Of a stretch of DNA of 61,707 bases, positions 1 through 61,707 are shown one piece after another. Each line of letters begins with the position of its first letter. The stretch's first letter is position 1. Origin of the DNA: Thermodesulfovibrionia bacterium (GTDB lineage: Bacteria > Nitrospirota > Thermodesulfovibrionia > UBA6902). The notes under the pieces were generated by a model. The model made no database searches. It was not told the origin of the DNA and saw only the letters and a list, made by a program, of their open reading frames with translations. The position numbers and the translations under genes were made by a program. The stretch is taken from positions 1 to 61,707 of the forward strand of contig CAMYND010000040.1 in the NCBI GenBank assembly GCA_947259645.1. Reading direction: 5' to 3'.

Positions 1-299
1 AGGGCCAGCGGCTTTTCGACGTATACGTCTTTTCCGGAAAGAATCGCCTTCTTGACGAGATCGTAATGAGAAACCGCAGGGGCAGCGATTGCAATAGCCT
101 GTATTTCAGGATTTGCGATGATTTCTTCAATTGATGATGTATAGTTAATTTCCGGAAAACTTTTCCTGCGCTCTTCAATAATATTCCGGGATAAATCACA
201 TGCGGTATGAAGAACATCCATTTCATAAAGATTACGCAGAATGTTCTTTCCCCAGTATCCGAGCCCGATAAGACCTATGCATTTAGTTTGACTTTTCAT
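1..299 (-). CDS. Gfo/Idh/MocA-family NAD(P)-dependent oxidoreductase, partial (3' end outside window)
   Basis: The ATG at 297-299 opens a frame that stays open to the left edge, giving about 99 residues. The N-terminus has the Rossmann motif GLIGLGYWGKNILRN, followed by a strand ending in D (TACDLS). A later EKPLA motif contains the conserved Lys of this family. These features fit sugar-nucleotide oxidoreductases of the WlbA/WbpB kind, but the substrate-binding C-terminal domain is outside the window, so the substrate is unknown. It lies downstream of exopolysaccharide export genes on the same strand, which suggests a role in making an activated sugar for that polysaccharide. That role is inferred from context. 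Confidence 0.85.
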   Translation of the reverse strand, partial: MKSQTKCIGLIGLGYWGKNILRNLYEMDVLHTACDLSRNIIEERRKSFPEINYTSSIEEIIANPEIQAIAIAAPAVSHYDLVKKAILSGKDVYVEKPLA

Positions 300-424
300 T
301 TTATCCCAATCTTCTTTCTTGAATTTTATTGCTATTCACTGTAACGCTAATCTAGATCAATTATTAAAGATTCACACAATATACACAAAAAATGTAATGT
401 TTCGGATGACAAATGTTAATTTCT

Positions 425-1018
425 TTAATGGAAATAAACCATGTTCATTATACCTAAAAAGACAAGAAGGCCAAATAAAATTATAAGCAGAAATACAAGC
501 CTGGCCTTATTTTTGTTAGAATTGCTGTAAGGATATGAAGGTGGAATATTTGTTGAGTTCTCAATAGGTATCTCTTGACTGTACTGTTTATTTGCAATTT
601 TATTGTATGCCTCATGTATTCTTCTCGTCTGTATTCCGTTTTCGGACTTTTCCCTGTTTCTATCAGGATGAAAAATATGGAGAAGCTTATTGCGTCTGGA
701 CTTGATTTCTTCTAATGGCGCACTATCCGAAACACAAAGGGTAATGTAAGGATTAGAGTCTTTATGAGAAATTAAACGGTTAAAAATTAACAGGGATACC
801 CTTTTGAGATCATCAAGGGAGTATCCTAATTTACTGAGAACTGCATCGTCAGTATATTTATTATTGTGCAGTCCTATTAAGGTGTCAAATTTTCTTTCAG
901 CATCTTTATAAAGTTCATCGATAGTGAGGTTATCATTGACCTTTTTTATGAGTGCAGCTACGCTTAAAAGCCTGAAATCTATCTCGTTTATCGCCTCTGT
1001 ATTAAATTGTCCATCCAT
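425..1018 (-). CDS. J-domain-like protein with C-terminal membrane anchor
   Basis: The 197-residue protein has a short J-domain-like segment around residues 90-145. It includes the HPD tripeptide inside IFHPDRNRE and a helix IHEAYNKIA typical of the end of a J domain. A single hydrophobic segment near the C-terminus (about residues 172-194) would anchor it in the membrane, leaving the J domain probably in the cytoplasm. J domains stimulate the ATPase of a DnaK-type partner. The gene starts 31 bp downstream of the tyrosine autokinase gene on the same strand, so it may be co-transcribed with the polysaccharide genes. The first 85 residues match nothing I recognise, and the partner is unknown. 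Confidence 0.7.
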   Translation of the reverse strand: MDGQFNTEAINEIDFRLLSVAALIKKVNDNLTIDELYKDAERKFDTLIGLHNNKYTDDAVLSKLGYSLDDLKRVSLLIFNRLISHKDSNPYITLCVSDSAPLEEIKSRRNKLLHIFHPDRNREKSENGIQTRRIHEAYNKIANKQYSQEIPIENSTNIPPSYPYSNSNKNKARLVFLLIILFGLLVFLGIMNMVYFH

Positions 1019-1049
1019 ATTATTTATTGCAGATTACTCTATAGGTAAT

Positions 1050-3335
1050 TTATTTATTACTCAATTCTTTCCTGCTTCTGTTATTACTTAAGTAGGGAGC
1101 ATGATAGTAGTCCGAAGAGTAACTATATGTTTTATTAGTATTAACTCCATTCAGTATAATACCGATTGTATTTGCCTTTACACTATTCAATGCCTTACTT
1201 GTCTGGATTAAAGCATCAGCTGGAGTATTATTAGCTTTAACCACTACTATTACATAGTCTGCAATAGTTGAAAGAATCAGACTATCTGACATACCCAAAA
1301 CAGGTGCTGAATCGAATATAATGTAGTCATATGTCAGAGATAAAGCATCAACAAGTTCTTTCATGAGTGATGAATTTAAAAGTTCTGAAGGATTTGGTGG
1401 TACAGGCCCTGATGTGATAACATCAAGCCCGGCACATGGAGACTTATTTATCAATCTTTCGAAATCGGAATTGCCTGCTAGAAAAGAAGAAAGCCCGGTA
1501 GAATTATCAAGATTAAATAAAGTGTGAACATCGGCCCTTCTCAGGTCAGCATCTATAATAATTGCCTTTTCCTGTGAAGTCATAATACTCCTTGCAAGAC
1601 TTAATGAGATAATAGTTTTGCCGTCTTGTGTCATAGGGCTTGTGATAAGAATTTGTTTTGGCTGCTTTCCATTTGAAAATCGGATTCGGGTGCTCAAGTA
1701 TCTGAAAGCTTCTGAAAAAATTGCTGTGTCAAAGGCTATACTGCTGTTTGAGTTGTTATTACCGTTTGAGTCAGCGTTGATAAGTTTATCCGGGCTTGTT
1801 TTTATAGCGGGTATGTGACCAAGTACAGGAAGGGAGGATATCTTTTCTATGTCTTCATCAGTCTTTATAGAATTATCAAAATACTCGGCAAAGAAAGCAA
1901 GAAACACGCCGCCAAAAAGACCGAATATCAACGATAACCCTAAATTAAAAGCTGTCCTTGGTTTAAACGGGGCCCGTGGAATCTGTGCTTTGTCAAGTAC
2001 CTGGACATCACTTTCAGTCAGAGCAGCACTTATGTCAACTTCTTTAAGTCTCTGAAGAAGTGTGCTATAAAGTTCTCTGTTTGTTTCCACTTCACGTTTC
2101 AATACCTGGAAATTGATCATGCTTTGTTGAAAAGTAGTGACCTCCTCACGAAGTTTTGCTATAGCGGAAGATAAAAGATTCTCTTTTTTCAATGCGAGTC
2201 TATAATCTGTATGGAGAGAATTAATAATTTTCTGTTCTTCAGCTTCTATTCTTTTCTTGAGCCTTTCTATCTGATCTTTGAGGCGAATCATTTTAGGATA
2301 CTCAGGTTTGTGTATTTTCAGTAAATTAAAATACTCTGATTCCAACTTAGCATAATCCATTGTCAGCGATCGTATCATGCTGTTCTGGAGAACAACGCTG
2401 TAGTCAATGCCGGATTTATTTACTTCCTCATAAATTGACTCCCGTGAAATTCTTTCCGAAGTTGCCAGATTCAGTTCCTGTGATAGATTTGTAAATTTCT
2501 GACTAAGAATATTTTCGTAATCTTCATCATTTCTGGTATAAAGAAATTTGCTTTTTGCCACATATTCATTAAGCTGCTCTTCAGAGGCCTGTAGTCGGGC
2601 TCCCATATCTTCGACTTCTTTTTTGAGTCTTATCCCTCCCAGTTGGGTAGGTTTGAGTTTATTTTCTTCAGTAAAATTTACATATTCATCAGCTATTTTA
2701 TTGGCAGCATTTGCGGCGAATACAGGATCTTCTGAAATAAAGTTAATATTTACGAGTCGAGATTTCTTAATAGGCTGAATTTCTAAGCCATTTAAAATGG
2801 TGCCGACTGAAACACGTCTCGTTTCATCTGTTATTGGCGTTTCTTTGTTTATTTCTCGTGATATGGACAGTAAACCGGTTATATAATGCACGGAAATTTT
2901 GGGTTCAGAAGGCCGAGGAGGATTCAGAAAAGGACGTCTTGTTGCAACCCTGTCTGCAAGACTCCGACTCTTCAAAACATTATATTCTGTTTCTAATTCA
3001 TAGCCCTCTCGATATACATCTTCGAACTGAACTAATCTAGTTTTACCACTTTTCAGCTTAATGGTCGTTGATGCTTTATATAAGGGCTTCATGAAAAATG
3101 TTGCAACCATTGCGGTAATAACAACGGACGTCAAAAACACAATAACAATCCATTTTCTTCTAAATATTACGTTCAGATAATCCCTCAGATGTACCTGCCT
3201 CTCTTTGTCTTTATAGTAGGACCTTGAGATGTCAGGGGCTGTAAATTCCTTCTGAACCACAGGCTCCTTCTTCATAGAAGGCGATTCAGCTCTCAATTTC
3301 ATCGCCTTATCCAAACTTTTTTCAATTCTGCTCAC
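1050..3335 (-). CDS. polysaccharide co-polymerase / BY-type tyrosine autokinase (Wzc-like)
   Basis: The 761-residue protein has the full Wzc layout. A Wzz-type N-terminus has a membrane segment near residues 63-82 and a long coiled-coil periplasmic region (about 230-450). A second membrane segment follows near 465-485 (GLSLIFGLFGGVFLAFFAEY). The C-terminal cytoplasmic kinase carries Walker A ITSPMTQDGKT, Walker A' KAIIIDADLRR and Walker B IIFDSAPVLG. The tail has the expected tyrosine cluster (YSYSSDYYHAPY) used for autophosphorylation. Such proteins control chain length and export of capsular or exopolysaccharide together with a Wza-type porin, and that gene is directly upstream. Fusion of both parts is the usual proteobacterial form. 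Confidence 0.93.
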   Translation of the reverse strand: MSRIEKSLDKAMKLRAESPSMKKEPVVQKEFTAPDISRSYYKDKERQVHLRDYLNVIFRRKWIVIVFLTSVVITAMVATFFMKPLYKASTTIKLKSGKTRLVQFEDVYREGYELETEYNVLKSRSLADRVATRRPFLNPPRPSEPKISVHYITGLLSISREINKETPITDETRRVSVGTILNGLEIQPIKKSRLVNINFISEDPVFAANAANKIADEYVNFTEENKLKPTQLGGIRLKKEVEDMGARLQASEEQLNEYVAKSKFLYTRNDEDYENILSQKFTNLSQELNLATSERISRESIYEEVNKSGIDYSVVLQNSMIRSLTMDYAKLESEYFNLLKIHKPEYPKMIRLKDQIERLKKRIEAEEQKIINSLHTDYRLALKKENLLSSAIAKLREEVTTFQQSMINFQVLKREVETNRELYSTLLQRLKEVDISAALTESDVQVLDKAQIPRAPFKPRTAFNLGLSLIFGLFGGVFLAFFAEYFDNSIKTDEDIEKISSLPVLGHIPAIKTSPDKLINADSNGNNNSNSSIAFDTAIFSEAFRYLSTRIRFSNGKQPKQILITSPMTQDGKTIISLSLARSIMTSQEKAIIIDADLRRADVHTLFNLDNSTGLSSFLAGNSDFERLINKSPCAGLDVITSGPVPPNPSELLNSSLMKELVDALSLTYDYIIFDSAPVLGMSDSLILSTIADYVIVVVKANNTPADALIQTSKALNSVKANTIGIILNGVNTNKTYSYSSDYYHAPYLSNNRSRKELSNK

Positions 3336-3408
3336 GTAATTTCTCCATTAATTAATCTGTTTACTGTATGCTTTAGCCAAAAATTGACATGCCTTTAGCC
3401 GTGTCAAT

Positions 3409-4464
3409 CTATAATCCTCCACTTAGACTGACAGATCCAATTCTAGTTACTCCGCTTATTGACCGAATAAATTTTATAAAGGGACTTTCCGGCACAATGA
3501 TAATATCTTTGTCCCTCAGGATAACGTCCGGCGCCTTTTGTGCCAATATGTCATCGTAATCTACAGGGATAACATCTCTTTTTTCTTTCCCGGTGTCTCT
3601 ATATACTTTAACCTCGCTCTTGATGGCTGTCTCACTAAACCCTTTTGCCAGACTAATAACCTGCGTTAGAGAGATATTTCCTGATACAGGGAATGAGCCG
3701 GGTGACCTGACTGCGCCGTCAACAAACAATATACCTCCCACAGAGAAATGAATTACATCTCCGGCAAAGACCGGGACATTTAGCTCTGCGTTTCCTTTAA
3801 CCAGTAATTCATCAAGATTAATGATAATAGTTTCACTCCCTCTTCTCACATAACCTATCTCCCCGGCATTTTCGGAAAGCCCCCCTGATAAAGACAGTAA
3901 ATCAAGTAAATAGTTTTGACTTCTTACGGTATGAACTTTAGGTGACTTGACTGCTCCCAGTACCGTGATCTTCTGGCTTCTGTATTCCTTTATGAATATG
4001 CTGACTACCGGCTCCTGAAGGTATGGCTCATATCTTTTATTTATTTCCGTTTCGAGCTCACGAGCAGTAAGCCCTGACGCTTTTATCTTTCCGGCAAGGG
4101 GCAGTTTGATAAACCCGCTGGCGCTGATTCTTAGCGTCCGTTTTAATTCAGCAACCTGATACACATCTATGTCAATAAGGTCCCCGGAACCAATTATGTA
4201 ATCACCCTTATATGAATTGCTTACAGAATCTGAAATCAATGAATCGTTAGTTACCACTGAAGAGGAATTCTCTAATAATAGTGTGTTATCAATCTCATTT
4301 TGAGTTAAAGCATCAGGAGATGGCACTGACAGTGACGAAGGCTTTACTGCTTCTCGTCCACCGCATGAAACCAGGATAACGCTGGTAATGATTACAACAA
4401 CGCATCGCAGCAGCATTGAGGGTGTAGAAGATAACAATGGACTTGTGAAATTTCTCTCTTTCAT
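3409..4464 (-). CDS. polysaccharide export outer-membrane lipoprotein (Wza-like, SLBB repeats)
   Basis: The 351-residue protein begins with a lipoprotein signal: a hydrophobic stretch ending VILVSCGG, with Cys at about residue 34. The Poly_export domain follows (GDYIIGSGDLIDIDVYQV, around residues 90-165), then two SLBB-type ligand-binding folds (IKEYRSQKITVLGAVKSP and GGILFVDGAVRSPG). Wza-family proteins form the outer-membrane channel that exports polysaccharide in concert with a Wzc kinase. Here the kinase gene starts about 70 bp downstream on the same strand. The long AT-rich region upstream presumably holds the promoter of this operon. Confidence 0.93.
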   Translation of the reverse strand: MKERNFTSPLLSSTPSMLLRCVVVIITSVILVSCGGREAVKPSSLSVPSPDALTQNEIDNTLLLENSSSVVTNDSLISDSVSNSYKGDYIIGSGDLIDIDVYQVAELKRTLRISASGFIKLPLAGKIKASGLTARELETEINKRYEPYLQEPVVSIFIKEYRSQKITVLGAVKSPKVHTVRSQNYLLDLLSLSGGLSENAGEIGYVRRGSETIIINLDELLVKGNAELNVPVFAGDVIHFSVGGILFVDGAVRSPGSFPVSGNISLTQVISLAKGFSETAIKSEVKVYRDTGKEKRDVIPVDYDDILAQKAPDVILRDKDIIIVPESPFIKFIRSISGVTRIGSVSLSGGL

Positions 4465-5417
4465 TTTATGCCTGCGGATGGAGTTTGCAGTGTATACCCA
4501 TATTATATGCCATAATTGATGGAAGAATATATAAAAAGATACTGCTCCGCCCTCTCAGATACATTTTCAGCAACCGGGGGGTATTACTTTTCACTTTTTT
4601 TGAAAGATTAAAATTATGAAAACTTAATATTTGTTAATCAAAATGCCTTAATAGAAATAAAATAAGGGCAAATATCGTTTTAGTCAAGGTAATTATTTGC
4701 ATATTGTTTTTGTTGACGCCACATAAATATGCAATATCTATGCCAAATCTCAATAGTAAATTCTAACATCTTTAATTAACGTAAAACTGATCAAAGAATA
4801 ATATTGATACTGTTAATTATATTTGTTTTTAGTGTAAATAAAAGCGACACCATGCTAGGGATTCCGACATTCCAGTATGTATATACGTAACAGTTCCCAC
4901 CCACAAGCACATAGTATATCATGGAGCGGTCTGTTTAAGCACCTGCTCCTATTTTATTATAAATCGCTTATAAGTGTTGTAAGTGCAGGGAATTCCCACC
5001 AGCATACCGCACCAGACAGTAAATCTGCCTATTATCCCTCTTACACATTACATACATTTATGATTAGGCTGATCTTTATTCTCTTCATGAAGGGTGTTAT
5101 CTATCTATTTTCAGTTATTGCATTATATTAAAGCATAAATTTATTTATTTAATGATTCCAATATCACATGAGATGCTGCATTCGTCAATGGCATACATAT
5201 TTCTCAAATCAAAGATTCTGATGGAAAGGGATTTTTCATCTGTATGTTTCCATGACATACTTTATCAACATGTAATAAAACCTGAGACTGCTACGCATGA
5301 TTCAATAGAAGATTGTCAGAGTGTAGGAAGTACAGGTTGAAGATTTTAAAGTATTGCCGTACATTAGAGGTGGATTTTTGTTTCCCGAACGAATTTGAAC
5401 TGAATGAGACTGAAATA
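4465..5417. other. long AT-rich intergenic region between divergent genes
   Basis: About 950 bp separate the divergent polysaccharide operon and the muramidase gene. The sequence is strongly AT-rich. The open frames inside it (for example 4877-5131 on plus) have no recognisable domains and unnatural composition, so I do not call them genes. It most likely holds promoters for both directions. I found no convincing operator or riboswitch by eye. Confidence 0.6.
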
Positions 5418-6632
5418 ATGAGGAATATAGTGAAAAATAGTGTGCAAACTGGACTGGATACATTAATAAAATGCTGGCCAAAGGTATTAAATGGCTCACG
5501 GGTGGGGCTCCTTGTCCATCCTGCATCGGTGAACACTAAAATGGAACATTCAGTGGATGTCATGCTCAAATATAAGAGTCTAAAAATAAAAGCATTATTC
5601 GGTCCTCAGCACGGAATTCGGGGAGAAACGCAGGATAACATGATTGAGTGGAAAGGCTTCAGGGACCGGAAAACAGGGATTCCGGTATATAGCCTCTACA
5701 GTGAGCGACGAAAACCAAACTCGTCCATGTTAAGGGATATAGATGTGATGGTTATTGACCTGCAGGATGTGGGAGCGCGTTACTACACCTTTATCTGGAC
5801 CATGCAGCTTTGTATGCAGGCATGTGCTGAAGCGGGAAAATCTATCGTTATATTGGACAGACCAAATCCAATAGGTGGAAAAATGACGGAAGGTCCTGTG
5901 CTTGATATGATTTATTCGTCATTTGTCGGAATGAGCCCGCTTCCTGTCAGGCATGGGATGACAATCGGGGAGATCGGGAATTACCTGAGAAATGAATTCT
6001 ACCCATCTCTGGATTTCCATGTCATTCCGATGAAGGGATGGAACAGGAAACAGTGGTTTGATGATACGCACCTTCCCTGGGTGTTGCCGTCTCCTAATAT
6101 GCCAACACTGGAAACAGCTACTGTATACCCGGGAATCTGTCTGTTGGAGGGAACGAACCTGAGTGAGGGGCGGGGCACGACGCGACCTTTTGAAATATTC
6201 GGGGCTCCTTTTGTTAAACCAGATCTTCTTGCACAAGAGCTGAATGGGCTTGATCTGCCGGGAGTTTTATTCCGGCCCATCTATTTTCAGCCGGCATTTC
6301 AGAAACATGCCGGAAAACTGTGCGGTGGCGCGCAGATACATATTAAAAACAGGGATAGATTTAAGCCCTTTAAGACGGGAGTGGCGGTTTTAAGTGTCAT
6401 TCACCGTTTGTATCCTGAAAAATTCAGATGGAAAAAACCTCCATATGAATATGAACAAAAGAAAATGCCTATTGATATCCTTGCCGGCACTGACAGGCTG
6501 AGAAAGGATATTGAGTCTGGAAAATCAGTTGACGCTATGGAGAAATGGTGGAATGACCAGCGCCTGGTCTTCAACAGGAGCATAAGAAAAAAATATTTGC
6601 ATCCCCAAGCCACTGCTGCCAATTCTGAATAA
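5418..6632 (+). CDS. namZ: exo-beta-N-acetylmuramidase NamZ-like (DUF1343, GH171)
   Basis: The protein resembles the DUF1343 family, whose studied member NamZ removes terminal MurNAc from peptidoglycan fragments. Diagnostic stretches are GSRVGLLVHPASV, the core motif FGPQHGIRGE, MVIDLQDVGARYYTF and ILDRPNPIGG. The ATG at 5418 gives 404 residues, close to family length; the frame is open from 5313, but the extra leader is not family-like. I see no strong ribosome binding site and no clear signal peptide. The natural C-terminus probably ended soon after SIRKKYL. The last residues (HPQATAANSE) appear to be read through DNA that belongs to the next gene in another frame, so this 3' end sits at a deletion junction. 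The next gene encodes MurNAc salvage functions. Confidence 0.85.
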   Translation: MRNIVKNSVQTGLDTLIKCWPKVLNGSRVGLLVHPASVNTKMEHSVDVMLKYKSLKIKALFGPQHGIRGETQDNMIEWKGFRDRKTGIPVYSLYSERRKPNSSMLRDIDVMVIDLQDVGARYYTFIWTMQLCMQACAEAGKSIVILDRPNPIGGKMTEGPVLDMIYSSFVGMSPLPVRHGMTIGEIGNYLRNEFYPSLDFHVIPMKGWNRKQWFDDTHLPWVLPSPNMPTLETATVYPGICLLEGTNLSEGRGTTRPFEIFGAPFVKPDLLAQELNGLDLPGVLFRPIYFQPAFQKHAGKLCGGAQIHIKNRDRFKPFKTGVAVLSVIHRLYPEKFRWKKPPYEYEQKKMPIDILAGTDRLRKDIESGKSVDAMEKWWNDQRLVFNRSIRKKYLHPQATAANSE

Positions 6633-6714
6633 ACCTGTTCTTCAGCATATTCTTGATAAAGTAGAAAGCCTTTCTTTCAACAAAATCGGCATCAATCTCC
6701 ATTATAAGAAAGAG

Positions 6715-8433
6715 ATGATCCAGGAATGGCTTGCCAGCTGCGAGTTAAATAATAAAATTACAACATTTCCGGAAAGTGAGATTCTGGGTACCGGGGGGGC
6801 ATTAAAAAATGCCGAAAAATTACTGGAAGAAAGAACATTCCTTGTTCACAATTCAGACATCCTCTCTGACATTGATCTGGATAAATTAATTAAGCATCAC
6901 CTGCAGTCGAAGAGCATGGTAACCCTTGCTGTCCATAACTATCCTAAATTTAACAGTCTTGTTGTTGATGGAAAAGGTTTTTTGAAAGGTTTTATCAGTA
7001 GTGAACGGCTGTCCGGCAATGACCGGAAAATGGCGTACACCGGGATCGCTGTTTATGATCCGGAGTTCCTGAATTCCCTGCCTGAAGGCGTATCCAGTGT
7101 TGTGGATGCATGGCTTGATGCCATTTCCGCTGGACATAAGATCAAAACATTTGATGTTTCGGGATGCTCCTGGAATGATATTGGAACTCCGTCTGCGTAT
7201 GCATCTGCAGTTTTTGACAAGCTGCGCTCTGAAGGGGAGGTTGTTCATGTTCACACTTCAATTAATAACTGCAGTGAGATTGATCTGAAGGGGTATGTTG
7301 TCATTGGTAAAGGGAGCTTTCTGGAAAAAGGGGTATCACTGAAAAACTGTATCCTCATGCCCGACAGCACCGTAGGGGCAATTCATGAATTGCCCTTACA
7401 ACATTTTGAAAATTGCATTATCGGACCAGATTACAAGATTGATTTAAATGCAGCGGATATCCTTGAACTGTCTGAGGAGGGCAGGCAGTTAATCGGAACA
7501 GGAGGATCAGACAGACGATACTACAGAGTGAATGATGGAAATAGATCCGCAGTACTAATGCAGTGTAAAAAAGATGACCCTGATTTTGTCAGGCACCTGG
7601 AATATTCAGAATTTTTAAAAAGTTGTGCAGTTCCTGTTCCTGAGCTGATCAGGATAGTGTCTGGAAGCACGCAGGCTATATTTGAGGATGCCGGAGACAT
7701 TTCACTTTACAGTTACCTTCAATGTCCCCGCCAAAAAAATGATTTAGAAAATGTATATAGACAAATTATGAAAGAATTAACTCTGCTTCATGCAAAAGCA
7801 ACGGAGCGGGTTTCTGAATGTCCGATTCTTGAGGAACGGATATTTGATTATGATCATTTCCGCTGGGAAACAGAATATTTCATGGAACGCTTTGTAGAAG
7901 GGGTAAGAAGAATAGGGGGGGCAGACACCCCTGCCCTGAAAAAAGAGTTTCATAATCTCGCAATGAAGGCGGATTCCTATCCAAAGACAATTATACACAG
8001 GGACTTTCAATCCCAGAACATTATGATGATAAGTGGCGGAGGGCTGAGAGTGCTGGATTATCAAGGTGCACGGATTGGTCCGCCTGCGTATGATGTTGCA
8101 TCTCTGTTGTGGGATCCCTATTACCGCCTTGAAGATAGCATGAGAGAGCAGGTACTGGATTATTATGTCGAGGGAATGATGCATGCAGCTGACGGCACAT
8201 TTAATCAGAATGCATTCAGGGAATCACTGATTACGTGCCGCCTTCAACGGCATATGCAGGCGCTCGGTGCATATGGATTCCTCGCCACTGCAAAAGGAAA
8301 GAAATACTTTATGAAATATGTTCCTGAGGGCCTAAGATTGCTCAAGGCGGAGATCTCCCTGACAAAAGACGAGTATCCGGAATTGTATAATCTGACTACT
8401 CAGCTCGAGTATGAGCAGGAGCAAATCAAATAA
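6715..8433 (+). CDS. MurU-AmgK type fusion: nucleotidyltransferase plus sugar 1-kinase, 5'-truncated
   Basis: From the first in-frame ATG this is 572 residues. Residues 1-180 are the rear two thirds of a sugar-1-phosphate nucleotidyltransferase (GTGGALKNAEKLL, HNSDILSDIDL, GCSWNDIGTP). Residues 180-240 are short beta-helix turns. Residues 255-560 are an aminoglycoside-phosphotransferase-like kinase with HRDFQSQN (near 427) and VLDYQGARIG (near 445). This matches MurU (MurNAc-1-P uridylyltransferase) joined to AmgK (anomeric MurNAc/GlcNAc kinase) of the MurNAc salvage route, and a MurNAc-releasing NamZ gene precedes it. The reading frame with clear homology starts earlier, at about 6601 (PKPLLPILNKPVLQHIL). 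The nucleotide-binding start (GxGTRLRP) is absent, with an in-frame stop at 6583-6585, so the uridylyltransferase half is probably dead while the kinase looks intact. Substrate assignment is inference. Confidence 0.75.
   Translation: MIQEWLASCELNNKITTFPESEILGTGGALKNAEKLLEERTFLVHNSDILSDIDLDKLIKHHLQSKSMVTLAVHNYPKFNSLVVDGKGFLKGFISSERLSGNDRKMAYTGIAVYDPEFLNSLPEGVSSVVDAWLDAISAGHKIKTFDVSGCSWNDIGTPSAYASAVFDKLRSEGEVVHVHTSINNCSEIDLKGYVVIGKGSFLEKGVSLKNCILMPDSTVGAIHELPLQHFENCIIGPDYKIDLNAADILELSEEGRQLIGTGGSDRRYYRVNDGNRSAVLMQCKKDDPDFVRHLEYSEFLKSCAVPVPELIRIVSGSTQAIFEDAGDISLYSYLQCPRQKNDLENVYRQIMKELTLLHAKATERVSECPILEERIFDYDHFRWETEYFMERFVEGVRRIGGADTPALKKEFHNLAMKADSYPKTIIHRDFQSQNIMMISGGGLRVLDYQGARIGPPAYDVASLLWDPYYRLEDSMREQVLDYYVEGMMHAADGTFNQNAFRESLITCRLQRHMQALGAYGFLATAKGKKYFMKYVPEGLRLLKAEISLTKDEYPELYNLTTQLEYEQEQIK
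7372..7399. repeat. 28-bp palindromic element inserted in the MurU-AmgK reading frame
   Basis: The 28 bp form an inverted repeat (GTAGGGGCAATTC...GAATTGCCCTTAC) that is perfect except for one pair. It belongs to the same GTA(G/A)GGGC...GCCC(C/T)TAC family as the elements at 36353, 38106 and 38946. Here it lies inside a coding region, in frame, and encodes VGAIHELPL between the beta-helix turns and the kinase domain. Confidence 0.8.
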
Positions 8434-8566
8434 TCTCCACAAAGTTATAGGAGAAGGCGTTCAATTTCAATAATTTTCAATGAGCTTATAAGAGGCAAAT
8501 AAAAAGTTGCGGCCTAATATCATATACATTATACTGAACTTATATTTTATGCGAGGTAATAGTATC

Positions 8567-9685
8567 ATGATCAAAGGAAGGCATGGCGTTATTCTGGTTG
8601 TTGATGATGACCCCGATGTGCTCGATGCGACCTCGACAATGCTCAGAGAGTTTGGCTATGAAGTTATCTCTTCGTCCGGAGCAGGGGATGCAATACCTAA
8701 AATTATTACAAACAATATCGATGTAGTTCTAACAGATATAGTGATGCCCGAGGTTTCGGGGATCAGCCTTCTTGAGAAAATACATGACATTGATCCTAAG
8801 ATGCCTGTAATTCTCATGACAGCATATGCGGACATGGAAAACGTAATTGATGCTCTCAAAAAGGGCGCATTTGATTTTATAATCAAACCCTTTAATCTTG
8901 AACTGCTCATGCATTCCGTTGAAAAGGCCCTCAGTTTCCATAAAATGACCGAGATGGAAAAAGAGTACAAACATTTACTTGAGGAATTTAACCAGGAAAT
9001 TGAGTCAATCGTCGCGGAACGAACCATGAGCTTGATGGCGTTGACTGTGGCGGACAAAATAAGGAATCCTTCCTCCGTAATCGGCCTCACCTGCAGCAGA
9101 ATACTATCCAAGGAAGACGTGCCTGAGAGTCTTAAGCCCAAGCTCAGGAACATAATGGAGGAGGCTGAAAAGCTCAACAGGATAGTTGAGAATTTCCAAA
9201 CTTTACTCAAGAACAAAAAGACAATGTTTAACTATGTCGATATTAATGGAATAGTTGAAAGTGTTATCCCCATTATTGGAAATACAGCCGCTGCCAGGGG
9301 GGTAGAACTTGATTTTAGGCCATCGGAAGATACCCTCCAAATTAATGTTCAGAGAAACCTTTTCCGCATTGCCCTGTCTCACCTGATAAAAAATGCAATT
9401 GAAGCATCACCGGAAGGGGGAAAGGTAACCATCTCTACTGCCAAGGAAAACGATAACATTGTTCTTACCATCTCAGATACAGGGAGCGGGATCAGCGAAG
9501 ATGATATGGAAAACATATTCGACCCTGTTTTCAGCACAAAGGATAAACGATATGGAATGGGGCTTCCTTTGGTGAAGCGTATCGTAGTGGAACATATGGG
9601 CGAGATAGATGTTAAAAGCACCATTGGAAAAGGTGCGGAATTTATAGTCAAACTTCCGATTCGATGGACAGAACCTCGAATTTAG
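8567..9685 (+). CDS. receiver-histidine-kinase hybrid lacking the H-box histidine
   Basis: The start at 8567 is chosen because GAGGT lies 9 nt upstream; this gives 372 residues. Residues 1-120 are a receiver domain with the acidic pair in VVDDDPD, phospho-acceptor Asp in VVLTDIVMP and Lys in FIIKPFN. After a helical linker comes a dimerisation helix, then an HATPase domain with the N box (HLIKNAIEASP), G1 (DTGSGIS), F box (IFDPVFSTK) and G2 (GMGLPL). The dimerisation helix reads VADKIRNPSSVIG, where kinases normally have HEIRNP, so the phosphorylated His is replaced by Asp. ATP binding looks intact. It may be a phosphatase, a structural partner, or use another acceptor. It stands alone between the salvage pair and uxs. 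Confidence 0.88.
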   Translation: MIKGRHGVILVVDDDPDVLDATSTMLREFGYEVISSSGAGDAIPKIITNNIDVVLTDIVMPEVSGISLLEKIHDIDPKMPVILMTAYADMENVIDALKKGAFDFIIKPFNLELLMHSVEKALSFHKMTEMEKEYKHLLEEFNQEIESIVAERTMSLMALTVADKIRNPSSVIGLTCSRILSKEDVPESLKPKLRNIMEEAEKLNRIVENFQTLLKNKKTMFNYVDINGIVESVIPIIGNTAAARGVELDFRPSEDTLQINVQRNLFRIALSHLIKNAIEASPEGGKVTISTAKENDNIVLTISDTGSGISEDDMENIFDPVFSTKDKRYGMGLPLVKRIVVEHMGEIDVKSTIGKGAEFIVKLPIRWTEPRI

Positions 9686-9906
9686 ATGACACCATTGATG
9701 AATTTCGAGTGCTCAATAAACTATTTTGTGATCACTGAGTGTGCATATTCTATTTCCGACAATATAATCATTGTGCTTGCACAAATAGATTTAGCAGTTA
9801 AATACCTAAACACATAATTATCAGATTCAGTAATTAAATCTACTAAAAGCAGGAAGTTAATATAGTTTTGTTGTAAAATAGAAGAAAATTTTGAGAGGAA
9901 TATATA

Positions 9907-10839
9907 ATGAAAAGAATTGTCGTTACAGGTGGTGCGGGATTTCTGGGATCACATTTGTGCAGGCAGCTGCTTGATGAGGGGAATGAAGTATTGTGTGTGG
10001 ATAATTATTATACTGGACGTCGTTCAAATTTAGTAGACCTTCTGTCAAACCCGTTATTTGAGATTCAAAGACATGATGTCTGCTTTCCGCTTTATATAGA
10101 GGCAGATGAAATTTATAATCTTGCGTGCCCTGCCTCGCCGATCCACTATCAGTTTGACCCAGTGCAGACAACAAAGACATCAGTGCACGGGGCAATCAAT
10201 ATGTTGGGACTTGCAAAGAGAATAAAAGCTAAAATATTTCAGGCTTCAACATCGGAAGTTTACGGTGACCCTGAAGTCCACCCACAGCCTGAAAGTTACT
10301 GGGGCAATGTAAACCCAAAAGGCCTTCGCTCCTGTTATGATGAAGGAAAAAGATGCGCAGAGACCCTGTTTTTTGATTATCACCGTCAGCATCAATTAAT
10401 TATAAAAGTTGCAAGAATATTTAATACCTATGGACCGAGAATGCATCCCAACGATGGAAGAGTCGTCAGCAACTTTATTGTTCAGGCATTACAAGGAGAG
10501 CCAATTACGGTGTATGGTAAAGGCACGCAGACGAGGAGCTTTTGCTATGTCGATGATATGATTAACGCTTTTATAAAGTTGATGGATACACGAGATGATT
10601 TTACTGGACCTGTTAACCTTGGCAACCCGGACGAGTTTACAATATTGGAACTGGCGGAAAAAGTTATTAAACTTACTCGATCAAAATCGAAGATTGTTTT
10701 TAATCCCTTGCCTCATGATGACCCGACTCAACGGCAGCCGGATATTAAGTTGGCCAAAAAGAAACTAAATTGGACTCCAAAAGTTAAACTTGAAGATGGG
10801 CTTAAAGAGACGATTAAATATTTCAGAGAATTAATATAA
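9907..10839 (+). CDS. UDP-glucuronate decarboxylase / NAD-dependent sugar epimerase (UXS type)
   Basis: The 310-residue SDR-fold enzyme begins with the NAD motif [18 protein letters not shown]. It has the UXS-type sequence [11 protein letters not shown], a STSEVYGDP strand and the catalytic Tyr-x-x-x-Lys in [12 protein letters not shown]. The stretch [20 protein letters not shown] is also typical. UXS converts UDP-glucuronate to UDP-xylose, a precursor for polysaccharide or LPS. GAGAGGA stands about 7 nt before the ATG. Other epimerases share most motifs, but the PASPIHYQ and YDEGKR signatures favour UXS. It may serve the polysaccharide locus at the left end of the window, although it is on the other strand about 5 kb away. 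Confidence 0.88.
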
Positions 10840-11052
10840 AATTCTTCGATTAAAATTGGTTATAAGGAAATCAAGTGATAGCCTTTTGGCGTGAACCGAG
10901 TATCCGTATCGGACACTTTATTTTATAAATAGCTTATGAGAATGCTATTGCTGTCCTGCTTATACGTAAAGGATTAAATAAACTGCTGCATTGCGCTGTC
11001 TCAGTATACATAATTTATAAAACTCAAGGCGGTATTCCCAAAATCTGATCCA

Positions 11053-12551
11053 TTAATTAATAATGGTGATTTGTCCATAAGAATATGCATTGATATAACT
11101 GTTCACTTCACCGACTTTTAATGTTTCATTTTGTATAAACATACCATCATTTATCGTTATATCAGTGTAATTTGTAAGGAAAGAGTTAATTGTTACTATC
11201 CCCTTATATCCAGAAATAAGACTCATGGAATTAATCAATACATTCATATCCCAATTACAATCATTGGTAGAAGTACCATCAAAGATCACATTATCTCCAT
11301 TTCGAGGAATTGTATTACCTGACCAGTTAGCAGCCGTTGACGCACGGGTGTCGACATCTCCACCGCCGGTCCATGTTTTATCATTTCCTGTTACATCAGT
11401 AGTGATACCATAAATATAGTACGTACCAGGTGTCATACCGGTGGTATCCCATGTACAGGTCGCACCAGAGCCCTCAAATGCAGTGGCACAGTTTCCCAAA
11501 ATTGCAGTGCCATTCAGGCCGGAACCGTCAGTGTCGTAATAAAATGCTACCTCTATAATATCGTCAGGGTCGTCCAGGTTGTATTCAATTAAGTATGGAT
11601 CGCCCGCTGTTACTGTATCAGTTACCCCGTCAGGCTCTATAATTGTCAATGATGACAGAACATTGTCGTTCTCTGTTATGTTGGCGGTTACACTGTCTAA
11701 CATCCGTTCAAGAGCATTGTAGTTTCCATCTGCGGTAAGCCCTGTATCTATATCATGAATGATCACTGTAGCATGTAGTGCGACTTCAACAGTACTATCG
11801 TCCACTGCCGTTACAGTCACCGTCTGCGCTGTACTCCAGTTAGCATTGTTAAAAGTCAAATTTGACTTATCTGCTGTCACTCCCGTCACAGTGTCTTGAG
11901 AGGCTACTGTTACCACCACATCTCCTGTAGGCTGACTTGTTAGTACCACATCATAAGTATCACTGCCCGGCCCTTCTTCGTCCACATCCGTTGCTCCTGC
12001 TGTTTCCGTTATATTAACTCCTGCTGGAGCCTCATTGCCCTCTGCATCACGTGCCTTTACATGCCAGAAATACTGCGTGTTATACGTGAGCGTCGGTGCA
12101 TAGCTCACTCCCGCCTGCCACCCCGACTGCTGCACTCCCACCGTAAACCCGCTGTCCTGTGCCACCTCAAAATAATACTCCACCGTCCCGCTTCCGTCTG
12201 TAGCCGCAGTGGCCGTCACTACCGTCGTCACCGCCTGGTCCCCTGCCAAATCCGCCGGACTCGCATTGCCCAGACCCGCCGGCGCTACCGTGTCCACCGT
12301 TATCACTACACTCGCAGGGCTTAAGTCCTCATTGCCGCCGGCCACTGCCTTTGCCAGTATCGTGTGCGTTACAGAATCCTCACTCGGTAAAGGATTCCAG
12401 TCATAACTCCAGTTCGTCGTCCCTGCCGCCGTGTTCCAGATCCCTCCGTTGTTCGTGGAGACCTTTACCTCATCTATCGTCTCTGTTCCCTGTATTGCTG
12501 TGCCGTCTATTACATAGGATGCACCGCTTAACGTCCCCCCCGCAGGATTCG
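11053..12551 (-). pseudogene. C-terminal part of the large alkaline phosphatase gene, separated by a frameshift
   Basis: Read in the frame that enters from the inner copy of the 59-bp duplication, this stretch continues the repeat-rich C-terminus of the phosphatase. It holds a segment with TIDEVKVSTNNGGIWN, an Ig-like part (VITVDTVAPAGLGN), a Calx-beta-like part (PTGDVVVTVASQDTVTG and VTVTAVDDSTVE) and a final segment ending YGQITIIN. There is no ATG with a ribosome binding site at its head; the first usable start is a GTG at 12345. It is therefore most likely the unlinked tail of the upstream gene and not an independent gene. With one copy of the repeat removed the whole would encode roughly 1,860 residues. 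Confidence 0.75.
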
Positions 12552-12639
12552 TTATCGTCGTGTCAGGATTGACATAGGCCCACCGCTTAACGTCCCCCCC
12601 GCAGGATTCGTTATCGTCGTGTCAGGATTGACATAGGCC
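12522..12639. repeat. exact 59-bp tandem duplication causing a frameshift
   Basis: Positions 12522-12580 and 12581-12639 are identical 59-bp units, each with a run of seven C. Because 59 is not a multiple of 3, the second unit shifts the frame of the minus-strand phosphatase gene. The outer copy leads to a stop at 12552, while the inner copy continues in the frame of the downstream tail. Confidence 0.95.
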
Positions 12640-15600
12640 AAATTCCAGGTAAATGCTTGTGATACGGGGTTGGAGATAACAGGATCACTACAATCCGGAT
12701 CAGTGCCTCTCACATATAAATTGTAGTTATCAGTAGTTTCCACGTATGGATCACACACAGTGCTAGATGCGGGGATCATATTGTTAGACGTCCAGTCCGT
12801 ACATATCACTTCAGTACTGCATCCATCTTTAGGAGTGATTTCGATTCCGTGGCTTACATCTGATGGTGTATTGCTGACATCAACTCGATCTATGTATATT
12901 CCATCAATTTCATGAGCATTTTCTCTTACCCATATATTAATCGTATGAAGACCGGATGTATTTACGGTAAACTGTGCGGCCGGAGGGTTGGTTCCACCAG
13001 GACCGGAACTATTCTGCATGTTTTGAGTCCAGCCCCATTGATTGAACATTGAAGACGGCTCTGTTATTCCTACTATGCAAGCGCCGTCAAAGCCCACAAA
13101 TAGGGAATTATCACTTCCATTCGTTGCATATCCTCTCATCCAGACATTGTATGTGCCTGTTTGGGAGAAATTAACGGTATACTCTCTTCCTTCACGTGAA
13201 CCGATTGAGTCACAATTGCCTCCTGACCCTCCTCCTGTCCTTAATGAAGTGCTTCCGTTTAGTTCCCCGCCCTGTGTTACTTCTGACAAACTGGTTCCCC
13301 CGGCTCCCTGATTAACAATAGCGGTAAATTGCTCCGCGTCAATATATGTACCAGTGTGATCAATATCACAGGTTCCGATCCCTCCTCCTGTCGTTACTTT
13401 ATATTCAAATGATCCGACATCACCGGTGGTATTAAATGCCCCGCTTACATCATAAGGATCACCATAAACCGTTTGTGCCGCAGGTATTGTTATTGTGGAG
13501 GGATCATTATCAGTACATGCTAACGTTGTCCCCTGACCGACAGGGCCGAACCCTGTTTCCACAGGGGTCGAGTTGCGTGCCTTTACATCAAAACTGTACG
13601 ACGTCGAAAAATCAAGCCCTGTTACGGTCACTGTGGCCCATGCTGCTTTTGTCTGCCACACTTCAGCTGCACCAATCGATCCATTTACCTGTACATTCTG
13701 ATTCGTAAATACTCCACCATTAATCCTGATTGCGTAGTTTACTGTAACAGGATTCGTGTCAGTACCGATTGTAACGTCAAGTGTTGTTTCAGTGGCATTA
13801 TTAACAGTCGGCTGTGATGGAGTTACTGCAAGAGTGTACGGAGACATTGTCGTACCGGAAGCTGCAGCGTCGCCGCTTGCATTCTTTGCTATCACATAAT
13901 ATTGATACTGATTATCGGGAGTTAGTCCGCTGTCATCATAAAATAAGGATGCCGTATTGGCCAGAAATCCTGTTCCAACACGATACACGTCATAGGAATC
14001 AGCCCCGCTTGCCGGTGCCGTCCAGTTAACCCTTAATGAGGTTTCACCAACATTCGAATAGGTCGGGTCACCCACCGGATCAGGGAGGGTTAAGGCAGAG
14101 GCATTTCCCTCGGGACCTTCGCAAGCAGGAGGTGAGCTGCCCACGCCAACGACAGAGTAATTATATGATGTATTGGCAGACCGTCCTGTGTCGGTAAGTG
14201 GAGAAGTCTGCGTTCCGAGATCCTGTGCGTCCCTGTATACCTTGTAAGATATTGCATTTGGAACCGTTGTCCAGGAGATCGTTGCCGAACTGCTTGTAAC
14301 TGAATCCACATTTACTGTCGGTGAAGATGTCACATCACATGAGGTCAAACTCCATGTAAATGTATCAATTCCAGAGGTAATTGCTGTAGTACATAATCCA
14401 TCTTCTCCGGTAACTTCAAGTTTTTTCTCTCCTTCTGTCCAGCCCGATGTATTTACTGATTGAGCCTGACTGTGATTCCCTGAAAAAAGAGGAGTGACGG
14501 TGGCATCATGATCGATTACAAGTTTGCCATCAAATACAAGGTCTGAACTGGTGCTGCCCGCATTATAGATACCAACGGCAATAACGTTCGTACCGGAAAC
14601 CAGACTGCTAATATGGCCATCTAAAATAAATGTTTCATATAGTATGCTTGAACCATCGTTTGATTCATGGCCTGTGGCTCCTCCATTCCAGAGAGGAGGG
14701 TCAGGGGTACTGGGTACGCCTGCAGTGATGACCCGTGTTCCATTAATATATACGGCCATCCCATCATCATAAGCTGCATTAAAGTCCATTGATGTTACAG
14801 CACTGGCGTCGCAAATGGTAAAGGACTTGCGGAAATACATGGACCATTGGCTTCCCGGCACTCCGACCGGAGTATAGATGTATCCATCTCCATAACCGAA
14901 TATGCCGCTCTTTTCAGTCCAACCACTGTCGTCATAGATCGTGTTTTTCCAGGTAGTCCCGATATCACCAAGGTTGTCACCATTATATTTCCATGTATCA
15001 AGAGTTGTGATAATCGGGTCGTTGGTTTGCGCGGGACAGCCACTACCCTCGGTAACCGTGTAGTTTAAGTTTGCAGCATTGGTGGCATTTACAATTGATG
15101 TGACATCAATACTCCCTCCGTAAAGCGTCTGACCGGGGTCGATCGAAAGAGATCCTGTCTGAGTAATCCCTGATATGGCACTGAACATCACTCTAGCAAC
15201 ATCCGTATTATCGATGTAATCACGCCTCACAGGATCAATATCGACAATACATCCTCCAAACAGTTCCGAGCCTTCACCGCGCGTGTAGAGGGGAATCAGG
15301 CTATTTGAGTGTCCACCGGTGTTCCATGTCCAGTGTACTGTCTCGCCAGAATCTATGGCGTTGTTTGCCGGATTATTGTCTTCCCAGCTTGCCCGGAGTG
15401 TTCCGGAATAGGTCTTTTCCTTGGTAAGGGTTGTAGTACTGACTTCTCCCAGGGCCTGATTTGGAAAGACATTTGGTTTCGCTGTTAGAAAACCGGTCTC
15501 GTGGTCACCAGTTACTATGACGAGCGTGTTGTTCCAGTTGCTGCCATTGCTGTTGTTTTCCCAGTAAGTACCGACCGTATTTTCTACCCAGTGAATGACC

Positions 15601-16691
15601 TCCTGGACAGCATCGTTGAAATCAATCATTTCTCCGACCATCTCATCCATAAGGTTTGCGTGGGAAGCCCAGTCCACAGCGCCTCCTTCAATCATGAGAA
15701 TAAATCCGTCGGTATCCCTGTCAAGTACCGTTAATGCTGCACGGGTGCTATCTAGCAATGTGGGTTTTTTCGGATCAGCACCGGAATTATTTGCCAGGCG
15801 ATAGCTGCGATCAAACAGTCCTGCCATTTTAGTCACCCCCGTTTCACCGGGAGTGCCCGAAGCTGTATCAAGTGCATCTCCACAATCCGGGATCGATCCA
15901 CTCTGGCAATCGACAAATTCATACCCATAAGTGGGCATCGGGATCTCGGATCGGATCGGATCATTAATATATCCCAGACTTCCATCACCAATGAGTACAT
16001 CTACTGTTGGCAATGTTTGTCCATAGTGGCCCGAGTACAAAGCAGGATCACATGGAGGATTTCCCTGAAGGATACAATCGTTTTTCGTCGTTTCCGGATC
16101 CCCAAATAAACCCTCGTCTGCTATCGCATATGCATTAGCACGTGAATCATTATGTGCAATCCAGGCACCCGGTGTAGCATGAGAAGCCGGGACAGTAGTG
16201 ATTGCTCCGACTGCCATATTCATTGCTTTTGCTTCTTCACCGATTGTGAAATAAGCCGATGGGACGGGCGTGACACTGATCCGACCATTTTCGGTCTTAC
16301 CGCCAAATAACGGATACTCAGCACCGTCCGAATAAAGTGCGGTAGCAGCAGCAGCACTGTCAGTGACCGGATTGGTAAGCATATAATTAAAGGTAACCCA
16401 GGCTGAATAAGGCTGATAATCTCCAGTGTCCGGGTAGGTGGACATGAAATAGGATGCCCAGTTCGTGGTATCTGTCTGATAAAGCGGAGGACTGCCTGTA
16501 TAATCATTTGTGGCCTCGATGTGCTTCGCTCCCCACCCGTCGGCAATCATCAATATTATATATTTTACGTTCGCGCCGTAAACCGAAGATGGTGCAGGCC
16601 ACAGGAGAATGAATGCGATGATGGGTATCAATAAAAATGAAGCACCCCGGACAGGGGCTCGCTTCTTAATAATCCTTTGTTCGGTCACCAT
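12552..16691 (-). CDS. secreted multidomain alkaline phosphatase (frameshifted; N-terminal 1379 residues)
   Basis: The protein has a signal peptide (hydrophobic core at residues 18-38, then SVYGAN). An alkaline phosphatase domain follows, to about residue 480. Its active-site pieces are visible: IADGWG (metal Asp), VTDSAAAATAL (Ser nucleophile), ASHATPGAW, IEGGAVDWASH and VTGDHETGF. After it come a galactose-binding-like domain (about 560-720, YINGTRVI) and several fibronectin type III-like repeats. It should act outside the cell or at its surface, releasing phosphate from organic esters. The last residues (GPMSILTRR) are out of frame because of the 59-bp duplication, and the real C-terminus lies in 11053-12551. 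A small anchored protein with a similar binding fold is encoded 8 bp upstream. Confidence 0.88.
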   Translation of the reverse strand: MVTEQRIIKKRAPVRGASFLLIPIIAFILLWPAPSSVYGANVKYIILMIADGWGAKHIEATNDYTGSPPLYQTDTTNWASYFMSTYPDTGDYQPYSAWVTFNYMLTNPVTDSAAAATALYSDGAEYPLFGGKTENGRISVTPVPSAYFTIGEEAKAMNMAVGAITTVPASHATPGAWIAHNDSRANAYAIADEGLFGDPETTKNDCILQGNPPCDPALYSGHYGQTLPTVDVLIGDGSLGYINDPIRSEIPMPTYGYEFVDCQSGSIPDCGDALDTASGTPGETGVTKMAGLFDRSYRLANNSGADPKKPTLLDSTRAALTVLDRDTDGFILMIEGGAVDWASHANLMDEMVGEMIDFNDAVQEVIHWVENTVGTYWENNSNGSNWNNTLVIVTGDHETGFLTAKPNVFPNQALGEVSTTTLTKEKTYSGTLRASWEDNNPANNAIDSGETVHWTWNTGGHSNSLIPLYTRGEGSELFGGCIVDIDPVRRDYIDNTDVARVMFSAISGITQTGSLSIDPGQTLYGGSIDVTSIVNATNAANLNYTVTEGSGCPAQTNDPIITTLDTWKYNGDNLGDIGTTWKNTIYDDSGWTEKSGIFGYGDGYIYTPVGVPGSQWSMYFRKSFTICDASAVTSMDFNAAYDDGMAVYINGTRVITAGVPSTPDPPLWNGGATGHESNDGSSILYETFILDGHISSLVSGTNVIAVGIYNAGSTSSDLVFDGKLVIDHDATVTPLFSGNHSQAQSVNTSGWTEGEKKLEVTGEDGLCTTAITSGIDTFTWSLTSCDVTSSPTVNVDSVTSSSATISWTTVPNAISYKVYRDAQDLGTQTSPLTDTGRSANTSYNYSVVGVGSSPPACEGPEGNASALTLPDPVGDPTYSNVGETSLRVNWTAPASGADSYDVYRVGTGFLANTASLFYDDSGLTPDNQYQYYVIAKNASGDAAASGTTMSPYTLAVTPSQPTVNNATETTLDVTIGTDTNPVTVNYAIRINGGVFTNQNVQVNGSIGAAEVWQTKAAWATVTVTGLDFSTSYSFDVKARNSTPVETGFGPVGQGTTLACTDNDPSTITIPAAQTVYGDPYDVSGAFNTTGDVGSFEYKVTTGGGIGTCDIDHTGTYIDAEQFTAIVNQGAGGTSLSEVTQGGELNGSTSLRTGGGSGGNCDSIGSREGREYTVNFSQTGTYNVWMRGYATNGSDNSLFVGFDGACIVGITEPSSMFNQWGWTQNMQNSSGPGGTNPPAAQFTVNTSGLHTINIWVRENAHEIDGIYIDRVDVSNTPSDVSHGIEITPKDGCSTEVICTDWTSNNMIPASSTVCDPYVETTDNYNLYVRGTDPDCSDPVISNPVSQAFTWNLAYVNPDTTITNPAGGTLSGGPMSILTRR

Positions 16692-16699
16692 AATAAAAC

Positions 16700-17368
16700 C
16701 TACTCCTCGATGACTTCAAAGAAAGGAATGAATGAAAAATCAAGGCTGTTAATGTCATCGTTGTTGCATTCAATAGCCAAAATGTTTTTACCCTGGAGCA
16801 GCTCGTGGATAATTCCCGAAAGATCCATCAGTTCAGGTTGAGTAATAATTGTCTGGGAATGGCCGGATGGTGCCTGAGATATTGTGTAACGAACTACTTC
16901 TATGCCATTCAAATATGCCCTGAACGGTCCATCACAAAAGACAGCCAGTGATATCCTGGATATTGTTGAAGGATCATTTACAGTAAAGTCCCGGCGGGCA
17001 TAGATCTTTGAGTACCTACTCCTCATATCTTCCAGGCGAGTTCGAATATTTTCTCTCCCGTACCCTATACTTGATGCGCCTCTTTCCCAGACCGAATCAT
17101 CAAATCCGAAATGACTCCATCTAGGTGGCGGTTCAGTTTCCCCCCTGAAGTAATGCCACTCCTCCCCCTCATCAACTTTGACAACGGATGTCGTTTGCGC
17201 ATTACTTATCCCGTACATAAACATGATTGCTCCCGCGGAAAGAGTAATGCATAATATAAGAATTATGAAAAAGAACCCGCATCTTGAAAACAGGGGATTA
17301 ATAAAATAAGCCAATATTCTCATGTAGGCAGAACTCGAAGATTTTTTTGTGCGAGATAAATATATCAT
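16700..17368 (-). CDS. membrane-anchored protein with galactose-binding-like domain
   Basis: This 222-residue protein has a hydrophobic segment at about residues 30-53, likely an uncleaved anchor or signal. A single beta-rich domain follows: WSHFGFDDSVWERGASSIGYG, YARRDFTVND and FRAYLNGIEVVRY. The same pattern (Asp-Asp-Ser-x-Trp, a Gly-Tyr-Gly turn and a YLNG strand) recurs inside the neighbouring alkaline phosphatase, so the two probably share a carbohydrate- or surface-binding module. Its gene ends 8 bp before the phosphatase gene, so they form an operon. No catalytic residues are apparent. A surface partner of the phosphatase is the simplest guess. Confidence 0.65.
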   Translation of the reverse strand: MIYLSRTKKSSSSAYMRILAYFINPLFSRCGFFFIILILCITLSAGAIMFMYGISNAQTTSVVKVDEGEEWHYFRGETEPPPRWSHFGFDDSVWERGASSIGYGRENIRTRLEDMRSRYSKIYARRDFTVNDPSTISRISLAVFCDGPFRAYLNGIEVVRYTISQAPSGHSQTIITQPELMDLSGIIHELLQGKNILAIECNNDDINSLDFSFIPFFEVIEE

Positions 17369-17725
17369 TTTATTACCTCATTCTGTTATCAGTTTTGATT
17401 TATCTGAGAACATGATACCAATTTCTTAAATCAATGGTATCACATTGGCATTTGTAAAAATAGAGAAATCTCAAGAAAAAAAAGAAACAAAGTAATACAT
17501 GTTAATATAGCAATAATGATGCCTTTTTTAACCACTTGTAATTAAATTATAATTACTCGAGTTACATAAGGAAATTAACACTGATACGACTTTATGTAAA
17601 GAAATGTGACATATTTAGTTTGTGTTGCGAGCGGTGTATTTCTTGTTGATGATGACATATTTTGTCACTCTGAAATCATATATAATTTTATAATGGGGGG
17701 TAAGTTGAATTCTAAATGAGGAGAT
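17369..17725. other. intergenic region with promoter-like sequence and small inverted repeat
   Basis: About 360 bp of AT-rich sequence precede the phosphatase operon and follow the end of purN. A 5-bp inverted repeat with a 5-bp spacer (TGACA/TGTCA) lies at 17653-17667, and GTGACATATTTA occurs nearby at about 17606. These could be an operator, but nothing ties them to a known regulator. No gene is evident. Confidence 0.4.
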
Positions 17726-18373
17726 TTATTGGGCTGGATTATGCAACACTATATTATTTTTGTTTCCCAACATCACAACTTTTTGTCCTTCCACGGAAAG
17801 TTTCCCCTCAGAGAAGAGTTTTATAGCATAAGGAAAAATTTTGTGCTCTTCTTTGAGAATTCTCTCACCAAGAGTCTCTTCCGTATCATCATGATAAGCG
17901 GGAACTGCTGCCTGGATAATGATCGGACCGGTATCAACACCTTCATCGACAAAGTGAACAGTGCAGCCCGCTATTTTTACCCCATAATCAGCAGCCTGTT
18001 TTTGTCCGTGAAGTCCGGGGAAGGAAGGGAGGAGGGCAGGGTGGATGTTCATTATTTTGTTGGGAAATTCTTGTATAAGTTCCTTTTTGACTACCCTCAT
18101 AAACCCGGCTAAAATAACGAGTGATACACCTCTCTTTTTGAGCTCGTCGGCTATATGGGCATAATAGGAACTCTTGTTGTCAAAGTCTTTTGGTCTCAGC
18201 ACTAGAGATTCAATATTGTGATTACGAGCTCTTTCAAGGGCGAAGGCTTTCGGGTTGTCCGATATGAGGACAGCAATATCAGCATCCAGATATCCTGATT
18301 CAGTTTTGTCGATTATTGACTGAAAATTTGATCCGCTTCCTGAAGCAAGGACACCAAGGGTTAATTTAGACAT
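17726..18373 (-). CDS. purN: phosphoribosylglycinamide formyltransferase PurN
   Basis: The 215-residue enzyme transfers a formyl group from 10-formyl-THF to GAR in purine synthesis. It starts with LGVLASGSGSNFQSII, which binds the phosphate of GAR. The catalytic stretch is complete: MNIHPALLPSFPG with Asn and His, then TVHFVDEGVDTGPII with the catalytic Asp. Length is normal for the family. Its start overlaps the end of purM by 8 bp, so the two are translationally coupled. Confidence 0.96.
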   Translation of the reverse strand: MSKLTLGVLASGSGSNFQSIIDKTESGYLDADIAVLISDNPKAFALERARNHNIESLVLRPKDFDNKSSYYAHIADELKKRGVSLVILAGFMRVVKKELIQEFPNKIMNIHPALLPSFPGLHGQKQAADYGVKIAGCTVHFVDEGVDTGPIIIQAAVPAYHDDTEETLGERILKEEHKIFPYAIKLFSEGKLSVEGQKVVMLGNKNNIVLHNPAQ

Positions 18374-19400
18374 ATTTAACTCCCCCCCTCCCTTTTTCGA
18401 TGCTCCCTATGATGTATGCGTTTTCGCCCATACCTTTAAGCTGCCTCAGGACTTTCTTTTGGTCTGTTTTATTAATGATAATTACCATACCAACACCCAT
18501 ATTAAAGGTTGTATACATCTCCCGGTCCGTTACTGAGCCCATATTCTGGATTAAGTTAAATATGGTCAAAACAGGCCAGCTTCCTTTTTTTATGACGCAC
18601 GTCAGCTGTGACTTTTTGGGAAGGACGCGTGGGAGGTTTTCTGTAATTCCTCCTCCGGTTATATGGGCGATGCCCTTAATCCTGTTGCTCTTCATGAGTT
18701 TTAGAACACTCTTAACATAAATTTTGGTCGGTTTTAACAGCTCCTCTCCAAGTGAGCAGCCCAGTTCTTTAATCTTCTTTTTGGGTCTGAATTTCTTGAT
18801 ATCAAAAAACAGCTTTCTCACAAGAGAGTAACCATTACTGTGGATTCCGCTGGAAGCAAGCCCGATCAGAATGTCACCCTCCTTAATTCCGGAACCATTA
18901 ATAATTTTTTTCTGGTCAACGACACCGACTGAGAAGCCGGAGAGATCATATTCCCCTTTCTCGTAAAAACCGGGCATTTCCGCTGTTTCTCCTCCTATCA
19001 GGGAGCAGTCAGCATCGATACATCCATCAGCAATACCTTTGATAACATCCGCGGCCTGCCTGGTAGACAGTTTTCCTGAGGCAAAATAATCGAGAAAGAA
19101 CAGGGGCCGTGCACCGCTGGTAAGGATGTCATTAACACACATTGCAACAAGGTCAATGCCGACGGTATCGTGTTTGTTCATCATGAAAGCGATTTTCAGT
19201 TTGGTACCAACACCATCGGTACTGCTGACGAGAACAGGGCTTTTATACTTTGATGTATTCAGTTTGCAGAGTGCACCAAAGGACCCGATATCGGTTAAAA
19301 CATATGGTTTGAAGGTAGAGCGCGCAAGAGGTTTAATGATATCAACCAGTTTGTTGCCTTCACTTATATCTACACCGGAATTCTTATAAGTCAGTTTCAT
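18366..19400 (-). CDS. purM: phosphoribosylformylglycinamidine cyclo-ligase PurM
   Basis: The 344-residue enzyme closes the imidazole ring of AIR using ATP. Family signatures include YKNSGVDISEGN near the N-terminus, the SSTDGVGTKLK loop, CVNDILTSGARPLFFLDY, LIGGETAEMPGFY and AHITGGGITENLPRVLP. Length is typical. The gene overlaps rnc by 17 bp at its start and purN by 8 bp at its end, placing purine genes inside the fatty acid/RNase III operon. Confidence 0.96.
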   Translation of the reverse strand: MKLTYKNSGVDISEGNKLVDIIKPLARSTFKPYVLTDIGSFGALCKLNTSKYKSPVLVSSTDGVGTKLKIAFMMNKHDTVGIDLVAMCVNDILTSGARPLFFLDYFASGKLSTRQAADVIKGIADGCIDADCSLIGGETAEMPGFYEKGEYDLSGFSVGVVDQKKIINGSGIKEGDILIGLASSGIHSNGYSLVRKLFFDIKKFRPKKKIKELGCSLGEELLKPTKIYVKSVLKLMKSNRIKGIAHITGGGITENLPRVLPKKSQLTCVIKKGSWPVLTIFNLIQNMGSVTDREMYTTFNMGVGMVIIINKTDQKKVLRQLKGMGENAYIIGSIEKGRGGVKYV

Positions 19401-20106
19401 GGCTCTCCTTAATTTTCTTTAGCCCCGCCTGTGCGGCTTCCTGTGCCGCAGCCTTTTTGGTCCGTCCCCGTCCGGATCCGATAAACGTATCATTAATAAA
19501 AACCTTAACATCAAATATTTTTTTGTGCTCCGGACCTTCTTCGTTATGAATGACATATTGCGGCAGCAGGCCGAATTTTGCCTGGGCAACTTCCTGCAGA
19601 TTTGTCTTAAAGTCAAAGACAAAATTGTTTGCCGCAAGTTTATCGACTTTGTGAATCAGATGCCTGAGTACGAAGGCCTTTGCGTTCTTCAATCCCCCGT
19701 CAAAATATATTGCGGCCAGAACTGATTCAAATGCATCAGCAATCAGGGAGGGTTTCTCTCTGCCGCCTGTCATCTCTTCGCCTTTTCCCAGGAGCAGGTA
19801 ACTTCCTATATTGAGGTCTCGTGCGGTTTCCGCCAGAGAAGACTCCTGAACGACGTATGCCTTTATTTTTGAAAGGTCAGCTTCCGTATAATCAGAATAG
19901 GTAGAGTATAAATATTCACTGACAATTAATTCCAGTACCGCGTCCCCGAGAAATTCAAGGCGTTCATTAAAGGGTAAACGCTCTTTCTGTTTTTCATGGG
20001 CATATGACTTGTGGGTAAGGGCTTCTTTCAGACGGGATGATTTTTTGAAAGTATATCCCAGGGATTTCTCAATTTTCTTTAAATTTTCTGAGAATGACAC
20101 ATGCAT
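19384..20106 (-). CDS. rnc: ribonuclease III
   Basis: Ribonuclease III cleaves double-stranded RNA in rRNA and mRNA maturation. The catalytic domain shows the signature NERLEFLGDAVLELIVSEYL and a second acidic cluster in SLIADAFESVLAAIYFDGG. A double-stranded RNA-binding domain follows (TNLQEVAQAKFG to KKAAAQEAAQAGLKKI). I chose the ATG at 20106 (MHVSFSEN), which gives 240 residues and overlaps fabF by 38 bp. The frame is open further upstream, but that extension reads through fabF and looks spurious. The fabF-rnc order is common in bacteria. Confidence 0.94.
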   Translation of the reverse strand: MHVSFSENLKKIEKSLGYTFKKSSRLKEALTHKSYAHEKQKERLPFNERLEFLGDAVLELIVSEYLYSTYSDYTEADLSKIKAYVVQESSLAETARDLNIGSYLLLGKGEEMTGGREKPSLIADAFESVLAAIYFDGGLKNAKAFVLRHLIHKVDKLAANNFVFDFKTNLQEVAQAKFGLLPQYVIHNEEGPEHKKIFDVKVFINDTFIGSGRGRTKKAAAQEAAQAGLKKIKESHETDL

Positions 20107-21316
20107 TAGTTCCACCGAATCCAAAGGAGTTAGACATTGCAATATTTAGGTCAAGGGGCCTCGCTTTCAGAGGAACGTAGTCGAGATCACACTGTGAGTC
20201 AGGATTTTCAAGGTTGACGGTAGGCGGTATAATGTTGTTATAGACGCTCAGTGCACAGATCGCGGCTTCGACACCGCCTGATGCTCCAAGAAGATGACCA
20301 ATCATCGATTTAGTGGAACTGACACATAATTTGTAAGCATGGTCGCCGAACACTGTTTTAATCGCTGCTGTTTCCAGTTCATCGCCATATTTTGTTGAGG
20401 TCCCATGAGCGTTGATATAGTTAATTTCTTCAGCCCCGATGGACGCGTCTTTAAGTGCTGACTTCATGCATCGTGCTGCGCCTTCACCTCCCGGGGCAGG
20501 ACTTGTGATATGCGATGCGTCTGAATTCAGTCCATAACCGACCAGTTCTGCATAAATCCTGGCACCTCTGTTCAGGGCATGTTCCATTTCCTCAATAATG
20601 AGGATGCCAGCACCTTCACCCATTACAAAACCGTCCCTGTCCTTGTCAAAAGGCCTGCTTGCCCTCTCAGGCTCGTCGTTTCTCGTTGAAAGCGCTTTCA
20701 TAGCGGTAAAGCCGGTGATCCCGAGAGGTGTTATGACGGCCTCTGAGCCCCCGCAGATCATGACGTCAGCAAGGTCGCGTTGAATGATTTTAAACGCATC
20801 GCCTATAGCGTGCGTTCCACTCGCGCAGGCCGTTGCAACCGCTGAATTAGGGCCCTTTGCGCCGAAACGGATCGATATTTGTCCAGCGGTCAGGTTGATA
20901 ATGGTCATTGGGATAAAAAACGGAGTAACCCGACGGGGACCTCTTTCGTTCAGGATTTTTGTACAGCGTTCAATCGTGGCGAGTCCGCCGACTCCGGCCC
21001 CAACAATTACACCGATCCTCTCAGCATTGCTTTCAGTTACCTTCAGCTCTGCGTCCTCCACTGCCATGGTAGCAGCTGAAAGTCCAAGATGGATGAAGCG
21101 GTCCATCTTTTTCTGTTCCTTTGTTTCAATAAAATCGTCAATATTAAAATCAGGAACCTCCCCGGCGATCTGACAGGGAAATCCCTCAGTGTCGAAGTGG
21201 GTTATTTTCCTGATAGCAGATCGGCCCTCGATAAAGCCCTTCCATGACTTTTCTGTTCCTGTTCCGAGGGGGGTTATCATACCCGTTCCTGTGATTACAA
21301 CACGTCTTTGTTTCAT
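20069..21316 (-). CDS. fabF: beta-ketoacyl-ACP synthase II FabF
   Basis: The 415-residue housekeeping condensing enzyme elongates acyl-ACP with malonyl-ACP. It has the complete Cys-His-His triad: Cys in ATACASGTHAIGDA, His in INAHGTSTKYGDE and His in SMIGHLLGASGG. It lies 21 bp downstream of acpP and is followed by rnc. Compared with the three ketosynthase genes at the right end of the window it is the canonical copy for membrane fatty acids. Confidence 0.96.
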   Translation of the reverse strand: MKQRRVVITGTGMITPLGTGTEKSWKGFIEGRSAIRKITHFDTEGFPCQIAGEVPDFNIDDFIETKEQKKMDRFIHLGLSAATMAVEDAELKVTESNAERIGVIVGAGVGGLATIERCTKILNERGPRRVTPFFIPMTIINLTAGQISIRFGAKGPNSAVATACASGTHAIGDAFKIIQRDLADVMICGGSEAVITPLGITGFTAMKALSTRNDEPERASRPFDKDRDGFVMGEGAGILIIEEMEHALNRGARIYAELVGYGLNSDASHITSPAPGGEGAARCMKSALKDASIGAEEINYINAHGTSTKYGDELETAAIKTVFGDHAYKLCVSSTKSMIGHLLGASGGVEAAICALSVYNNIIPPTVNLENPDSQCDLDYVPLKARPLDLNIAMSNSFGFGGTNACVILRKFKEN

Positions 21317-21337
21317 ATTGATTTTAGAATCAGGAGC

Positions 21338-21574
21338 TTACTGCCCTGACTTCTCATCTATGTATTTGACCGCGTCCTGAACCTTGAGAATCTTTTCAGC
21401 ATCTTCATCAGGGATTTCTACATTAAAGGACTCTTCAAAAGCCATTACCAGTTCAACGGTATCGAGCGAGTCAGCACCGAGATCGTCAATAAATGATGAT
21501 TCAGGCGCTACTTTTTCCAGGTCTACACCAAGCTGTTTCGCTATTATCTCTTTTACTTTTGCTTCAACTGACAT
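21338..21574 (-). CDS. acpP: acyl carrier protein
   Basis: The 78-residue acidic helical protein has the phosphopantetheine attachment Ser in [19 protein letters not shown]. It carries growing acyl chains for FabF and FabG, whose genes flank it. CGGAGGTGT lies just upstream of the ATG as ribosome binding site. This is the only carrier protein gene in the window, although the right-hand lipid cluster would also need one. Confidence 0.97.
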
Positions 21575-21647
21575 CTAACACCTCCGATTTAATTGTAATC
21601 TGATTTTGGGATTTATAAAAATTAATTATACACAAAGTCCTGTCTGG

Positions 21648-22388
21648 TTACATATACATGCCGCCGTTTACATGAATGACCTGACCTGTTATATAGTCAG
21701 ACTCCTTTGAGGCGAGGAATATGGCCGCATTTGTTACATCTTCCGGGGTGCCGAATTCATGCAGAGGAATAGCGCTCTGCATTTCAGTTTTGACTTCTTC
21801 CGAGAGGATGTCAGTCATTGCGGTTTGAATGAATCCGGGCGCGATAGCATTTGCCCTGATCCCGCGGTTGGCGTACTCTTTGGCGATCGTCTTGGTCAGT
21901 CCGATCAGGCCGGCTTTTGACGCGCTATAGTTTATCTGGCCCGGGTTGCCCATGAAGGCAACGACCGACGATATGCTGATGATTTTCCCATACCGCTGCT
22001 TAGCCATTTTTTTTACCGCTTCTTTGCAGCATAAAAACGAACCCTTTAAATTAATGTTTAATACAGCGTCCCAGTCTGACTCCTTCATCCTGAGCAGGAG
22101 AGTGTCTCGGGTGATTCCGGCATTGTTGATCAGGATATCCAGAGAGTCAAATTCCCCGGCAAATGTACCAAAGGCAGCGGTGACATCATTTTGGCTGGAA
22201 ACATCAAGTTTTACGGCAAGGCTTCTTACTCCGAGGGATCTGACCTCCTCTGCAGCACTCTCGGCGCTCTCCATATTAACATCGCCGATAGCGACGTTGG
22301 CGCCTTCCTTTGCCATGCCTAATGCAATTGATTTACCAATGCCCTGCGCAGCACCGGTAATAAATGCATTTTTCCCTTCTAGTCTCAT
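21648..22388 (-). CDS. fabG: 3-oxoacyl-ACP reductase FabG
   Basis: The 246-residue SDR enzyme reduces 3-oxoacyl-ACP with NADPH. It has the cofactor motif FITGAAQGIGKSIA, NNAGITRDTLLLRM, catalytic Ser in ISISSVVAFMGNPGQ and Tyr-x-x-x-Lys in NYSASKAGLIGLTK. The C-terminus ends GQVIHVNGGMYM as in housekeeping FabG. It heads the visible fabG-acpP-fabF-rnc-purM-purN run. The upstream genes often found here (plsX, fabH, fabD) are not present. Confidence 0.96.
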   Translation of the reverse strand: MRLEGKNAFITGAAQGIGKSIALGMAKEGANVAIGDVNMESAESAAEEVRSLGVRSLAVKLDVSSQNDVTAAFGTFAGEFDSLDILINNAGITRDTLLLRMKESDWDAVLNINLKGSFLCCKEAVKKMAKQRYGKIISISSVVAFMGNPGQINYSASKAGLIGLTKTIAKEYANRGIRANAIAPGFIQTAMTDILSEEVKTEMQSAIPLHEFGTPEDVTNAAIFLASKESDYITGQVIHVNGGMYM

Positions 22389-22461
22389 TAAGCCTCCATA
22401 TTGAAAAAGTATTGTATCAGATGAATCAGTAAAACGGAATATTATAAAATTTCATCAGTAA

Positions 22462-22578
22462 TTAGGCAACCTTTTATGGCTTATCCGCGCAGGAGACATT
22501 TACGAGGTGGTAAAATCACTCAGGAGAGGGAAAGTCGTAGCAGTAGCTCCGGGCAAAAAAGGGAGCTCTATAACTTAG
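22462..22578 (+). other. possible C-terminal gene remnant
   Basis: In the gap between fabG and the HD-GYP gene, the plus frame from 22462 to the TAG at 22576-22578 reads a protein-like 38-residue tail containing RAGDIYEVVKSLRRGKVV and VAPGKKGSSIT. It has no start codon or ribosome binding site and is preceded by a stop. It resembles the end of a decayed gene more than random sequence, but I do not recognise the family. Confidence 0.25.
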
Positions 22579-22632
22579 TAACTAAAGTGAGGTAAGTTAA
22601 TATAACTAGCTGAATTAATGTTCTAAAGAATA

Positions 22633-24936
22633 TTATGAGGAATATGATATGACAGCTTCTTCCATGGCGTCTACGATGCGTATGAAAACGGTTACCACTG
22701 CTGGATCAAAATGTGTACCGGAAAGAGAAAGTATGTGAAGAACAACTTTTTCCTTAGGCCATGCAGCGCGGTACGGCCGGTCTGAGCGGAGGGCATCCCA
22801 GACATCCACTATCGCAAAGATGCGGGCTGAAAGCGGAATTTCCTCGCCTTTCAGGCCTTTGGGGTATCCTGTGCCGTCCCATTTTTCGTGATGGTAATAG
22901 GGTATGTCAATGGCGGGGCGCAGGTATTCGATGGGATAGAGCATCTGATGCGCGTATACAGGATGACGCTCAATTATCTTTCTTTCCTCATCTGTCAGCT
23001 TGCCGGGTTTGAGCAAAATGCTGTCGGGAATGCCCATTTTACCCATGTCATGCAAGAGCGCCCCTCGTCTGAAATGTACAATATTTTCATCTTTTATCCC
23101 CATTTCGCGGGCAACATGAAGCGTCATCTCAGCAACCCTCTGGGTATGGCCCTCTGTCTCCTTGTCTCTCATATCAAGGGCCCGGGACCATCCTTCTATC
23201 GTGCTGTCGTATGCAAGAACAAGCTCAAGGTTGGATTGCTGTATCTCATCAAACATGGTCACATTATCGATGGCAATCGCCCCCTGGTCAGCAATCGCTT
23301 CGAGGAATCCCATCCAGTCAACGGAAGCATCAACTGTAGTCCTGTGAAAAAGCTCCAGCACTCCCATGACCTGACCCTTGGCAATAAGAGGAACGCCGAA
23401 GTAGGTAACAAAATCCTCCTGGCCAAAATATTTGGAACCTGAGAAACCATCTATACAGGCATCCAGGCTCGGAATGGCTACGATCCTCTTCTTTATTGCG
23501 GCCCGGCCTGCATTGCTTTCACCGAGACGGAGTTTCGTGTATTTCAGTGCGGTAGAACGGAAGCCCTTGCTGGTTACATACTCCAGGACATGGGAATGTT
23601 TGTTCAGCAGAAGGACAGACGCGGCATCAATATGGAGATGATCTATCACCTGCTCAAGAAAGATGTCAAGGATTATTTTCAGGTCAAGACTTCCGATAAT
23701 GGCTCTGTCTATTGATCGCAGCGCATTCATGCGGTTCAGCTGTGTCTCGATCACGTTGTCGCTCTTTTTACGTTCTGTGATGTCCCTGACAACGTGAATC
23801 AATCCTTCAACGTTATTATTTTCATCCTTTCTTGGAATGGATCTGATTTCAATATATTTGTTGAGATTTTTCTCATACAGCTCAAGAGAGGTGAATGTCC
23901 CTGTTCTCAGACAGATGCGGCTTGGGCATTCCTGCTGCTCCAGACCTGTATCGTGATAATGCTGAAAACAGGTAACAGCCTTTTTCTCTTCCGGATCATT
24001 TGAATTAAGCAATCGCTGCGCAGCCTTGTTTGCTGTTACGAGATTACAATCCATATCATGGACTGTTATTGCGTCTGTTATGGCGTTAAATGTATTTTCC
24101 CAGTCCTGCTTGCCTCTGGAAATTTCCTTTGTCTGCGCGTCTATCCTCCTGGACGCCATCCAGACTATCCCAAAAAGTTCTATGTACACGATGTTAAAGG
24201 CAATAAAGGAGAGCAGCCATATTGAATGCTTATGTTTGGCAAGCGTCTCTTTAAAAGGGTCAAAGTTCTTGTACACTTCAAACACTGCCTTAACATTGTC
24301 TGATGAATCAGACCAAACAGGGATATGCACTTCAAGAAGGGTACTGAATGGACTGGAGCTGCCATATTTTTCTGTAACCTGTTCTGCATCAAGGATCTCG
24401 ATGACTGTTTCTCCGGAAAGTGCCCTTTTAAGGGCGTGGTCGTCCAGACCTTGGTTGCCGATGTCTCGTTTATCTGTAGACCAGACCACGGAATTATCGT
24501 TATTCCAGATTTTCAGTTTATGTACTTCCTGACCTATCATGAGGTGCTGAATAATTCCTTCAATATCCTCTTCAGAGGGATTTCCGTCTTTATCACCGCC
24601 AGTATCATGACTGTGCGATTTGTGGTCGTCACCAGGAGGGTTCTTGTGAGAATGGCCTCCAGTATCATGGCTATTGGGTTTATGGCTTTCCTGTTGGAGG
24701 TTTTCGTGTTTGGTGCTGTCAGATTTTATTAGATCGGAATTAAGGCTTGCAAGGTGTTCAATATTCAGGTGGTCGCTGGTGTGTTTCTGTATCAGTCGTT
24801 CGATATTGTGCACTGCATGATGCAGCATTTCGGTTTTCAGAATATTAAAAACAACCAGTACGAATGTCGTGCCCACTATTGACATGACAACGAAGGCGAT
24901 TAATGCAAAGCGTTGAATAAGCGATAGTTTTTTCAT
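22633..24936 (-). CDS. membrane sensor with PAS, GAF and HD-GYP domains
   Basis: The 767-residue protein has membrane segments at about residues 10-33 and 240-262 enclosing a periplasmic sensor loop. After it come a PAS domain (about 290-395, containing HDMDCNLVTANKAAQ), a GAF domain (about 415-560) and a C-terminal HD-GYP domain. The HD-GYP catalytic pieces are present: LLHDMGKMGIPDSILLKPG, ERHPVYAH, HHEKWDGTGYP and FAIVDVWDAL. HD-GYP proteins hydrolyse c-di-GMP. The periplasmic loop carries a His-rich double repeat (SHDTGGHSHKNPPGDDH, then KSHSHDTGG) near residues 85-120, suggesting metal binding. It stands alone, so targets cannot be read from context. Confidence 0.92.
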   Translation of the reverse strand: MKKLSLIQRFALIAFVVMSIVGTTFVLVVFNILKTEMLHHAVHNIERLIQKHTSDHLNIEHLASLNSDLIKSDSTKHENLQQESHKPNSHDTGGHSHKNPPGDDHKSHSHDTGGDKDGNPSEEDIEGIIQHLMIGQEVHKLKIWNNDNSVVWSTDKRDIGNQGLDDHALKRALSGETVIEILDAEQVTEKYGSSSPFSTLLEVHIPVWSDSSDNVKAVFEVYKNFDPFKETLAKHKHSIWLLSFIAFNIVYIELFGIVWMASRRIDAQTKEISRGKQDWENTFNAITDAITVHDMDCNLVTANKAAQRLLNSNDPEEKKAVTCFQHYHDTGLEQQECPSRICLRTGTFTSLELYEKNLNKYIEIRSIPRKDENNNVEGLIHVVRDITERKKSDNVIETQLNRMNALRSIDRAIIGSLDLKIILDIFLEQVIDHLHIDAASVLLLNKHSHVLEYVTSKGFRSTALKYTKLRLGESNAGRAAIKKRIVAIPSLDACIDGFSGSKYFGQEDFVTYFGVPLIAKGQVMGVLELFHRTTVDASVDWMGFLEAIADQGAIAIDNVTMFDEIQQSNLELVLAYDSTIEGWSRALDMRDKETEGHTQRVAEMTLHVAREMGIKDENIVHFRRGALLHDMGKMGIPDSILLKPGKLTDEERKIIERHPVYAHQMLYPIEYLRPAIDIPYYHHEKWDGTGYPKGLKGEEIPLSARIFAIVDVWDALRSDRPYRAAWPKEKVVLHILSLSGTHFDPAVVTVFIRIVDAMEEAVISYSS

Positions 24937-25168
24937 CTATTTTGATTGACTGAAAACCGTATCATAATAATAAAAGTGCACATATGCTATGCATCTTTCA
25001 TCTCATATCGGATTATTGCCATGAATACTTAAGAACAGGATTTAGTACTAAATGGCTCACTACGAGGGAGGGAAACCGGACAATTTGTCATACCTGTGGA
25101 GTATTATCGCAAAAGTCAAAATTATCGAGCATTCACGAAAAAAAATCCGGGGTGTGGCAACAACTTAT

Positions 25169-25381
25169 TTACTTGTCTTTCTTGCCTGTGCTGATACCTG
25201 CAAGGCGATAAAGCGGTCACCAGCCTACAGCGCCGGTGCCCAGCATTATCAAGCCCACAACAGTGACAACGACTGTTCCTGCACCGGGAGTAACCAGTTT
25301 AAAGACATACACGATGGCAAGGAGAATAACACCGAATAAAACCCGGACTATTCGATCTGTCTGTCCTACATTTGCTTTCAT
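25169..25381 (-). CDS. DUF2892 (YgaP-type) inner membrane protein, candidate selenoprotein
   Basis: The ATG at 25381 opens a small hydrophobic protein (MKANVGQTDRIVRVLFGVIL) matching the DUF2892 family. It has two membrane helices at about residues 14-32 and 36-52. The family ends in a GWCPLYxLLGIST-like motif. Here the Cys codon is TGA (25217-25219), and the frame goes on with PLYRLAGISTGKKDK to a TAA at 25169-25171. With the TGA read as selenocysteine the protein is 70 residues with Sec at 55; without it the conserved tail is lost. A SECIS-like hairpin starts 10 nt after the TGA. Other genes in the window stop at TGA, so general recoding is unlikely. DUF2892 functions are poorly known; some are fused to rhodaneses. 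A sequencing error or a pseudogene remains possible. Confidence 0.72.
25184..25206 (-). promoter_or_regulatory. SECIS-like hairpin after the UGA of the DUF2892 gene
   Basis: On the minus strand GCCTTGC (25206-25200) pairs with GCA-C-AGGC (25191-25184), giving seven pairs with one bulged C. The apical loop is AGGTATCA, with G at its second position. The loop begins 17 nt after the UGA. Published bacterial SECIS models require a G in the first two loop bases and a similar spacing; this site satisfies both. Confidence 0.6.
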
Positions 25382-25643
25382 CTCTTTTACACCCTTTCTC
25401 TTTTAGGTTTAAACCAAATATAACAGCTCACCCCATTGAAGTCAATCAGATACATTGGTCCTGTCAGGAGCAATACTCTGCATGTCCTGCTGCTCTGTTT
25501 TAAGGTCTGAACATCTGGGTGGTGCCTTTGAATAGCGAAAATGCGATTGAAGGGTTTGTAAGAACGGAAAGCTATCGATTTTCTTATTTTGTGATTCGCC
25601 TTGCACCTTGTTTTTTCTCATAATATCGTGATATAAAGAGCCT

Positions 25644-26171
25644 GTGAAGTTATCCTGTCTACGATCTATCAGAAAGAATACTTATTATGGGAAATTGCTT
25701 CCTTCCCTGATTTCACTGCTATTTATTGTCGCATGCTCCCAAATGAATTATAGCCGGGAATATTTTGAGATGCATGGCATGGATTTTCCCGCTGATGTAT
25801 CAGGGGTATCGTTATTTGGGCTTTATTTTTCAGGTATCGGGAAAGATGAACTCATGGAGCCCGGGGCCAGGGAGTTTGTCACTGAAGGAATCGGATTCGC
25901 AAAGGCTTATTTACTGAAGCACGGTCTGACACGAATCAGTCATGGCGTGAGTGCAATAGCTGCCGACAAAGCGGTCCTGTACAGGGATGAATCAGGAAAA
26001 ATCGGTCTGATGGTGCGAGTCACTGCCTTTGGGTCGGGTGAGCCGGACAGCAGTCTGGATATACCGATTACATGGATTGGTGATAAAAATAGGCTCTGGA
26101 AGTACAGGAATTTTGCCTACTTTGTACGCAATAGTCTTTACAACTGGCAATACGGAGGTGTGGTTTTCTAG
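25644..26171 (+). CDS. hypothetical lipoprotein
   Basis: The 175-residue protein starts at a GTG and has a lipoprotein signal: a hydrophobic stretch ending LLFIVACSQ, with lipidation Cys at about residue 31. The mature part is a small mixed alpha/beta domain with a Gly-rich loop (FGSGEPDSSLDIPITW) and an aromatic C-terminus (RNSLYNWQYGGVVF). I do not recognise a family. It would sit on the periplasmic face of a membrane. Neighbouring genes give no functional hint. Confidence 0.55.
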   Translation: MKLSCLRSIRKNTYYGKLLPSLISLLFIVACSQMNYSREYFEMHGMDFPADVSGVSLFGLYFSGIGKDELMEPGAREFVTEGIGFAKAYLLKHGLTRISHGVSAIAADKAVLYRDESGKIGLMVRVTAFGSGEPDSSLDIPITWIGDKNRLWKYRNFAYFVRNSLYNWQYGGVVF

Positions 26172-26488
26172 CTCATACCGTCTAGTATAAAGATTTAACA
26201 GTTTCCAGCCAAATGATTAACCTCGATCACAATTAAAGATCGTCCTGAATATTCCGTTTATATAATCAAGTCCAATAGAGACGTCTCATTTCAATTGGTT
26301 ACTGGTTAATAGTAAGATTAAGCATCCTGCGGTGACGTCATGAATATACGAATTTGTTTCTGTTGGATATACAGAAAAAAAATACAGGATAGATTAAAAT
26401 AATTTTTTACGCGGGCAGATAATATTTGCTTAAGATGAATAATGTAACTGAATGGGATAAAAATAAACTATAGGACAAGAGGAGCAAC
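26172..26488. other. intergenic region upstream of the mlaC-like gene
   Basis: About 317 bp of AT-rich sequence without a credible reading frame lie between the lipoprotein gene and the MlaC-like gene. It probably holds the promoter for the latter, whose ribosome binding site AGAGGAG lies 4 nt before the ATG at 26489. No operator was recognised. Confidence 0.4.
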
Positions 26489-27127
26489 ATGTTAATGATT
26501 AAAAAAAGTACTGCTATGAAATCCATAACCGCATTTATATGTGCAATGCTTGTGCTCAGCTCAGCTGTATTTGCCATAGCAGCAGGGCCACCTATAAATG
26601 ATATCGAGACAACGATCAATTCTGTGCTTGCAACGATGAGAGACGCGGAACTGTCGCATGAAGATAGAAAACAGGAACGGCGGGACAAGATAAGGGTCAT
26701 CATCAGGGACAGGTTTGATTTTACGGAAATGGCGAAGCGTTCGCTGGCGCGGCACTGGAAGAAGAGAACACCAGACGAGAAAAATGAATTTGTAGCGATC
26801 TTTAGTGATTTACTGGAAGCCTCTTACATCGGAAAAATTGAAGCCTACACAAATGAACAAATTACCTTTGATAAGGAAGCCATCAAGGGAAAAGGTAAAT
26901 ATGGTGTGGTGAACACTACTATTGTTACCAAGGACATTAATATCCCCATTGACTACAAGGTTATTCAGAAGCAGGAAAAATGGTGGGTTTATGACGTCAT
27001 TATAGAAGGCGTAAGCTTTATCAGCACCTACAGAAGCCAGTACAATAAAATTATTCTCAAGGAATCCTATGCAGGTCTCATAACTAAAATGAAGACCAAG
27101 CTTGATGAGGTGAACGCAGCGCTTTAG
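26489..27127 (+). CDS. MlaC/Ttg2D-like periplasmic phospholipid-binding protein
   Basis: The 212-residue protein has a cleavable signal peptide (hydrophobic core at residues 14-32) followed by the MlaC-type domain. Recognisable parts are IRVIIRDRFDFTEMAKRSL, the Trp-containing HWKKRTPDEKNEFVAIFSDL and a C-terminal WWVYDVIIEGVSFISTYRSQ. MlaC carries phospholipids across the periplasm between an outer-membrane lipoprotein complex and the MlaFEDB ABC transporter. The rest of the system is not adjacent, so it is either encoded elsewhere or this protein serves another transporter. The assignment rests on the conserved GVSFISTYR-type ending and overall layout. Confidence 0.85.
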   Translation: MLMIKKSTAMKSITAFICAMLVLSSAVFAIAAGPPINDIETTINSVLATMRDAELSHEDRKQERRDKIRVIIRDRFDFTEMAKRSLARHWKKRTPDEKNEFVAIFSDLLEASYIGKIEAYTNEQITFDKEAIKGKGKYGVVNTTIVTKDINIPIDYKVIQKQEKWWVYDVIIEGVSFISTYRSQYNKIILKESYAGLITKMKTKLDEVNAAL

Positions 27128-27148
27128 ACTCTGGTGATTTCCGGAGAA

Positions 27149-28249
27149 TTACTCCTCATTTTTAATCCATGAAGTATAGGCAGGGCTGAGCGTCTCCCGG
27201 GAATACGGAGATGTCAGTTTTACAGCCTCAGCGCGGGTAAGTCTCTTTTTATCCAGGATGTATTCTTTTAAACGGCCCACCAATTCCTCATCAGAATATA
27301 AATACTCCTTCGGAAACAACTCAGGATAAGACAGGCGGTTTGGCAGCAGCGGTCTGCAGCCCCCATATACCGCTTCTGCTACAGCTATCCCGAAGAATTC
27401 ATGTGATGCCGTAGAGATCACGAAATCACTTTTCCTGATCCAGTATGAGTAATCTCTCGATGTTTGGGCATATCCACAGTGAAGGATTCTGTGGCTGAGG
27501 TCATTTTTCGCTCTGTTGAATATCGGCGGTACATCATTGAATGACTGGCCAAGAAGAACAAGGCTGAAATCATAGCCTTCTTTATCAAGATGAAACATGG
27601 TGTTAAAAAATAATTCGGGATTTTTATCATGCTCCCACCGATGGTTCCATAAGATGACAGGGGCATTATCCCGTTCCGGCAGATCTCCCTCATCCAAAGG
27701 GGAAAAATCAATACCTGGAAAGAGAACAACAGATTTATTGACGATCTCTTTTCTTGCATCGGCAAGGTTTAAATCAGGGGATTGCCTCATCAGTTTTTCC
27801 GCGCCATCGAGAAAGGAATCCAGATTGAATCTGGAGTTAAATGCCAGTTTATCCGAGGCAAGAGCGGTGGTGATATTGGTAAGCGCGAAATGGGCATCGC
27901 GGCTGTCATGTACCTGAACAGGGTAGGCAAACTGGTTTTCATGAAAGTAGGTGAGCAGGGGAACTTCTCTTGTCCAGACCGGGGCGAGCCCGCGAAAAGC
28001 AGCGACATCGAGATATGAGGAGCAGAGGATCCTGTCATATCGTTCTCCGGAATCATGGAGTTGCTGAGCAAATAAAGGCGCAGCCAGCCTCATACGCCAT
28101 TTCCAGTTTCGCGCAGGAAGGGTCATAAAATGAAAATTAAAGGGGAGGGTGCTCATATTCTCGAGGAATGATCTGTGCGACCCTCCATAGTAGGGTTCAA
28201 GCACAAGAACGTTTAAGCCGGATATCTCGGGAGTACCGCTGTCATCCAT
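27149..28249 (-). CDS. DUF3524 / GTDC1-like glycosyltransferase, putative tRNA-queuosine mannosyltransferase
   Basis: The 366-residue GT4-type enzyme begins with the signature of the DUF3524/GTDC1 family: LNVLVLEPYYGGSHRSFLEN, then LPARNWKWRMRLAAPLFA and SSYLDVAAFRGL. The stretch TYFHENQFAYPV is also diagnostic. The C-terminal half has the usual nucleotide-sugar binding region (HEFFGIAVAEAVYGGCRPLLP). Animal GTDC1 and bacterial relatives have been linked to mannosylation of queuosine in tRNA-Asp. I transfer that function by family only, and no queuosine genes are nearby. It converges with the MlaC-like gene, 21 bp apart. Confidence 0.85.
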   Translation of the reverse strand: MDDSGTPEISGLNVLVLEPYYGGSHRSFLENMSTLPFNFHFMTLPARNWKWRMRLAAPLFAQQLHDSGERYDRILCSSYLDVAAFRGLAPVWTREVPLLTYFHENQFAYPVQVHDSRDAHFALTNITTALASDKLAFNSRFNLDSFLDGAEKLMRQSPDLNLADARKEIVNKSVVLFPGIDFSPLDEGDLPERDNAPVILWNHRWEHDKNPELFFNTMFHLDKEGYDFSLVLLGQSFNDVPPIFNRAKNDLSHRILHCGYAQTSRDYSYWIRKSDFVISTASHEFFGIAVAEAVYGGCRPLLPNRLSYPELFPKEYLYSDEELVGRLKEYILDKKRLTRAEAVKLTSPYSRETLSPAYTSWIKNEE

Positions 28250-28732
28250 TAAAAATTATACCATCTGTATATTCATGGCTGTGAACTGATTCAAAATGCG
28301 GCTGCTGGGAGGTGAGCGTCTCTACATTAAAATAGAGTCATCCTCCAGCCTACTTCCTTGGACAACCTGACTCTGGGTACGTCCACCATTGCCACGGTTT
28401 TATACAGCGTGACTGTTTGCCATTGGATGGCTCTATCTGATTATCGCGATACCTGGATAAATTGCATTCTGAGCTATTTTTTAATGGGAGCTTGGTGGAT
28501 GCTTCAGGCTTCCTCTGACTTCATGAGGCGTGCTCAACCACATCTCTATTCCCGCCCTCTTGCTGGCTTGCTTGAATCTCAGGCTTAATCTGCTCCAGAG
28601 TATCGCTCACCTTATGTCTTTTCTATCTTTATTATAACGCTATTTGAGAACTTGTCAAAGGACTTTTGGCGATGAAGAAAATACCTGAGGCATGATGCAT
28701 TAAGATATTTAAAATAAACAGAAAAGTAAAGC
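28250..28732. other. intergenic region without identified gene
   Basis: The region separates two minus-strand genes by about 480 bp. A plus-strand frame at 28358-28588 (76 codons) has no recognisable domain, and neither strand gave a convincing family match. It could hold a decayed mobile fragment, but I see no terminal inverted repeats or target duplication. I leave it unassigned. Confidence 0.35.
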
Positions 28733-29446
28733 TTAGAGTGAGCCCTCATTCTCCATCGTACTTCTCAGGTCAAATAAAATGTTTAAGCTTTCCCCGATTT
28801 CTTCAGTTTCATTGAGTTCGAGAAAAACCGTAAAATCAGATCTGCGCTTCAATAACTCTGCTAGGGCATTGACTTCCCTGCAGTCGCGGCTTAATGGCCA
28901 GTGGTCTGTAATGCCCCCCCTGAGGTCCTTGTTTCTGTGTATATGCACAAACTGCACCTTGTTTAAAATGGACTGATCAAGTGACCTGATGAAATCTACT
29001 GAATTAAGTCCTGCGGACTCCATATGACCAATATCCAGCGTAACTGAGTCGGCGAAGTTTTCCCAGAACCAGGTAACATCCCCTGTGTCAGTGGCATTTT
29101 CAAAAGAGAGATCTGTAATTGCCCTGAGTTTGTCCACAGCTTTTTTAAACTGAACTTCATAGGTGCCAGTAAGCCGCTGACCATCAGGCCCTTTTTCATC
29201 ATGAAGAAGCAAGGCAATGTCTGTATGCTCAGCAATGAAAAGAAGCGTCTTAAACATTTCATGATCCAGCAGTGAATATCCTACGGGGTGAATAACATAG
29301 TTAATGTTCGATTCCCGGCACGCACGTATACAGTCCATCATGATATCAATATTATTCTCCATCTTACTGTAGACAGAAATCTGAAGCTGCTCAGCATTCC
29401 AGAGTCCTACTTCATCAGAAAAAACAGCTCTCGTGCCAATGATCAT
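28733..29446 (-). CDS. sugar phosphate isomerase/epimerase-like TIM-barrel protein
   Basis: The 237-residue protein looks like the xylose-isomerase-like (AP endonuclease 2) TIM-barrel superfamily. Candidate metal ligands occur in the right order: Glu in LSFENATD, Asp and His in VTLDIGHMES, His pairs in VQFVHIHRNKD and TDHWPL, and a final Glu in FTVFLELNETEE. Members isomerise or epimerise sugars, or cut DNA at abasic sites; this one lacks the extra DNA-binding loops as far as I can see. The substrate is unknown. It is on the same strand as the DUF3524 glycosyltransferase but about 480 bp upstream, so co-transcription is uncertain. Confidence 0.7.
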   Translation of the reverse strand: MIIGTRAVFSDEVGLWNAEQLQISVYSKMENNIDIMMDCIRACRESNINYVIHPVGYSLLDHEMFKTLLFIAEHTDIALLLHDEKGPDGQRLTGTYEVQFKKAVDKLRAITDLSFENATDTGDVTWFWENFADSVTLDIGHMESAGLNSVDFIRSLDQSILNKVQFVHIHRNKDLRGGITDHWPLSRDCREVNALAELLKRRSDFTVFLELNETEEIGESLNILFDLRSTMENEGSL

Positions 29447-29570
29447 TATTTCATATTATACTACGAATCAGCTGGTCTCTTATCTCCTGGGGCCAGAAAT
29501 ATCAGCTGAATTTAAAGTTTCATATGAAAAAACACGAAAAGACAGGTAAGAGGACAGGGAGGTGCCTGAT

Positions 29571-30149
29571 ATGATGAACAAGCCGCAGGTAGATACGAAT
29601 CACCCCTTAAGAGAGCTCTTCAGAAATGCGCTGGAATATGGATTCAAACTGAACCCCACGGAAAAAGTAGAAGTTGCCTGCTATATAGAAGAACAGATAT
29701 TGTGTGAATTTACCGAGGTCGATAAGCTCTATAAGATAAAAGACGGGGAGGACTCCAGCCTCGATGACATCGCTGACATGCTGTCTGAAGGGAGCATATT
29801 ACTCAATGCCCAAAGCTTTGACAGAGAATTCCAGGTCCATAAACACATAGGCGACTACACCCTCTTCATGCTGGGGATGTTCCCGGCCGCACTCTGCGGT
29901 AAAAGGGGCAAGGAATTTGTTTTAGGCAGTATTGTTATCCCCGGGGCAAGCCTCCTGGACCACTATGTGCTCCAGGGCCAGAGGTCCTACAGAATTGCTT
30001 CTGAGTTTACAGAGAAAGACCTGTTTCTTGAACTCGCGTCAAATTTTGAAAAGTACCAGGCGGTTATTGACCTGGTGAGAACATATCTTGAGTCCGCAAA
30101 GAACAGCGATTACCTTAAAGCCAAAAAAATAATTGGCGGAACAGGGTAA
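29571..30149 (+). CDS. hypothetical protein
   Basis: The start at 29571 is preceded by GGGAGG at a spacing of 8 nt; a GTG at 29562 is the alternative. The 192-residue product is soluble, mildly acidic and mostly helical, with conserved-looking segments GDYTLFMLGMFPAAL and YVLQGQRSYRIASEF. I recognise no family and see no catalytic motif or membrane segment. Its codon usage is like its neighbours, so it is probably a real gene. The RNase H/GIY-YIG gene lies 111 bp downstream on the same strand. Confidence 0.6.
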   Translation: MMNKPQVDTNHPLRELFRNALEYGFKLNPTEKVEVACYIEEQILCEFTEVDKLYKIKDGEDSSLDDIADMLSEGSILLNAQSFDREFQVHKHIGDYTLFMLGMFPAALCGKRGKEFVLGSIVIPGASLLDHYVLQGQRSYRIASEFTEKDLFLELASNFEKYQAVIDLVRTYLESAKNSDYLKAKKIIGGTG

Positions 30150-30260
30150 ATCACGTATATATTTTCTCAGGGTGTGTGCTCTTTCCGGCTCTGCTCTTTT
30201 TCAGGATTGTTTTTTCTGCCACTGATATATTTTCTCTCGATTACGCTAAAATAGTCGCTC

Positions 30261-31112
30261 ATGGACAGTATTGCGCTCTTCACAGATGTAAGTCTCAATC
30301 CCGGACGCAGACTTGGTGTTGGAGCCTGCCTTGCCGTTCCCTTTGCATCGCTGCAAACACAACCTGGCGGCATTAAAAGGGCCGACATAGCCAAAAGGCT
30401 GGAAAAGAGAAGATTTGAAGATACCTCTTCGACAAAACTTGAGCTCCAAACAGCGTTATGGGCCCTGGCAAATTGTGGCAAAAAAATAAAGATTTGCAAA
30501 CCACGAAAATTACATCTTTTTACAGATTCCAGCTGTGTCGCCGGTCTGATCAGGAGGAGGCAAAGATTGGAGAGCAATGACTTCCTGAGCAGGAAGACTA
30601 AACAGCTCCTGAAAAACGCTGCTCTTTATCGTGAATTTTATGAATGTTGTGATAAATTCGATTTTGAGGTCACGAAAGTGGCGGGGCATGTACGGGGTAG
30701 TTCCCTCGATACTATTCAAAGTTTTTTCTCATGCGTTGACAGGGAAAGCAGGAAAGAGCTGCGAATCTGGATGCATGAACTTGAATCAGGGAAACTGGAC
30801 AGCATGACAGGAGACTGCCGGGAAGGGAATGATCAGGATAACCCAGCAAAGGAAAACTGGTGCGTCTATGTTCTTAAATGCAGAAACAACTATTTATATA
30901 TCGGTTCGACAAATAGTCTTGAGAGAAGGCTCCATCAGCATGAACAGGGAACAGGCAGTAAATTCGTGAGATCACGGCTGCCCTTTGATCTGCTTAAAGC
31001 CATTTCCTGCAAAAATGCCTCAGATGCTAAAAGCCTTGAGTACAAGTTGAAGAGGCTCAAGAGAAGCGCAAAAATAGATGTCCTCGGACTGAATATTGAT
31101 CCGGTTATCTAA
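30261..31112 (+). CDS. RNase HI-like domain fused to a GIY-YIG nuclease domain
   Basis: The 283-residue protein joins two nuclease folds. Residues 1-170 resemble RNase HI, with acidic candidates Asp9 (LFTDVSLNP), Glu61 (KLELQTALWAL), Asp89 (LHLFTDSS) and Asp160 (SCVDRESR), plus a GH motif (VAGHVRG). Residues 195-275 are a UPF0213/YhbQ-type GIY-YIG domain (WCVYVLKCRNNYLYIGSTNS, LERRLHQHEQG, then LEYKLKRLKR with the metal-binding Glu). A polar linker (about 170-195) joins them. RNase HI cuts RNA in RNA-DNA hybrids; GIY-YIG domains cut DNA. Both active sites look intact, so the protein may process R-loops or repair intermediates. That role is a guess. A DEAD-box helicase gene follows 66 bp downstream. 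Confidence 0.8.
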   Translation: MDSIALFTDVSLNPGRRLGVGACLAVPFASLQTQPGGIKRADIAKRLEKRRFEDTSSTKLELQTALWALANCGKKIKICKPRKLHLFTDSSCVAGLIRRRQRLESNDFLSRKTKQLLKNAALYREFYECCDKFDFEVTKVAGHVRGSSLDTIQSFFSCVDRESRKELRIWMHELESGKLDSMTGDCREGNDQDNPAKENWCVYVLKCRNNYLYIGSTNSLERRLHQHEQGTGSKFVRSRLPFDLLKAISCKNASDAKSLEYKLKRLKRSAKIDVLGLNIDPVI

Positions 31113-31178
31113 ACACAGAATAAATTCATCTTAAAAAAATAATGTTATATACTTTATCATTGATGCTCTTGAGGAATT

Positions 31179-32447
31179 ATGAAATTTGAGAAATACCACA
31201 TTTCATCGGCAATAAAAGAAAACCTCTCACGGCTCGGCTTTAAGAGGCCGACGAATATACAGTTTAAATCAATCCCGTCAATAATGAAGGGTGAGGATGT
31301 TCTTGCCATAGCTCAGACCGGAACGGGTAAAACCGCGGCGTTTGCTATCCCTCTGATTGATAAAATCCATAGTTATAAGAGCAGCAAACGCTCCTACGGT
31401 ATTAAATGTATTGTCCTGGTGCCGACCCGTGAACTGGCGCAGCAGATTGGTGAAGTGTTTACAAGTATTGCCAGATACACCAAAGTGAAAACCTTCGCGC
31501 TTTGGGGCGGAGTTGAGCAGGATGCTCAGATAAAAAAACTTCAGGAAGGCATAGACATACTTGTTGCAACACCGGGACGGATGTTTGATCTTATAAACCA
31601 GGGGTATATAAAACTGGACAGCATTCATACCCTGGTACTTGATGAAGCAGACCATATGCTTGACCTTGGATTTATTGAAGACATTAAATATGTAAAAAGA
31701 ATGCTCACGAGAAATCATCAGACCCTTTTCTTCTCTGCCACGATAAACAAGGAGATCAAAAAGCTTGCTTTCTCACAGGTCAAAAGCTCGGCAATACGTA
31801 TTCAGGTGGCACCGGAAGATCCAGTCTCAAAAAACGTCTCCCACTTTGTCATGTTTGTTCAAATGGATGATAAACGGTTTTTCCTGGAGCAGTTTATTAA
31901 AGACCATCCGGACAGCAGGATTATTGTATTTGTCAGAACACGGGTCCGAGCCGATCGCGTTGCAAAAGCGATGGAGAGAGTTGATATTCGCACGGTTACC
32001 ATACACGGTGCCAGAGACCAGCATGAGAGAACTGAAGTTATGAGAATGTTCAAAGGCGACGAGTGCAGCATTCTCATCGCGACAGATGTAAGCGCGCGGG
32101 GGATTGATATTCCTGATGTGAAGTATGTCATTAACTATGACTTGCCTGACAAGCCTGAAAACTATGTGCACCGAGTCGGAAGAACAGGCCGGGGGATCAG
32201 CAAGGGAGACGCGCTTTCATTTTGCAGCAAAGATGAGCAGGAGCTTCTCGATGAGATCGAGCAATTTATTGGCAAACCTATTGAAGTCATAAAAATAAGT
32301 AAAAAAGAGTACAGCCATACTGTTGACCCTTCTGAAGAAGAAGGCAGTCTGCGGGAGCTGCTTGAAGAATATGAGAGCTGGACAAATAAGAAAAAAAGAA
32401 AAAAGAAAAGCCCCGTTAAAACAGGAAAAAGAAAAAAGAGGAAATAG
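31179..32447 (+). CDS. DEAD-box RNA helicase (RhlE-like)
   Basis: The 422-residue ATP-dependent RNA helicase has all core motifs in order: Q motif (RPTNIQFKSIPSI), Walker A (AQTGTGKTAAF), PTRELAQQ, TPGR, DEAD, SAT, then ARGIDIPDV and HRVGRTGRG. The C-terminal tail beyond residue 395 is short and very Lys/Arg-rich (KKRKKKSPVKTGKRKKRK), a typical RNA-binding extension of the RhlE group. Such helicases remodel rRNA or mRNA, often in the cold. The gene is followed after 4 bp by the spermidine-synthase-like gene. Confidence 0.95.
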   Translation: MKFEKYHISSAIKENLSRLGFKRPTNIQFKSIPSIMKGEDVLAIAQTGTGKTAAFAIPLIDKIHSYKSSKRSYGIKCIVLVPTRELAQQIGEVFTSIARYTKVKTFALWGGVEQDAQIKKLQEGIDILVATPGRMFDLINQGYIKLDSIHTLVLDEADHMLDLGFIEDIKYVKRMLTRNHQTLFFSATINKEIKKLAFSQVKSSAIRIQVAPEDPVSKNVSHFVMFVQMDDKRFFLEQFIKDHPDSRIIVFVRTRVRADRVAKAMERVDIRTVTIHGARDQHERTEVMRMFKGDECSILIATDVSARGIDIPDVKYVINYDLPDKPENYVHRVGRTGRGISKGDALSFCSKDEQELLDEIEQFIGKPIEVIKISKKEYSHTVDPSEEEGSLRELLEEYESWTNKKKRKKKSPVKTGKRKKRK

Positions 32448-32451
32448 GTAA

Positions 32452-33153
32452 ATGGCTAAACAATGGCAGACCATTGACAGCGCTGATACTGCTGATGGTC
32501 TTCTGGAACTCCGGCAAAGGGGTATGGATGATTTTCTCATAACCATTCAGGGCCGTGTGCTTATGAACTCTTCCGCGAGCAGGTCCGAAGTGCTGTTGTC
32601 AAAACTGGCCTGCAGTTCCATGAGTAAGACACACAGCACAAGAGTGTTGATTGGGGGGTTGGGGATGGGCTATACGTTAAAGTCAGCCCTTGATAACCTT
32701 TCGGGGAATGCTCGGGTCATTGTGGCTGAACTTAACCCCATTGTCGTTCAATGGTGTCAGGGACCCATCGCCAGGCTTACCAGCAGCGCTGTGAATGACC
32801 AAAGGGTGAGAGTTGAGACTGCTGATGTGGCATTGCTGATCCGTGAGAGTGCGGAGAAGGGGGGAGACAACCGGTTTGATGCCATTATTCTGGATCTCTA
32901 TGAAGGGCCCTTTGAGGCTGCCAGGGAAAGAGGCGAATATTTATATGGTGATAAAGCCCTTAAGAAGAGCTGGTCCGCCCTTATGCCCGATGGTCTGTTT
33001 GCTGTCTGGTCTGAAGACCCGGACAGGGCCTTTGAAAGACGGCTCGTTAAAGCGGGATTTTCCTTTACCCGGCACAGACCGGGCAGAGGCAATCGACATG
33101 TTGTATACCTTGCAGCGAAGTCCGGTCCTTCATCACACAAAGCCGGAGCGTGA
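32452..33153 (+). CDS. spermidine-synthase-like SAM-dependent protein
   Basis: The 233-residue protein has the Rossmann fold of spermine/spermidine synthases: VLIGGLGMGYTLKSAL (the GGG-type glycine loop), VIVAELNPIVVQW (acidic residue binding the ribose), and FDAIILDLYEG where the catalytic Asp is expected. It lacks the long N-terminal beta domain of true spermidine synthases, with only about 65 residues before the glycine loop. It is therefore more likely one of the short SpeE-like methyltransferase-fold proteins of unknown substrate. Its start lies 4 bp after the helicase stop codon, indicating co-translation. Confidence 0.75.
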   Translation: MAKQWQTIDSADTADGLLELRQRGMDDFLITIQGRVLMNSSASRSEVLLSKLACSSMSKTHSTRVLIGGLGMGYTLKSALDNLSGNARVIVAELNPIVVQWCQGPIARLTSSAVNDQRVRVETADVALLIRESAEKGGDNRFDAIILDLYEGPFEAARERGEYLYGDKALKKSWSALMPDGLFAVWSEDPDRAFERRLVKAGFSFTRHRPGRGNRHVVYLAAKSGPSSHKAGA

Positions 33154-33359
33154 CAATAAAGATCAATCACTTAATCTGTCACACGCTGCTCTTCCTGCCC
33201 TCGTTTTTCTCCTTCCGTACAGGTATATGATTTAAATCATGTCTGTTTATGTTGATTAGAGATATATTTAAATCACATTGAAATGAAGGCAATGATACCT
33301 GTCATAATAAAATCCCGCACAATTTATTTTCTGATCATTCATCTCAAGGGGAAAGAATC

Positions 33360-33961
33360 ATGAGCATGTTTTCTAAGAAAAAGAACGCTGAAAACAATCT
33401 CGATATCTCGGATAAGGATATCTATGAAGCAATGAAAGATATCCCCGGGTATCTGGATATTACACCGGGAGATTTCAAGGAACTCTATCAGCTCGTTTAC
33501 CATCATGCGTTAAAAAGGATTGCCCAAGCTGTAAAAGCAAAAGATATTATGACTGCTGAAGTAGCGGCTGTTGAAAAGGGGACTCCTCTGAAGGTGGTAG
33601 CCAGACTCATGGCGGAAAAAGGTGTTTCCGGAGTTCCTGTCCTGGATAAGGAAAGGAGGGTTGCCGGAGTCATATCGGAAAAAGATTTTCTCTCCCGTAT
33701 GGGTGGAAAAGAGTCGGAAACATTTATGCCACCTGTCTGAAGGGAAAGGGGTGCGTAGCCTTGGCAATACGCGAAAAAAGAGCTGAAGATATCATGAGCG
33801 CGTCGCCTGTGATTGTAACTGAAAACACGACACTGATGGACATTGCAACCATATTCAAAGAGAGGAAAATCAACAGGGTGCCTGTTGTTGACAGCGATAA
33901 TAAACTGGTCGGCATAGTATCCCGGGAAGACATAATAGAAGCGAGGCTGTTAAAAGGGTAA
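33360..33961 (+). pseudogene. tandem CBS-domain protein split by a frameshift
   Basis: The first frame (33360-33740) holds an N-terminal helical part and one CBS domain (AKDIMTAEVAAVEKG to VAGVISEKDFLSRMGG), then stops at TGA after ETFMPPV. A second CBS domain continues in another frame, ending at 33961 (RAEDIMSASPVIVTENT to LVGIVSREDIIEARLLKG). Before its first ATG that frame already reads CLKGKGCVALAIREK, which I recall as the normal linker in such two-CBS proteins. A few codons appear lost between FM and CLKG with a net frame change. CBS pairs bind adenosyl nucleotides, so separate halves would be unlikely to work alone. The HPP membrane protein gene starts at the last base of this gene. 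It could still be an assembly error. Confidence 0.7.
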
Positions 33962-34506
33962 TGAGAGAAATGGAATTCTTTTCAAAAATGAATGGAACAA
34001 CGAAAAGCCCGCCGGGTGTGAGTCTTTTTGAGATAGGATGGTCGTGGCTCGGTGCATTTCTCGGGATAGCCGCAGTTGCATATATTAATTACAATAAACT
34101 TGAGCAGTCTGACCTGGTCATGATCATAGGGTCCTTCGGTGCCTCTGCAGTACTTATATACGGAGCAATTAAAAGCCCCCTGGCACAGCCGAGAAATCTC
34201 GTAGGCGGGCATGTCTTTTCAGCGATCATAGGCGTAGCCTGTTTTCAGATCTTTAGTCCTCAGCTGTGGTTGGCTTCCGCAGTAGCGGTGGCTACTGCCA
34301 TTGCATGTATGCATGCAACAAAAACCCTCCACCCCCCGGGCGGTGCCACAGCCCTGATTGCTGTCATAGGAAGTGAAAAGATTCATGACCTTGGCTATCT
34401 GTATGCTGTTGTTCCTGTTGGGGCAGGGGCTCTCATTATGTTAATCGTTGCGTTGCTTGTCAATAATATTCCGAAAAGCCGAAGGTATCCTGAATTCTGG
34501 TTGTGA
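33961..34506 (+). CDS. HPP-family integral membrane protein
   Basis: The 181-residue protein has four hydrophobic segments and the name-giving motif in TLHPPGGATALIAVIG. Some HPP proteins of cyanobacteria and chloroplasts have been linked to nitrite transport; in bacteria they often adjoin CBS-domain genes, as here. Its ATG overlaps the last base of the CBS reading frame, so the two were presumably translated together and the CBS part may regulate the channel. Nitrate reductase genes lie 2 kb further on, converging, which loosely fits a nitrogen-oxyanion role, but that link is speculative. Confidence 0.85.
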   Translation: MREMEFFSKMNGTTKSPPGVSLFEIGWSWLGAFLGIAAVAYINYNKLEQSDLVMIIGSFGASAVLIYGAIKSPLAQPRNLVGGHVFSAIIGVACFQIFSPQLWLASAVAVATAIACMHATKTLHPPGGATALIAVIGSEKIHDLGYLYAVVPVGAGALIMLIVALLVNNIPKSRRYPEFWL

Positions 34507-34663
34507 CACACGTGACTCTGTGTTTCTGTGGTTAATATATGCTTATCCCGGGATGTCGTCAATTGCAATAACCAGATGTAAAGCCTTAAAATAGTAGCGA
34601 CGGAGAAAATTCTGCGCATTATCTGCGCCCTCATATTTTGCCGGTGTATAAAAAACAATAAAT

Positions 34664-36356
34664 ATGATTCAGGTAAATAACTTAGACAAATCCTACGGTC
34701 AGCAGATCATTTTTGAGAAAGCGGGCTTCACCCTCAATCCGGGGGAACGGGCCGGCCTTGTGGGCCGAAACGGACACGGCAAGACCACCCTTTTTAAAAT
34801 GATACTTGGGCGGGAACATCCAGACTCAGGACAGATCAGTATTTCGAACGGTTATCAGATAGGGCACCTGTCCCAGCATATCATGTTTACTGAAAAGACG
34901 GTTCTGAAAGAGGCATGTCTGAGTCTCCGGGATTCTGAGGACGGTATTGACGAGACCTATAAGGCGGAGACTATCCTCATGGGATTGGGTTTTACTCTTG
35001 ATGAGTTTGGCCTTGATCCCATGGAGTTGTCAGGAGGGTTTCAGGTACGCCTGAACCTGGCCAAGGTCCTTGTTTCCGATCCGAACCTCCTTCTCCTTGA
35101 CGAACCTACCAATTACCTTGATATTCTCTCTCTACGCTGGCTTACACAGTTTTTGCGTAACTGGAGAAAAGAGCTGATCATTATCACCCATGACCGGGAT
35201 TTCATGGATGGTGTAACGACACACACAATTGCGATACACCGCTGCAAAATGCGCAAGGAATCAGGCCCGACCGAAAAAATATATCAGCAGCTTCTTCTTG
35301 AGGAAGAGATCCACGAGAAGACAAGGACGAACGATGACAAGAAGCGCAGGGAAACAGAAGAGTTTATTAACCGGTTCAGGGCAAAGGCGACCAAGGCCAA
35401 AGCTGTTCAGTCACGGATTAAGGCCCTGAAGAGGAGTGGGCGCCTTGAAAAACTGGCAGACATAAAGAATCTTGATTTTGCGTTCAGGTCTGCTCCTTTT
35501 ACCGGAAAGGTGCTGATGGAAATAAAAGACCTCTCTTTTTCATTTCAGCATGATGATGCTCCGCTGATCAAAAGGCTCTCATTTTCAGTAGGCAAAAAGG
35601 ACCGCATCGCGATTATCGGAAAAAACGGTAAGGGGAAAACAACACTGCTGAATCTTCTCGCTCAGGAGTTTAAGCCTGAAAGCGGCTCTGTCAGACACCA
35701 TGATCAGCTCCGTATGGCTTACTTTGGCCAGACAAATATAAACCGTCTCAGTATGAACAATACTATAGAAGAAGAGATCATGGATGTGCATCCTGAGGGA
35801 AGCCGCGGCCCTGATAGAGGCCATCGACTGTTTTGACGGTTCAGTAATTATTGTTACGCACAGTGAAATGATGCTTCATGTTCTCGCTACGAGGCTGATC
35901 GTTTTTGATGACGGCAAGGTAACATTTTTTGAAGGTACCTATCAGGACTTTCTGGACAGAGTGGGCTGGAAGAACGAAAGCGGTTCAGTCATCCCGGCAG
36001 CAAAGAAAAAACAGGCTGGCAATGATGTTGTTAACAAGAAGGAACTCCGTCGTATCCGGGCCGACCTGATCAGTCAGAGAACAAAATCACTGGCTGCTCT
36101 AAAGAAGAGCATCAATAATGCGGAACATGAGATTGTGCTGCTTGAAGAAAAAATCGAATTAATAAACAGGAAAATGCTCGAGATCTCTCAAAACAGCCAA
36201 GGTGAAACTATCAAAAATCTGTCTAAAGAGATTCATGAGTCACAAAAGAAAATTGATTCTCTTTTTCTCAATCTTGAAGAACTTCAGACTGAGCACGATA
36301 GAAAAGCGAAAGAGTATGAAGAGAAATTTGAAAGTCTGAGCATGATGCAAATGTAG
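34664..36356 (+). pseudogene. ABC-F ATPase gene with internal deletion and frameshift
   Basis: The first frame (34664-35836) has a full first ATPase domain: Walker A GRNGHGKTT, signature LSGGFQVRLNLAKVL, Walker B LLLLDEPTNYLD. A charged linker follows, then a second Walker A (IGKNGKGKTTLLNLL). It runs out of frame soon after IEEEIMDVHPE. Another frame resumes with ALIEAIDCFDGSVIIVTHSE and continues to a coiled-coil C-terminus ending at 36356. The second signature and Walker B, about 60-70 residues, are missing between them. ABC-F proteins need both ATP sites to act on the ribosome, so this copy is probably non-functional unless the assembly is wrong. Its TAG stop lies inside a palindromic repeat. 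Confidence 0.82.
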
Positions 36357-36380
36357 GGGCACGGCGTACCGTGCCCCTCT
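36353..36380. repeat. palindromic element between the ABC-F and napD ends
   Basis: AGGGGCACGG and CCGTGCCCCT form a perfect 10-bp inverted repeat around CGTA, in the same family as the elements at 7372, 38106 and 38946. It fills the gap between two converging genes and supplies the ABC-F stop codon. In this position its RNA hairpin could also end transcription from both sides. Confidence 0.8.
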
Positions 36381-36383
36381 TTG

Positions 36384-36671
36384 TTACATATCCGGAATTG
36401 GAGGAATCTTGTCATTGATCTGGGACAATGCCCGGTTTACCTCATCTTCGCAATAGGAATACATGAGGTTCGTACTCATTACATCTGGGAGGTCCTGAAT
36501 GCGTCTCAGCTTCTCAAGCTGGTTGTCAATGTTTTCGCCTTCTATCGTTACCACTACGCTTCCCTTCGCGTCATAAAAATGAACTTCGCATGACTCTAAT
36601 GCGTTGATGCTGGCAATCACTTTTTCAAGATTGTCAGGCTTTGTTCTGGCGACTATGCTTGACACATTCAT
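36384..36671 (-). CDS. napD: NapD chaperone of the periplasmic nitrate reductase
   Basis: The 95-residue protein matches NapD. It begins MNVSSIVARTKPDNLEKV, and the ferredoxin-like fold shows a strand VVVTIEG followed by a helix and a final YSYCEDEV. NapD binds the Tat signal of NapA and holds export until the molybdenum cofactor is inserted. It is the last gene of the nap operon, 19 bp after napB. Confidence 0.92.
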   Translation of the reverse strand: MNVSSIVARTKPDNLEKVIASINALESCEVHFYDAKGSVVVTIEGENIDNQLEKLRRIQDLPDVMSTNLMYSYCEDEVNRALSQINDKIPPIPDM

Positions 36672-36690
36672 TGGTTTCTCCTTTCTGGCG

Positions 36691-37254
36691 TCAATCTGCC
36701 TCTACGCCTTCGTTGAGTATATCGATCAAATTTGATCTGTACTTTCCTTCCTTGTCACGGAACTCTCCCTTAAAGAGGTTTGCCACAGGAACAGAGATCC
36801 TTGTCTGAATAACATGGCACTGCATACAGTTAAAGCGGTCACCGTCGAGCTTCCCCTCCAAATCTTTGCCAGTTCCGAGATCAACGAAGTGAGATTTCGG
36901 GATCGGAATGGCCCCCTGGCTTACCGCTTCTTCGGGCATGTGACAGTCCAGGCAGATATTCTCAGTCTGTGCGAGGGGGAGCATGCCGGTGATGTCATGA
37001 GGGATCAGGGGGGGACTGTTTTCAAATGCCCGTTCTATTCTCGTGCTCTCCCCGGGTTCAAGTGCTGTTATCTCCCCGTGGGACGGCGCGGTACCCTGTT
37101 CATCATATAATGTTTCTTTCCTGAGCCCCAGTTCTTCTTCTGAAAATGTCTGTTTTGCCGCAAAGTAGTCCATTTGGGCGTAGGCGAATGTTGTCACGGC
37201 AAGCAGTGGCAACACAACCAGCACAGCGGCAACTTTCTGCATATTTGTCATCAT
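36691..37254 (-). CDS. napB: NapB, diheme cytochrome c subunit of periplasmic nitrate reductase
   Basis: I place the start at 37254, where AAGGAGG stands 6 nt upstream; the frame is open to 37287, but that leader is unlikely. The 187-residue product has a signal peptide followed by two heme-binding CxxCH motifs (CLDCH and CMQCH). Additional His in QGAIPIPKSHF and GTAPSHGEI could be axial ligands. NapB passes electrons to NapA in the periplasm. It follows napH by about 30 bp. Confidence 0.94.
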   Translation of the reverse strand: MMTNMQKVAAVLVVLPLLAVTTFAYAQMDYFAAKQTFSEEELGLRKETLYDEQGTAPSHGEITALEPGESTRIERAFENSPPLIPHDITGMLPLAQTENICLDCHMPEEAVSQGAIPIPKSHFVDLGTGKDLEGKLDGDRFNCMQCHVIQTRISVPVANLFKGEFRDKEGKYRSNLIDILNEGVEAD

Positions 37255-37286
37255 TGTTTCCTCCTTTTCCCGATTATGGTTCGACA

Positions 37287-38093
37287 TTACGTAATCCCTG
37301 TTTTTTGATATATATTTCTGAATTTCATGGCATCATCACTACAGACCTCTATGCACCTGCCGCAATTAATGCATTCACCGGAACGTACCATTCCGCTTTC
37401 TTTTCCTACCATGTGTAGAACCTGTTCTTCAGGGCAGATTTCCAGGCATTTCATGCATAAGCTGCATTTTTCTCTGTTATAACCAACTCTCAAAAGGCCT
37501 GGCTTGCCTACAAGAGAATAGAAACCGCCAAGAGGGCAGAGGTGGCCGCAAAATCCGTTCTTGACAGCAACGAGATCAAAGAGAAACACTGTCAGTACAA
37601 ATGCCCAGCTGAACCCCATGCCGTAGATAATGCCCCGGTGAAGCGCGCCTATGGGGCTGATCCACTCAAATGCAGCAAGACCGAGAATCGCTGACAGTAT
37701 GAGAGCTAACCCCAGCACCCAGTATCTCGTGCCTCTTTTTGGCTCCCAGGACTGAGACCCGGCATCAATGCCGATGAGCCGTCTCAGCTTGTTCGCCGCA
37801 TCAGTTATGACATTCACCGGGCAGACCCAGCCGCAGAACACCCTTCCTCCCAGAACCGCATAAACAATGAGGACAATGAGCGCGCCGATGATTGCGTCGG
37901 TCGCGATAAAAGCGCCTGCGGAAAAGCTCTGCAGAACAGCAAAAGGATCTGAGAGCGGAATTGTATTCAGCACCTTTGCAGAGCTTAAGTTTCCCCTTAA
38001 GACATTCCATCCAAAGACATTGCCGGCAAAAAAGAGAAACAGGACTGATGTCTGTGTGATCCTTCGTGCTATCAGATATTTATATCGTCTCAT
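37287..38093 (-). CDS. napH: NapH, membrane ferredoxin of the nitrate reductase system
   Basis: NapH is an integral membrane iron-sulfur protein thought to pass quinol electrons toward NapG. The sequence shows four or five membrane segments, two CxxxCP motifs (CGWVCP and CGHLCPLGG) and two C-terminal [4Fe-4S] ferredoxin motifs (CSLCMKCLEICP and CINCGRCIEVC). I choose the ATG at 38093 because AAGGA is 7 nt upstream. An earlier ATG at 38120 lies inside the palindromic repeat and would add a repeat-derived MPCPYKDVH leader. The product is 268 residues, near the family norm. Confidence 0.93.
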   Translation of the reverse strand: MRRYKYLIARRITQTSVLFLFFAGNVFGWNVLRGNLSSAKVLNTIPLSDPFAVLQSFSAGAFIATDAIIGALIVLIVYAVLGGRVFCGWVCPVNVITDAANKLRRLIGIDAGSQSWEPKRGTRYWVLGLALILSAILGLAAFEWISPIGALHRGIIYGMGFSWAFVLTVFLFDLVAVKNGFCGHLCPLGGFYSLVGKPGLLRVGYNREKCSLCMKCLEICPEEQVLHMVGKESGMVRSGECINCGRCIEVCSDDAMKFRNIYQKTGIT

Positions 38094-38105
38094 ATGCACA
38101 TCCTT

Positions 38106-38133
38106 GTAAGGGCACGGCATGCCGTGCCCTTAC
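38106..38133. repeat. perfect 28-bp palindrome between napG and napH
   Basis: GTAAGGGCACGGCATGCCGTGCCCTTAC-type sequence: each 14-bp arm is the exact reverse complement of the other. It belongs to the family at 7372, 36353 and 38946. It sits directly before the napH ribosome binding site, where a hairpin could affect napH expression or message stability. Confidence 0.85.
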
Positions 38134-38134
38134 G

Positions 38135-38923
38135 TTAAAATTCCTCCGCGTTCAGATATTCAAGCGGTGCCTTATCGCTCCGCGGTGTCTCTGTCCTGAT
38201 ATCTCCTGTCAGATCTTTCATCCGCTCTTCATCCTGTTTGTCCCAGCCTTTTACATACCGTTTGCTCAATTGACCCATAGCAATATTCCGGGGCAGCACA
38301 AAGATGGCTGCTTTTTCTGTTATACATGCTTTTTCGCACATTCCGCATCCTGTGCAGGAATCACTATGAACAACAGGAGCGAGCATTGCGTGTTTGCCCG
38401 TCCTTACATTCCTCGTATAATCGACACTCAGTGCAACATCAATCCGCGGACAGGCCCGGTAACAGGCATCGCACTGGATTCCGTCATAGGCAATGCAGGT
38501 TTCCCTGTCCAGGACAGCAAGTCCCATTCTGGCAAGATTGATATTAAGTTTTCCATCTCCCGTTTCCTCGGCGTCACTGACAGAAGACGCGTCAAGAGCA
38601 CCACTGGGACAGGCATCCACGCAGGGGATGTCCTTGCACATGTAACAGGGATTGGTTCTTGGAATAAAATAGGGCGTCCCTATAGGTTTGTCAGCCTCTG
38701 GTTTTGCCAGCTCCAGCGTATCATAGGGACAGGCCTCAACACAGAGGCCGCATTTCAGGCATGCAGCGAGGAACTCCTTTTCAGGCAGAGCTCCCGGAGG
38801 CCGGAGGATTAAGGGCGCAGACCTGCCTTCCTCGATAAACCCGCTCCACAGAAGTCCGCCCGTTGCAGCTACCCCGGCACTTTTCATCGCTTTGATCAGA
38901 AATTCTCTGCGTTCCGGCATCAT
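38135..38923 (-). CDS. napG: NapG, periplasmic ferredoxin with four [4Fe-4S] motifs
   Basis: The 262-residue protein has a short Tat-like signal (ERREFLIKAMKSAGVAAT) and four cysteine clusters of ferredoxin type: CLKCGLCVEACP, CYMCKDIPCVDACP, CDACYRACP and CTGCGMCEKAC. NapG together with NapH forms a quinol-oxidising route to NapB/NapA. In this operon, which has no napC, NapGH would be the only visible link to the quinone pool. It lies between napA and napH, with a palindromic element on each side. Confidence 0.94.
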   Translation of the reverse strand: MMPERREFLIKAMKSAGVAATGGLLWSGFIEEGRSAPLILRPPGALPEKEFLAACLKCGLCVEACPYDTLELAKPEADKPIGTPYFIPRTNPCYMCKDIPCVDACPSGALDASSVSDAEETGDGKLNINLARMGLAVLDRETCIAYDGIQCDACYRACPRIDVALSVDYTRNVRTGKHAMLAPVVHSDSCTGCGMCEKACITEKAAIFVLPRNIAMGQLSKRYVKGWDKQDEERMKDLTGDIRTETPRSDKAPLEYLNAEEF

Positions 38924-38945
38924 ATACTCTTTTCCTTGTTAAATT

Positions 38946-38974
38946 GTAGGGGCGAGGCAGCGCCTCGCCCCTAC
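38946..38974. repeat. palindromic element between napA and napG
   Basis: Perfect 13-bp arms (GTAGGGGCGAGGC / GCCTCGCCCCTAC) flank an AGC loop. It is a member of the same interspersed palindrome family, lying in the 59-bp gap after the napA stop codon. The strong hairpin could separate the napA message from the downstream genes or protect its 3' end. Confidence 0.85.
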
Positions 38975-38982
38975 CTGCTCGC

Positions 38983-41757
38983 CTACGCCTTATACAGTTT
39001 TACTGCACATTTCTTGAAATCTATCTCCTTTGACATCGGGCAGGTAGCATCAAGGGTTACCTTATTGATGAGAACTTTTTCATCAAACCAGGGAACGAAT
39101 ACCATACCTCTCGGCGGATTGTTTCGTCCTCTGGTATCAATCCTGGCCTTTACTTTCCCCCTCCTTGACTCCAGCCAGATGAGTTGACCGTCTTTCATGT
39201 AATTATCCTTCGCGTCTTTCGGGTTCATATAGGCTAATGCCTCCGGAACTGCACGGTAGAGTTCAGGCACCCGCATAGTCATTGTACCGCTGTGCCAGTG
39301 TTCGAGCACCCTTCCGGTAGAGAGCCAGAAAGGATATTCCTTGTTTGGTATTTCTGCCGGCTCAGCATAGTGTCTGAGAAATATCTTCGCCTTATTCGGA
39401 AGCTTTACCGTTCCTTTGCTTTTATCGGGACCGAGGAGATCTCCCTGCGGTATCTCCTTGAGGGCCTTTCCATAGAAAGCAAACTTGCCATGATTGGCAG
39501 CTTTTGCGTAGGGGTCATACTCAGCGTTGAATCTCCATTCAGTCTCCTTCCCGTTTATCACAGGCCATTTTAATCCGCGCACTTTGTGGTAGGTATCAAA
39601 ATCTGCAAGGTCATGACCATTTCCTATTCCGAACTTGCGGTACTCTTCCCAGAGATACTTTTGCAAAAAGAAACCGTATCCCTTAAATCCTTCCACGTCC
39701 CTCTTGTCCCCCCCTACCTCTGAGTTTATAAAGCCTTTGCCAATGGGATCAGGCCACGTGTATGATTTTGCTTCTGAGTTCGCATAGAGCACATCGTAGA
39801 GGGTGTCAGTTTCCTTGTACCCCATAGCCTTCGCCTTGGCCAGGACATCAGGGAGGGTTACCTTATCGTTTATTTTGTTTTCTTTCCAGACTTCGGCAAG
39901 GGTGAACCTCTTGGCAAACTCTACCAGCTGCCATGTATCTGACATGGCATTGCCGATCGGTGTTACCTGCTGCTTCCAATGCTGGGTTCTCCGCTCCGCG
40001 TTGCCGTATGCGCCCCATTTCTCATAGATCATCGCACTGGGCAGGATAAGGTCCGCAACCTTTGCGGAAATACCGGGGTACACTTCGGACACTACGATAA
40101 AGTTGTCCATATCTCTCGCCGCCTTAATCCAGTGGTTCATATTGGCTGTATTCTGCCAGGGGTTATTGACCTGAACCCATGTCCACTTTATCGTGCCGTC
40201 TTCAAGGTCGCGCATGATTTTTGTGTAGTGCGAACCCACAACAGGGTTGAGAGTCCCTTCCGGCAGCTTCCAGAGTTTCTCTGATTTTGCCCTGTGTTTC
40301 GGATTTGCAACAACCATGTCAGCAGGAAGCCTGTGCGCAAAGGTGCCTACTTCCCGCGCTGTGCCGCACGCGCTTGGTTGACCGGTAAGGCTGAATGCTC
40401 CATTACCGGGCTGAGACTGTTTGCCCAGAAGGAGGTGGACCATATACATCTGCTCATTTACCCATGATCCCCTGACATGCTGGTTAAAGCCCATAGTCCA
40501 GAAGCTGACCGCTTTTCTGTCTTTTTCAACGTAATAGTCCACAAGCTTTTTCAGTTTACCCTTAAAACTGTCAAGAGACTCATCAGCGTCACCTTTTGAA
40601 AGCTTTGCGACAAAGTCGAGTGTGTAGGGCTCAAGTCCTTTTTTGAAGTCCTCAAAACTGATGGCCCAGTGTTTGACCGGTTTCTTGGTATTCTTCATTT
40701 CCATCTTCTGACCGGCCTTAAATCCGAGAGAGCTCATTGCATGTGCCTCGTCTTCAGTAATGATTTTTGACTTCTCTCTGGCAACAGTGTCCAGTTCTCC
40801 TGTTTTAAATTTTGAATGAGTTGTGTCTGAACGCATCCCATATCCAATATCCACAGGACCTGTCGCGAATATACAGTTCTGATTAACAAAATCCCAGTCT
40901 ATGGTTTCAGGCCTGTTATAGACAATTTCACGGGCTATGTAATTAAGGAGCGCCAGGTCAGTATTTGGTTTGAAAACGATTTCCTCGTCAGCTATGCTGG
41001 AACTCCTGTTTGAAAAGGTTGTAAGGTTAATGACTTTTACCCAGTCTGGTTTACTCAGTTTCCTGTCGGTGATCTTTGACCAGAGGACCGGATGCATCTC
41101 TGACATGTTTGCACCCCACAGGACAATAGAGTCAGCATAGTGCATATCGTCATAATTGCCTGCGGGCTCATCAATGCCAAATGTCTGGATAAAACCCACG
41201 ACCGCGCTTGCCATGCAGTGGCGGGCATTGGGGTCAATGTTGTTGCTTCTGAATCCGGCCTTCATTAATTTCACCGCTGCTACACCTTCTGGAATGGTGT
41301 ACTGTCCGGAACCGAACAAGGAGACCCCTTTTGGACCCATTTCTTTGTAGTACTTCTTGAACTGCAATTCCATTTCATCGAAAGCCCGCTCCCAGGAAAC
41401 TGGTTGGAATTTACCTTTTTTGTCAAACTCTCCCTTACTGTTTACGCGAAGAAGCGGGTCGGTCAGCCTGTCAGCTCCGTACATGATCTTCGCGTTAAAA
41501 TATCCCTTGATGCAGTTCAGGCCGAGGTTAACCGGTGCAAGGGGATCACCCTTTACCGCGACGATCATGTCATTCTTGGTAGCAATCATGATCCCGCATC
41601 CTGTACCGCAAAACCTGCACACAGACTTGTCCCATCGCCATGCGGCTTCAGTTTTCATAGCTGCGGCTTTAGCGTCTTCGGGAACTGCCATGCCGAGGGC
41701 AGTCGCAGCGCTGACAGCTGCCGTTGTTTTTAGAAAGTCTCTCCGGGAAACGTTCAT
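38983..41757 (-). CDS. napA: NapA, catalytic subunit of periplasmic nitrate reductase
   Basis: The 924-residue molybdoenzyme reduces nitrate to nitrite in the periplasm. It begins with a Tat signal ([18 protein letters not shown]). The [4Fe-4S] motif follows as [17 protein letters not shown], with the fourth Cys in LNCIKGYFN. The molybdenum-ligating Cys is in [14 protein letters not shown]. Molybdopterin-binding segments such as [14 protein letters not shown] and [15 protein letters not shown] are present, and length is normal. It heads napA-napG-napH-napB-napD. The 590-bp region upstream must hold the promoter. The enzyme suggests nitrate respiration or redox balancing; no nitrite reductase is in the window. 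Confidence 0.96.
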
Positions 41758-42348
41758 GTCTGGCCTCCTTCTGTTTGATTAAGGATTTTATTTATATCTA
41801 AAATGAATGACAGATGTCTGGACAAGAATGGAGTGCAGAGCAGAAAACAGATTAACTTCAGATACTGCACTATGGGAAGCGCGCTCATCATATGCTCAGT
41901 TACGTGCTACAGGGTTAACCATCTTTAATAGATTGATCAATAACTGAATCTGATGTTAAAGTGCTGTTAATGTACGTTAAGAAATTCTAATGTATTAGTT
42001 CTTACTGATGATCATAATTCTTTTAATATTGAATGGCAATCCGGTTAATAAGGGTATAAATATTTAATATTTATGAGAAATTGGAACTCATAATCAACGA
42101 TTCAGGAGAACAGCCGAGCCGGAATTGAAATTGTGCTTTAAATAGAATGAGGTTTAAATCTTCGTGAGAGATGGGGACCGGATTGGCGTCAGAATTATCA
42201 AGATTATGAGTTATTATGGTATAAATAATATTAATGTTTCGAGGATTCAGCGCTCCGGTTATTTGCCGGACAGCAGACAGAAAGGACGCTCTCTCATTAT
42301 CCTCCAAAATTTGCTATTATAATGCTCAATAAGAGATGAGGTTTTACG
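41758..42348. other. intergenic region between divergent napA and VKOR genes
   Basis: This 590-bp AT-rich stretch should contain the promoters of the nap operon and of the VKOR gene. A palindrome TTGATCAA lies at 41933-41940 but lacks the spacer of an FNR site. A minus-strand frame at 42071-42307 has no recognisable features and is not called. I see nothing else of note. Confidence 0.45.
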
Positions 42349-43284
42349 GTGGCTAAAAAGAAAAAACGCGCAAAGACATCCCCAAAGAAAACAGCAACCC
42401 CAAGGGAAACAAAGCCAGGGGAAAAACCATCTGTCCAGGATAGCGGGAGAAAGAAGCATTCTCAACAGAAGCAGGAACATCGGAACTGGCTTCTGACAGG
42501 ATTGGCTGGTGCTGGTATGGTGTTGACGGCATACCTTGTCATTACCGCCTGGCTGGGTGAAGCGCCGCTGTACTGCGATGAGGGTAGTTCCTGCGACATT
42601 GTCCAGCAAAGTCGTTGGGGTACGTTTCTGGGAATTCCAACAGCTTTCTTTGGGTTTGTGGTTTATGCTCTGCTGGGACATATCGGGTACAGGTTCCGTC
42701 AACCAGCAAAGCAGTGGAAATGGGCCTGGGCTTTTTCTTTGCTGGGACTGGTTTACAGTATTTATCTCAACCTGATTTCTTTCTTTGTGATTGAGGCGAT
42801 GTGTGCTTACTGTCTCCTTTCGCTGACAATAATGGCGACGATATTTGGAGTGGTTATTTACCAGCGGCCCGGCGCGGCTCGAGATTTTAAATTTAAAACC
42901 TGGGCCGGAGAGACTCTCATTGTAACACTCTTGATTGTCGGGGGGATGCACCTTCATTACAGTGGAGTATTTGATTCAAAAGCCGGCCCGGAAGATCCGT
43001 ACCTGAGAGGACTGGCCGAGCACCTTTCACAGGAAGAGGCGGTCATGTACGGAGCATTCTGGTGACCTGCCTGCGTGGAACAGAAGGATCTGTTCGAGGC
43101 ATCGGCTGACCGTCTTCCGTATGTGGAATGTTCTCCCAGTGGTCGAAAAGGGCCGGTGGCGGCTGTCTGCCGAAAGGAAAATATTAAGTCCTACCCAACA
43201 TGGGTCGTCAATGGGCAGCGGTATCAGGGGGTGCTAATGCCTGACCGTCTGGCCGTGCTTTCGGGATATAGCGGAGTGAAATAA
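42349..43284 (+). CDS. VKOR-thioredoxin fusion with in-frame UGA: candidate selenoprotein
   Basis: VKOR proteins reoxidise periplasmic disulfide-forming partners using quinone. After a Lys-rich leader the membrane part has the VKOR pattern: CDEGSSCDIVQQSRWG, LGIPTAFFGF and the active CAYCLLSLT. A thioredoxin-like domain follows, whose CxxC should read FWCPAC. Here the first Cys codon is TGA (43063-43065), giving FW-TGA-PAC, and the frame continues through VEQKDLFEASADRLPY and the cis-Pro motif SYPTWVVNG to a TAA at 43282-43284. Read as Sec, the protein is 311 residues with Sec at 239 in a Sec-x-x-Cys motif. A 7-bp hairpin follows at SECIS distance. The conserved 70-codon tail argues against a true stop. 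Start is a GTG with GAGG upstream. A point mutation is the alternative. Confidence 0.8.
43078..43095 (+). promoter_or_regulatory. SECIS-like hairpin after the VKOR UGA
   Basis: GAACAGA (43078-43084) pairs perfectly with TCTGTTC (43089-43095) around the loop AGGA, with G at loop positions two and three. The loop starts 19 nt after the UGA. TGCC at 43068-43071 can also pair with GGCA at 43098-43101 as an outer stem. This meets the published bacterial SECIS criteria on loop size, loop G and spacing. Confidence 0.7.
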
Positions 43285-43305
43285 TCGCAGGAATGCCAGA
43301 CAGGT

Positions 43306-43482
43306 ATGATCCCGAAATACCTTCACCTTCCTGTTGTTGATGAGGGGCGTCTTGTTGGTGTTATCAGTATCGGAGATGTGGTGAATGCCATTATTGTGTC
43401 ACAGAGAATTGAAATTGATGACCTGAAGAACTATCTCTGTGGTGAAGGAATTGACAGTGAATGGACAGCCTCATGGCGTTGA
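43306..43482 (+). pseudogene. C-terminal fragment of a CBS-domain protein
   Basis: The frame encodes the end of a CBS domain and its usual tail: LHLPVVDEGRLVGVISIGD, then VVNAIIVSQRIEIDDLKNYL. The front of the domain, including its first strand and DIM-type start, is missing. An in-frame stop lies at 43282-43284, in fact the end of the VKOR gene. I regard it as a remnant of a single- or double-CBS gene truncated when the VKOR gene came to lie upstream. Expression as a 58-residue peptide would be unlikely to fold. Confidence 0.7.
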
Positions 43483-43649
43483 TCAGAGTATACCCGAATA
43501 TTGATAATCATCAGGAGAGTATTGACCTCGTTATTTCTCTGTTCAGAATTAATACATCTCTGGGGACCTGATTGTAACCACTTGTTTATAATCAATAAAA
43601 TAGCGCATATAGATTTTATGCATTCAAATATCATACAATAATAAGGATT

Positions 43650-44387
43650 ATGTTAATTCTGGTTGTTTTTTTAGCAATACTTCTTGTCCCATCCTTAGCG
43701 GATGCATGGGGCCCTCTCACACATGTTTATCTTGGTTATCAGATCATTGATATTGGAGCCGCGCTCATCCCTGCAGGGATATACGGCATATTAAAGAAAT
43801 ACAAGAATGATTTTCTCTACGGAAATTTAAGCGCGGATATCATACTGGGGAGAAGATATCATAGCTTTGAAAAAAACTCTCATAACTGGGACATCGCCTG
43901 GAAGTTGCTGGATGCTTCAAAGACTGACCGCCAAAAGGCCTTTGCCTACGGTTATCTGATGCATCTCTGCGCTGATACTGTTGTTCACAATAATGAGCCA
44001 TCTGAGATTCCGTTTAGCCATTCACTTCTGGAGATCAAATCTGACAGTATCGTGGACAAGAAATACAGAAGGACAATGAGAAAACTTGATAAAAAGATGC
44101 AAAGGAAAAACGATGTATTCCTTGAAAAGAAACTTGAGAGCCTCTTCTTTTCTTTTAAGACGAACAGAAGACTCTTTAAAGGCCTGCTTCTTCTGTCACG
44201 AGTTCCCAATTACAGTCCTGTATCAAACTTTATCGACAGCAGGTTTCCCTACAGGATAACCGTTGGGGACATCTATAATTATCAGCAGGAATCCCTCTCC
44301 AGAATGTTTGAACTTCTGATCAACGGCAAAGATGCTGAAGTTCTCCGGGAACAGCCTCTCGGCAGGTATACAAGAAAAGCATCCTGA
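43650..44387 (+). CDS. zinc-dependent phospholipase C-like protein
   Basis: The 245-residue protein has a short signal peptide (LAILLVPSLADA) followed directly by WGPLTHVYLG, where the N-terminal Trp and nearby His are metal ligands in the zinc phospholipase C/S1-P1 nuclease fold. More candidate ligands are LSADIILGRRYHSFEKNSHNW (Asp and His) and AYGYLMHLCADTVVHN (the HxxxD/H helix). It may hydrolyse phospholipids or similar esters in the periplasm. The family is common in anaerobic bacteria and mostly uncharacterised, so the substrate is open. No operon partner is evident. Confidence 0.8.
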   Translation: MLILVVFLAILLVPSLADAWGPLTHVYLGYQIIDIGAALIPAGIYGILKKYKNDFLYGNLSADIILGRRYHSFEKNSHNWDIAWKLLDASKTDRQKAFAYGYLMHLCADTVVHNNEPSEIPFSHSLLEIKSDSIVDKKYRRTMRKLDKKMQRKNDVFLEKKLESLFFSFKTNRRLFKGLLLLSRVPNYSPVSNFIDSRFPYRITVGDIYNYQQESLSRMFELLINGKDAEVLREQPLGRYTRKAS

Positions 44388-44454
44388 GCATATCATCTGC
44401 AGTACTCGCTGATTCCAACCATTCAATCCATTTGCATTAATCAGGTCCTTTATT

Positions 44455-44480
44455 CACGTTCTCATTCGAAGGGGAACGTG
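44455..44480. terminator. hairpin between the phospholipase-like gene and scpB, possible terminator
   Basis: A perfect 7-bp inverted repeat (CACGTTC/GAACGTG) encloses a 12-nt loop about 70 bp after the phospholipase-like stop codon. No T-run follows, so it is a weak candidate for an intrinsic terminator. Confidence 0.3.
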
Positions 44481-44618
44481 CTAAAAGAGAAGGTGTGAAA
44501 TACGAATTTAATGGTATTTTAATAACTTATATAGAACACATTGTGTTTTTGAATGAATTTTGTTACGATTTGACGTTGGTTTCTGAATGTTCTTTTTTAA
44601 TGAAAGGTCTGTCAATTC

Positions 44619-45440
44619 ATGGATGATAAAGAAATAAAATCGGTTATCGAGGCTGTTCTGTTTATATCAGGAGAGCCGGTATCTCTTGATTCAATGAGAA
44701 AACTGATTGAAGTTGACAAATACAATACAGAGAGACTGCTGAGGGAACTGATCAGCGATTATTCAGTCAGGCATACAGGGATATTGATCATTGAGGTGGC
44801 AGAGGGATTTCAGATGATGACAAATCCGGCCTGCGCCCCGTGGGTGAAAAAATTACTGAACGTGGTCATCCCGAAGAAACTGTCACCGTCATCTATTGAA
44901 ACCATTTCAATTATCGCGTATAAGCAGCCTATTATCAAAGCAGAAATTGAGGCCATCAGGGGAGTAAATTCAGACGGCGTTGTTAAGACACTTCTTGAAC
45001 GGCATCTGATAAAAATACTGGGAAGAAAAGAAGTTCCGGGTAGACCGCTGTTGTACGGAACAACAAATGAATTTTTACAATATTTCGGCCTGAAAGATCT
45101 CACAGAGCTGCCAACTCTCAAAGAATTCAATGAAGTTGATATGCCTGAGCCTCCCCAGGCACTGCCTGATGAGCCGGGGTCAGCTGAGGAAGAATATCAG
45201 GAAACCAGAGATGATGAACAGACAGAGAAACAGACTGATGAGGAAGGGGAAAATTTCTCTGAAGATCCTCATGAAGCATCAAACGAGCAGAAAGATCCTC
45301 AACCTGCCGTAGAACAAATAGACACATTTGAGACAGCGAATGATGAGCCTGGTTCAGATACTGTTATTGAACGGGACGACATTGAAACTTCGGAAGAGCA
45401 GAAAGAGGAACCGCTTAAGGCTGAAGATACTGCCTCATAA
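44619..45440 (+). CDS. scpB: segregation and condensation protein ScpB
   Basis: ScpB is a kleisin-associated winged-helix protein of the SMC-ScpAB complex, which compacts and segregates the chromosome. Residues 1-175 match the family: EAVLFISGEPVSLDSM, GFQMMTNPACAPWVKKLL, LSPSSIETISIIAYKQPI and LLYGTTNEFLQYFGLKDL. The remaining 95 residues are an unusually long, very acidic, disordered tail rich in Glu, Asp and Gln, longer than in most ScpB proteins. ScpA, often just upstream, is not next to it. Confidence 0.93.
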   Translation: MDDKEIKSVIEAVLFISGEPVSLDSMRKLIEVDKYNTERLLRELISDYSVRHTGILIIEVAEGFQMMTNPACAPWVKKLLNVVIPKKLSPSSIETISIIAYKQPIIKAEIEAIRGVNSDGVVKTLLERHLIKILGRKEVPGRPLLYGTTNEFLQYFGLKDLTELPTLKEFNEVDMPEPPQALPDEPGSAEEEYQETRDDEQTEKQTDEEGENFSEDPHEASNEQKDPQPAVEQIDTFETANDEPGSDTVIERDDIETSEEQKEEPLKAEDTAS

Positions 45441-45469
45441 TTTCCGGAAAGTAGTGGCCGGGGTCAGAC

Positions 45470-45985
45470 TCACATCAGTTCTTCTATTTTTTCCCAATCT
45501 ACGTGGTTATCAACGCAGTCGTATACGTGGAGCCGCAGACCCTGGGTTTTTACGCGTGTTCCGTTTAGTCTTACGCCGCTGTTGTTGAGGTTTTCAGAGT
45601 GAAGACCTTTTTCTATCTCATAGTCGCAGGCAACACCGATGATCCCTTTCAGGTTTTTTCTCCGGGTTAGTCTTTTGGTAAACCCCACACTGGGAGATAT
45701 ATAAAATTGATATCCCTTGTTCTCTGCGGCCTTCCGTATCTTACCGCATCCGCAAAGATCGCATTTGCTGCAGAGAACTCCATCGGATTTCGAGAACTTT
45801 GCAGGGCATTTACTGCTTATAAGGCAGTGAGGAAGGATTACAGCGATATCGTTTCTGTTCAGTTTTCTAAAATCATCCCTGTAATAGGAATTAATAGTGG
45901 GCATGATGTCCCATCTTTTTAGACCCAGTCTGCCCTGAAGTTTATATATGTAAAGAGTTCCCAGGAATTTCAGTTTATTCAGCAT
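45470..45985 (-). CDS. DUF116 family protein
   Basis: The 171-residue protein matches DUF116, a cysteine-rich family of unknown function. Signs are VILPHCLISSKCPAKF, the cluster CSKCDLCGCGKIRKAAENKG and the C-terminal GIIGVACDYEIEKGLHS with a further Cys. The Cys set could bind a metal or an iron-sulfur cluster. It converges with scpB and is followed upstream by a 285-bp gap to the dodecin gene. No functional partner is visible. Confidence 0.82.
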   Translation of the reverse strand: MLNKLKFLGTLYIYKLQGRLGLKRWDIMPTINSYYRDDFRKLNRNDIAVILPHCLISSKCPAKFSKSDGVLCSKCDLCGCGKIRKAAENKGYQFYISPSVGFTKRLTRRKNLKGIIGVACDYEIEKGLHSENLNNSGVRLNGTRVKTQGLRLHVYDCVDNHVDWEKIEELM

Positions 45986-46270
45986 CTAGTGCACCAGCTC
46001 TGCTTAATTCTTAATAAATGAGATATTTACACAAAAAAGATGAGCGAAAAAGACCTGCTCATCATGGAACAAGATTATCAGTATAAATAATATTAGATAA
46101 TATCACAAATAACACAGTTAATAACAATACCTGTCCGCTTTTTTAGCTTGCAGGCTTTTGCATATTATGATATTTTTTATAAACAGACGTACAGGGCCGC
46201 GTAATTGCCGGGCATCTAAGATATTAAAATATCAACCGGATAAACCTCTGAAAAGAGAAAGGAGAATAAA

Positions 46271-46477
46271 ATGAGTGTATACAAAGTAATCGAGCTGGTG
46301 GGAACAAGCGCTGAATCATGGGAAAAAGCAGCACAGGCTGCGGTAGAAACAGCAGCAAAGAGTCTGCGCGATCTAAGAATTGTGGAGGTGGTAAAGCTTG
46401 ACATGCAGGTGGAAGACGGTAAAGTGAAGGCCTATCGCGCGCGGGTCAATGTTTCTTTTAAATATCACACTGATTAA
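46271..46477 (+). CDS. dodecin
   Basis: The 68-residue protein is a dodecin, which forms hollow 12-mers that store flavins or CoA-type ligands in the cytoplasm. Family features are VYKVIELVGTSAESWEKAAQ, VETAAKSLRDLRIVEVVKLD and the final strand VKAYRARVNVSFKY. An AAAGGAG ribosome binding site sits 7 nt before the ATG. It is a single-gene unit converging with the YjbQ gene. Confidence 0.95.
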   Translation: MSVYKVIELVGTSAESWEKAAQAAVETAAKSLRDLRIVEVVKLDMQVEDGKVKAYRARVNVSFKYHTD

Positions 46478-46520
46478 ATCAGCCTTGATTTCTGAGAATT
46501 ACCATTATAGGTGCCCGGGC

Positions 46521-46919
46521 TCAATTTGTGATAATACTGACAAGACATTGTCTGTTGCGTGCGCCATCAAATTCACAGAAGAATATGGCCTGCCATGTTC
46601 CAAGAAGCAGTTTGCCCCCTTCAATGATAATGGACTGAGAAGGCCCCATGAGTGATGTCTTAATATGGGCATCAGAGTTGCCTTCCATATGAAGGTATCG
46701 GGCTTTATGGGGGATGAGGCTGTTCAGTGTTGAGAGAATGTCTTTTACTACTGCAGGATCAGCCCCTTCATTAATGGTTACTCCTGCGGTAGTATGGGGT
46801 ACATAGACATAACATATTCCGCTTTGTACCTGAGAATCTGTTATGACCTGTCTGACCTCATCTGTTATGTTGATGAACTCTGTTCTGGACCGTGTCTTTA
46901 CCTGAATAGTTTTTGTCAT
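46521..46919 (-). CDS. YjbQ/UPF0047 family protein
   Basis: The 132-residue protein has the UPF0047 signature: YVPHTTAGVTINEGADPAV, HMEGNSDAHIKTSLMGPS and LLLGTWQAIFFCEFDGARNR. The conserved His residues and Glu are in place. The E. coli relative YjbQ shows weak thiamine phosphate synthase activity in vitro; the physiological role is unsettled. It lies just upstream (46 bp gap) of lpxK on the complementary reading direction in time, that is, downstream of lpxK in the same-strand run, and may be transcribed with it. Confidence 0.9.
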   Translation of the reverse strand: MTKTIQVKTRSRTEFINITDEVRQVITDSQVQSGICYVYVPHTTAGVTINEGADPAVVKDILSTLNSLIPHKARYLHMEGNSDAHIKTSLMGPSQSIIIEGGKLLLGTWQAIFFCEFDGARNRQCLVSIITN

Positions 46920-46961
46920 GCGCCCTCCTCGAAGTTATGAAACAGAGACTGTTACTATAGG

Positions 46962-47984
46962 TTACCTGTCTATAAGCCGGAAAACAGTATCGTAAAATCC
47001 GGCATCAACTGAAAATTCAATCTTTAATGCTGTAATATTCAGTGTCGTGTCAAAATCCTTCAGTTTCACCAGATCTTTTTCGGTAGTTACAATGTCAAGA
47101 CCCTGAGATTCGGTTTTGATTTCATCTATATTTGCCTGAGTGTAGTCGTGATGGTCCCTGAATTTCCGGAAACCGGTTATCCGTGCTCCGCACTTCTCCA
47201 ATGATGACCGGAAGTGGGAATGATTGGCAATTCCTGCAAATGCGTAAACATCTCTATTCAGCAAACTGTCAAGTCCCTCCATATCTCCCCTTATGTCAAC
47301 AAGTCCAGCAGGCAGATGGATTGCAGTATAGATCGGTGCTTCCCGGTTAAAGAGTCGTATTTTACGGGTCAGTTCCTGAATCTCGCCCTGTGCTGCCCTG
47401 TCCGCTTTGGTGATTACAATGACGTGAGCACGATCCAATGAGTCTAAAGGCTCACGCAGTATGCCCTCAGGGAAGAGTTTTTCATTGCCAAAAGGGTTTG
47501 TAGCGTCTATAAGGACAACATCAAGATCCCGAAAAAGTTTCCAGTGCTGGAACCCGTCATCGAGAATAAAGAGGGTAGGGACCTGGTGGTTTACAATCGC
47601 AAGCTCGGAATTTTCACAGGCCTCTATGCCGGCCCTGAACCTGTCCTTCCCCTTTACTATGGTGACACCCTTCAACGTACTGGCCATCAGAAAGGCTTCA
47701 TCTCCTGCTTCACGAGGACTGAGAAGAGGCAGGTCACCTCTGCTGACTAAAGAGATGCCCCGCGCCTTACCCCTGTAGCCCCTGGTCAGAATACAGGGGT
47801 TGTGTCCTCTTTTTCTGGCTTCCCGCGCAACCGCGATAACAGCAGGAGTTTTCCCGGTCCCGCCAAGGGTAAGATTGCCGACGCATAAAACTTTTGCCGG
47901 CAGTCTGCCCGGTTTAATGAGGTGATGATATCCGATTTTCCTGCCTTTGAGCACCAGTCCATAGAGTGTGCTAAGCAGTCCCAA
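46962..47984 (-). CDS. lpxK: tetraacyldisaccharide 4'-kinase LpxK
   Basis: LpxK phosphorylates the 4' position of the lipid A disaccharide at the inner membrane. The 340-residue sequence has the Walker A loop VGNLTLGGTGKTPAVIAVA, then LTRGYRGKARG, GDEAFLMA and LDDGFQHWKLFRDLDVVLID. All are characteristic. It ends FRLIDR. Its start overlaps the end of waaA by 14 bp, giving the order lpxB-waaA-lpxK on the minus strand. Confidence 0.95.
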   Translation of the reverse strand: MGLLSTLYGLVLKGRKIGYHHLIKPGRLPAKVLCVGNLTLGGTGKTPAVIAVAREARKRGHNPCILTRGYRGKARGISLVSRGDLPLLSPREAGDEAFLMASTLKGVTIVKGKDRFRAGIEACENSELAIVNHQVPTLFILDDGFQHWKLFRDLDVVLIDATNPFGNEKLFPEGILREPLDSLDRAHVIVITKADRAAQGEIQELTRKIRLFNREAPIYTAIHLPAGLVDIRGDMEGLDSLLNRDVYAFAGIANHSHFRSSLEKCGARITGFRKFRDHHDYTQANIDEIKTESQGLDIVTTEKDLVKLKDFDTTLNITALKIEFSVDAGFYDTVFRLIDR

Positions 47985-49266
47985 TGTATCTCCTTATGAT
48001 CTCGATAGCCTTTTTTACTGCACCGGTATTCTTGTCTACTATTGATTTTGCCTTCTGACCCATTTCCCGTGATCTGGCAATATCAGTCAAAAGGTCAGTC
48101 ACAGCCTGAGCGATCTCTTCAGCTCCCGTTACTTCAAGGGCTGCCCCGGAGCTTAAGAACTCCTGCGCTATGGGAAAATTATCCATATGAGGTCCGAACA
48201 GTATCGGTTTTGACCAGTAGGCAGGTTCCAGAATGTTGTGTCCTCCAGTTGGAACGAGACTTCCGCCGATAAAGGCAACTGTTGCCAGAGAGAACAACCC
48301 TGAGAGTTCGCCGATACTGTCCAGTAAAATTATGCCGGGCAGTTTGGGATTTCCATTTCCCTCTATGGTGGTCCGTCTGATAAACTCGAGGTTTCGTTTT
48401 GCGATGCCAGAGGCCACTTCGTCAAACCTCTCCGGATGCCTTGGAGCGATGAGCAGTTTCAATTCAGGGGACGGTGAATTTTCTTCTCCACCTTGTCCTC
48501 CCTGGTTCGTTCTGACGGCTTTTCTTGTCATTAACTCATAGGCATCCAGGATTATCTCATCTTCCCCCCGGTGTGTGCTGGCAGCAAGAAAAATATTCCC
48601 CTTCAGAATAGTTTGCCAGCTATCCGCGGCACCTTCGGCAACCTCAATATCAAACTTGAAATTTCCCATGACACCAACCCGCTCGCTGTCTGCACCTATC
48701 TCTATAACCCGCGCGGCATCCTCTTCACTCTGCATGGCGAGATAATCAACCTGTGCAAGAACTTTTCTCATAATAGTTCGTATTTTTTTATACCCCCGAT
48801 GTGAAGCTTGAGAAATCCGTCCGTTTAAGATCACGATTCGCGACTCTTCTCTGTGAAGAGTAAAAAAAAGCGCTGGCCATAGCTCTGTTTCCGCAGTTAT
48901 AAAAAGTTCTGGTTTCAGGTTTTTGACAGCCTTCCTTATACATACTCCTGTGTCAAAGGGCATGTACATAATCCTGTCAGCCTCGGGAAAACGGTCCCTG
49001 GCTATTTTCTGGCCCGTATAGGTAGTTGTCGAGAGGACGATTTTCTTTGAAGGGAACTCCTTTTTCAGCTTTTTTAAAAAAGGCAGACATGCAATGATCT
49101 CTCCAACAGAAACAGCGTGGACCCATAGGTCTGCTTTGGTGTACGAGGATATGCCAAGACGTTCTTTGATAAAGGTTTTCTTGTCTTCAGGCCCCTTCTT
49201 AAAAATGAGACAGGGGAAGTACACAATAAGAGCAAGCAAGGAAAGGATGTTATATAGTGGCAGCAT
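47971..49266 (-). CDS. waaA: 3-deoxy-D-manno-octulosonic acid transferase WaaA (KdtA)
   Basis: WaaA adds Kdo to lipid IVA. The 431-residue protein has an N-terminal membrane anchor (residues 3-22), then WVHAVSVGEIIACLPFLKKL and STTTYTGQKIARDRFP. The catalytic Glu region is TAETELWPALFF. C-terminal donor-binding motifs include LIAPRHPERF, FIGGSLVPTGGHNILEPAYW and the Kdo-binding PILFGPHMDNF. Whether it adds one or two Kdo residues cannot be told. It lies between lpxB and lpxK. Confidence 0.95.
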   Translation of the reverse strand: MLPLYNILSLLALIVYFPCLIFKKGPEDKKTFIKERLGISSYTKADLWVHAVSVGEIIACLPFLKKLKKEFPSKKIVLSTTTYTGQKIARDRFPEADRIMYMPFDTGVCIRKAVKNLKPELFITAETELWPALFFTLHREESRIVILNGRISQASHRGYKKIRTIMRKVLAQVDYLAMQSEEDAARVIEIGADSERVGVMGNFKFDIEVAEGAADSWQTILKGNIFLAASTHRGEDEIILDAYELMTRKAVRTNQGGQGGEENSPSPELKLLIAPRHPERFDEVASGIAKRNLEFIRRTTIEGNGNPKLPGIILLDSIGELSGLFSLATVAFIGGSLVPTGGHNILEPAYWSKPILFGPHMDNFPIAQEFLSSGAALEVTGAEEIAQAVTDLLTDIARSREMGQKAKSIVDKNTGAVKKAIEIIRRYIGTA

Positions 49267-49329
49267 TATTGTTCTCTCTGAACTTATGAGGATAACATTC
49301 GGGATGTGTATTAGTTGCCATTACCTGTT

Positions 49330-50460
49330 TCACTGATTTTCCGCACTCTTCCACCCTGCTACTTCCCCCACGATTGAGGCGACCCGTTTAGACGTGTTTT
49401 TCCCCTGCATGATATCTTTGATTTTGCCCAGGGAAGCAATCATATTATCTCTGTACGCCTGGTCCTCAATAATATTTCTCAGTTCAGTCAAGACATTTTC
49501 AGCTGTTGCCTCTTTCTGAATGTACTCAGCTACCACCTTCTTCCCTGAGAGAAGGTTAACCAGCGAAATGAATTTGAGATTTACCAGAAGACGGGCAACG
49601 TGAAAGGAAATAAAAGAGGCCCGGAAAAAAACAACCATCGGGGTTCCGAGCAGGGCTGCCTCGAGTGTTGCTGTTCCCGATGCCACGGCAGACAACTCGG
49701 AAGAGGCGACCGCTTCTCGGGTGCGATTATAAAGTACTGTTATGAAATCCGGCGGAGCCTCCTTTAATTCTGCGTTTTGCACAAGGGGCATCACTATCTG
49801 ATACTCAGGGTAATCTCTGTGTATTCCGGCGGCTACGTCTTTCAATATAGGCAGATGTCTGCTTATTTCAGAAGGCCGGCTTCCGGGAAGCAGTGATATA
49901 ACCGGCCTCCTGGGATCAAGGCCCATTTCCCGCTTCATCTCCTCCTTTGTTTTGGTAAGATGGATAGTTTCCACAATAGGATGGCCCACAAACTCACAGG
50001 GAAGACCGACTTTTTCATAATAACTGAGTTCAAAGGGAAAGAGCACGGCAACTTTATCAACAAGTGCAGCTATTTTATTAACCCGTCCTTCCCGCCATGC
50101 CCAGACCTGCGGACTTACGTAGTAGAGTATGGGAATGCCAGCTGCCTTCGCTTTTTTTGCAAGGGCCAGATTGAAATCAGGGTAGTCAATAAGGACGAGG
50201 ATATCAGGTCTGTTGTTGAGCAGTGCATCTGCCGCCCTGTTCAGGGTTTTCTTGAGGTCGCTTAAATGCCTGACTGCCTCGGTAAAACCGATAACACCGG
50301 AGATCCTTGAGAGCAGCTCAACCCCTTCTGATTCCATACGATCGCCGCCGATGCCGAAAATCTCTGCATCCGGCCATACTTTCCTGACTTCCCTGCTTAA
50401 TAACGCCCCGTACAGTTCACCCGATGCTTCGCCCGCGCTTATCATTAATTTATTCGACAC
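49330..50460 (-). CDS. lpxB: lipid-A-disaccharide synthase LpxB
   Basis: LpxB joins UDP-2,3-diacylglucosamine and lipid X at the inner membrane. The 376-residue protein starts with MISAGEASGELYGALLSREV. It has IFGIGGDRMESEGVELL, LVLIDYPDFNLALAKKAK, YYVSPQVWAWREGRVNKIA and LLPGSRPSEISRHLPIL, all highly conserved in LpxB. Length is normal. It precedes waaA by 63 bp and follows the methyltransferase gene by 65 bp. Confidence 0.96.
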   Translation of the reverse strand: MSNKLMISAGEASGELYGALLSREVRKVWPDAEIFGIGGDRMESEGVELLSRISGVIGFTEAVRHLSDLKKTLNRAADALLNNRPDILVLIDYPDFNLALAKKAKAAGIPILYYVSPQVWAWREGRVNKIAALVDKVAVLFPFELSYYEKVGLPCEFVGHPIVETIHLTKTKEEMKREMGLDPRRPVISLLPGSRPSEISRHLPILKDVAAGIHRDYPEYQIVMPLVQNAELKEAPPDFITVLYNRTREAVASSELSAVASGTATLEAALLGTPMVVFFRASFISFHVARLLVNLKFISLVNLLSGKKVVAEYIQKEATAENVLTELRNIIEDQAYRDNMIASLGKIKDIMQGKNTSKRVASIVGEVAGWKSAENQ

Positions 50461-50525
50461 CAGTTAAAATATCATTTATTCAGGGGTTAATTCAAATGTG
50501 CAGAGTCGGTCAGGAACAGAAATGC

Positions 50526-51155
50526 CTACTCAGTGCGTAAATTCAACCTGGGCAGAAACCTTCCGGTCCGTGCGAAGTAGGCGGCATATTCAGCGTCATG
50601 TCTGCTGAGGAGATAGTCTTCTTCATCCAGGGCCTTTATCAGCACACAGGCATAGTGTACGCAAAGTATGAGGAGAGAAAAAAGTGTGGGAAGCAACGCT
50701 GCTGCACCAATAAGCATTACTATCTGGAACAGGTAAATAGGGTGCCGAATAAGGCGGTAGGGGCCATGATCAACGAGGGCGGTCGTCTCTTTTTCATTGA
50801 TTCCGATTCTCCATGAGTCTCCCAGCGCTCTGTAACAGAACAGTGTTCCTGCGTAGCCGGAAACAACAAGAAAAATACCTGCAGCAAGCCAAATAGTCTG
50901 CAGGAAAAACGGGGACAAGGAAAAGAGCATTGAGGAGCCCAGACTTTCAACTATCAATGGCTGGACTATCCATGCGATGATAATGAAAAGCCAGCCTGCC
51001 CAGAGAGCCCATTCCTTAAAGTTGGAAGGCTTCAGGTTGGGAGATCTTCCGATATGCTTTCGAACGCGGTATGCATTGAGCGTTACACCGCTCCAGTAAA
51101 TAATCGCAGAAATAAACACAACAGCCTCCCGTACCGGAAGGGCACTAGTTAACAT
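50526..51155 (-). CDS. ICMT/PEMT-like integral membrane methyltransferase
   Basis: The 209-residue protein has five or six membrane helices and the SAM-binding C-terminal motif of isoprenylcysteine carboxyl / phospholipid methyltransferase-like proteins: LVDHGPYRLIRHPIYLFQ, with a later EEDYLLSRHDAEYAAYFAR. Members methylate carboxyl groups or lipid headgroups at the membrane. Its start overlaps the end of the upstream lipoprotein hydrolase by 11 bp, so it belongs to the lipid operon. The natural substrate is unknown; a product of the adjacent specialised fatty-acid cluster is a reasonable guess. Confidence 0.82.
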   Translation of the reverse strand: MLTSALPVREAVVFISAIIYWSGVTLNAYRVRKHIGRSPNLKPSNFKEWALWAGWLFIIIAWIVQPLIVESLGSSMLFSLSPFFLQTIWLAAGIFLVVSGYAGTLFCYRALGDSWRIGINEKETTALVDHGPYRLIRHPIYLFQIVMLIGAAALLPTLFSLLILCVHYACVLIKALDEEDYLLSRHDAEYAAYFARTGRFLPRLNLRTE

Positions 51156-52212
51156 GGATCATTTCCTGTTGTGCACGAACAAGACGCTGTATCTCGAGAG
51201 TCCAGTGCTTCTTGATGCTGTACCAGACATCAGCGGCCCAGAGAATATTGGCAGTTGAGGAACTGAATTTCTCCGTCAGCACCGGTTTATCCTGGGGTTT
51301 ATACGCGTTGATCCAGTCACGTATTTCCTGGTTTTTGGCAAGGTGTCTGGTCATGGGCACAAAAACATGGCTGTAGCTTGCCGGAAGCTGTACGTTCCGC
51401 ACTGAGGCCTTCCCATTTGGCTTATATTCGTTTGCAGATCCAAAACCAAGCATGTCGCCGCCTATTACATCCATGCCTATGGAGAATCCCGTAAACTCGC
51501 TCACTGAATCAGGGACGCTCCTCAGTTTGTTTGCCATATCCCACTGGTTTGGAAGCATCCGTGTAAGCCCCCCTGAACCTACAGCTGATGCATAGGCTAC
51601 TGATACGCCAACGACGGGCTGTTCGCTTTTGTTTAGTGGGTCAATAATAAAAAAGCGGTCCTCTTTCTCTTCAGTAACCGGATTCCATACCGAAAGTCGA
51701 TCATGGAAATTGCCTGAGAGTTGATGAAGGACCTTGACCGTTTGAATACCGCCCTGGCTGTGACCGATAATGAGGGGCCGCACGGCTTCTCTTTCATAAA
51801 ACCAGGCAACATATCCGGCAAGTTGTTCACTGTCTTCATAACAGCTGTATGAGTATGAGCCATCAGAGGGGGCCCTGATCTTTTCTTCAGGATACCCCAT
51901 AAAAATAAGGAATTTAGAAAATGACTCCATCAGCAGATGAACAGGGTAAATACCGCCATGAATATTTATTACCCTGGGGGCCGGTCCATGAGAGAGGACA
52001 TCTTTGATTTCTTCTTCAGTGATTGAATCAGGATCAAGAGAGAGGATCCTGTCAGCAAGGGAAGGTTCAAAAGCGTAAGTCTCCAGGACAGGACTGTTTT
52101 CCGGATCAATATAATAGGCTGGAATATTGTGCGAATATTGTGAAGTCGCACAGCCTGCAAAGAACAATAAAAAGAGCAGGACTGTTAATAGTGAAGCATT
52201 ATTTTTTCTCAT
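51145..52212 (-). CDS. alpha/beta-hydrolase-like lipoprotein (paralog A)
   Basis: The 355-residue protein has a lipoprotein signal (LLFLLFFAGCATS, Cys about residue 21). The nucleophile elbow of an alpha/beta hydrolase is visible as RPLIIGHSQGGIQTVKVL, with Ser in GHSQGG, and YSHVFVPMTRHLA contains a His that could complete the triad. It is homologous along its length to 53583-54647, sharing ILSLDPDSI/ILSLDPENIS, the FSKFLIFMGYPEEKI region and the GHSQGG core. The two flank the condensation-type acyltransferase gene. It would sit in the periplasm or on a membrane and may cleave or transfer an acyl ester. It overlaps the acyltransferase gene by 4 bp. Confidence 0.72.
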   Translation of the reverse strand: MRKNNASLLTVLLFLLFFAGCATSQYSHNIPAYYIDPENSPVLETYAFEPSLADRILSLDPDSITEEEIKDVLSHGPAPRVINIHGGIYPVHLLMESFSKFLIFMGYPEEKIRAPSDGSYSYSCYEDSEQLAGYVAWFYEREAVRPLIIGHSQGGIQTVKVLHQLSGNFHDRLSVWNPVTEEKEDRFFIIDPLNKSEQPVVGVSVAYASAVGSGGLTRMLPNQWDMANKLRSVPDSVSEFTGFSIGMDVIGGDMLGFGSANEYKPNGKASVRNVQLPASYSHVFVPMTRHLAKNQEIRDWINAYKPQDKPVLTEKFSSSTANILWAADVWYSIKKHWTLEIQRLVRAQQEMIHVN

Positions 52213-53507
52213 TTCAATTTCGTGACCATAGTTTGTATATATTTTGAGAAATTACCGGTAATAAATTCAATGTCCTCAGCAGAATAGACAGCAGTTCTGT
52301 AGCTGATCCCGATGTTCAGGGTCTCGTTGACCGTAGTGAATGAGAAAACAAGGGGGCAGACCGGACCTGTTGAAACCGCTCTTATATAGTCTGCAGGGCT
52401 ATTATCACCTGCTTCGTCCCAGATAGTTTCTAGGTTTACATTTGTGATTCCAGCCCAGAGCGGATAATATTTAGGATAAAATTTCAATTGACGCTGCCCT
52501 GAAAAGAGAGAGAGCAATGGCAGGGCCAGGTACTGTTCCAGTATTGACCTCAGATATACCCTGTATTTCTTGATCTCCCGGGTCTGTACATTAATCGCCT
52601 TTGCCAGTTTTCCAAGTGTTGTTTCTTCTGAAACGTGATGAGATACACTGAAGTATCCGAGAAAAATGCTGAATGTCCTGGAGCGGTCAACCGACAGGTC
52701 TTTTCGAATGTTCGCGATTGATGCGACAGATATATTTTTTCTCCTCTTTGATTGTCTGCGTTTTTCCGCAAGAGGAGAAATGGCCATGAGCAGAAGGGCA
52801 AGAAACAGGTCATTGATGGTAACCTTCCAAAGGGCGGCTGTTTTTTTCAGAGAGATGAACTCAGAAGCCTGAAGAGATAAAAAGTGAAACCCGTTTTCAG
52901 TATCAGAATAGTCAGAGTAACGGGGTCTGAAAGAGCTCCTCATTCTGGTAATCTGGCCGGGAAAGGTTCGCAGCCAGCCAATGAGATCGTGGAATCTGAA
53001 GGGCATCAGCTGCCTGTATGTTCCGGGGTAGCGCTCTAACTCTCTGCCCCTGTCAGAGGATTTCTTCAGATAGAGGTTTACTAAATCTTTTAATAATAAA
53101 ATAATGGAGTCAGCTCCGGCAACAAGATGAAAATAGACAAGGCCGAGATAGAAAGAGTCTTCCTGGTCAATGACAAAGAACCTGAAAGGTGTCATTTCCC
53201 CTCCCTGGTTAAAGGGCTGATTCAGCTGGTCACGGACCTCTCTGATCAGGGTCTCTGTTGTCCCCTCAGACTTCTCAAGAGCGGTAATCTTGAGATTGGC
53301 AGCACCGCCATGGTAATAATACCTGTTTTTCCTGCGGTCAATCTCCAGTCCTGTCAGCTGGTTGTCTTCAAGGTATGAATTTATCATTATTTCTAATTCC
53401 GGAAGATTGAGCGGTTGTTGTATCTTAACTATATGAACAGCATTGTACGGATGCATATCATTCCATACAAGTACGGTCCTCTGAAATATGTTTAGTCTGT
53501 TTTCCAT
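52209..53507 (-). CDS. condensation-domain / wax-ester-synthase-like acyltransferase
   Basis: The protein (432 residues from the ATG at 53507; a TTG at 53528 is possible) belongs to the chloramphenicol-acetyltransferase-like fold of NRPS condensation and PapA5/WS-DGAT proteins. It starts NIFQRTVLVWNDMHPYNAVH. The usual HHxxxDG motif is changed to YFHLVAGADSI: one His is retained and the Asp is displaced. A later segment, VTINDLFLALLLMAISP, matches the family helix. Such enzymes join acyl chains to alcohols or amines. The gene overlaps paralog A by 4 bp and lies between the two lipoprotein hydrolases. The altered motif leaves catalytic activity uncertain. Confidence 0.75.
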   Translation of the reverse strand: MENRLNIFQRTVLVWNDMHPYNAVHIVKIQQPLNLPELEIMINSYLEDNQLTGLEIDRRKNRYYYHGGAANLKITALEKSEGTTETLIREVRDQLNQPFNQGGEMTPFRFFVIDQEDSFYLGLVYFHLVAGADSIILLLKDLVNLYLKKSSDRGRELERYPGTYRQLMPFRFHDLIGWLRTFPGQITRMRSSFRPRYSDYSDTENGFHFLSLQASEFISLKKTAALWKVTINDLFLALLLMAISPLAEKRRQSKRRKNISVASIANIRKDLSVDRSRTFSIFLGYFSVSHHVSEETTLGKLAKAINVQTREIKKYRVYLRSILEQYLALPLLSLFSGQRQLKFYPKYYPLWAGITNVNLETIWDEAGDNSPADYIRAVSTGPVCPLVFSFTTVNETLNIGISYRTAVYSAEDIEFITGNFSKYIQTMVTKLK

Positions 53508-53582
53508 GAATAGGTATTGTTTTTTCAAAACTCTCAGTATAGCGCGTTATCAGTAAAAATGAAAATAAGATACTAACCCTGC

Positions 53583-54647
53583 CTAATAAATCGCTTTTTG
53601 CTCTCTTTTTTCCAGAATCATCTGCTGAAGCTGGACAGACCAGTTTTTTTTGATCTGATACCATATATCAGCGGCAAAGTAGATATTTTTTAACTCTTCT
53701 TCCGGCACGGCTGGCAGCGCACTGTTCCTGGATTCAGGCAGGTAGTTCTCTATCCATTGCCTGGCAGGGAGATTCTCCGCAAGATGATCAGTCAAAATAA
53801 CTGATATGTGGCTATATGATGATGGCAGCGTTACATTTCTTACGGGAACACTGCCTGTGGGTTCATACTGTTTTCTGGGTCCGAAAGAGGGCAGGTCACT
53901 TCCTATTATGTCGTAGGGTATATGGTATCCTGTAAATTCATCCGCAGTGTCAGGAATTTTTCTGAGCCGCGAAATCATGTTCCACTGGCCCAGAAGCAGT
54001 CTCATGAATGTGCCGGTCCCGATGGCCGAAGCAAAGCCGACAGTTAATCCGGATACTGGCTGCACCCTTCCTGAGAGGGGGGCTGTTATTGTATTCCGCT
54101 CCTCCTTTAGCCCGGTAAAGGGATTATATACATGCAACGTATCATGAAAGGCGCCATCGAATTCATGGAGTATCTTTACCACCATCATCCCGCCCTGGCT
54201 GTGACCTATCAGCATTGGTTTTAATCCATCTCGCTCATAATACCATGCGATGATACCGGCAAGTTTCTCGCTGCTGACATGACTGCTGTACGAATAGGAC
54301 TTGTCCTCCGGGTTGAGAATCTTTTTATCAGGATAGCCCATTAAGATCAGAAATCTGGAAAAGGAATCCATCTTTACAACAGGGAGACTCCCGTTGAGAT
54401 TTATAATCTGAGGAGCAGGTGACCGTGAAAGGATCTCCATAACATCCCGGGCGCTGATATTTTCCGGGTCAAGAGAGAGGATTTTCTCTTCCCGGAGGAG
54501 ATCAACAGGGCTATCAATTTCCTCTGTTTTTTCATTGGCTGACAATGCTGCCATATTCCCGGGAGAGGGATGGTTTGAACTGGAACAGCCAGACATGAAT
54601 AAAAGGAGGCTGACCAGAGACAGGAGAATGAGAAGTATTTTTGTCAC
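53583..54647 (-). CDS. alpha/beta-hydrolase-like lipoprotein (paralog B)
   Basis: The 354-residue lipoprotein (signal LVSLLLFMSGCSSSNH, Cys about residue 21) is a paralog of 51145-52212. Conserved stretches include LSLDPENISARDVMEIL, SFSRFLILMGYPDKKI, SYSYSSHVSSEKLAGIIAWY and the nucleophile elbow MLIGHSQGGMMVVKIL. The C-terminal halves also match (VRNVTLPSSYSHISVILTDH). Its 3' end lies about 75 bp before the condensation-type gene, and its ATG overlaps the LpxL-like gene by 4 bp. Two diverged copies around one acyltransferase suggest a shared periplasmic job, perhaps on an ester-linked lipid. Confidence 0.72.
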   Translation of the reverse strand: MTKILLILLSLVSLLLFMSGCSSSNHPSPGNMAALSANEKTEEIDSPVDLLREEKILSLDPENISARDVMEILSRSPAPQIINLNGSLPVVKMDSFSRFLILMGYPDKKILNPEDKSYSYSSHVSSEKLAGIIAWYYERDGLKPMLIGHSQGGMMVVKILHEFDGAFHDTLHVYNPFTGLKEERNTITAPLSGRVQPVSGLTVGFASAIGTGTFMRLLLGQWNMISRLRKIPDTADEFTGYHIPYDIIGSDLPSFGPRKQYEPTGSVPVRNVTLPSSYSHISVILTDHLAENLPARQWIENYLPESRNSALPAVPEEELKNIYFAADIWYQIKKNWSVQLQQMILEKREQKAIY

Positions 54648-55588
54648 GACATCAGTTCTTTTTTGCCTTTATATTTCTTCCACCTGTTATGCATCCACAG
54701 GTACTGATCAGGATATTTCCTGATAATTGATTCCATTTCACGGGTTATCTCTCTTGTTATCCGGAAAAGCTCCTCTTTTTCACTGGTATATTCACCCGGC
54801 CAGATCGGATCGCTCACAAAACCTTCATAGGTATTGTCCTCACGGCGGCAGCAGGCAGTAACAACGATCGGCCGCTGATAATTTACAGCAAGGAGGGCCG
54901 GAACAGGTGTGGTCGTTGCTGGGCGACCGAAAAAATCAACTGAAATGCCTTTCATGGTACTCTGGTCCGGCAGCATCCCAATGGAGGTTCCGTTTTGCAG
55001 GGTTTTCTGGAGCGTGAAGAGGGCATTTTTTTTGGGGATTATGGTCTGGCCTCCGGCAACCCGGTTATCAAATATAAGTTTTTCAAGATATTCATTATCA
55101 AGGGGGCGCGCTACAATCGCGAGGGGAATTCCGACAAATGCGCTCACATGAGGCAGCACTTCCCAGTTTCCTATGTGAGGGGTGACAAAAATACACCCAT
55201 GGGACTGATCATGGATTTCCTTTGCTTTTTGAAAGAGCCTGTCCACACCCGCTGTCTTCTCTCTCAGGCGTTCCATTGTATCCGGCCCTGTAAAGAGAAA
55301 GCGGATTTTAACTATTTCGAGAAAAGTCAGAAAAAAAGACCTGCAGCTCGCCCGGGCAAGCCGTTTGATTTCTTCCTGGCTCATCTCTCCTTTGAACGCA
55401 TGCCGGAGGTTCTCCTGCGCTATATTGCGTCGTTTCCTGCTTGCGAAAAAGAGCAGGTCTCCAAGCAGATTGCTGAGTGAGCGTACTATGTTCTGCGGGA
55501 CTGATCGTGCCGTGAAGACTAACAGGTAGACCGCAGCGTATTCAATACGCTTTATAAATTCATTTTTTTTTCTGCGTTTTTTTTTCAT
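54644..55588 (-). CDS. LpxL/HtrB-like lysophospholipid acyltransferase
   Basis: The 314-residue protein has an N-terminal membrane segment and the HX4(D/E) catalytic motif in FVTPHIGNWEVLPHV. It also has IAIVARPLDNEYLEKLI, a Gly-rich SIGMLPDQSTMKGISVDFFG and WMHNRWKKYKG near the C-terminus, as in lauroyl/myristoyl acyltransferases of lipid A. It may be the late acyltransferase for lipid A, whose earlier genes lie downstream in the same run. Alternatively it attaches the product of the adjacent ketosynthase cluster to a lipid; aryl-polyene clusters contain similar enzymes. Positive charge at the N-terminus (KKKRRKKN) fits membrane association. Confidence 0.86.
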   Translation of the reverse strand: MKKKRRKKNEFIKRIEYAAVYLLVFTARSVPQNIVRSLSNLLGDLLFFASRKRRNIAQENLRHAFKGEMSQEEIKRLARASCRSFFLTFLEIVKIRFLFTGPDTMERLREKTAGVDRLFQKAKEIHDQSHGCIFVTPHIGNWEVLPHVSAFVGIPLAIVARPLDNEYLEKLIFDNRVAGGQTIIPKKNALFTLQKTLQNGTSIGMLPDQSTMKGISVDFFGRPATTTPVPALLAVNYQRPIVVTACCRREDNTYEGFVSDPIWPGEYTSEKEELFRITREITREMESIIRKYPDQYLWMHNRWKKYKGKKELMS

Positions 55589-55719
55589 AAAAATATTATT
55601 TACAGATACCGCGGATTATTCAGGTTGCTATAGTATAGTGTATGCTATGCATATTTTAGGTGCGAATAGTCTGAAGAAACGTATGCCAGAATCAGGAACA
55701 GAAGGGGATAACCAGGATT

Positions 55720-57018
55720 TTATGGGCCTGTTTCCAGTATAACTGATGAAGACTGTCCGCCAATGCCATAACTTATTGACATAAACTGTTGCTTATCGCA
55801 TGGCTGCGCCGAGTTTGAAATTACCATATCTGCAAAATCCTTTTCAGCTGCTTCAAAGTTAAGCGTGGCAGGAACCATTTTTTCCTTTGAAGCCTTTATC
55901 CCCATAATGATCTCTGCCAGATCACTTGCCGCGCCCATGTGCCCGGTATATGGTTTCAGCGCACAGAGAGGGATTGTTTCTTTATTCCCGCATAGATCTT
56001 TGATTGAGCGAAGTTCGGACCGGTCTCCCTTTTTTGTTCCGCTTCCATGAGGGATGATAAATCCGAGCTCATGAATCTCTTTTCCCGCGTTTATCAGGGC
56101 TGAACGTATATTCTTTTTGGTAACTTTATCAGGGACGCTGAGTTTGTCATTCGATGAAAACTCGATAAAATTTTCAACTCCCTTAATTGTTGCCAGGATA
56201 GTTGACCCCCTTTTTTCTGCTGATGCCAATGACTCAAGAACAATGGCTGACCCTCCCTCACCGGGGATAAAGCCGTCCCTGTTTTTGTCAAAGGGTCTGA
56301 AAGAATGCGCCCCTGATCTGCAAGATGAGAGAATCCCGAGGCCTTCGAGCTCAAAGAGGGGTATTTCAGAGATCCAGCTGCCGTAACCAACGGCGAGCGC
56401 AATGTCAGCCTGGTTTAGCCTGATACTCCTGTATGCGAGCTCCAGGGCATTTCCTCCGCAGGGGGAGAGGCTTGCAAGGCTGGTACTGGGGCCCATAAAT
56501 TCCACAAAGGCAGAAAGAAAACTGAACAGGTTGTTATGGAGTGATTCCAGAAGAAAAAATGGATTCACTTTATTAAGGGCAGAACTGTTCAGCTTTTTGC
56601 TGTCTATGGTTTCCCAGTTCTGGTCGCTGCTGTCTTTAATGGCGGGATACATGAACTCTGATCCGACCTTGGTAAAATCTCCTGATGCCACGTACAACGC
56701 TCTGCGGCCCGGAGGAATCTCAGAAAGGGATTCAACATGACCCGATATAGCCTCGCAGGTAGCGGAAAATCCGAGAGTAGAGCCCCGGTTCAGAAACTTC
56801 ATCTGCCCTCTCTGACGGGGAGAAATATCCTGAGGCAGATCATAGTTCTGCACTTTACCGATATACTGCATGAACAACGGCCTGTCATCACCGGGGTTGT
56901 GAATGATGCCGGAATTCATTGCTCCAACATTCATCCAGTTTTCTTCCACATTTTTTCCGATCGGACTTACAAGGCCTGCTCCGGTGATAACAACTTCTCT
57001 TTCTGACATAGGTCTCAT
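55720..57018 (-). CDS. beta-ketoacyl-ACP synthase (FabF-like, specialised)
   Basis: The 432-residue thiolase-fold enzyme keeps the catalytic set: Cys in LASLSPCGGNALELAYR, His in FIIPHGSGTKKGDRSEL and His in LKPYTGHMGAASDL. It starts VVITGAGLVSPIGKNVEENW. The context around the Cys and the first His differs clearly from housekeeping FabF, so it is a diverged elongating synthase of a secondary lipid pathway. Its ATG overlaps the dehydratase stop region by 4 bp, so the two are coupled. Confidence 0.88.
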   Translation of the reverse strand: MRPMSEREVVITGAGLVSPIGKNVEENWMNVGAMNSGIIHNPGDDRPLFMQYIGKVQNYDLPQDISPRQRGQMKFLNRGSTLGFSATCEAISGHVESLSEIPPGRRALYVASGDFTKVGSEFMYPAIKDSSDQNWETIDSKKLNSSALNKVNPFFLLESLHNNLFSFLSAFVEFMGPSTSLASLSPCGGNALELAYRSIRLNQADIALAVGYGSWISEIPLFELEGLGILSSCRSGAHSFRPFDKNRDGFIPGEGGSAIVLESLASAEKRGSTILATIKGVENFIEFSSNDKLSVPDKVTKKNIRSALINAGKEIHELGFIIPHGSGTKKGDRSELRSIKDLCGNKETIPLCALKPYTGHMGAASDLAEIIMGIKASKEKMVPATLNFEAAEKDFADMVISNSAQPCDKQQFMSISYGIGGQSSSVILETGP

Positions 57019-57470
57019 CGCATTTTCAGGTTTCTGGTGAGAACCTGAAAAAACTTCTTCTGCTCCTCTGTATCTTCAATTTCATCAAGCCTGACAATGC
57101 GGCCTTCATATTCTGTTATGATTTTCTTTTTACCCTTTACATGACCGGTTCCCCGGTATACCCTGGTGTCAGGATTATCTTCGGAAAGGAATTCAACCTC
57201 CAGGTCCACCTGGTCTCCGGGGAAAGCAAACCCGTAAAAACTTGACTTCCTCACCCTGCTGATCAGAAACCAGTTATTAAAGTCTGACGAAACCGCCTCG
57301 AGCCAGCCTGTGAGCTGTGTTAATGCCTCAAGAAGCATAACTCCCGGCATGATCGGGTTTTTGGGGAAATGAAACTCAAGAAAGTCCTCACTCATAGCAA
57401 CATTTTTGACAGCCTTCATTCTCTTCCCTGTTTCGTAATCTGTAATATGGTCGACGAGGAGATAACGCAT
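57015..57470 (-). CDS. FabZ-like 3-hydroxyacyl-ACP dehydratase
   Basis: The 151-residue hotdog protein has the FabZ core FHFPKNPIMPGVMLLEALTQ, with the catalytic His in HFP and the acidic residue in the following helix. It also has a family-like start MRYLLVDHITDYETGKRM. Extra C-terminal residues (about 120-151) are charged. It removes water from 3-hydroxyacyl-ACP made by the adjacent ketoreductase. It overlaps the following ketosynthase by 4 bp. Confidence 0.88.
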   Translation of the reverse strand: MRYLLVDHITDYETGKRMKAVKNVAMSEDFLEFHFPKNPIMPGVMLLEALTQLTGWLEAVSSDFNNWFLISRVRKSSFYGFAFPGDQVDLEVEFLSEDNPDTRVYRGTGHVKGKKKIITEYEGRIVRLDEIEDTEEQKKFFQVLTRNLKMR

Positions 57471-57544
57471 TAGACGTACTGAAACCTTTCTCTGATTTTA
57501 TGCAACTGATATGTCACATCAAAAAACTATCTTGTAATTTAAGA

Positions 57545-57949
57545 TCAACTATTATACACATCCTGGCCTGCAAGTATCACTGTTGCTACCGCGTAACTAT
57601 CAGAATGTGAAATAGAAACTGTGAACTGGATGATATTTCTTTTATTCGATATTTTTTCAGGCCAGCCGCTGAATGACAACAAAGGTTTTCCGGACTTTCC
57701 CTGAATTACCTCGATTTCCCGGAAGGTGTTGTCAATTCCTGCTCCTGACATGCCTATACCAAGGGCCTTCAGGCTTGCTTCCTTTGCTGCAAAACGCCCC
57801 GCGAAATGGATCTGCGGGTTTTTCTTTGTTTCGCAGTATGTTCGCTCTTTCTCTGAAAAAATATCATTCACGAACCGTTCATTTTTTAGAAAGGTCTTGT
57901 TGAATCGGGAAATCTCGACAATGTCTACACCCTGATAAATCCGCATCAT
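57545..57949 (-). CDS. acpS: holo-ACP synthase (AcpS-type phosphopantetheinyl transferase)
   Basis: The 134-residue protein matches AcpS: GVDIVEISRFNKTF with the metal-binding Asp, FAGRFAAKEASLKALG with the Glu, and FTVSISHSDSYAVATVIL. It attaches 4'-phosphopantetheine from CoA to acyl carrier proteins. It overlaps the ketoreductase gene by 4 bp. It may be the housekeeping enzyme or dedicated to this cluster; no carrier protein gene is seen within the visible part of the cluster. Confidence 0.93.
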   Translation of the reverse strand: MMRIYQGVDIVEISRFNKTFLKNERFVNDIFSEKERTYCETKKNPQIHFAGRFAAKEASLKALGIGMSGAGIDNTFREIEVIQGKSGKPLLSFSGWPEKISNKRNIIQFTVSISHSDSYAVATVILAGQDVYNS

Positions 57950-58698
57950 GAGATACTCATCCCTCCGTCAACTGATATGGCCTGTCCCGTGATGTAGTCT
58001 GCCTGGTCTGATGCAAGAAAGACTATCAGCTGCGCTATGTCACGGGGCTCTCCGAACCGCTCCGCCGGAATTCTCTCAAGGATTTTATCGCCGGCTCTTT
58101 TTCTGACACGGGTACTCATATCCGTTACGATCATTCCGGGAAGAACAGCGTTTGCCTGAATACCTTTCGGGGCCAGCTCAACAGCGCAGGCCTTGGTAAA
58201 TGACATGATACCGCCCTTGGCCGACGCGTAGTTCGTCTGACCGCGGCCCCCTCGTATGGCACCAACGGATGATACATTGATAATTTTCCCTGAACGGCCT
58301 GCCATCATCATTTCCGATGCCTGCTGCGTACAGAGAAAGGCCCCTTTCAACGTAGTGTCAATGACCCTGTCCCATTCAGAAAGTTTCATGGACATAAGGA
58401 GATTGTCTTTAATGATGCCCGCGTTATTCACAAGAATATCCAGTCTTTTGTATTTATCACGGATAAAATCAAAGAGGGACTTCACGTCCTCAGGAACCGA
58501 AACATCAGCCTGGAATATCTCCGCCTCTCCACCGTCATTTATTATTTCGTTTTTCACGCCTTCGGCCTTTTCAGCATTTCTCACGTAATTAATCACAACA
58601 GATGCTCCCGCCTTTGCGAGAAGGATACCCGTTTCACGCCCGATGCCCCGTGAAGCGCCTGTTACCAGTGCGACTTTACCGGATAAATCAATATTCAT
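57946..58698 (-). CDS. 3-oxoacyl-ACP reductase (FabG-like, cluster copy)
   Basis: The 250-residue SDR enzyme has ALVTGASRGIGRETGILLA, NNAGIIKDNLLMSMK, catalytic Ser in INVSSVGAIRGG and Tyr-x-x-x-Lys in TNYASAKGGIMSFTKA. It ends GQAISVDGGMSIS. It is clearly distinct from the housekeeping FabG at 21648-22388 and lies between two ketosynthases, so it should reduce 3-oxoacyl intermediates of the specialised pathway. Coupled to acpS by a 4-bp overlap. Confidence 0.93.
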   Translation of the reverse strand: MNIDLSGKVALVTGASRGIGRETGILLAKAGASVVINYVRNAEKAEGVKNEIINDGGEAEIFQADVSVPEDVKSLFDFIRDKYKRLDILVNNAGIIKDNLLMSMKLSEWDRVIDTTLKGAFLCTQQASEMMMAGRSGKIINVSSVGAIRGGRGQTNYASAKGGIMSFTKACAVELAPKGIQANAVLPGMIVTDMSTRVRKRAGDKILERIPAERFGEPRDIAQLIVFLASDQADYITGQAISVDGGMSIS

Positions 58699-58798
58699 GT
58701 GGTCTAACCCCTGTGGTTCTGATAGTTATCAATTATTCAAATTACCATATAGTATGCTAATAAATACTAAATGACAAAGTCTCAACCCTGATCAATAT

Positions 58799-60094
58799 TT
58801 ATCCAGAGGCCTGGGCAGTATATTTTTTTACTACCAGTGACCCGTTTTGTCCGCCAAAACCAAAAGAGTTGGAGATCGCGGCCCTCACCGTTCTGGAAAT
58901 GCTTTTATTGGGAACATAGTCAAGATCGCATTTTGGGTCAGGGTTATTGAGATTAATAGTGGGATGAATTTTATCCCTGTTGACAGCCAGGGTTGTAAAG
59001 ATAAATTCCGGGCCGCCTGATGCTGCAAGCAGATGACCAATGAGGGCCTTGCTTGATGAAATAGAAAGATTCCGCCCATGCTCTTTAAACAGATTTTTAA
59101 TGGCGAGCGTTTCAGCAGCGTCATTTAATTTGGTGCTTGTCCCGTGGGCGTTGATGTAGTCTATGTTGTCCGGTTCCATGCGGGCGTCTTTGAGCGCCCT
59201 GAACATCGAGCTTTCTGCCCCCACTCCCTTTGGATGAGGCGCTGTTACTTTGTAGGAATCCATTGACGATCCATAACCAGCAACTTCAGCATAAATTCGT
59301 GCGCCCCTCCTGCGGGCATGTGACTCCTCCTCCAGGATAACTACTCCGGCTCCTTCGCCCATCACGAGCCCTGATCTTTTTCTATCAAAGGGCCTGCATA
59401 CTTCAGAGGGATTATTTCCTGATACGGCAGCTGCACTGAGAAGTACGAAAAAGACGAGGCCAACAGGGTTTATCATCGAATCAGCCCCGCCAGCGACGAT
59501 GATGTCCGCATCATTGCGGCAGATTGTGCGGTATCCTGTTCCTATTGCCTGCGATGCCGAGGCGCAGGCTGTTGTTATTGTGGCATTGTAACCATTCAGA
59601 CCGAACTTCCTGGCGATCAGGGCAGCTGGCCTGTTTGCATTATTTCTCATGAGTGATTCTTGGTGGACATCAGCAATCTCTCTTCCAAACCTCTCGAGGT
59701 CAAAATCATTTTCTTTGCCGCACCACCTCTGGATGTCCTCAAGTCTGTTTATTCCCAGTCCTGCAGCAAGAACAACGCCGAAACGATTCCGGTTGCCATC
59801 ATACTGCATCAGAGAGGCATTTTCCAGGGCTTTCCCTGCTGACCACAGGGCATACAGTGTTCTGTTTTCACCTTCACGCGCAGCATCTTCGCCCAACTCA
59901 TTCTCTATCCTGCCCATGTCAGTGCTGCTGACACTGCCCACTGCCTGTACCGGTGATTTCTCAGCATCTGGAAGGGAAAGTTTTTTAATGCCTGATATAC
60001 CGGCAAGGGCTTTCTGCCAGTTTTCTTCAACATCGGTGCCGAGGCATGTTGCCATCCCAAGGCCCGTGATTACTACTCTTCGTTTATTGTTCAT
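58799..60094 (-). CDS. beta-ketoacyl-ACP synthase (FabF-like)
   Basis: I place the start at 60094 (MNNKRRVVITGLGMATCLG); an upstream in-frame ATG reads through the preceding gene. The 431-residue enzyme has an intact triad: Cys in ITTACASASQAIGTG, His in INAHGTSTKLNDA and His in SKALIGHLLAASGG. It looks like the main condensing enzyme of the cluster. Its start overlaps the broken dehydratase by 11 bp. The partner KAS with a lost Cys is encoded just upstream, recalling KS/chain-length-factor pairs. Confidence 0.93.
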   Translation of the reverse strand: MNNKRRVVITGLGMATCLGTDVEENWQKALAGISGIKKLSLPDAEKSPVQAVGSVSSTDMGRIENELGEDAAREGENRTLYALWSAGKALENASLMQYDGNRNRFGVVLAAGLGINRLEDIQRWCGKENDFDLERFGREIADVHQESLMRNNANRPAALIARKFGLNGYNATITTACASASQAIGTGYRTICRNDADIIVAGGADSMINPVGLVFFVLLSAAAVSGNNPSEVCRPFDRKRSGLVMGEGAGVVILEEESHARRRGARIYAEVAGYGSSMDSYKVTAPHPKGVGAESSMFRALKDARMEPDNIDYINAHGTSTKLNDAAETLAIKNLFKEHGRNLSISSSKALIGHLLAASGGPEFIFTTLAVNRDKIHPTINLNNPDPKCDLDYVPNKSISRTVRAAISNSFGFGGQNGSLVVKKYTAQASG

Positions 60095-60495
60095 TGTTGC
60101 TGACCCTGATTCCGCTGTAGTAATAAAACAGGTCCTGAAGGTCATCAGAGTTGACCTTGTGCACATGACTGTAGATGATGCGGTCCATAGAAGCGATTTT
60201 CTCTCCGTCAGCTGTTATCCAGGCCTTACCAAGAGAATCACGCCGGGATGTTGAGATAATTTCACCATGAATTTCCCCGGTGAAGCCAGGTCTGAGGTCT
60301 GGTGAAACATGGGCATTCTCCACCAAAGACATCACCGCTGAGAGGTTGAAGTCATGTATAGATAACTCCCGGAACAACTGCCTGCTTCCTGAAATGGTGC
60401 CGGAAAAACTCTTCAGAGAGGGTAAACGTCTTGACACCAATTATGGATCTGCCTTTTTCAATAGTGTTGACTCTGTCGTAATAGAGAAATCTCAT
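60084..60495 (-). pseudogene. hotdog-fold 3-hydroxyacyl-ACP dehydratase, disrupted
   Basis: From the ATG at 60495 the frame begins like the neighbouring dehydratase (MRFLYYDRVNTIEKG, then FTLSEEFFRHHFRKQAVVPGV) and stops at 60352. The rest of the fold appears in another frame (HDFNLSAVMSLVENA, RPGFTGEIHGEIISTSRRDS, GKAWITADGEKIASM), ending at 60084. Comparison with 57015-57470 shows that about 12 residues of the central helix (after PGV) are missing, with a change of frame. The helix carries the catalytic acidic residue, so the enzyme is probably inactive if the sequence is right. The HF motif reads HFRK where active members have HFPx. The gene lies between two ketosynthases. Confidence 0.75.
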
Positions 60496-60569
60496 AATTC
60501 TTAACCGTCTGATTCCAGATGATGACACGAAAATGGCAGGTGTTGATATTCTATGTATACCATATAATA

Positions 60570-61707
60570 TTATTTCGTCTGCCTGTCCAGTCTATTAATT
60601 ATCAACGAAGATGACTGACCTTCATAGCTTTGAGCATTAATCAGAATCCGGGTTGGGTTTATTTCCCGATTCAATTCTGTTACTACATTAAATTTGACAC
60701 TGTCATCAACCGGCATTGAAGCGGAGACCGGTGGAATTATACCATGATTAAGCATCTGGGTTCCCAGAATTACATCCGCGGAAGAAGCGCCCGAGAGCAT
60801 GTGGCCCAGTGATGCCTTTGAGGAAAATACATGTAAATCAGAGACGCATTTCGCAAACGTTTGATGGATCGCCTCAATTTCATTGTTATCGCCTTCCGGA
60901 GTACCGTCGCCGTGGGCAATGATCAGATTGATATCAGAAGGGTTCAGCTTTGCCTTCTCCAGAGCTTGCTCCATGGACTCTGAAACAGCTTTTGATGTTG
61001 CACAATTGGAGCCCTCCTCTGATTCAAATGATGAACCGTAACCGCTGATTTCAGCGACATAGTCAACCTGTCTCTTTTCAGCTGCTGAACGGAGCTCCAC
61101 AGTGACAACTCCGCTGCCCTCACCGAGAAAGGTGCCCTCTCTGTCCCTGCCAAAAGGACTGCACAGATCATTGTTGATATTTAAAATCCCGAAAAGGGAG
61201 GCCCTCGCCAGACTGAAGGGAGAGACCTTTTCGCTTACGCCGCCGGCCAGCACAACTTTTGCTTTGCCCTCACGCACCGTGTTGTATGCTTCAATGATTG
61301 ATTGTAATGCCGAATCAGAGTGGGGCGCGAAGGTAGCGTTCTCCCCCTTGATGCCGAGATCAATAGCGACCTGGCAAAAGCTGATATTGTTGAGCATTGA
61401 AAGGGGCCAGAGAGGGTGAATATCCTGATACGCACCGGAAAAAAAACTGTCATAATCAACCCCCTTATCAGTTAAAGATTTAATAACAGCGGGGAGCAGA
61501 TCTTCCGTGTTGTAATCGACCATTCCCATGGCAGCGAAATACCCGATTTCTTCAGGTTCCACAGGAGATGTGTCAAGAGATGATTGCCTGAACGCATCGC
61601 GGGTCGCCTTGAGGAGCATAAATGCATGTTTGTCCATTATGCGCGAATCACGCGGATGTACGCCCAGTTCTTCAGGTCCGAGCCCCTGAACCTGGGCGGC
61701 AGATTTA
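60570..61707 (-). CDS. ketosynthase-like protein lacking the active Cys (chain-length-factor-like), partial
   Basis: The frame is open to the right edge; the ATG at 61637 is internal to it, and upstream codons (GLGPEELGVHPRDSRIMDKH) look like ordinary ketosynthase sequence, so the N-terminus lies outside. At the active site it reads FAPHSDSALQSIIEAY, with Ser aligned where FabF has Cys. The two His motifs are kept (IIAHGDGTPEGDNNE and SKASLGHMLSGASS). Ketosynthase homologs without the Cys act as chain-length factors or decarboxylases paired with an active partner, and one is encoded two genes downstream. Spacing and strand agree with one operon. Confidence 0.85.
   Translation of the reverse strand, partial: KSAAQVQGLGPEELGVHPRDSRIMDKHAFMLLKATRDAFRQSSLDTSPVEPEEIGYFAAMGMVDYNTEDLLPAVIKSLTDKGVDYDSFFSGAYQDIHPLWPLSMLNNISFCQVAIDLGIKGENATFAPHSDSALQSIIEAYNTVREGKAKVVLAGGVSEKVSPFSLARASLFGILNINNDLCSPFGRDREGTFLGEGSGVVTVELRSAAEKRQVDYVAEISGYGSSFESEEGSNCATSKAVSESMEQALEKAKLNPSDINLIIAHGDGTPEGDNNEIEAIHQTFAKCVSDLHVFSSKASLGHMLSGASSADVILGTQMLNHGIIPPVSASMPVDDSVKFNVVTELNREINPTRILINAQSYEGQSSSLIINRLDRQTK

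Follow-up and report, generated by a model that had tools for sequence, protein, structure and literature searches.

Does the in-frame UGA of a very small gene in a Thermodesulfovibrionia bacterium encode selenocysteine (Sec), and what would such a residue do in a membrane protein? The window referred to below is the whole stretch of 61,707 nt that was analyzed (contig CAMYND010000040.1 of assembly GCA_947259645.1), and "the class" is Thermodesulfovibrionia.

Identification of a UGA-containing PF11127 gene

The preliminary description proposed a 70-residue DUF2892 membrane protein in which TGA takes the place of the family Cys codon and the frame continues through PLYRLAGIST to TAA. Both parts are borne out. 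With the UGA read through, the product (MKANVGQTDRIVRVLFGVILLAIVYVFKLVTPGAGTVVVTVVGLIMLGTGAVGW-U-PLYRLAGISTGKKDK; local context ...GAVGW-U-PLYRLAGISTGKKDK) matches PF11127 (YgaP-like TM; the former DUF2892) over residues 1-68 with 75.6 bits and E=3.4e-21 (gathering cut-off: 25.3 bits), and the TGA is present at 25219-25217. As seen in Table 1, the gene lies on the minus strand; the plus-strand frame at 25169-25381 yields no PF11127 protein and was dismissed. PF11127 is the sole domain above the Pfam cut-off, the rhodanese domain being absent from the 70-residue product. A scan of the whole genome for PF11127 also found the window gene, with one TGA, and a scan of the window protein against NCBIfam 20.0 gave no matching model (a chance match alone, E=0.41). 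Genes of this kind are likely to be missed, or cut at the UGA, by ordinary annotation. As for GWCPLY, put forward earlier as the family motif, the window protein fits it, but the family is broader ([W/F/Y/H]-[C/U]-P, with Pro absent in one Cys subgroup).

Table 1. Features of the putative selenoprotein gene (window coordinates)
Feature	Position	Strand	Basis
Putative PF11127 selenoprotein gene, 70 residues, ATG to TAA inclusive	25169..25381	-	UGA-read-through translation and Pfam
Start codon ATG	25381-25379	-	sequence
In-frame UGA, inferred Sec, residue 55, family Cys column	25217..25219	-	sequence and homologue alignment
Stop codon TAA	25171-25169	-	sequence
Possible ribosome binding site, purine-rich GAGAAAGGG, 5' of ATG	25392..25400	-	inspection only
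bSECIS-like hairpin GCCUUGC / AGGUAUCA / GCA(c)AGGC	25184..25206	-	7-bp stem, one bulged C
8-nt hairpin loop AGGUAUCA	25199-25192	-	17 nt after UGA
Predicted transmembrane helix 1, residues 5-30	25292..25369	-	AlphaFold2 single-sequence model and hydropathy
Predicted helix 2, residues 35-62, Sec55 near its C-terminal end	25196..25279	-	AlphaFold2 single-sequence model and hydropathy

The window holds another frame with an in-frame TGA, which we mention separately: 42235-43281 on the plus strand (349 codons, TGA in the context ...GAFW-U-PACVEQ...) matches Pfam VKOR at residues 85-207 (E=8e-23). This is probably a VKOR-thioredoxin type protein with UxxC, and the first candidate selenoprotein of the preliminary description.

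Recurrence of UGA at the family Cys column

PF11127 is present in 120 of 230 genomes of the class. Among the matches listed, one TGA occurs in each of 27 PF11127 genes, which come from 25 genomes; many of these genes are closely related, so that these counts do not amount to 27 independent events. In each of the 27 (among the matches listed) the UGA falls at the family Cys column, is followed by Pro, and is the sole internal stop. The host genome itself contributes a second, divergent PF11127 paralogue whose UGA occupies the same codon position (...VRF-U-PLWKVLGIST), and the other 25 UGA genes among the matches listed come from 24 other genomes, of which 23 have SelA and the last has tRNA-Sec. 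A family-level survey gave 7 PF11127 UGA rows in 6 genomes. Beyond the class, no TGA was found in PF11127 rows among about 120 matches listed, a search with the window protein found a single Cys relative (L011, in a Sphingomonadales MAG), and no relatives were found among plasmids (tblastn) or viral contigs; PF11127 was matched in 10 of 14 control genomes.

Alternation of TGA, TGC and TGT at this codon had been suggested as a check on the Sec reading, and UGA, UGC and UGU all occur there among the homologues. This pattern bears on two rival explanations. One is that UGA is read as Trp or is unspecifically suppressed; all 47 tree rows without UGA have Cys at the aligned position, the Sec machinery is present, UGA functions as a stop in other parts of the window, and the hairpin described below has the bSECIS layout, all of which make this explanation extremely improbable. 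The other is that the sequence or its assembly is wrong, or that the gene is a pseudogene. The genomes are draft assemblies, and one UGA copy (L079 in G109) looks decayed, which speaks for such an artifact, but UGA recurs at one and the same position in 27 genes of 25 genomes (among the matches listed), including the host paralogue, which reduces the probability of this explanation to almost nothing.

We also noted several irregular copies. In L079 (G109:C38) both the downstream motif and the hairpin look decayed, and it is possibly a dying selenoprotein gene or a sequence error. A weak PF11127-like match with one TGA was seen at G219:C78:6753-6875 (E=2.6e-6). The same-genus genome G010 has a tandem PF11127-like ORF without the Cys/Sec-Pro motif after its Sec gene (L038:1745-1945, L089:4218-4448), and G182 holds both Cys and Sec copies of the NWxPMM subfamily (G182:C3:4351-4536 and G182:C24:129-308).

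Conservation after the UGA and Sec/Cys exchange

Protein-level conservation among the homologues continues past the UGA; its absence had been raised beforehand as a possible objection. In the FUPLW group (20 members), single-base differences in the codons past the UGA, summed over pairs, comprise 350 synonymous and 91 non-synonymous ones. In the per-codon listing, from which the decayed copy L079 was left out (19 of 20), residues P, L, W, V, L, G, S and T after the UGA are invariant in 19/19, and the codons GTG CTC GGG. AGC ACC are synonymously frozen (19, 18, 18, 19 and 19 of 19, respectively). These frozen codons make up the hairpin stem and loop, and outside them the Pro, Leu and Ile codons (1, 2 and 8) vary. 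Were the UGA an ordinary stop, the product would be a truncated protein of 54 residues, and UGA does end several long genes in the window as a normal stop. Against this stand the conserved protein tail past the UGA with synonymous change at its free codons, the 27 genes (among the matches listed) with UGA as lone internal stop in one column, and Cys orthologues that have the same tail in the same operon, so that termination at this codon is very unlikely.

Sec and Cys forms were compared on a tree of 74 rows and 70 columns (the tandem ORF L038:1745 was left out). The Sec/Cys label needs four changes on this tree, at least three of them forced by well-supported branches. Cys genes L025 and L036 are nested in the Sec clade, nearest to the second copy of the host (support 99/93), and have a damaged hairpin stem; judged from sequence, they are a Sec-to-Cys reversion. 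UGA and UGC/UGU forms also alternate within one rhodanese-YeeE operon. The deeper forks of the tree do not resolve, and the window pair is joined to the FUPLW clade by a branch of weak support (85/8). Several lineages of PF11127 in the class use UGA, and the window gene would belong to one of them; orthologues elsewhere have Cys.

A bSECIS-type hairpin downstream of the UGA

As reported in the preliminary description, a 7-bp stem with one bulge begins 10 nt past the UGA (25206-25184). According to the available text of PMC13188914, the published bSECIS model has a loop of 3-9 nt with G in the first two positions, a stem of 4-16 bp, a spacing of 16-37 nt and an energy of at most -7.5 kcal/mol. 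A bSECIS check had been called for, and the window hairpin fits this model in loop size, loop G, stem and spacing; its energy is -7.4 kcal/mol when folded alone, just short of the -7.5 cut-off, and -10.7 for the 45 nt after the UGA. Compared with synonymous recodings, the hairpin has p=0.037 (MFE p=0.090, not significant), and by itself it is only modestly unusual.

The association with UGA emerges across the family. We counted a hairpin when its loop lay 16-21 nt after the codon and had G in the first two positions, with a stem of 5 bp or more and an energy of -6 kcal/mol or lower. Such a hairpin is found in 26 of 27 Sec genes (loop at 17-18 nt) versus 3 of 47 Cys genes, or 6 of 57 Cys genes when ten Cys orthologues of one subfamily are added; with the cut-off at -7.5, the numbers are 22/27 UGA genes and 2/47 Cys genes. 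Unrelated stems occupy the same place (GGUGCU/AGCACC, GCCUUGC/GCAcAGGC and AUCCUC/GGGGAU), and a same-genus version of the GCCUUGC stem (CCUUGCU/AGCAAGG) has its 3' arm shifted. Taken singly, hairpins of the NWxPMM subfamily mostly do not differ significantly from synonymous recodings (p of about 0.14-0.22 for four of five). Some NWxPMM Cys genes keep the hairpin (L031, L133, L135 and L141), which may reflect recent loss of Sec or partial coding constraint.

Selenocysteine machinery

The host genome encodes SelA (615 bits) directly followed by SelB (370 bits), a tRNA-Sec (72.4 bits, anticodon tca) and SelD. The host SelD gene (G000:C94:2026-2940, L123) has one in-frame TGA as well, and its product is probably a Sec-containing SelD. 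Among the matches listed, SelA was found in 24 of the 25 genomes with UGA genes; the exception, G020, has tRNA-Sec. tRNA-Sec was found in 17/25 UGA genomes by a search that scored only about 111 candidates in each. SelA occurs in 203 of the 230 genomes of the class, so its presence is not discriminating within the class; outside it, 8 of 80 genomes tested have SelA and 72 do not. Two tRNA-Sec-like genes above the Rfam cut-off were seen in each of G139, G170, G182 and G203.

Codon alternation, the UGA-linked bSECIS-type hairpin, the full Sec machinery and the conservation past the UGA all support the Sec reading offered in the preliminary description, and on this sequence evidence we consider the window gene a genuine selenoprotein gene with a probability of roughly 90%. 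SelB and tRNA-Sec would decode the UGA as Sec with the help of the hairpin just downstream. We found no report of DUF2892 or YgaP as a selenoprotein in open-access full text, and a 2026 table of 119 prokaryotic selenoprotein families (PMC13188914) has no entry for PF11127, DUF2892 or YgaP. The PF11127 selenoprotein family is apparently new to the literature, and it would add a very small integral membrane family that has neither a thioredoxin fold nor a CxxC-like motif.

Predicted structure

The product is predicted to be a stand-alone YgaP-type TM domain of two helices, without rhodanese. The AlphaFold2 single-sequence model has a mean pLDDT of 71.9, with low confidence past residue 50, and hydropathy drops at about that point; Sec55 falls late in helix 2, and from the analogy to YgaP we infer that it may lie on the cytoplasmic side. 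A single-sequence search of solved structures gave no match, and the best match of a profile search was 2MPN (E=0.47, not significant alone). E. coli YgaP has only two cysteines, 64 and 159, and the Sec/Cys column aligns with Cys159; in the EPR model of YgaP, as presented in the available part of PMC4730233, TMH2 comprises residues 142-160, which puts Cys159 at its end.

Genomic neighborhoods and possible function

The window gene stands alone: it adjoins an HD/GAF/PAS regulator and an unassigned ORF, beyond which comes MlaC, and no sulfur-gene neighbors were found at the locus. In the NWxPMM subfamily the gene order is conserved (rhodanese, YeeE/YedE sulfur transporter PF04143, the small protein, and a LolA-like protein), and the rhodanese has an apparent signal peptide (by eye). 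YeeE lies just upstream in Sec loci L129 and L130 (as a fragment in L132) and in Cys loci L131, L134, L135, L137 and L139. The genes around FUPLW members mostly differ from genome to genome; G072 and G188 both have SOD and a DsrC/TusE-like sulfur relay protein upstream of the FUPLW gene. Cys member L054 adjoins a rhodanese gene. The operon context provides a concrete set of candidate partners for PF11127 proteins.

Replacement of Cys by Sec usually marks a catalytic nucleophile, and so one residue of the widespread PF11127 family is singled out. A redox role for the motif had been suggested earlier; such a role is plausible, and the gene neighbors make sulfane-sulfur handling the more specific possibility. 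The reading we favor, tentatively, is that Sec accepts or reduces sulfane sulfur on the inner side of the membrane, because of the operon context, the homology to YgaP and the sulfide literature cited below; the sulfur chemistry comes from gene context and YgaP homology, and the role of the window gene is borrowed from other subfamilies. The selenolate, placed where helix 2 ends on the cytoplasmic side, would take up and pass on persulfide, or reduce reactive sulfur species, with rhodanese, YeeE/YedE and DsrC/TusE-type proteins as working partners.

The published observations, taken from the available portions of the papers, are mixed. Azospira Dsui_0042 (DUF2892) is among the most abundant transcripts and is up about tenfold during H2S oxidation, and its deletion has a minor effect only (PMC5358917). 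In E. coli, sulfide derepresses the ygaVP operon, and the in vivo substrates of YgaP are described as unknown (PMC9774250). Sulfane sulfur in the cells did not increase when ygaP was re-expressed (PMC10215317), which counts against a sulfur-producing role.

The main functional rival is that the selenoprotein serves peroxide or oxidant defense, or metal or metalloid binding, and not sulfane-sulfur transfer. A lone Sec without a partner Cys also suits peroxidase chemistry, and the window protein has just such a lone Sec. Several neighbors are consistent with this role, namely the Fe/Mn SOD upstream in G188 and G072, a Fur-family regulator near the G055 gene, DJ-1/PfpI near that of G153 and YceI near that of G033. 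Most of these neighbors, however, are not common to several genomes, the only broadly conserved operon holds rhodanese and YeeE/YedE, and YgaP of the same family is fused to a rhodanese domain (available part of PMC4730233). We regard this rival as possible but not probable.

The sulfane-sulfur reading could be extended, more speculatively, to the whole family: the helix-2 Cys/Sec might be a general membrane docking site for sulfane sulfur, which in the UGA lineages would pass through a per-selenosulfide (Se-S) intermediate from periplasmic rhodanese and a YeeE/YedE channel to acceptors in the cytoplasm such as DsrC/TusE. If true, this would place a selenoprotein step in sulfur import and account for Cys159 of YgaP.

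Comparison with known systems

The window protein shares with E. coli YgaP (2MPN) the two-helix TM domain, in which YgaP Cys159 corresponds to the Sec column; YgaP in contrast has a cytosolic rhodanese domain and Cys, whereas the window protein consists of just the TM domain and uses UGA. Stand-alone Cys DUF2892 homologues of the class (L041 and L059) have the same domain and motif, but in the Cys homologues of the class Cys replaces Sec and most lack the downstream hairpin. Azospira Dsui_0042 is a stand-alone DUF2892 protein too, compared here by description only. With known bSECIS selenoproteins the gene shares UGA/Cys alternation, hairpin layout and Sec machinery; unlike them, its product has neither a thioredoxin-like fold nor UxxC/CxxU, and its lone Sec sits near the end of a membrane helix. 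The selenoprotein of the YeeE/YedE family (PF04143, GUxSG) is likewise a membrane protein of sulfur metabolism that uses Sec (PMC13188914), but it belongs to another family with another motif: in the loci studied here YeeE is an ordinary ORF, and it is the small neighbor that has the UGA.

Follow-up and report, generated by a model that had tools for sequence, protein, structure and literature searches.

A predicted selenocysteine form of the VKOR-thioredoxin disulfide-forming enzyme in Nitrospirota

Introduction

Does an in-frame TGA in the thioredoxin part of a VKOR-thioredoxin gene end the protein, or is it read as selenocysteine (Sec)? The question is raised by a gene of a Thermodesulfovibrionia bacterium (Nitrospirota; assembly GCA_947259645.1), in the first 61,707 nucleotides of the forward strand of contig CAMYND010000040.1. 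This whole stretch is referred to as the window. We compared the gene with its relatives, with solved structures, and with the published inventory of prokaryotic selenoproteins. The comparison indicates that the gene very probably encodes a genuine selenoprotein, a quinone-linked, disulfide-forming VKOR-thioredoxin fusion in which UGA codon 239 is translated as Sec by SelB and tRNA-Sec under the direction of an mRNA hairpin.

Results

Gene structure and the in-frame TGA

Direct reading of the forward strand gave a frame running from a GTG to a TAA at 42349-43284, with a single internal TGA at 43063-43065 in the context YGAFW-TGA-PAC. An earlier note on this DNA had placed the TGA at the first Cys of the expected CxxC motif, and this was borne out. 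The note had further described 73 codons after the TGA; the conserved in-frame tail up to the TAA stood, but the tail has 72 codons and the figure of 73 includes the stop. The translation around the TGA reads EEAVMYGAFW-U-PACVEQKDLFEASADRLPYVECSPSGRKGPVAAVCRKENIKSYPTWVV…SGYSGVK (the ellipsis marks residues left out). The start of the gene is supported by homologues sharing the same N-terminus, (L/M)GKKKK, and by an in-frame stop directly upstream (42337-42339). The features of the locus are as follows.

42335..42341, + strand: probable ribosome-binding site GATGAGG, 7 nt 5' of the GTG, judged from direct reading
42349..43284, + strand: predicted Sec-VKOR-thioredoxin gene, 311 residues, GTG start, TAA stop
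42487..42855, + strand: VKOR membrane domain, residues 47-169 (Pfam PF07884, 81.9 bits, E 6e-23)
42574..42594, + strand: periplasmic loop pair Cys76 and Cys82, equivalent by alignment to Cys50/Cys56 of Synechococcus VKOR
42802..42813, + strand: quinone-side CAYC, Cys152-Cys155, equivalent by alignment to Cys130/Cys133 of Synechococcus VKOR
42997..43269, + strand: thioredoxin-like domain, residues 217-307, uninterrupted across the TGA (phmmer to 3kp8/3kp9, AlphaFold, Foldseek)
43063..43065, + strand: in-frame TGA, predicted Sec239 of a UxxC motif with Cys242, equivalent to Cys209 of Synechococcus VKOR
43078..43095, + strand: predicted SECIS apical hairpin, 7-bp stem, AGGA loop at 43085-43088
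43129..43170, + strand: Cys261 and Cys274, second cysteine pair of the thioredoxin domain, conserved in Sec and Cys forms by alignment, a probable structural disulfide
43195..43197, + strand: cis-proline loop, Pro283 of SYPTW, by alignment

On one side the gene adjoins a divergent nap-like cluster (36691-41757, minus strand) that contains NapB, two ferredoxin-type proteins (NapH/NapG-like) and a TAT-signal molybdopterin oxidoreductase of 924 aa. Directly 3' of the gene lies a 59-codon frame (43303-43482, plus strand) that matches only positions 31-55 of the 57 positions of the CBS domain in Pfam and seems to be what is left of a larger gene.

Protein family and structure

The membrane domain scored 81.9 bits against a Pfam gathering cut-off of 27.5, which identifies it as VKOR. 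In phmmer searches, residues 41-307 aligned with the Synechococcus VKOR-thioredoxin structures 3kp9, 4nv2, 4nv5 and 4nv6 (E about 1e-47), which set the TGA, codon 239, against Cys209. The two proteins share a VKOR bundle, a loop Cys pair, a CxxC and a C-terminal thioredoxin domain. They differ in that Cys209 is replaced here by UGA (predicted Sec), that the mRNA carries a SECIS hairpin, and that the host has Sec machinery. With a thin alignment behind it, the membrane half of the AlphaFold model had a low pLDDT (mostly 39-76), and for this reason only the thioredoxin half (pLDDT mostly 83-95) was used; in Foldseek it matched 3kp8 with a TM score of 0.95, at 0.7 Å and 53% identity. The Pfam models DSBA (PF01323) and Thioredoxin (PF00085) gave no match to the protein at E 0.001. 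Where the thioredoxin domain of the Synechococcus-type fusion has CxxC, this protein has UGA-xx-C. Since the homology is clear over the whole length despite this, we filed the protein as a Sec variant rather than as a plain member of the VKOR-thioredoxin fusions.

A constrained hairpin behind the TGA

The hairpin GAACAGA-AGGA-UCUGUUC begins 12 nt 3' of the UGA, with the first G of its loop at 43086. Its seven perfect pairs, its AGGA loop and its position are those given in the earlier note, which had also judged the loop G to stand at the distance of a bacterial SECIS. In the published model, a bacterial SECIS has a loop of 3-9 nt, a stem of 4-16 bp, a minimum free energy (MFE) of at most -7.5, a G in the first two loop positions that is usually followed by G or U, and a spacing of 16-37 nt from the UGA (PMC13188914). 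All these constraints were satisfied in 17 of 17 Sec-type genes (loop of 4 nt, stem of 7 bp, spacing of 19 nt, MFE -10 to -17), with a G in the second loop position and a G or U after it, so that the judgement on distance agrees with the model. Within the whole window, a perfect 7-bp SECIS-like stem followed only 12 of 2785 TGA triplets. Of the 21 frames of at least 150 codons that end in TGA, this one alone has such a stem, and the hairpin is absent from the window's other TGA-joined frames. The folding energy of the 45 nt 3' of the UGA is -19.7 kcal/mol, with a z score of -3.25 relative to shuffled sequences.

Across the 17 Sec genes all seven stem pairs are kept (3-6 of 7 in the Cys genes described below) and the loop reads A-G-[G/U]-[A/C]. 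Because no stem base varies, covariation was uninformative and invariance at synonymous sites was used instead: among degenerate codons with an invariant amino acid, positions +1 to +12 were compared with the rest of the gene. In the Sec genes, 6 of 7 such codons were invariant at the DNA level at +1 to +12, compared with 2 of 64 elsewhere (Fisher p 1.3e-6), and in the Cys genes the same test found 0 of 7. Searches of the genome with Rfam RF00031 (SECIS_1) and of the window with Rfam gave no match. As the controls were likewise silent and RF00031 is, we assume, a model of the eukaryotic SECIS, this null result was not counted.

Conservation of the TGA and of the tail

Full-length homologues were found in 15 of 61 related genomes (16 genes), each with exactly one in-frame TGA, and a further one came from a genome, G311, that belongs to a different family of the class. 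Across 230 genomes surveyed in the class, no additional full-length member and no Cys form was recovered; the phylum surveyed in depth was Nitrospirota. The TGA occupies the identical codon in all 17 full-length genes (16 genomes), inside GA[FY]WUP[AST]C, and the other clade members are 55-70% identical to the protein studied. One draft genome (G020) holds two different Sec-VKOR copies, L016 and L028, on two contigs, owing to a real duplication or a mixed assembly (5% contamination).

The window comes from a draft assembly of 131 contigs, where a TGC or TGT could have been misread. We give almost no credence to such an assembly or sequencing error, because the identical TGA is kept in 17 independent sequences from 16 assemblies. 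The TGC or TGT that the earlier note had thought resequencing might reveal is thus not borne out.

A second reading takes the UGA as a true stop: the VKOR would end after 238 residues, with its thioredoxin domain cut short, and what follows would be a decaying remnant. UGA is a normal stop elsewhere in this organism, as in the 21 long frames mentioned above, and 11 of the 17 relatives terminate this very gene with TGA. However, a truncation here would fall within the active-site motif, and none of the 17 genes carries a frameshift or a second internal stop. The dN/dS of the tail is about 0.06-0.2 in the nearest pairs across the clade, with a median of 0.18, compared with 0.13 for the part 5' of the TGA. 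This purifying selection on the tail 3' of the hairpin indicates that it is translated and needed, and a true stop is highly improbable. No relative with a true stop and an unconserved tail, the other finding that the earlier note had set against its reading, was seen in the clade. A pseudogene was also considered and rejected, as the TGA and the tail are conserved in the clade.

Cysteine homologues and selenocysteine machinery

A sister family in the same phylum (f32) has stop-free homologues in 25 genomes. These share the architecture, 44-50% of residues and the flanking motif YGAYWCPRCQEQK with the Sec type, but have TGC or TGT at the site in all 19 loci read (L071-L089), a degraded hairpin, and no selA in 25 of 25 genomes. 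Cys also stands at the site in cyanobacterial and archaeal thioredoxin homologues. The genome of the window encodes a complete set of Sec genes (positions by contig of that genome).

C11:33698-35041: selA
C11:35311-37176: selB, adjoining selA
C83:8136-8229: tRNA-Sec, anticodon TCA (ARAGORN)
C94:2026-2940: selD (L069), itself with an in-frame TGA

SelD is a TGA gene in nearly all relatives searched as well, and some genomes (G014, G036 and G040) have two SelD matches, each with an in-frame TGA. Two of the checks proposed in the earlier note, a search for selA, selB, selD and tRNA-Sec and an alignment of homologues, thus both returned what a Sec codon predicts. Each of the 16 genomes that carry the TGA form contains selA. 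This selA gene is also present in most genomes of the class that lack Sec-VKOR, so the contrast is one between the two families, and the machinery does not track VKOR within the class.

Could the UGA be read as Cys, Trp or Arg by a suppressor or by readthrough that uses no selenium? Some organisms are known to insert Cys at UGA when selenium is scarce, and the sequence alone is compatible with another residue at this codon. Nevertheless, the homologues carry a redox Cys at the position, the SECIS hairpin is invariant, the Sec machinery is complete down to a tRNA-Sec(TCA), and the Cys homologues are confined to genomes without selA. Readthrough of this kind is accordingly improbable. A general reassignment of UGA was considered and rejected.

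On the phylogenetic tree, a single branch (support 92/88) separates the Sec sequences from the rest, so that one change accounts for the distribution. The far outgroups, on a very long branch, are all Cys, which favours a single Cys-to-Sec change in the Nitrospirota lineage that led to Sec-VKOR; alternatively, Sec may have been exchanged once for Cys in f32, in genomes that lack Sec machinery.

Discussion

Sequence comparison establishes that the UGA is conserved, the hairpin constrained, the Sec machinery present and the tail under purifying selection, and that Cys homologues exist. VKOR is absent from the 119 prokaryotic selenoprotein families of the 2026 inventory (PMC13188914), and the terms "VKOR" and "vitamin K" occur neither there nor in a 2022 review. 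In a search of the full-text literature, with preprints, subscription papers and current NCBI records outside its range, we found no description of Sec in VKOR or DsbB. The earlier note, which knew of no described example, is in line with these sources. As far as could be checked, the predicted protein would be a new selenoprotein family, though of a known kind: a thiol enzyme already described, here with Sec. It is probably the first Sec-dependent disulfide generator, a thioredoxin-fused VKOR passing electrons to membrane quinone through a Sec-Cys relay, which arose once from a Cys enzyme in Nitrospirota or whose Sec was once replaced by Cys.

Its nearest functional cousins are the DsbA-like and DsbG-like UxxC proteins, which, with thioredoxin, are among the UxxC selenoproteins of the 2026 inventory (PMC13188914, Table 1). 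These are likewise thioredoxin-fold oxidoreductases with Sec first in the active motif but, unlike Sec-VKOR, they are neither members of VKOR nor fused to it. TsoB (rhodanese/DsbD fusion-like) is, by name, a selenoprotein of disulfide-exchange type related to a membrane protein (PMC13188914), and hence a precedent for Sec in membrane-related disulfide-exchange chemistry; it differs in belonging to another family, in its motif UxxxxU with two Sec, and in having no VKOR domain listed.

In Synechococcus VKOR, electrons pass from the substrate to Cys209/212, the loop Cys50/56, Cys130/133 and finally the quinone, and Cys209 is bonded to Cys50 in the crystal (PMC4555152, PMC3800646). Both VKOR-domain cysteine pairs (Cys76/82 and Cys152/155) are present in all 17 Sec forms aligned. 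Because all partner cysteines are kept, we infer the same electron path, with a Sec239-Cys76 selenylsulfide as intermediate. SelB and tRNA-Sec would decode UGA codon 239 as Sec, with the hairpin 12 nt downstream as the signal. The periplasmic thioredoxin domain would oxidise substrate thiols through a Sec239-Cys242 selenylsulfide, and the reduced Sec239 would then attack the loop disulfide Cys76-Cys82, forming a mixed Se-S bond with Cys76 in place of Cys209-Cys50. Electrons would move on to Cys152/Cys155 and to membrane quinone, probably menaquinone. Sec is generally marked by faster exchange and by oxidation that can be reversed (PMC11431864). In this enzyme Sec would most likely accelerate the exchange step and shield the site from irreversible oxidation. 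When selenium is lacking, the ribosome would halt at the UGA and yield a 238-residue VKOR without most of its thioredoxin domain.

In thermodynamic terms, a Sec-Cys bond oxidises less strongly than a disulfide, which leaves room for an isomerase or reductase role. Sec-VKOR might be real but act chiefly as a disulfide isomerase or reductase, or as a peroxide-linked oxidase, rather than as a quinone-linked oxidase. Selenylsulfides are of low potential and fast, and the known UxxC selenoproteins mostly resemble reductases or peroxidases (PMC13188914). Such a role is plausible but unlikely, as Cys76/82 and Cys152/155 are intact, which is expected if electrons still reach the quinone.

The genome of the window has a DsbB-like gene (G000:C9:52314-52688, 41.9 bits), so Sec-VKOR is not its sole predicted disulfide source. 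Among the 12 genomes of family f1 in the sample with a VKOR match, just two, this one and G010, had DsbB as well. As judged from gene content, Sec-VKOR may be the main disulfide source in the f1 genomes with VKOR that lack DsbB. A VKOR domain was also found in a 530-codon stop-free frame of another genome (G040:C11:3154-3537, same order), in a fusion different from the Sec type.

Standard gene callers probably truncate the Sec genes at 238 residues, and the product would then be annotated as a VKOR lacking its thioredoxin partner. The predicted Sec sits at the exact residue that forms the mixed disulfide in the solved VKOR structure, and Sec-VKOR would thus allow a direct test of the benefit of selenium in disulfide formation, with the Sec and Cys forms of one enzyme, from sister families with and without Sec machinery, as natural controls. 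If translated as predicted, it would extend selenoproteins to an enzyme type missing from the newest published inventory.
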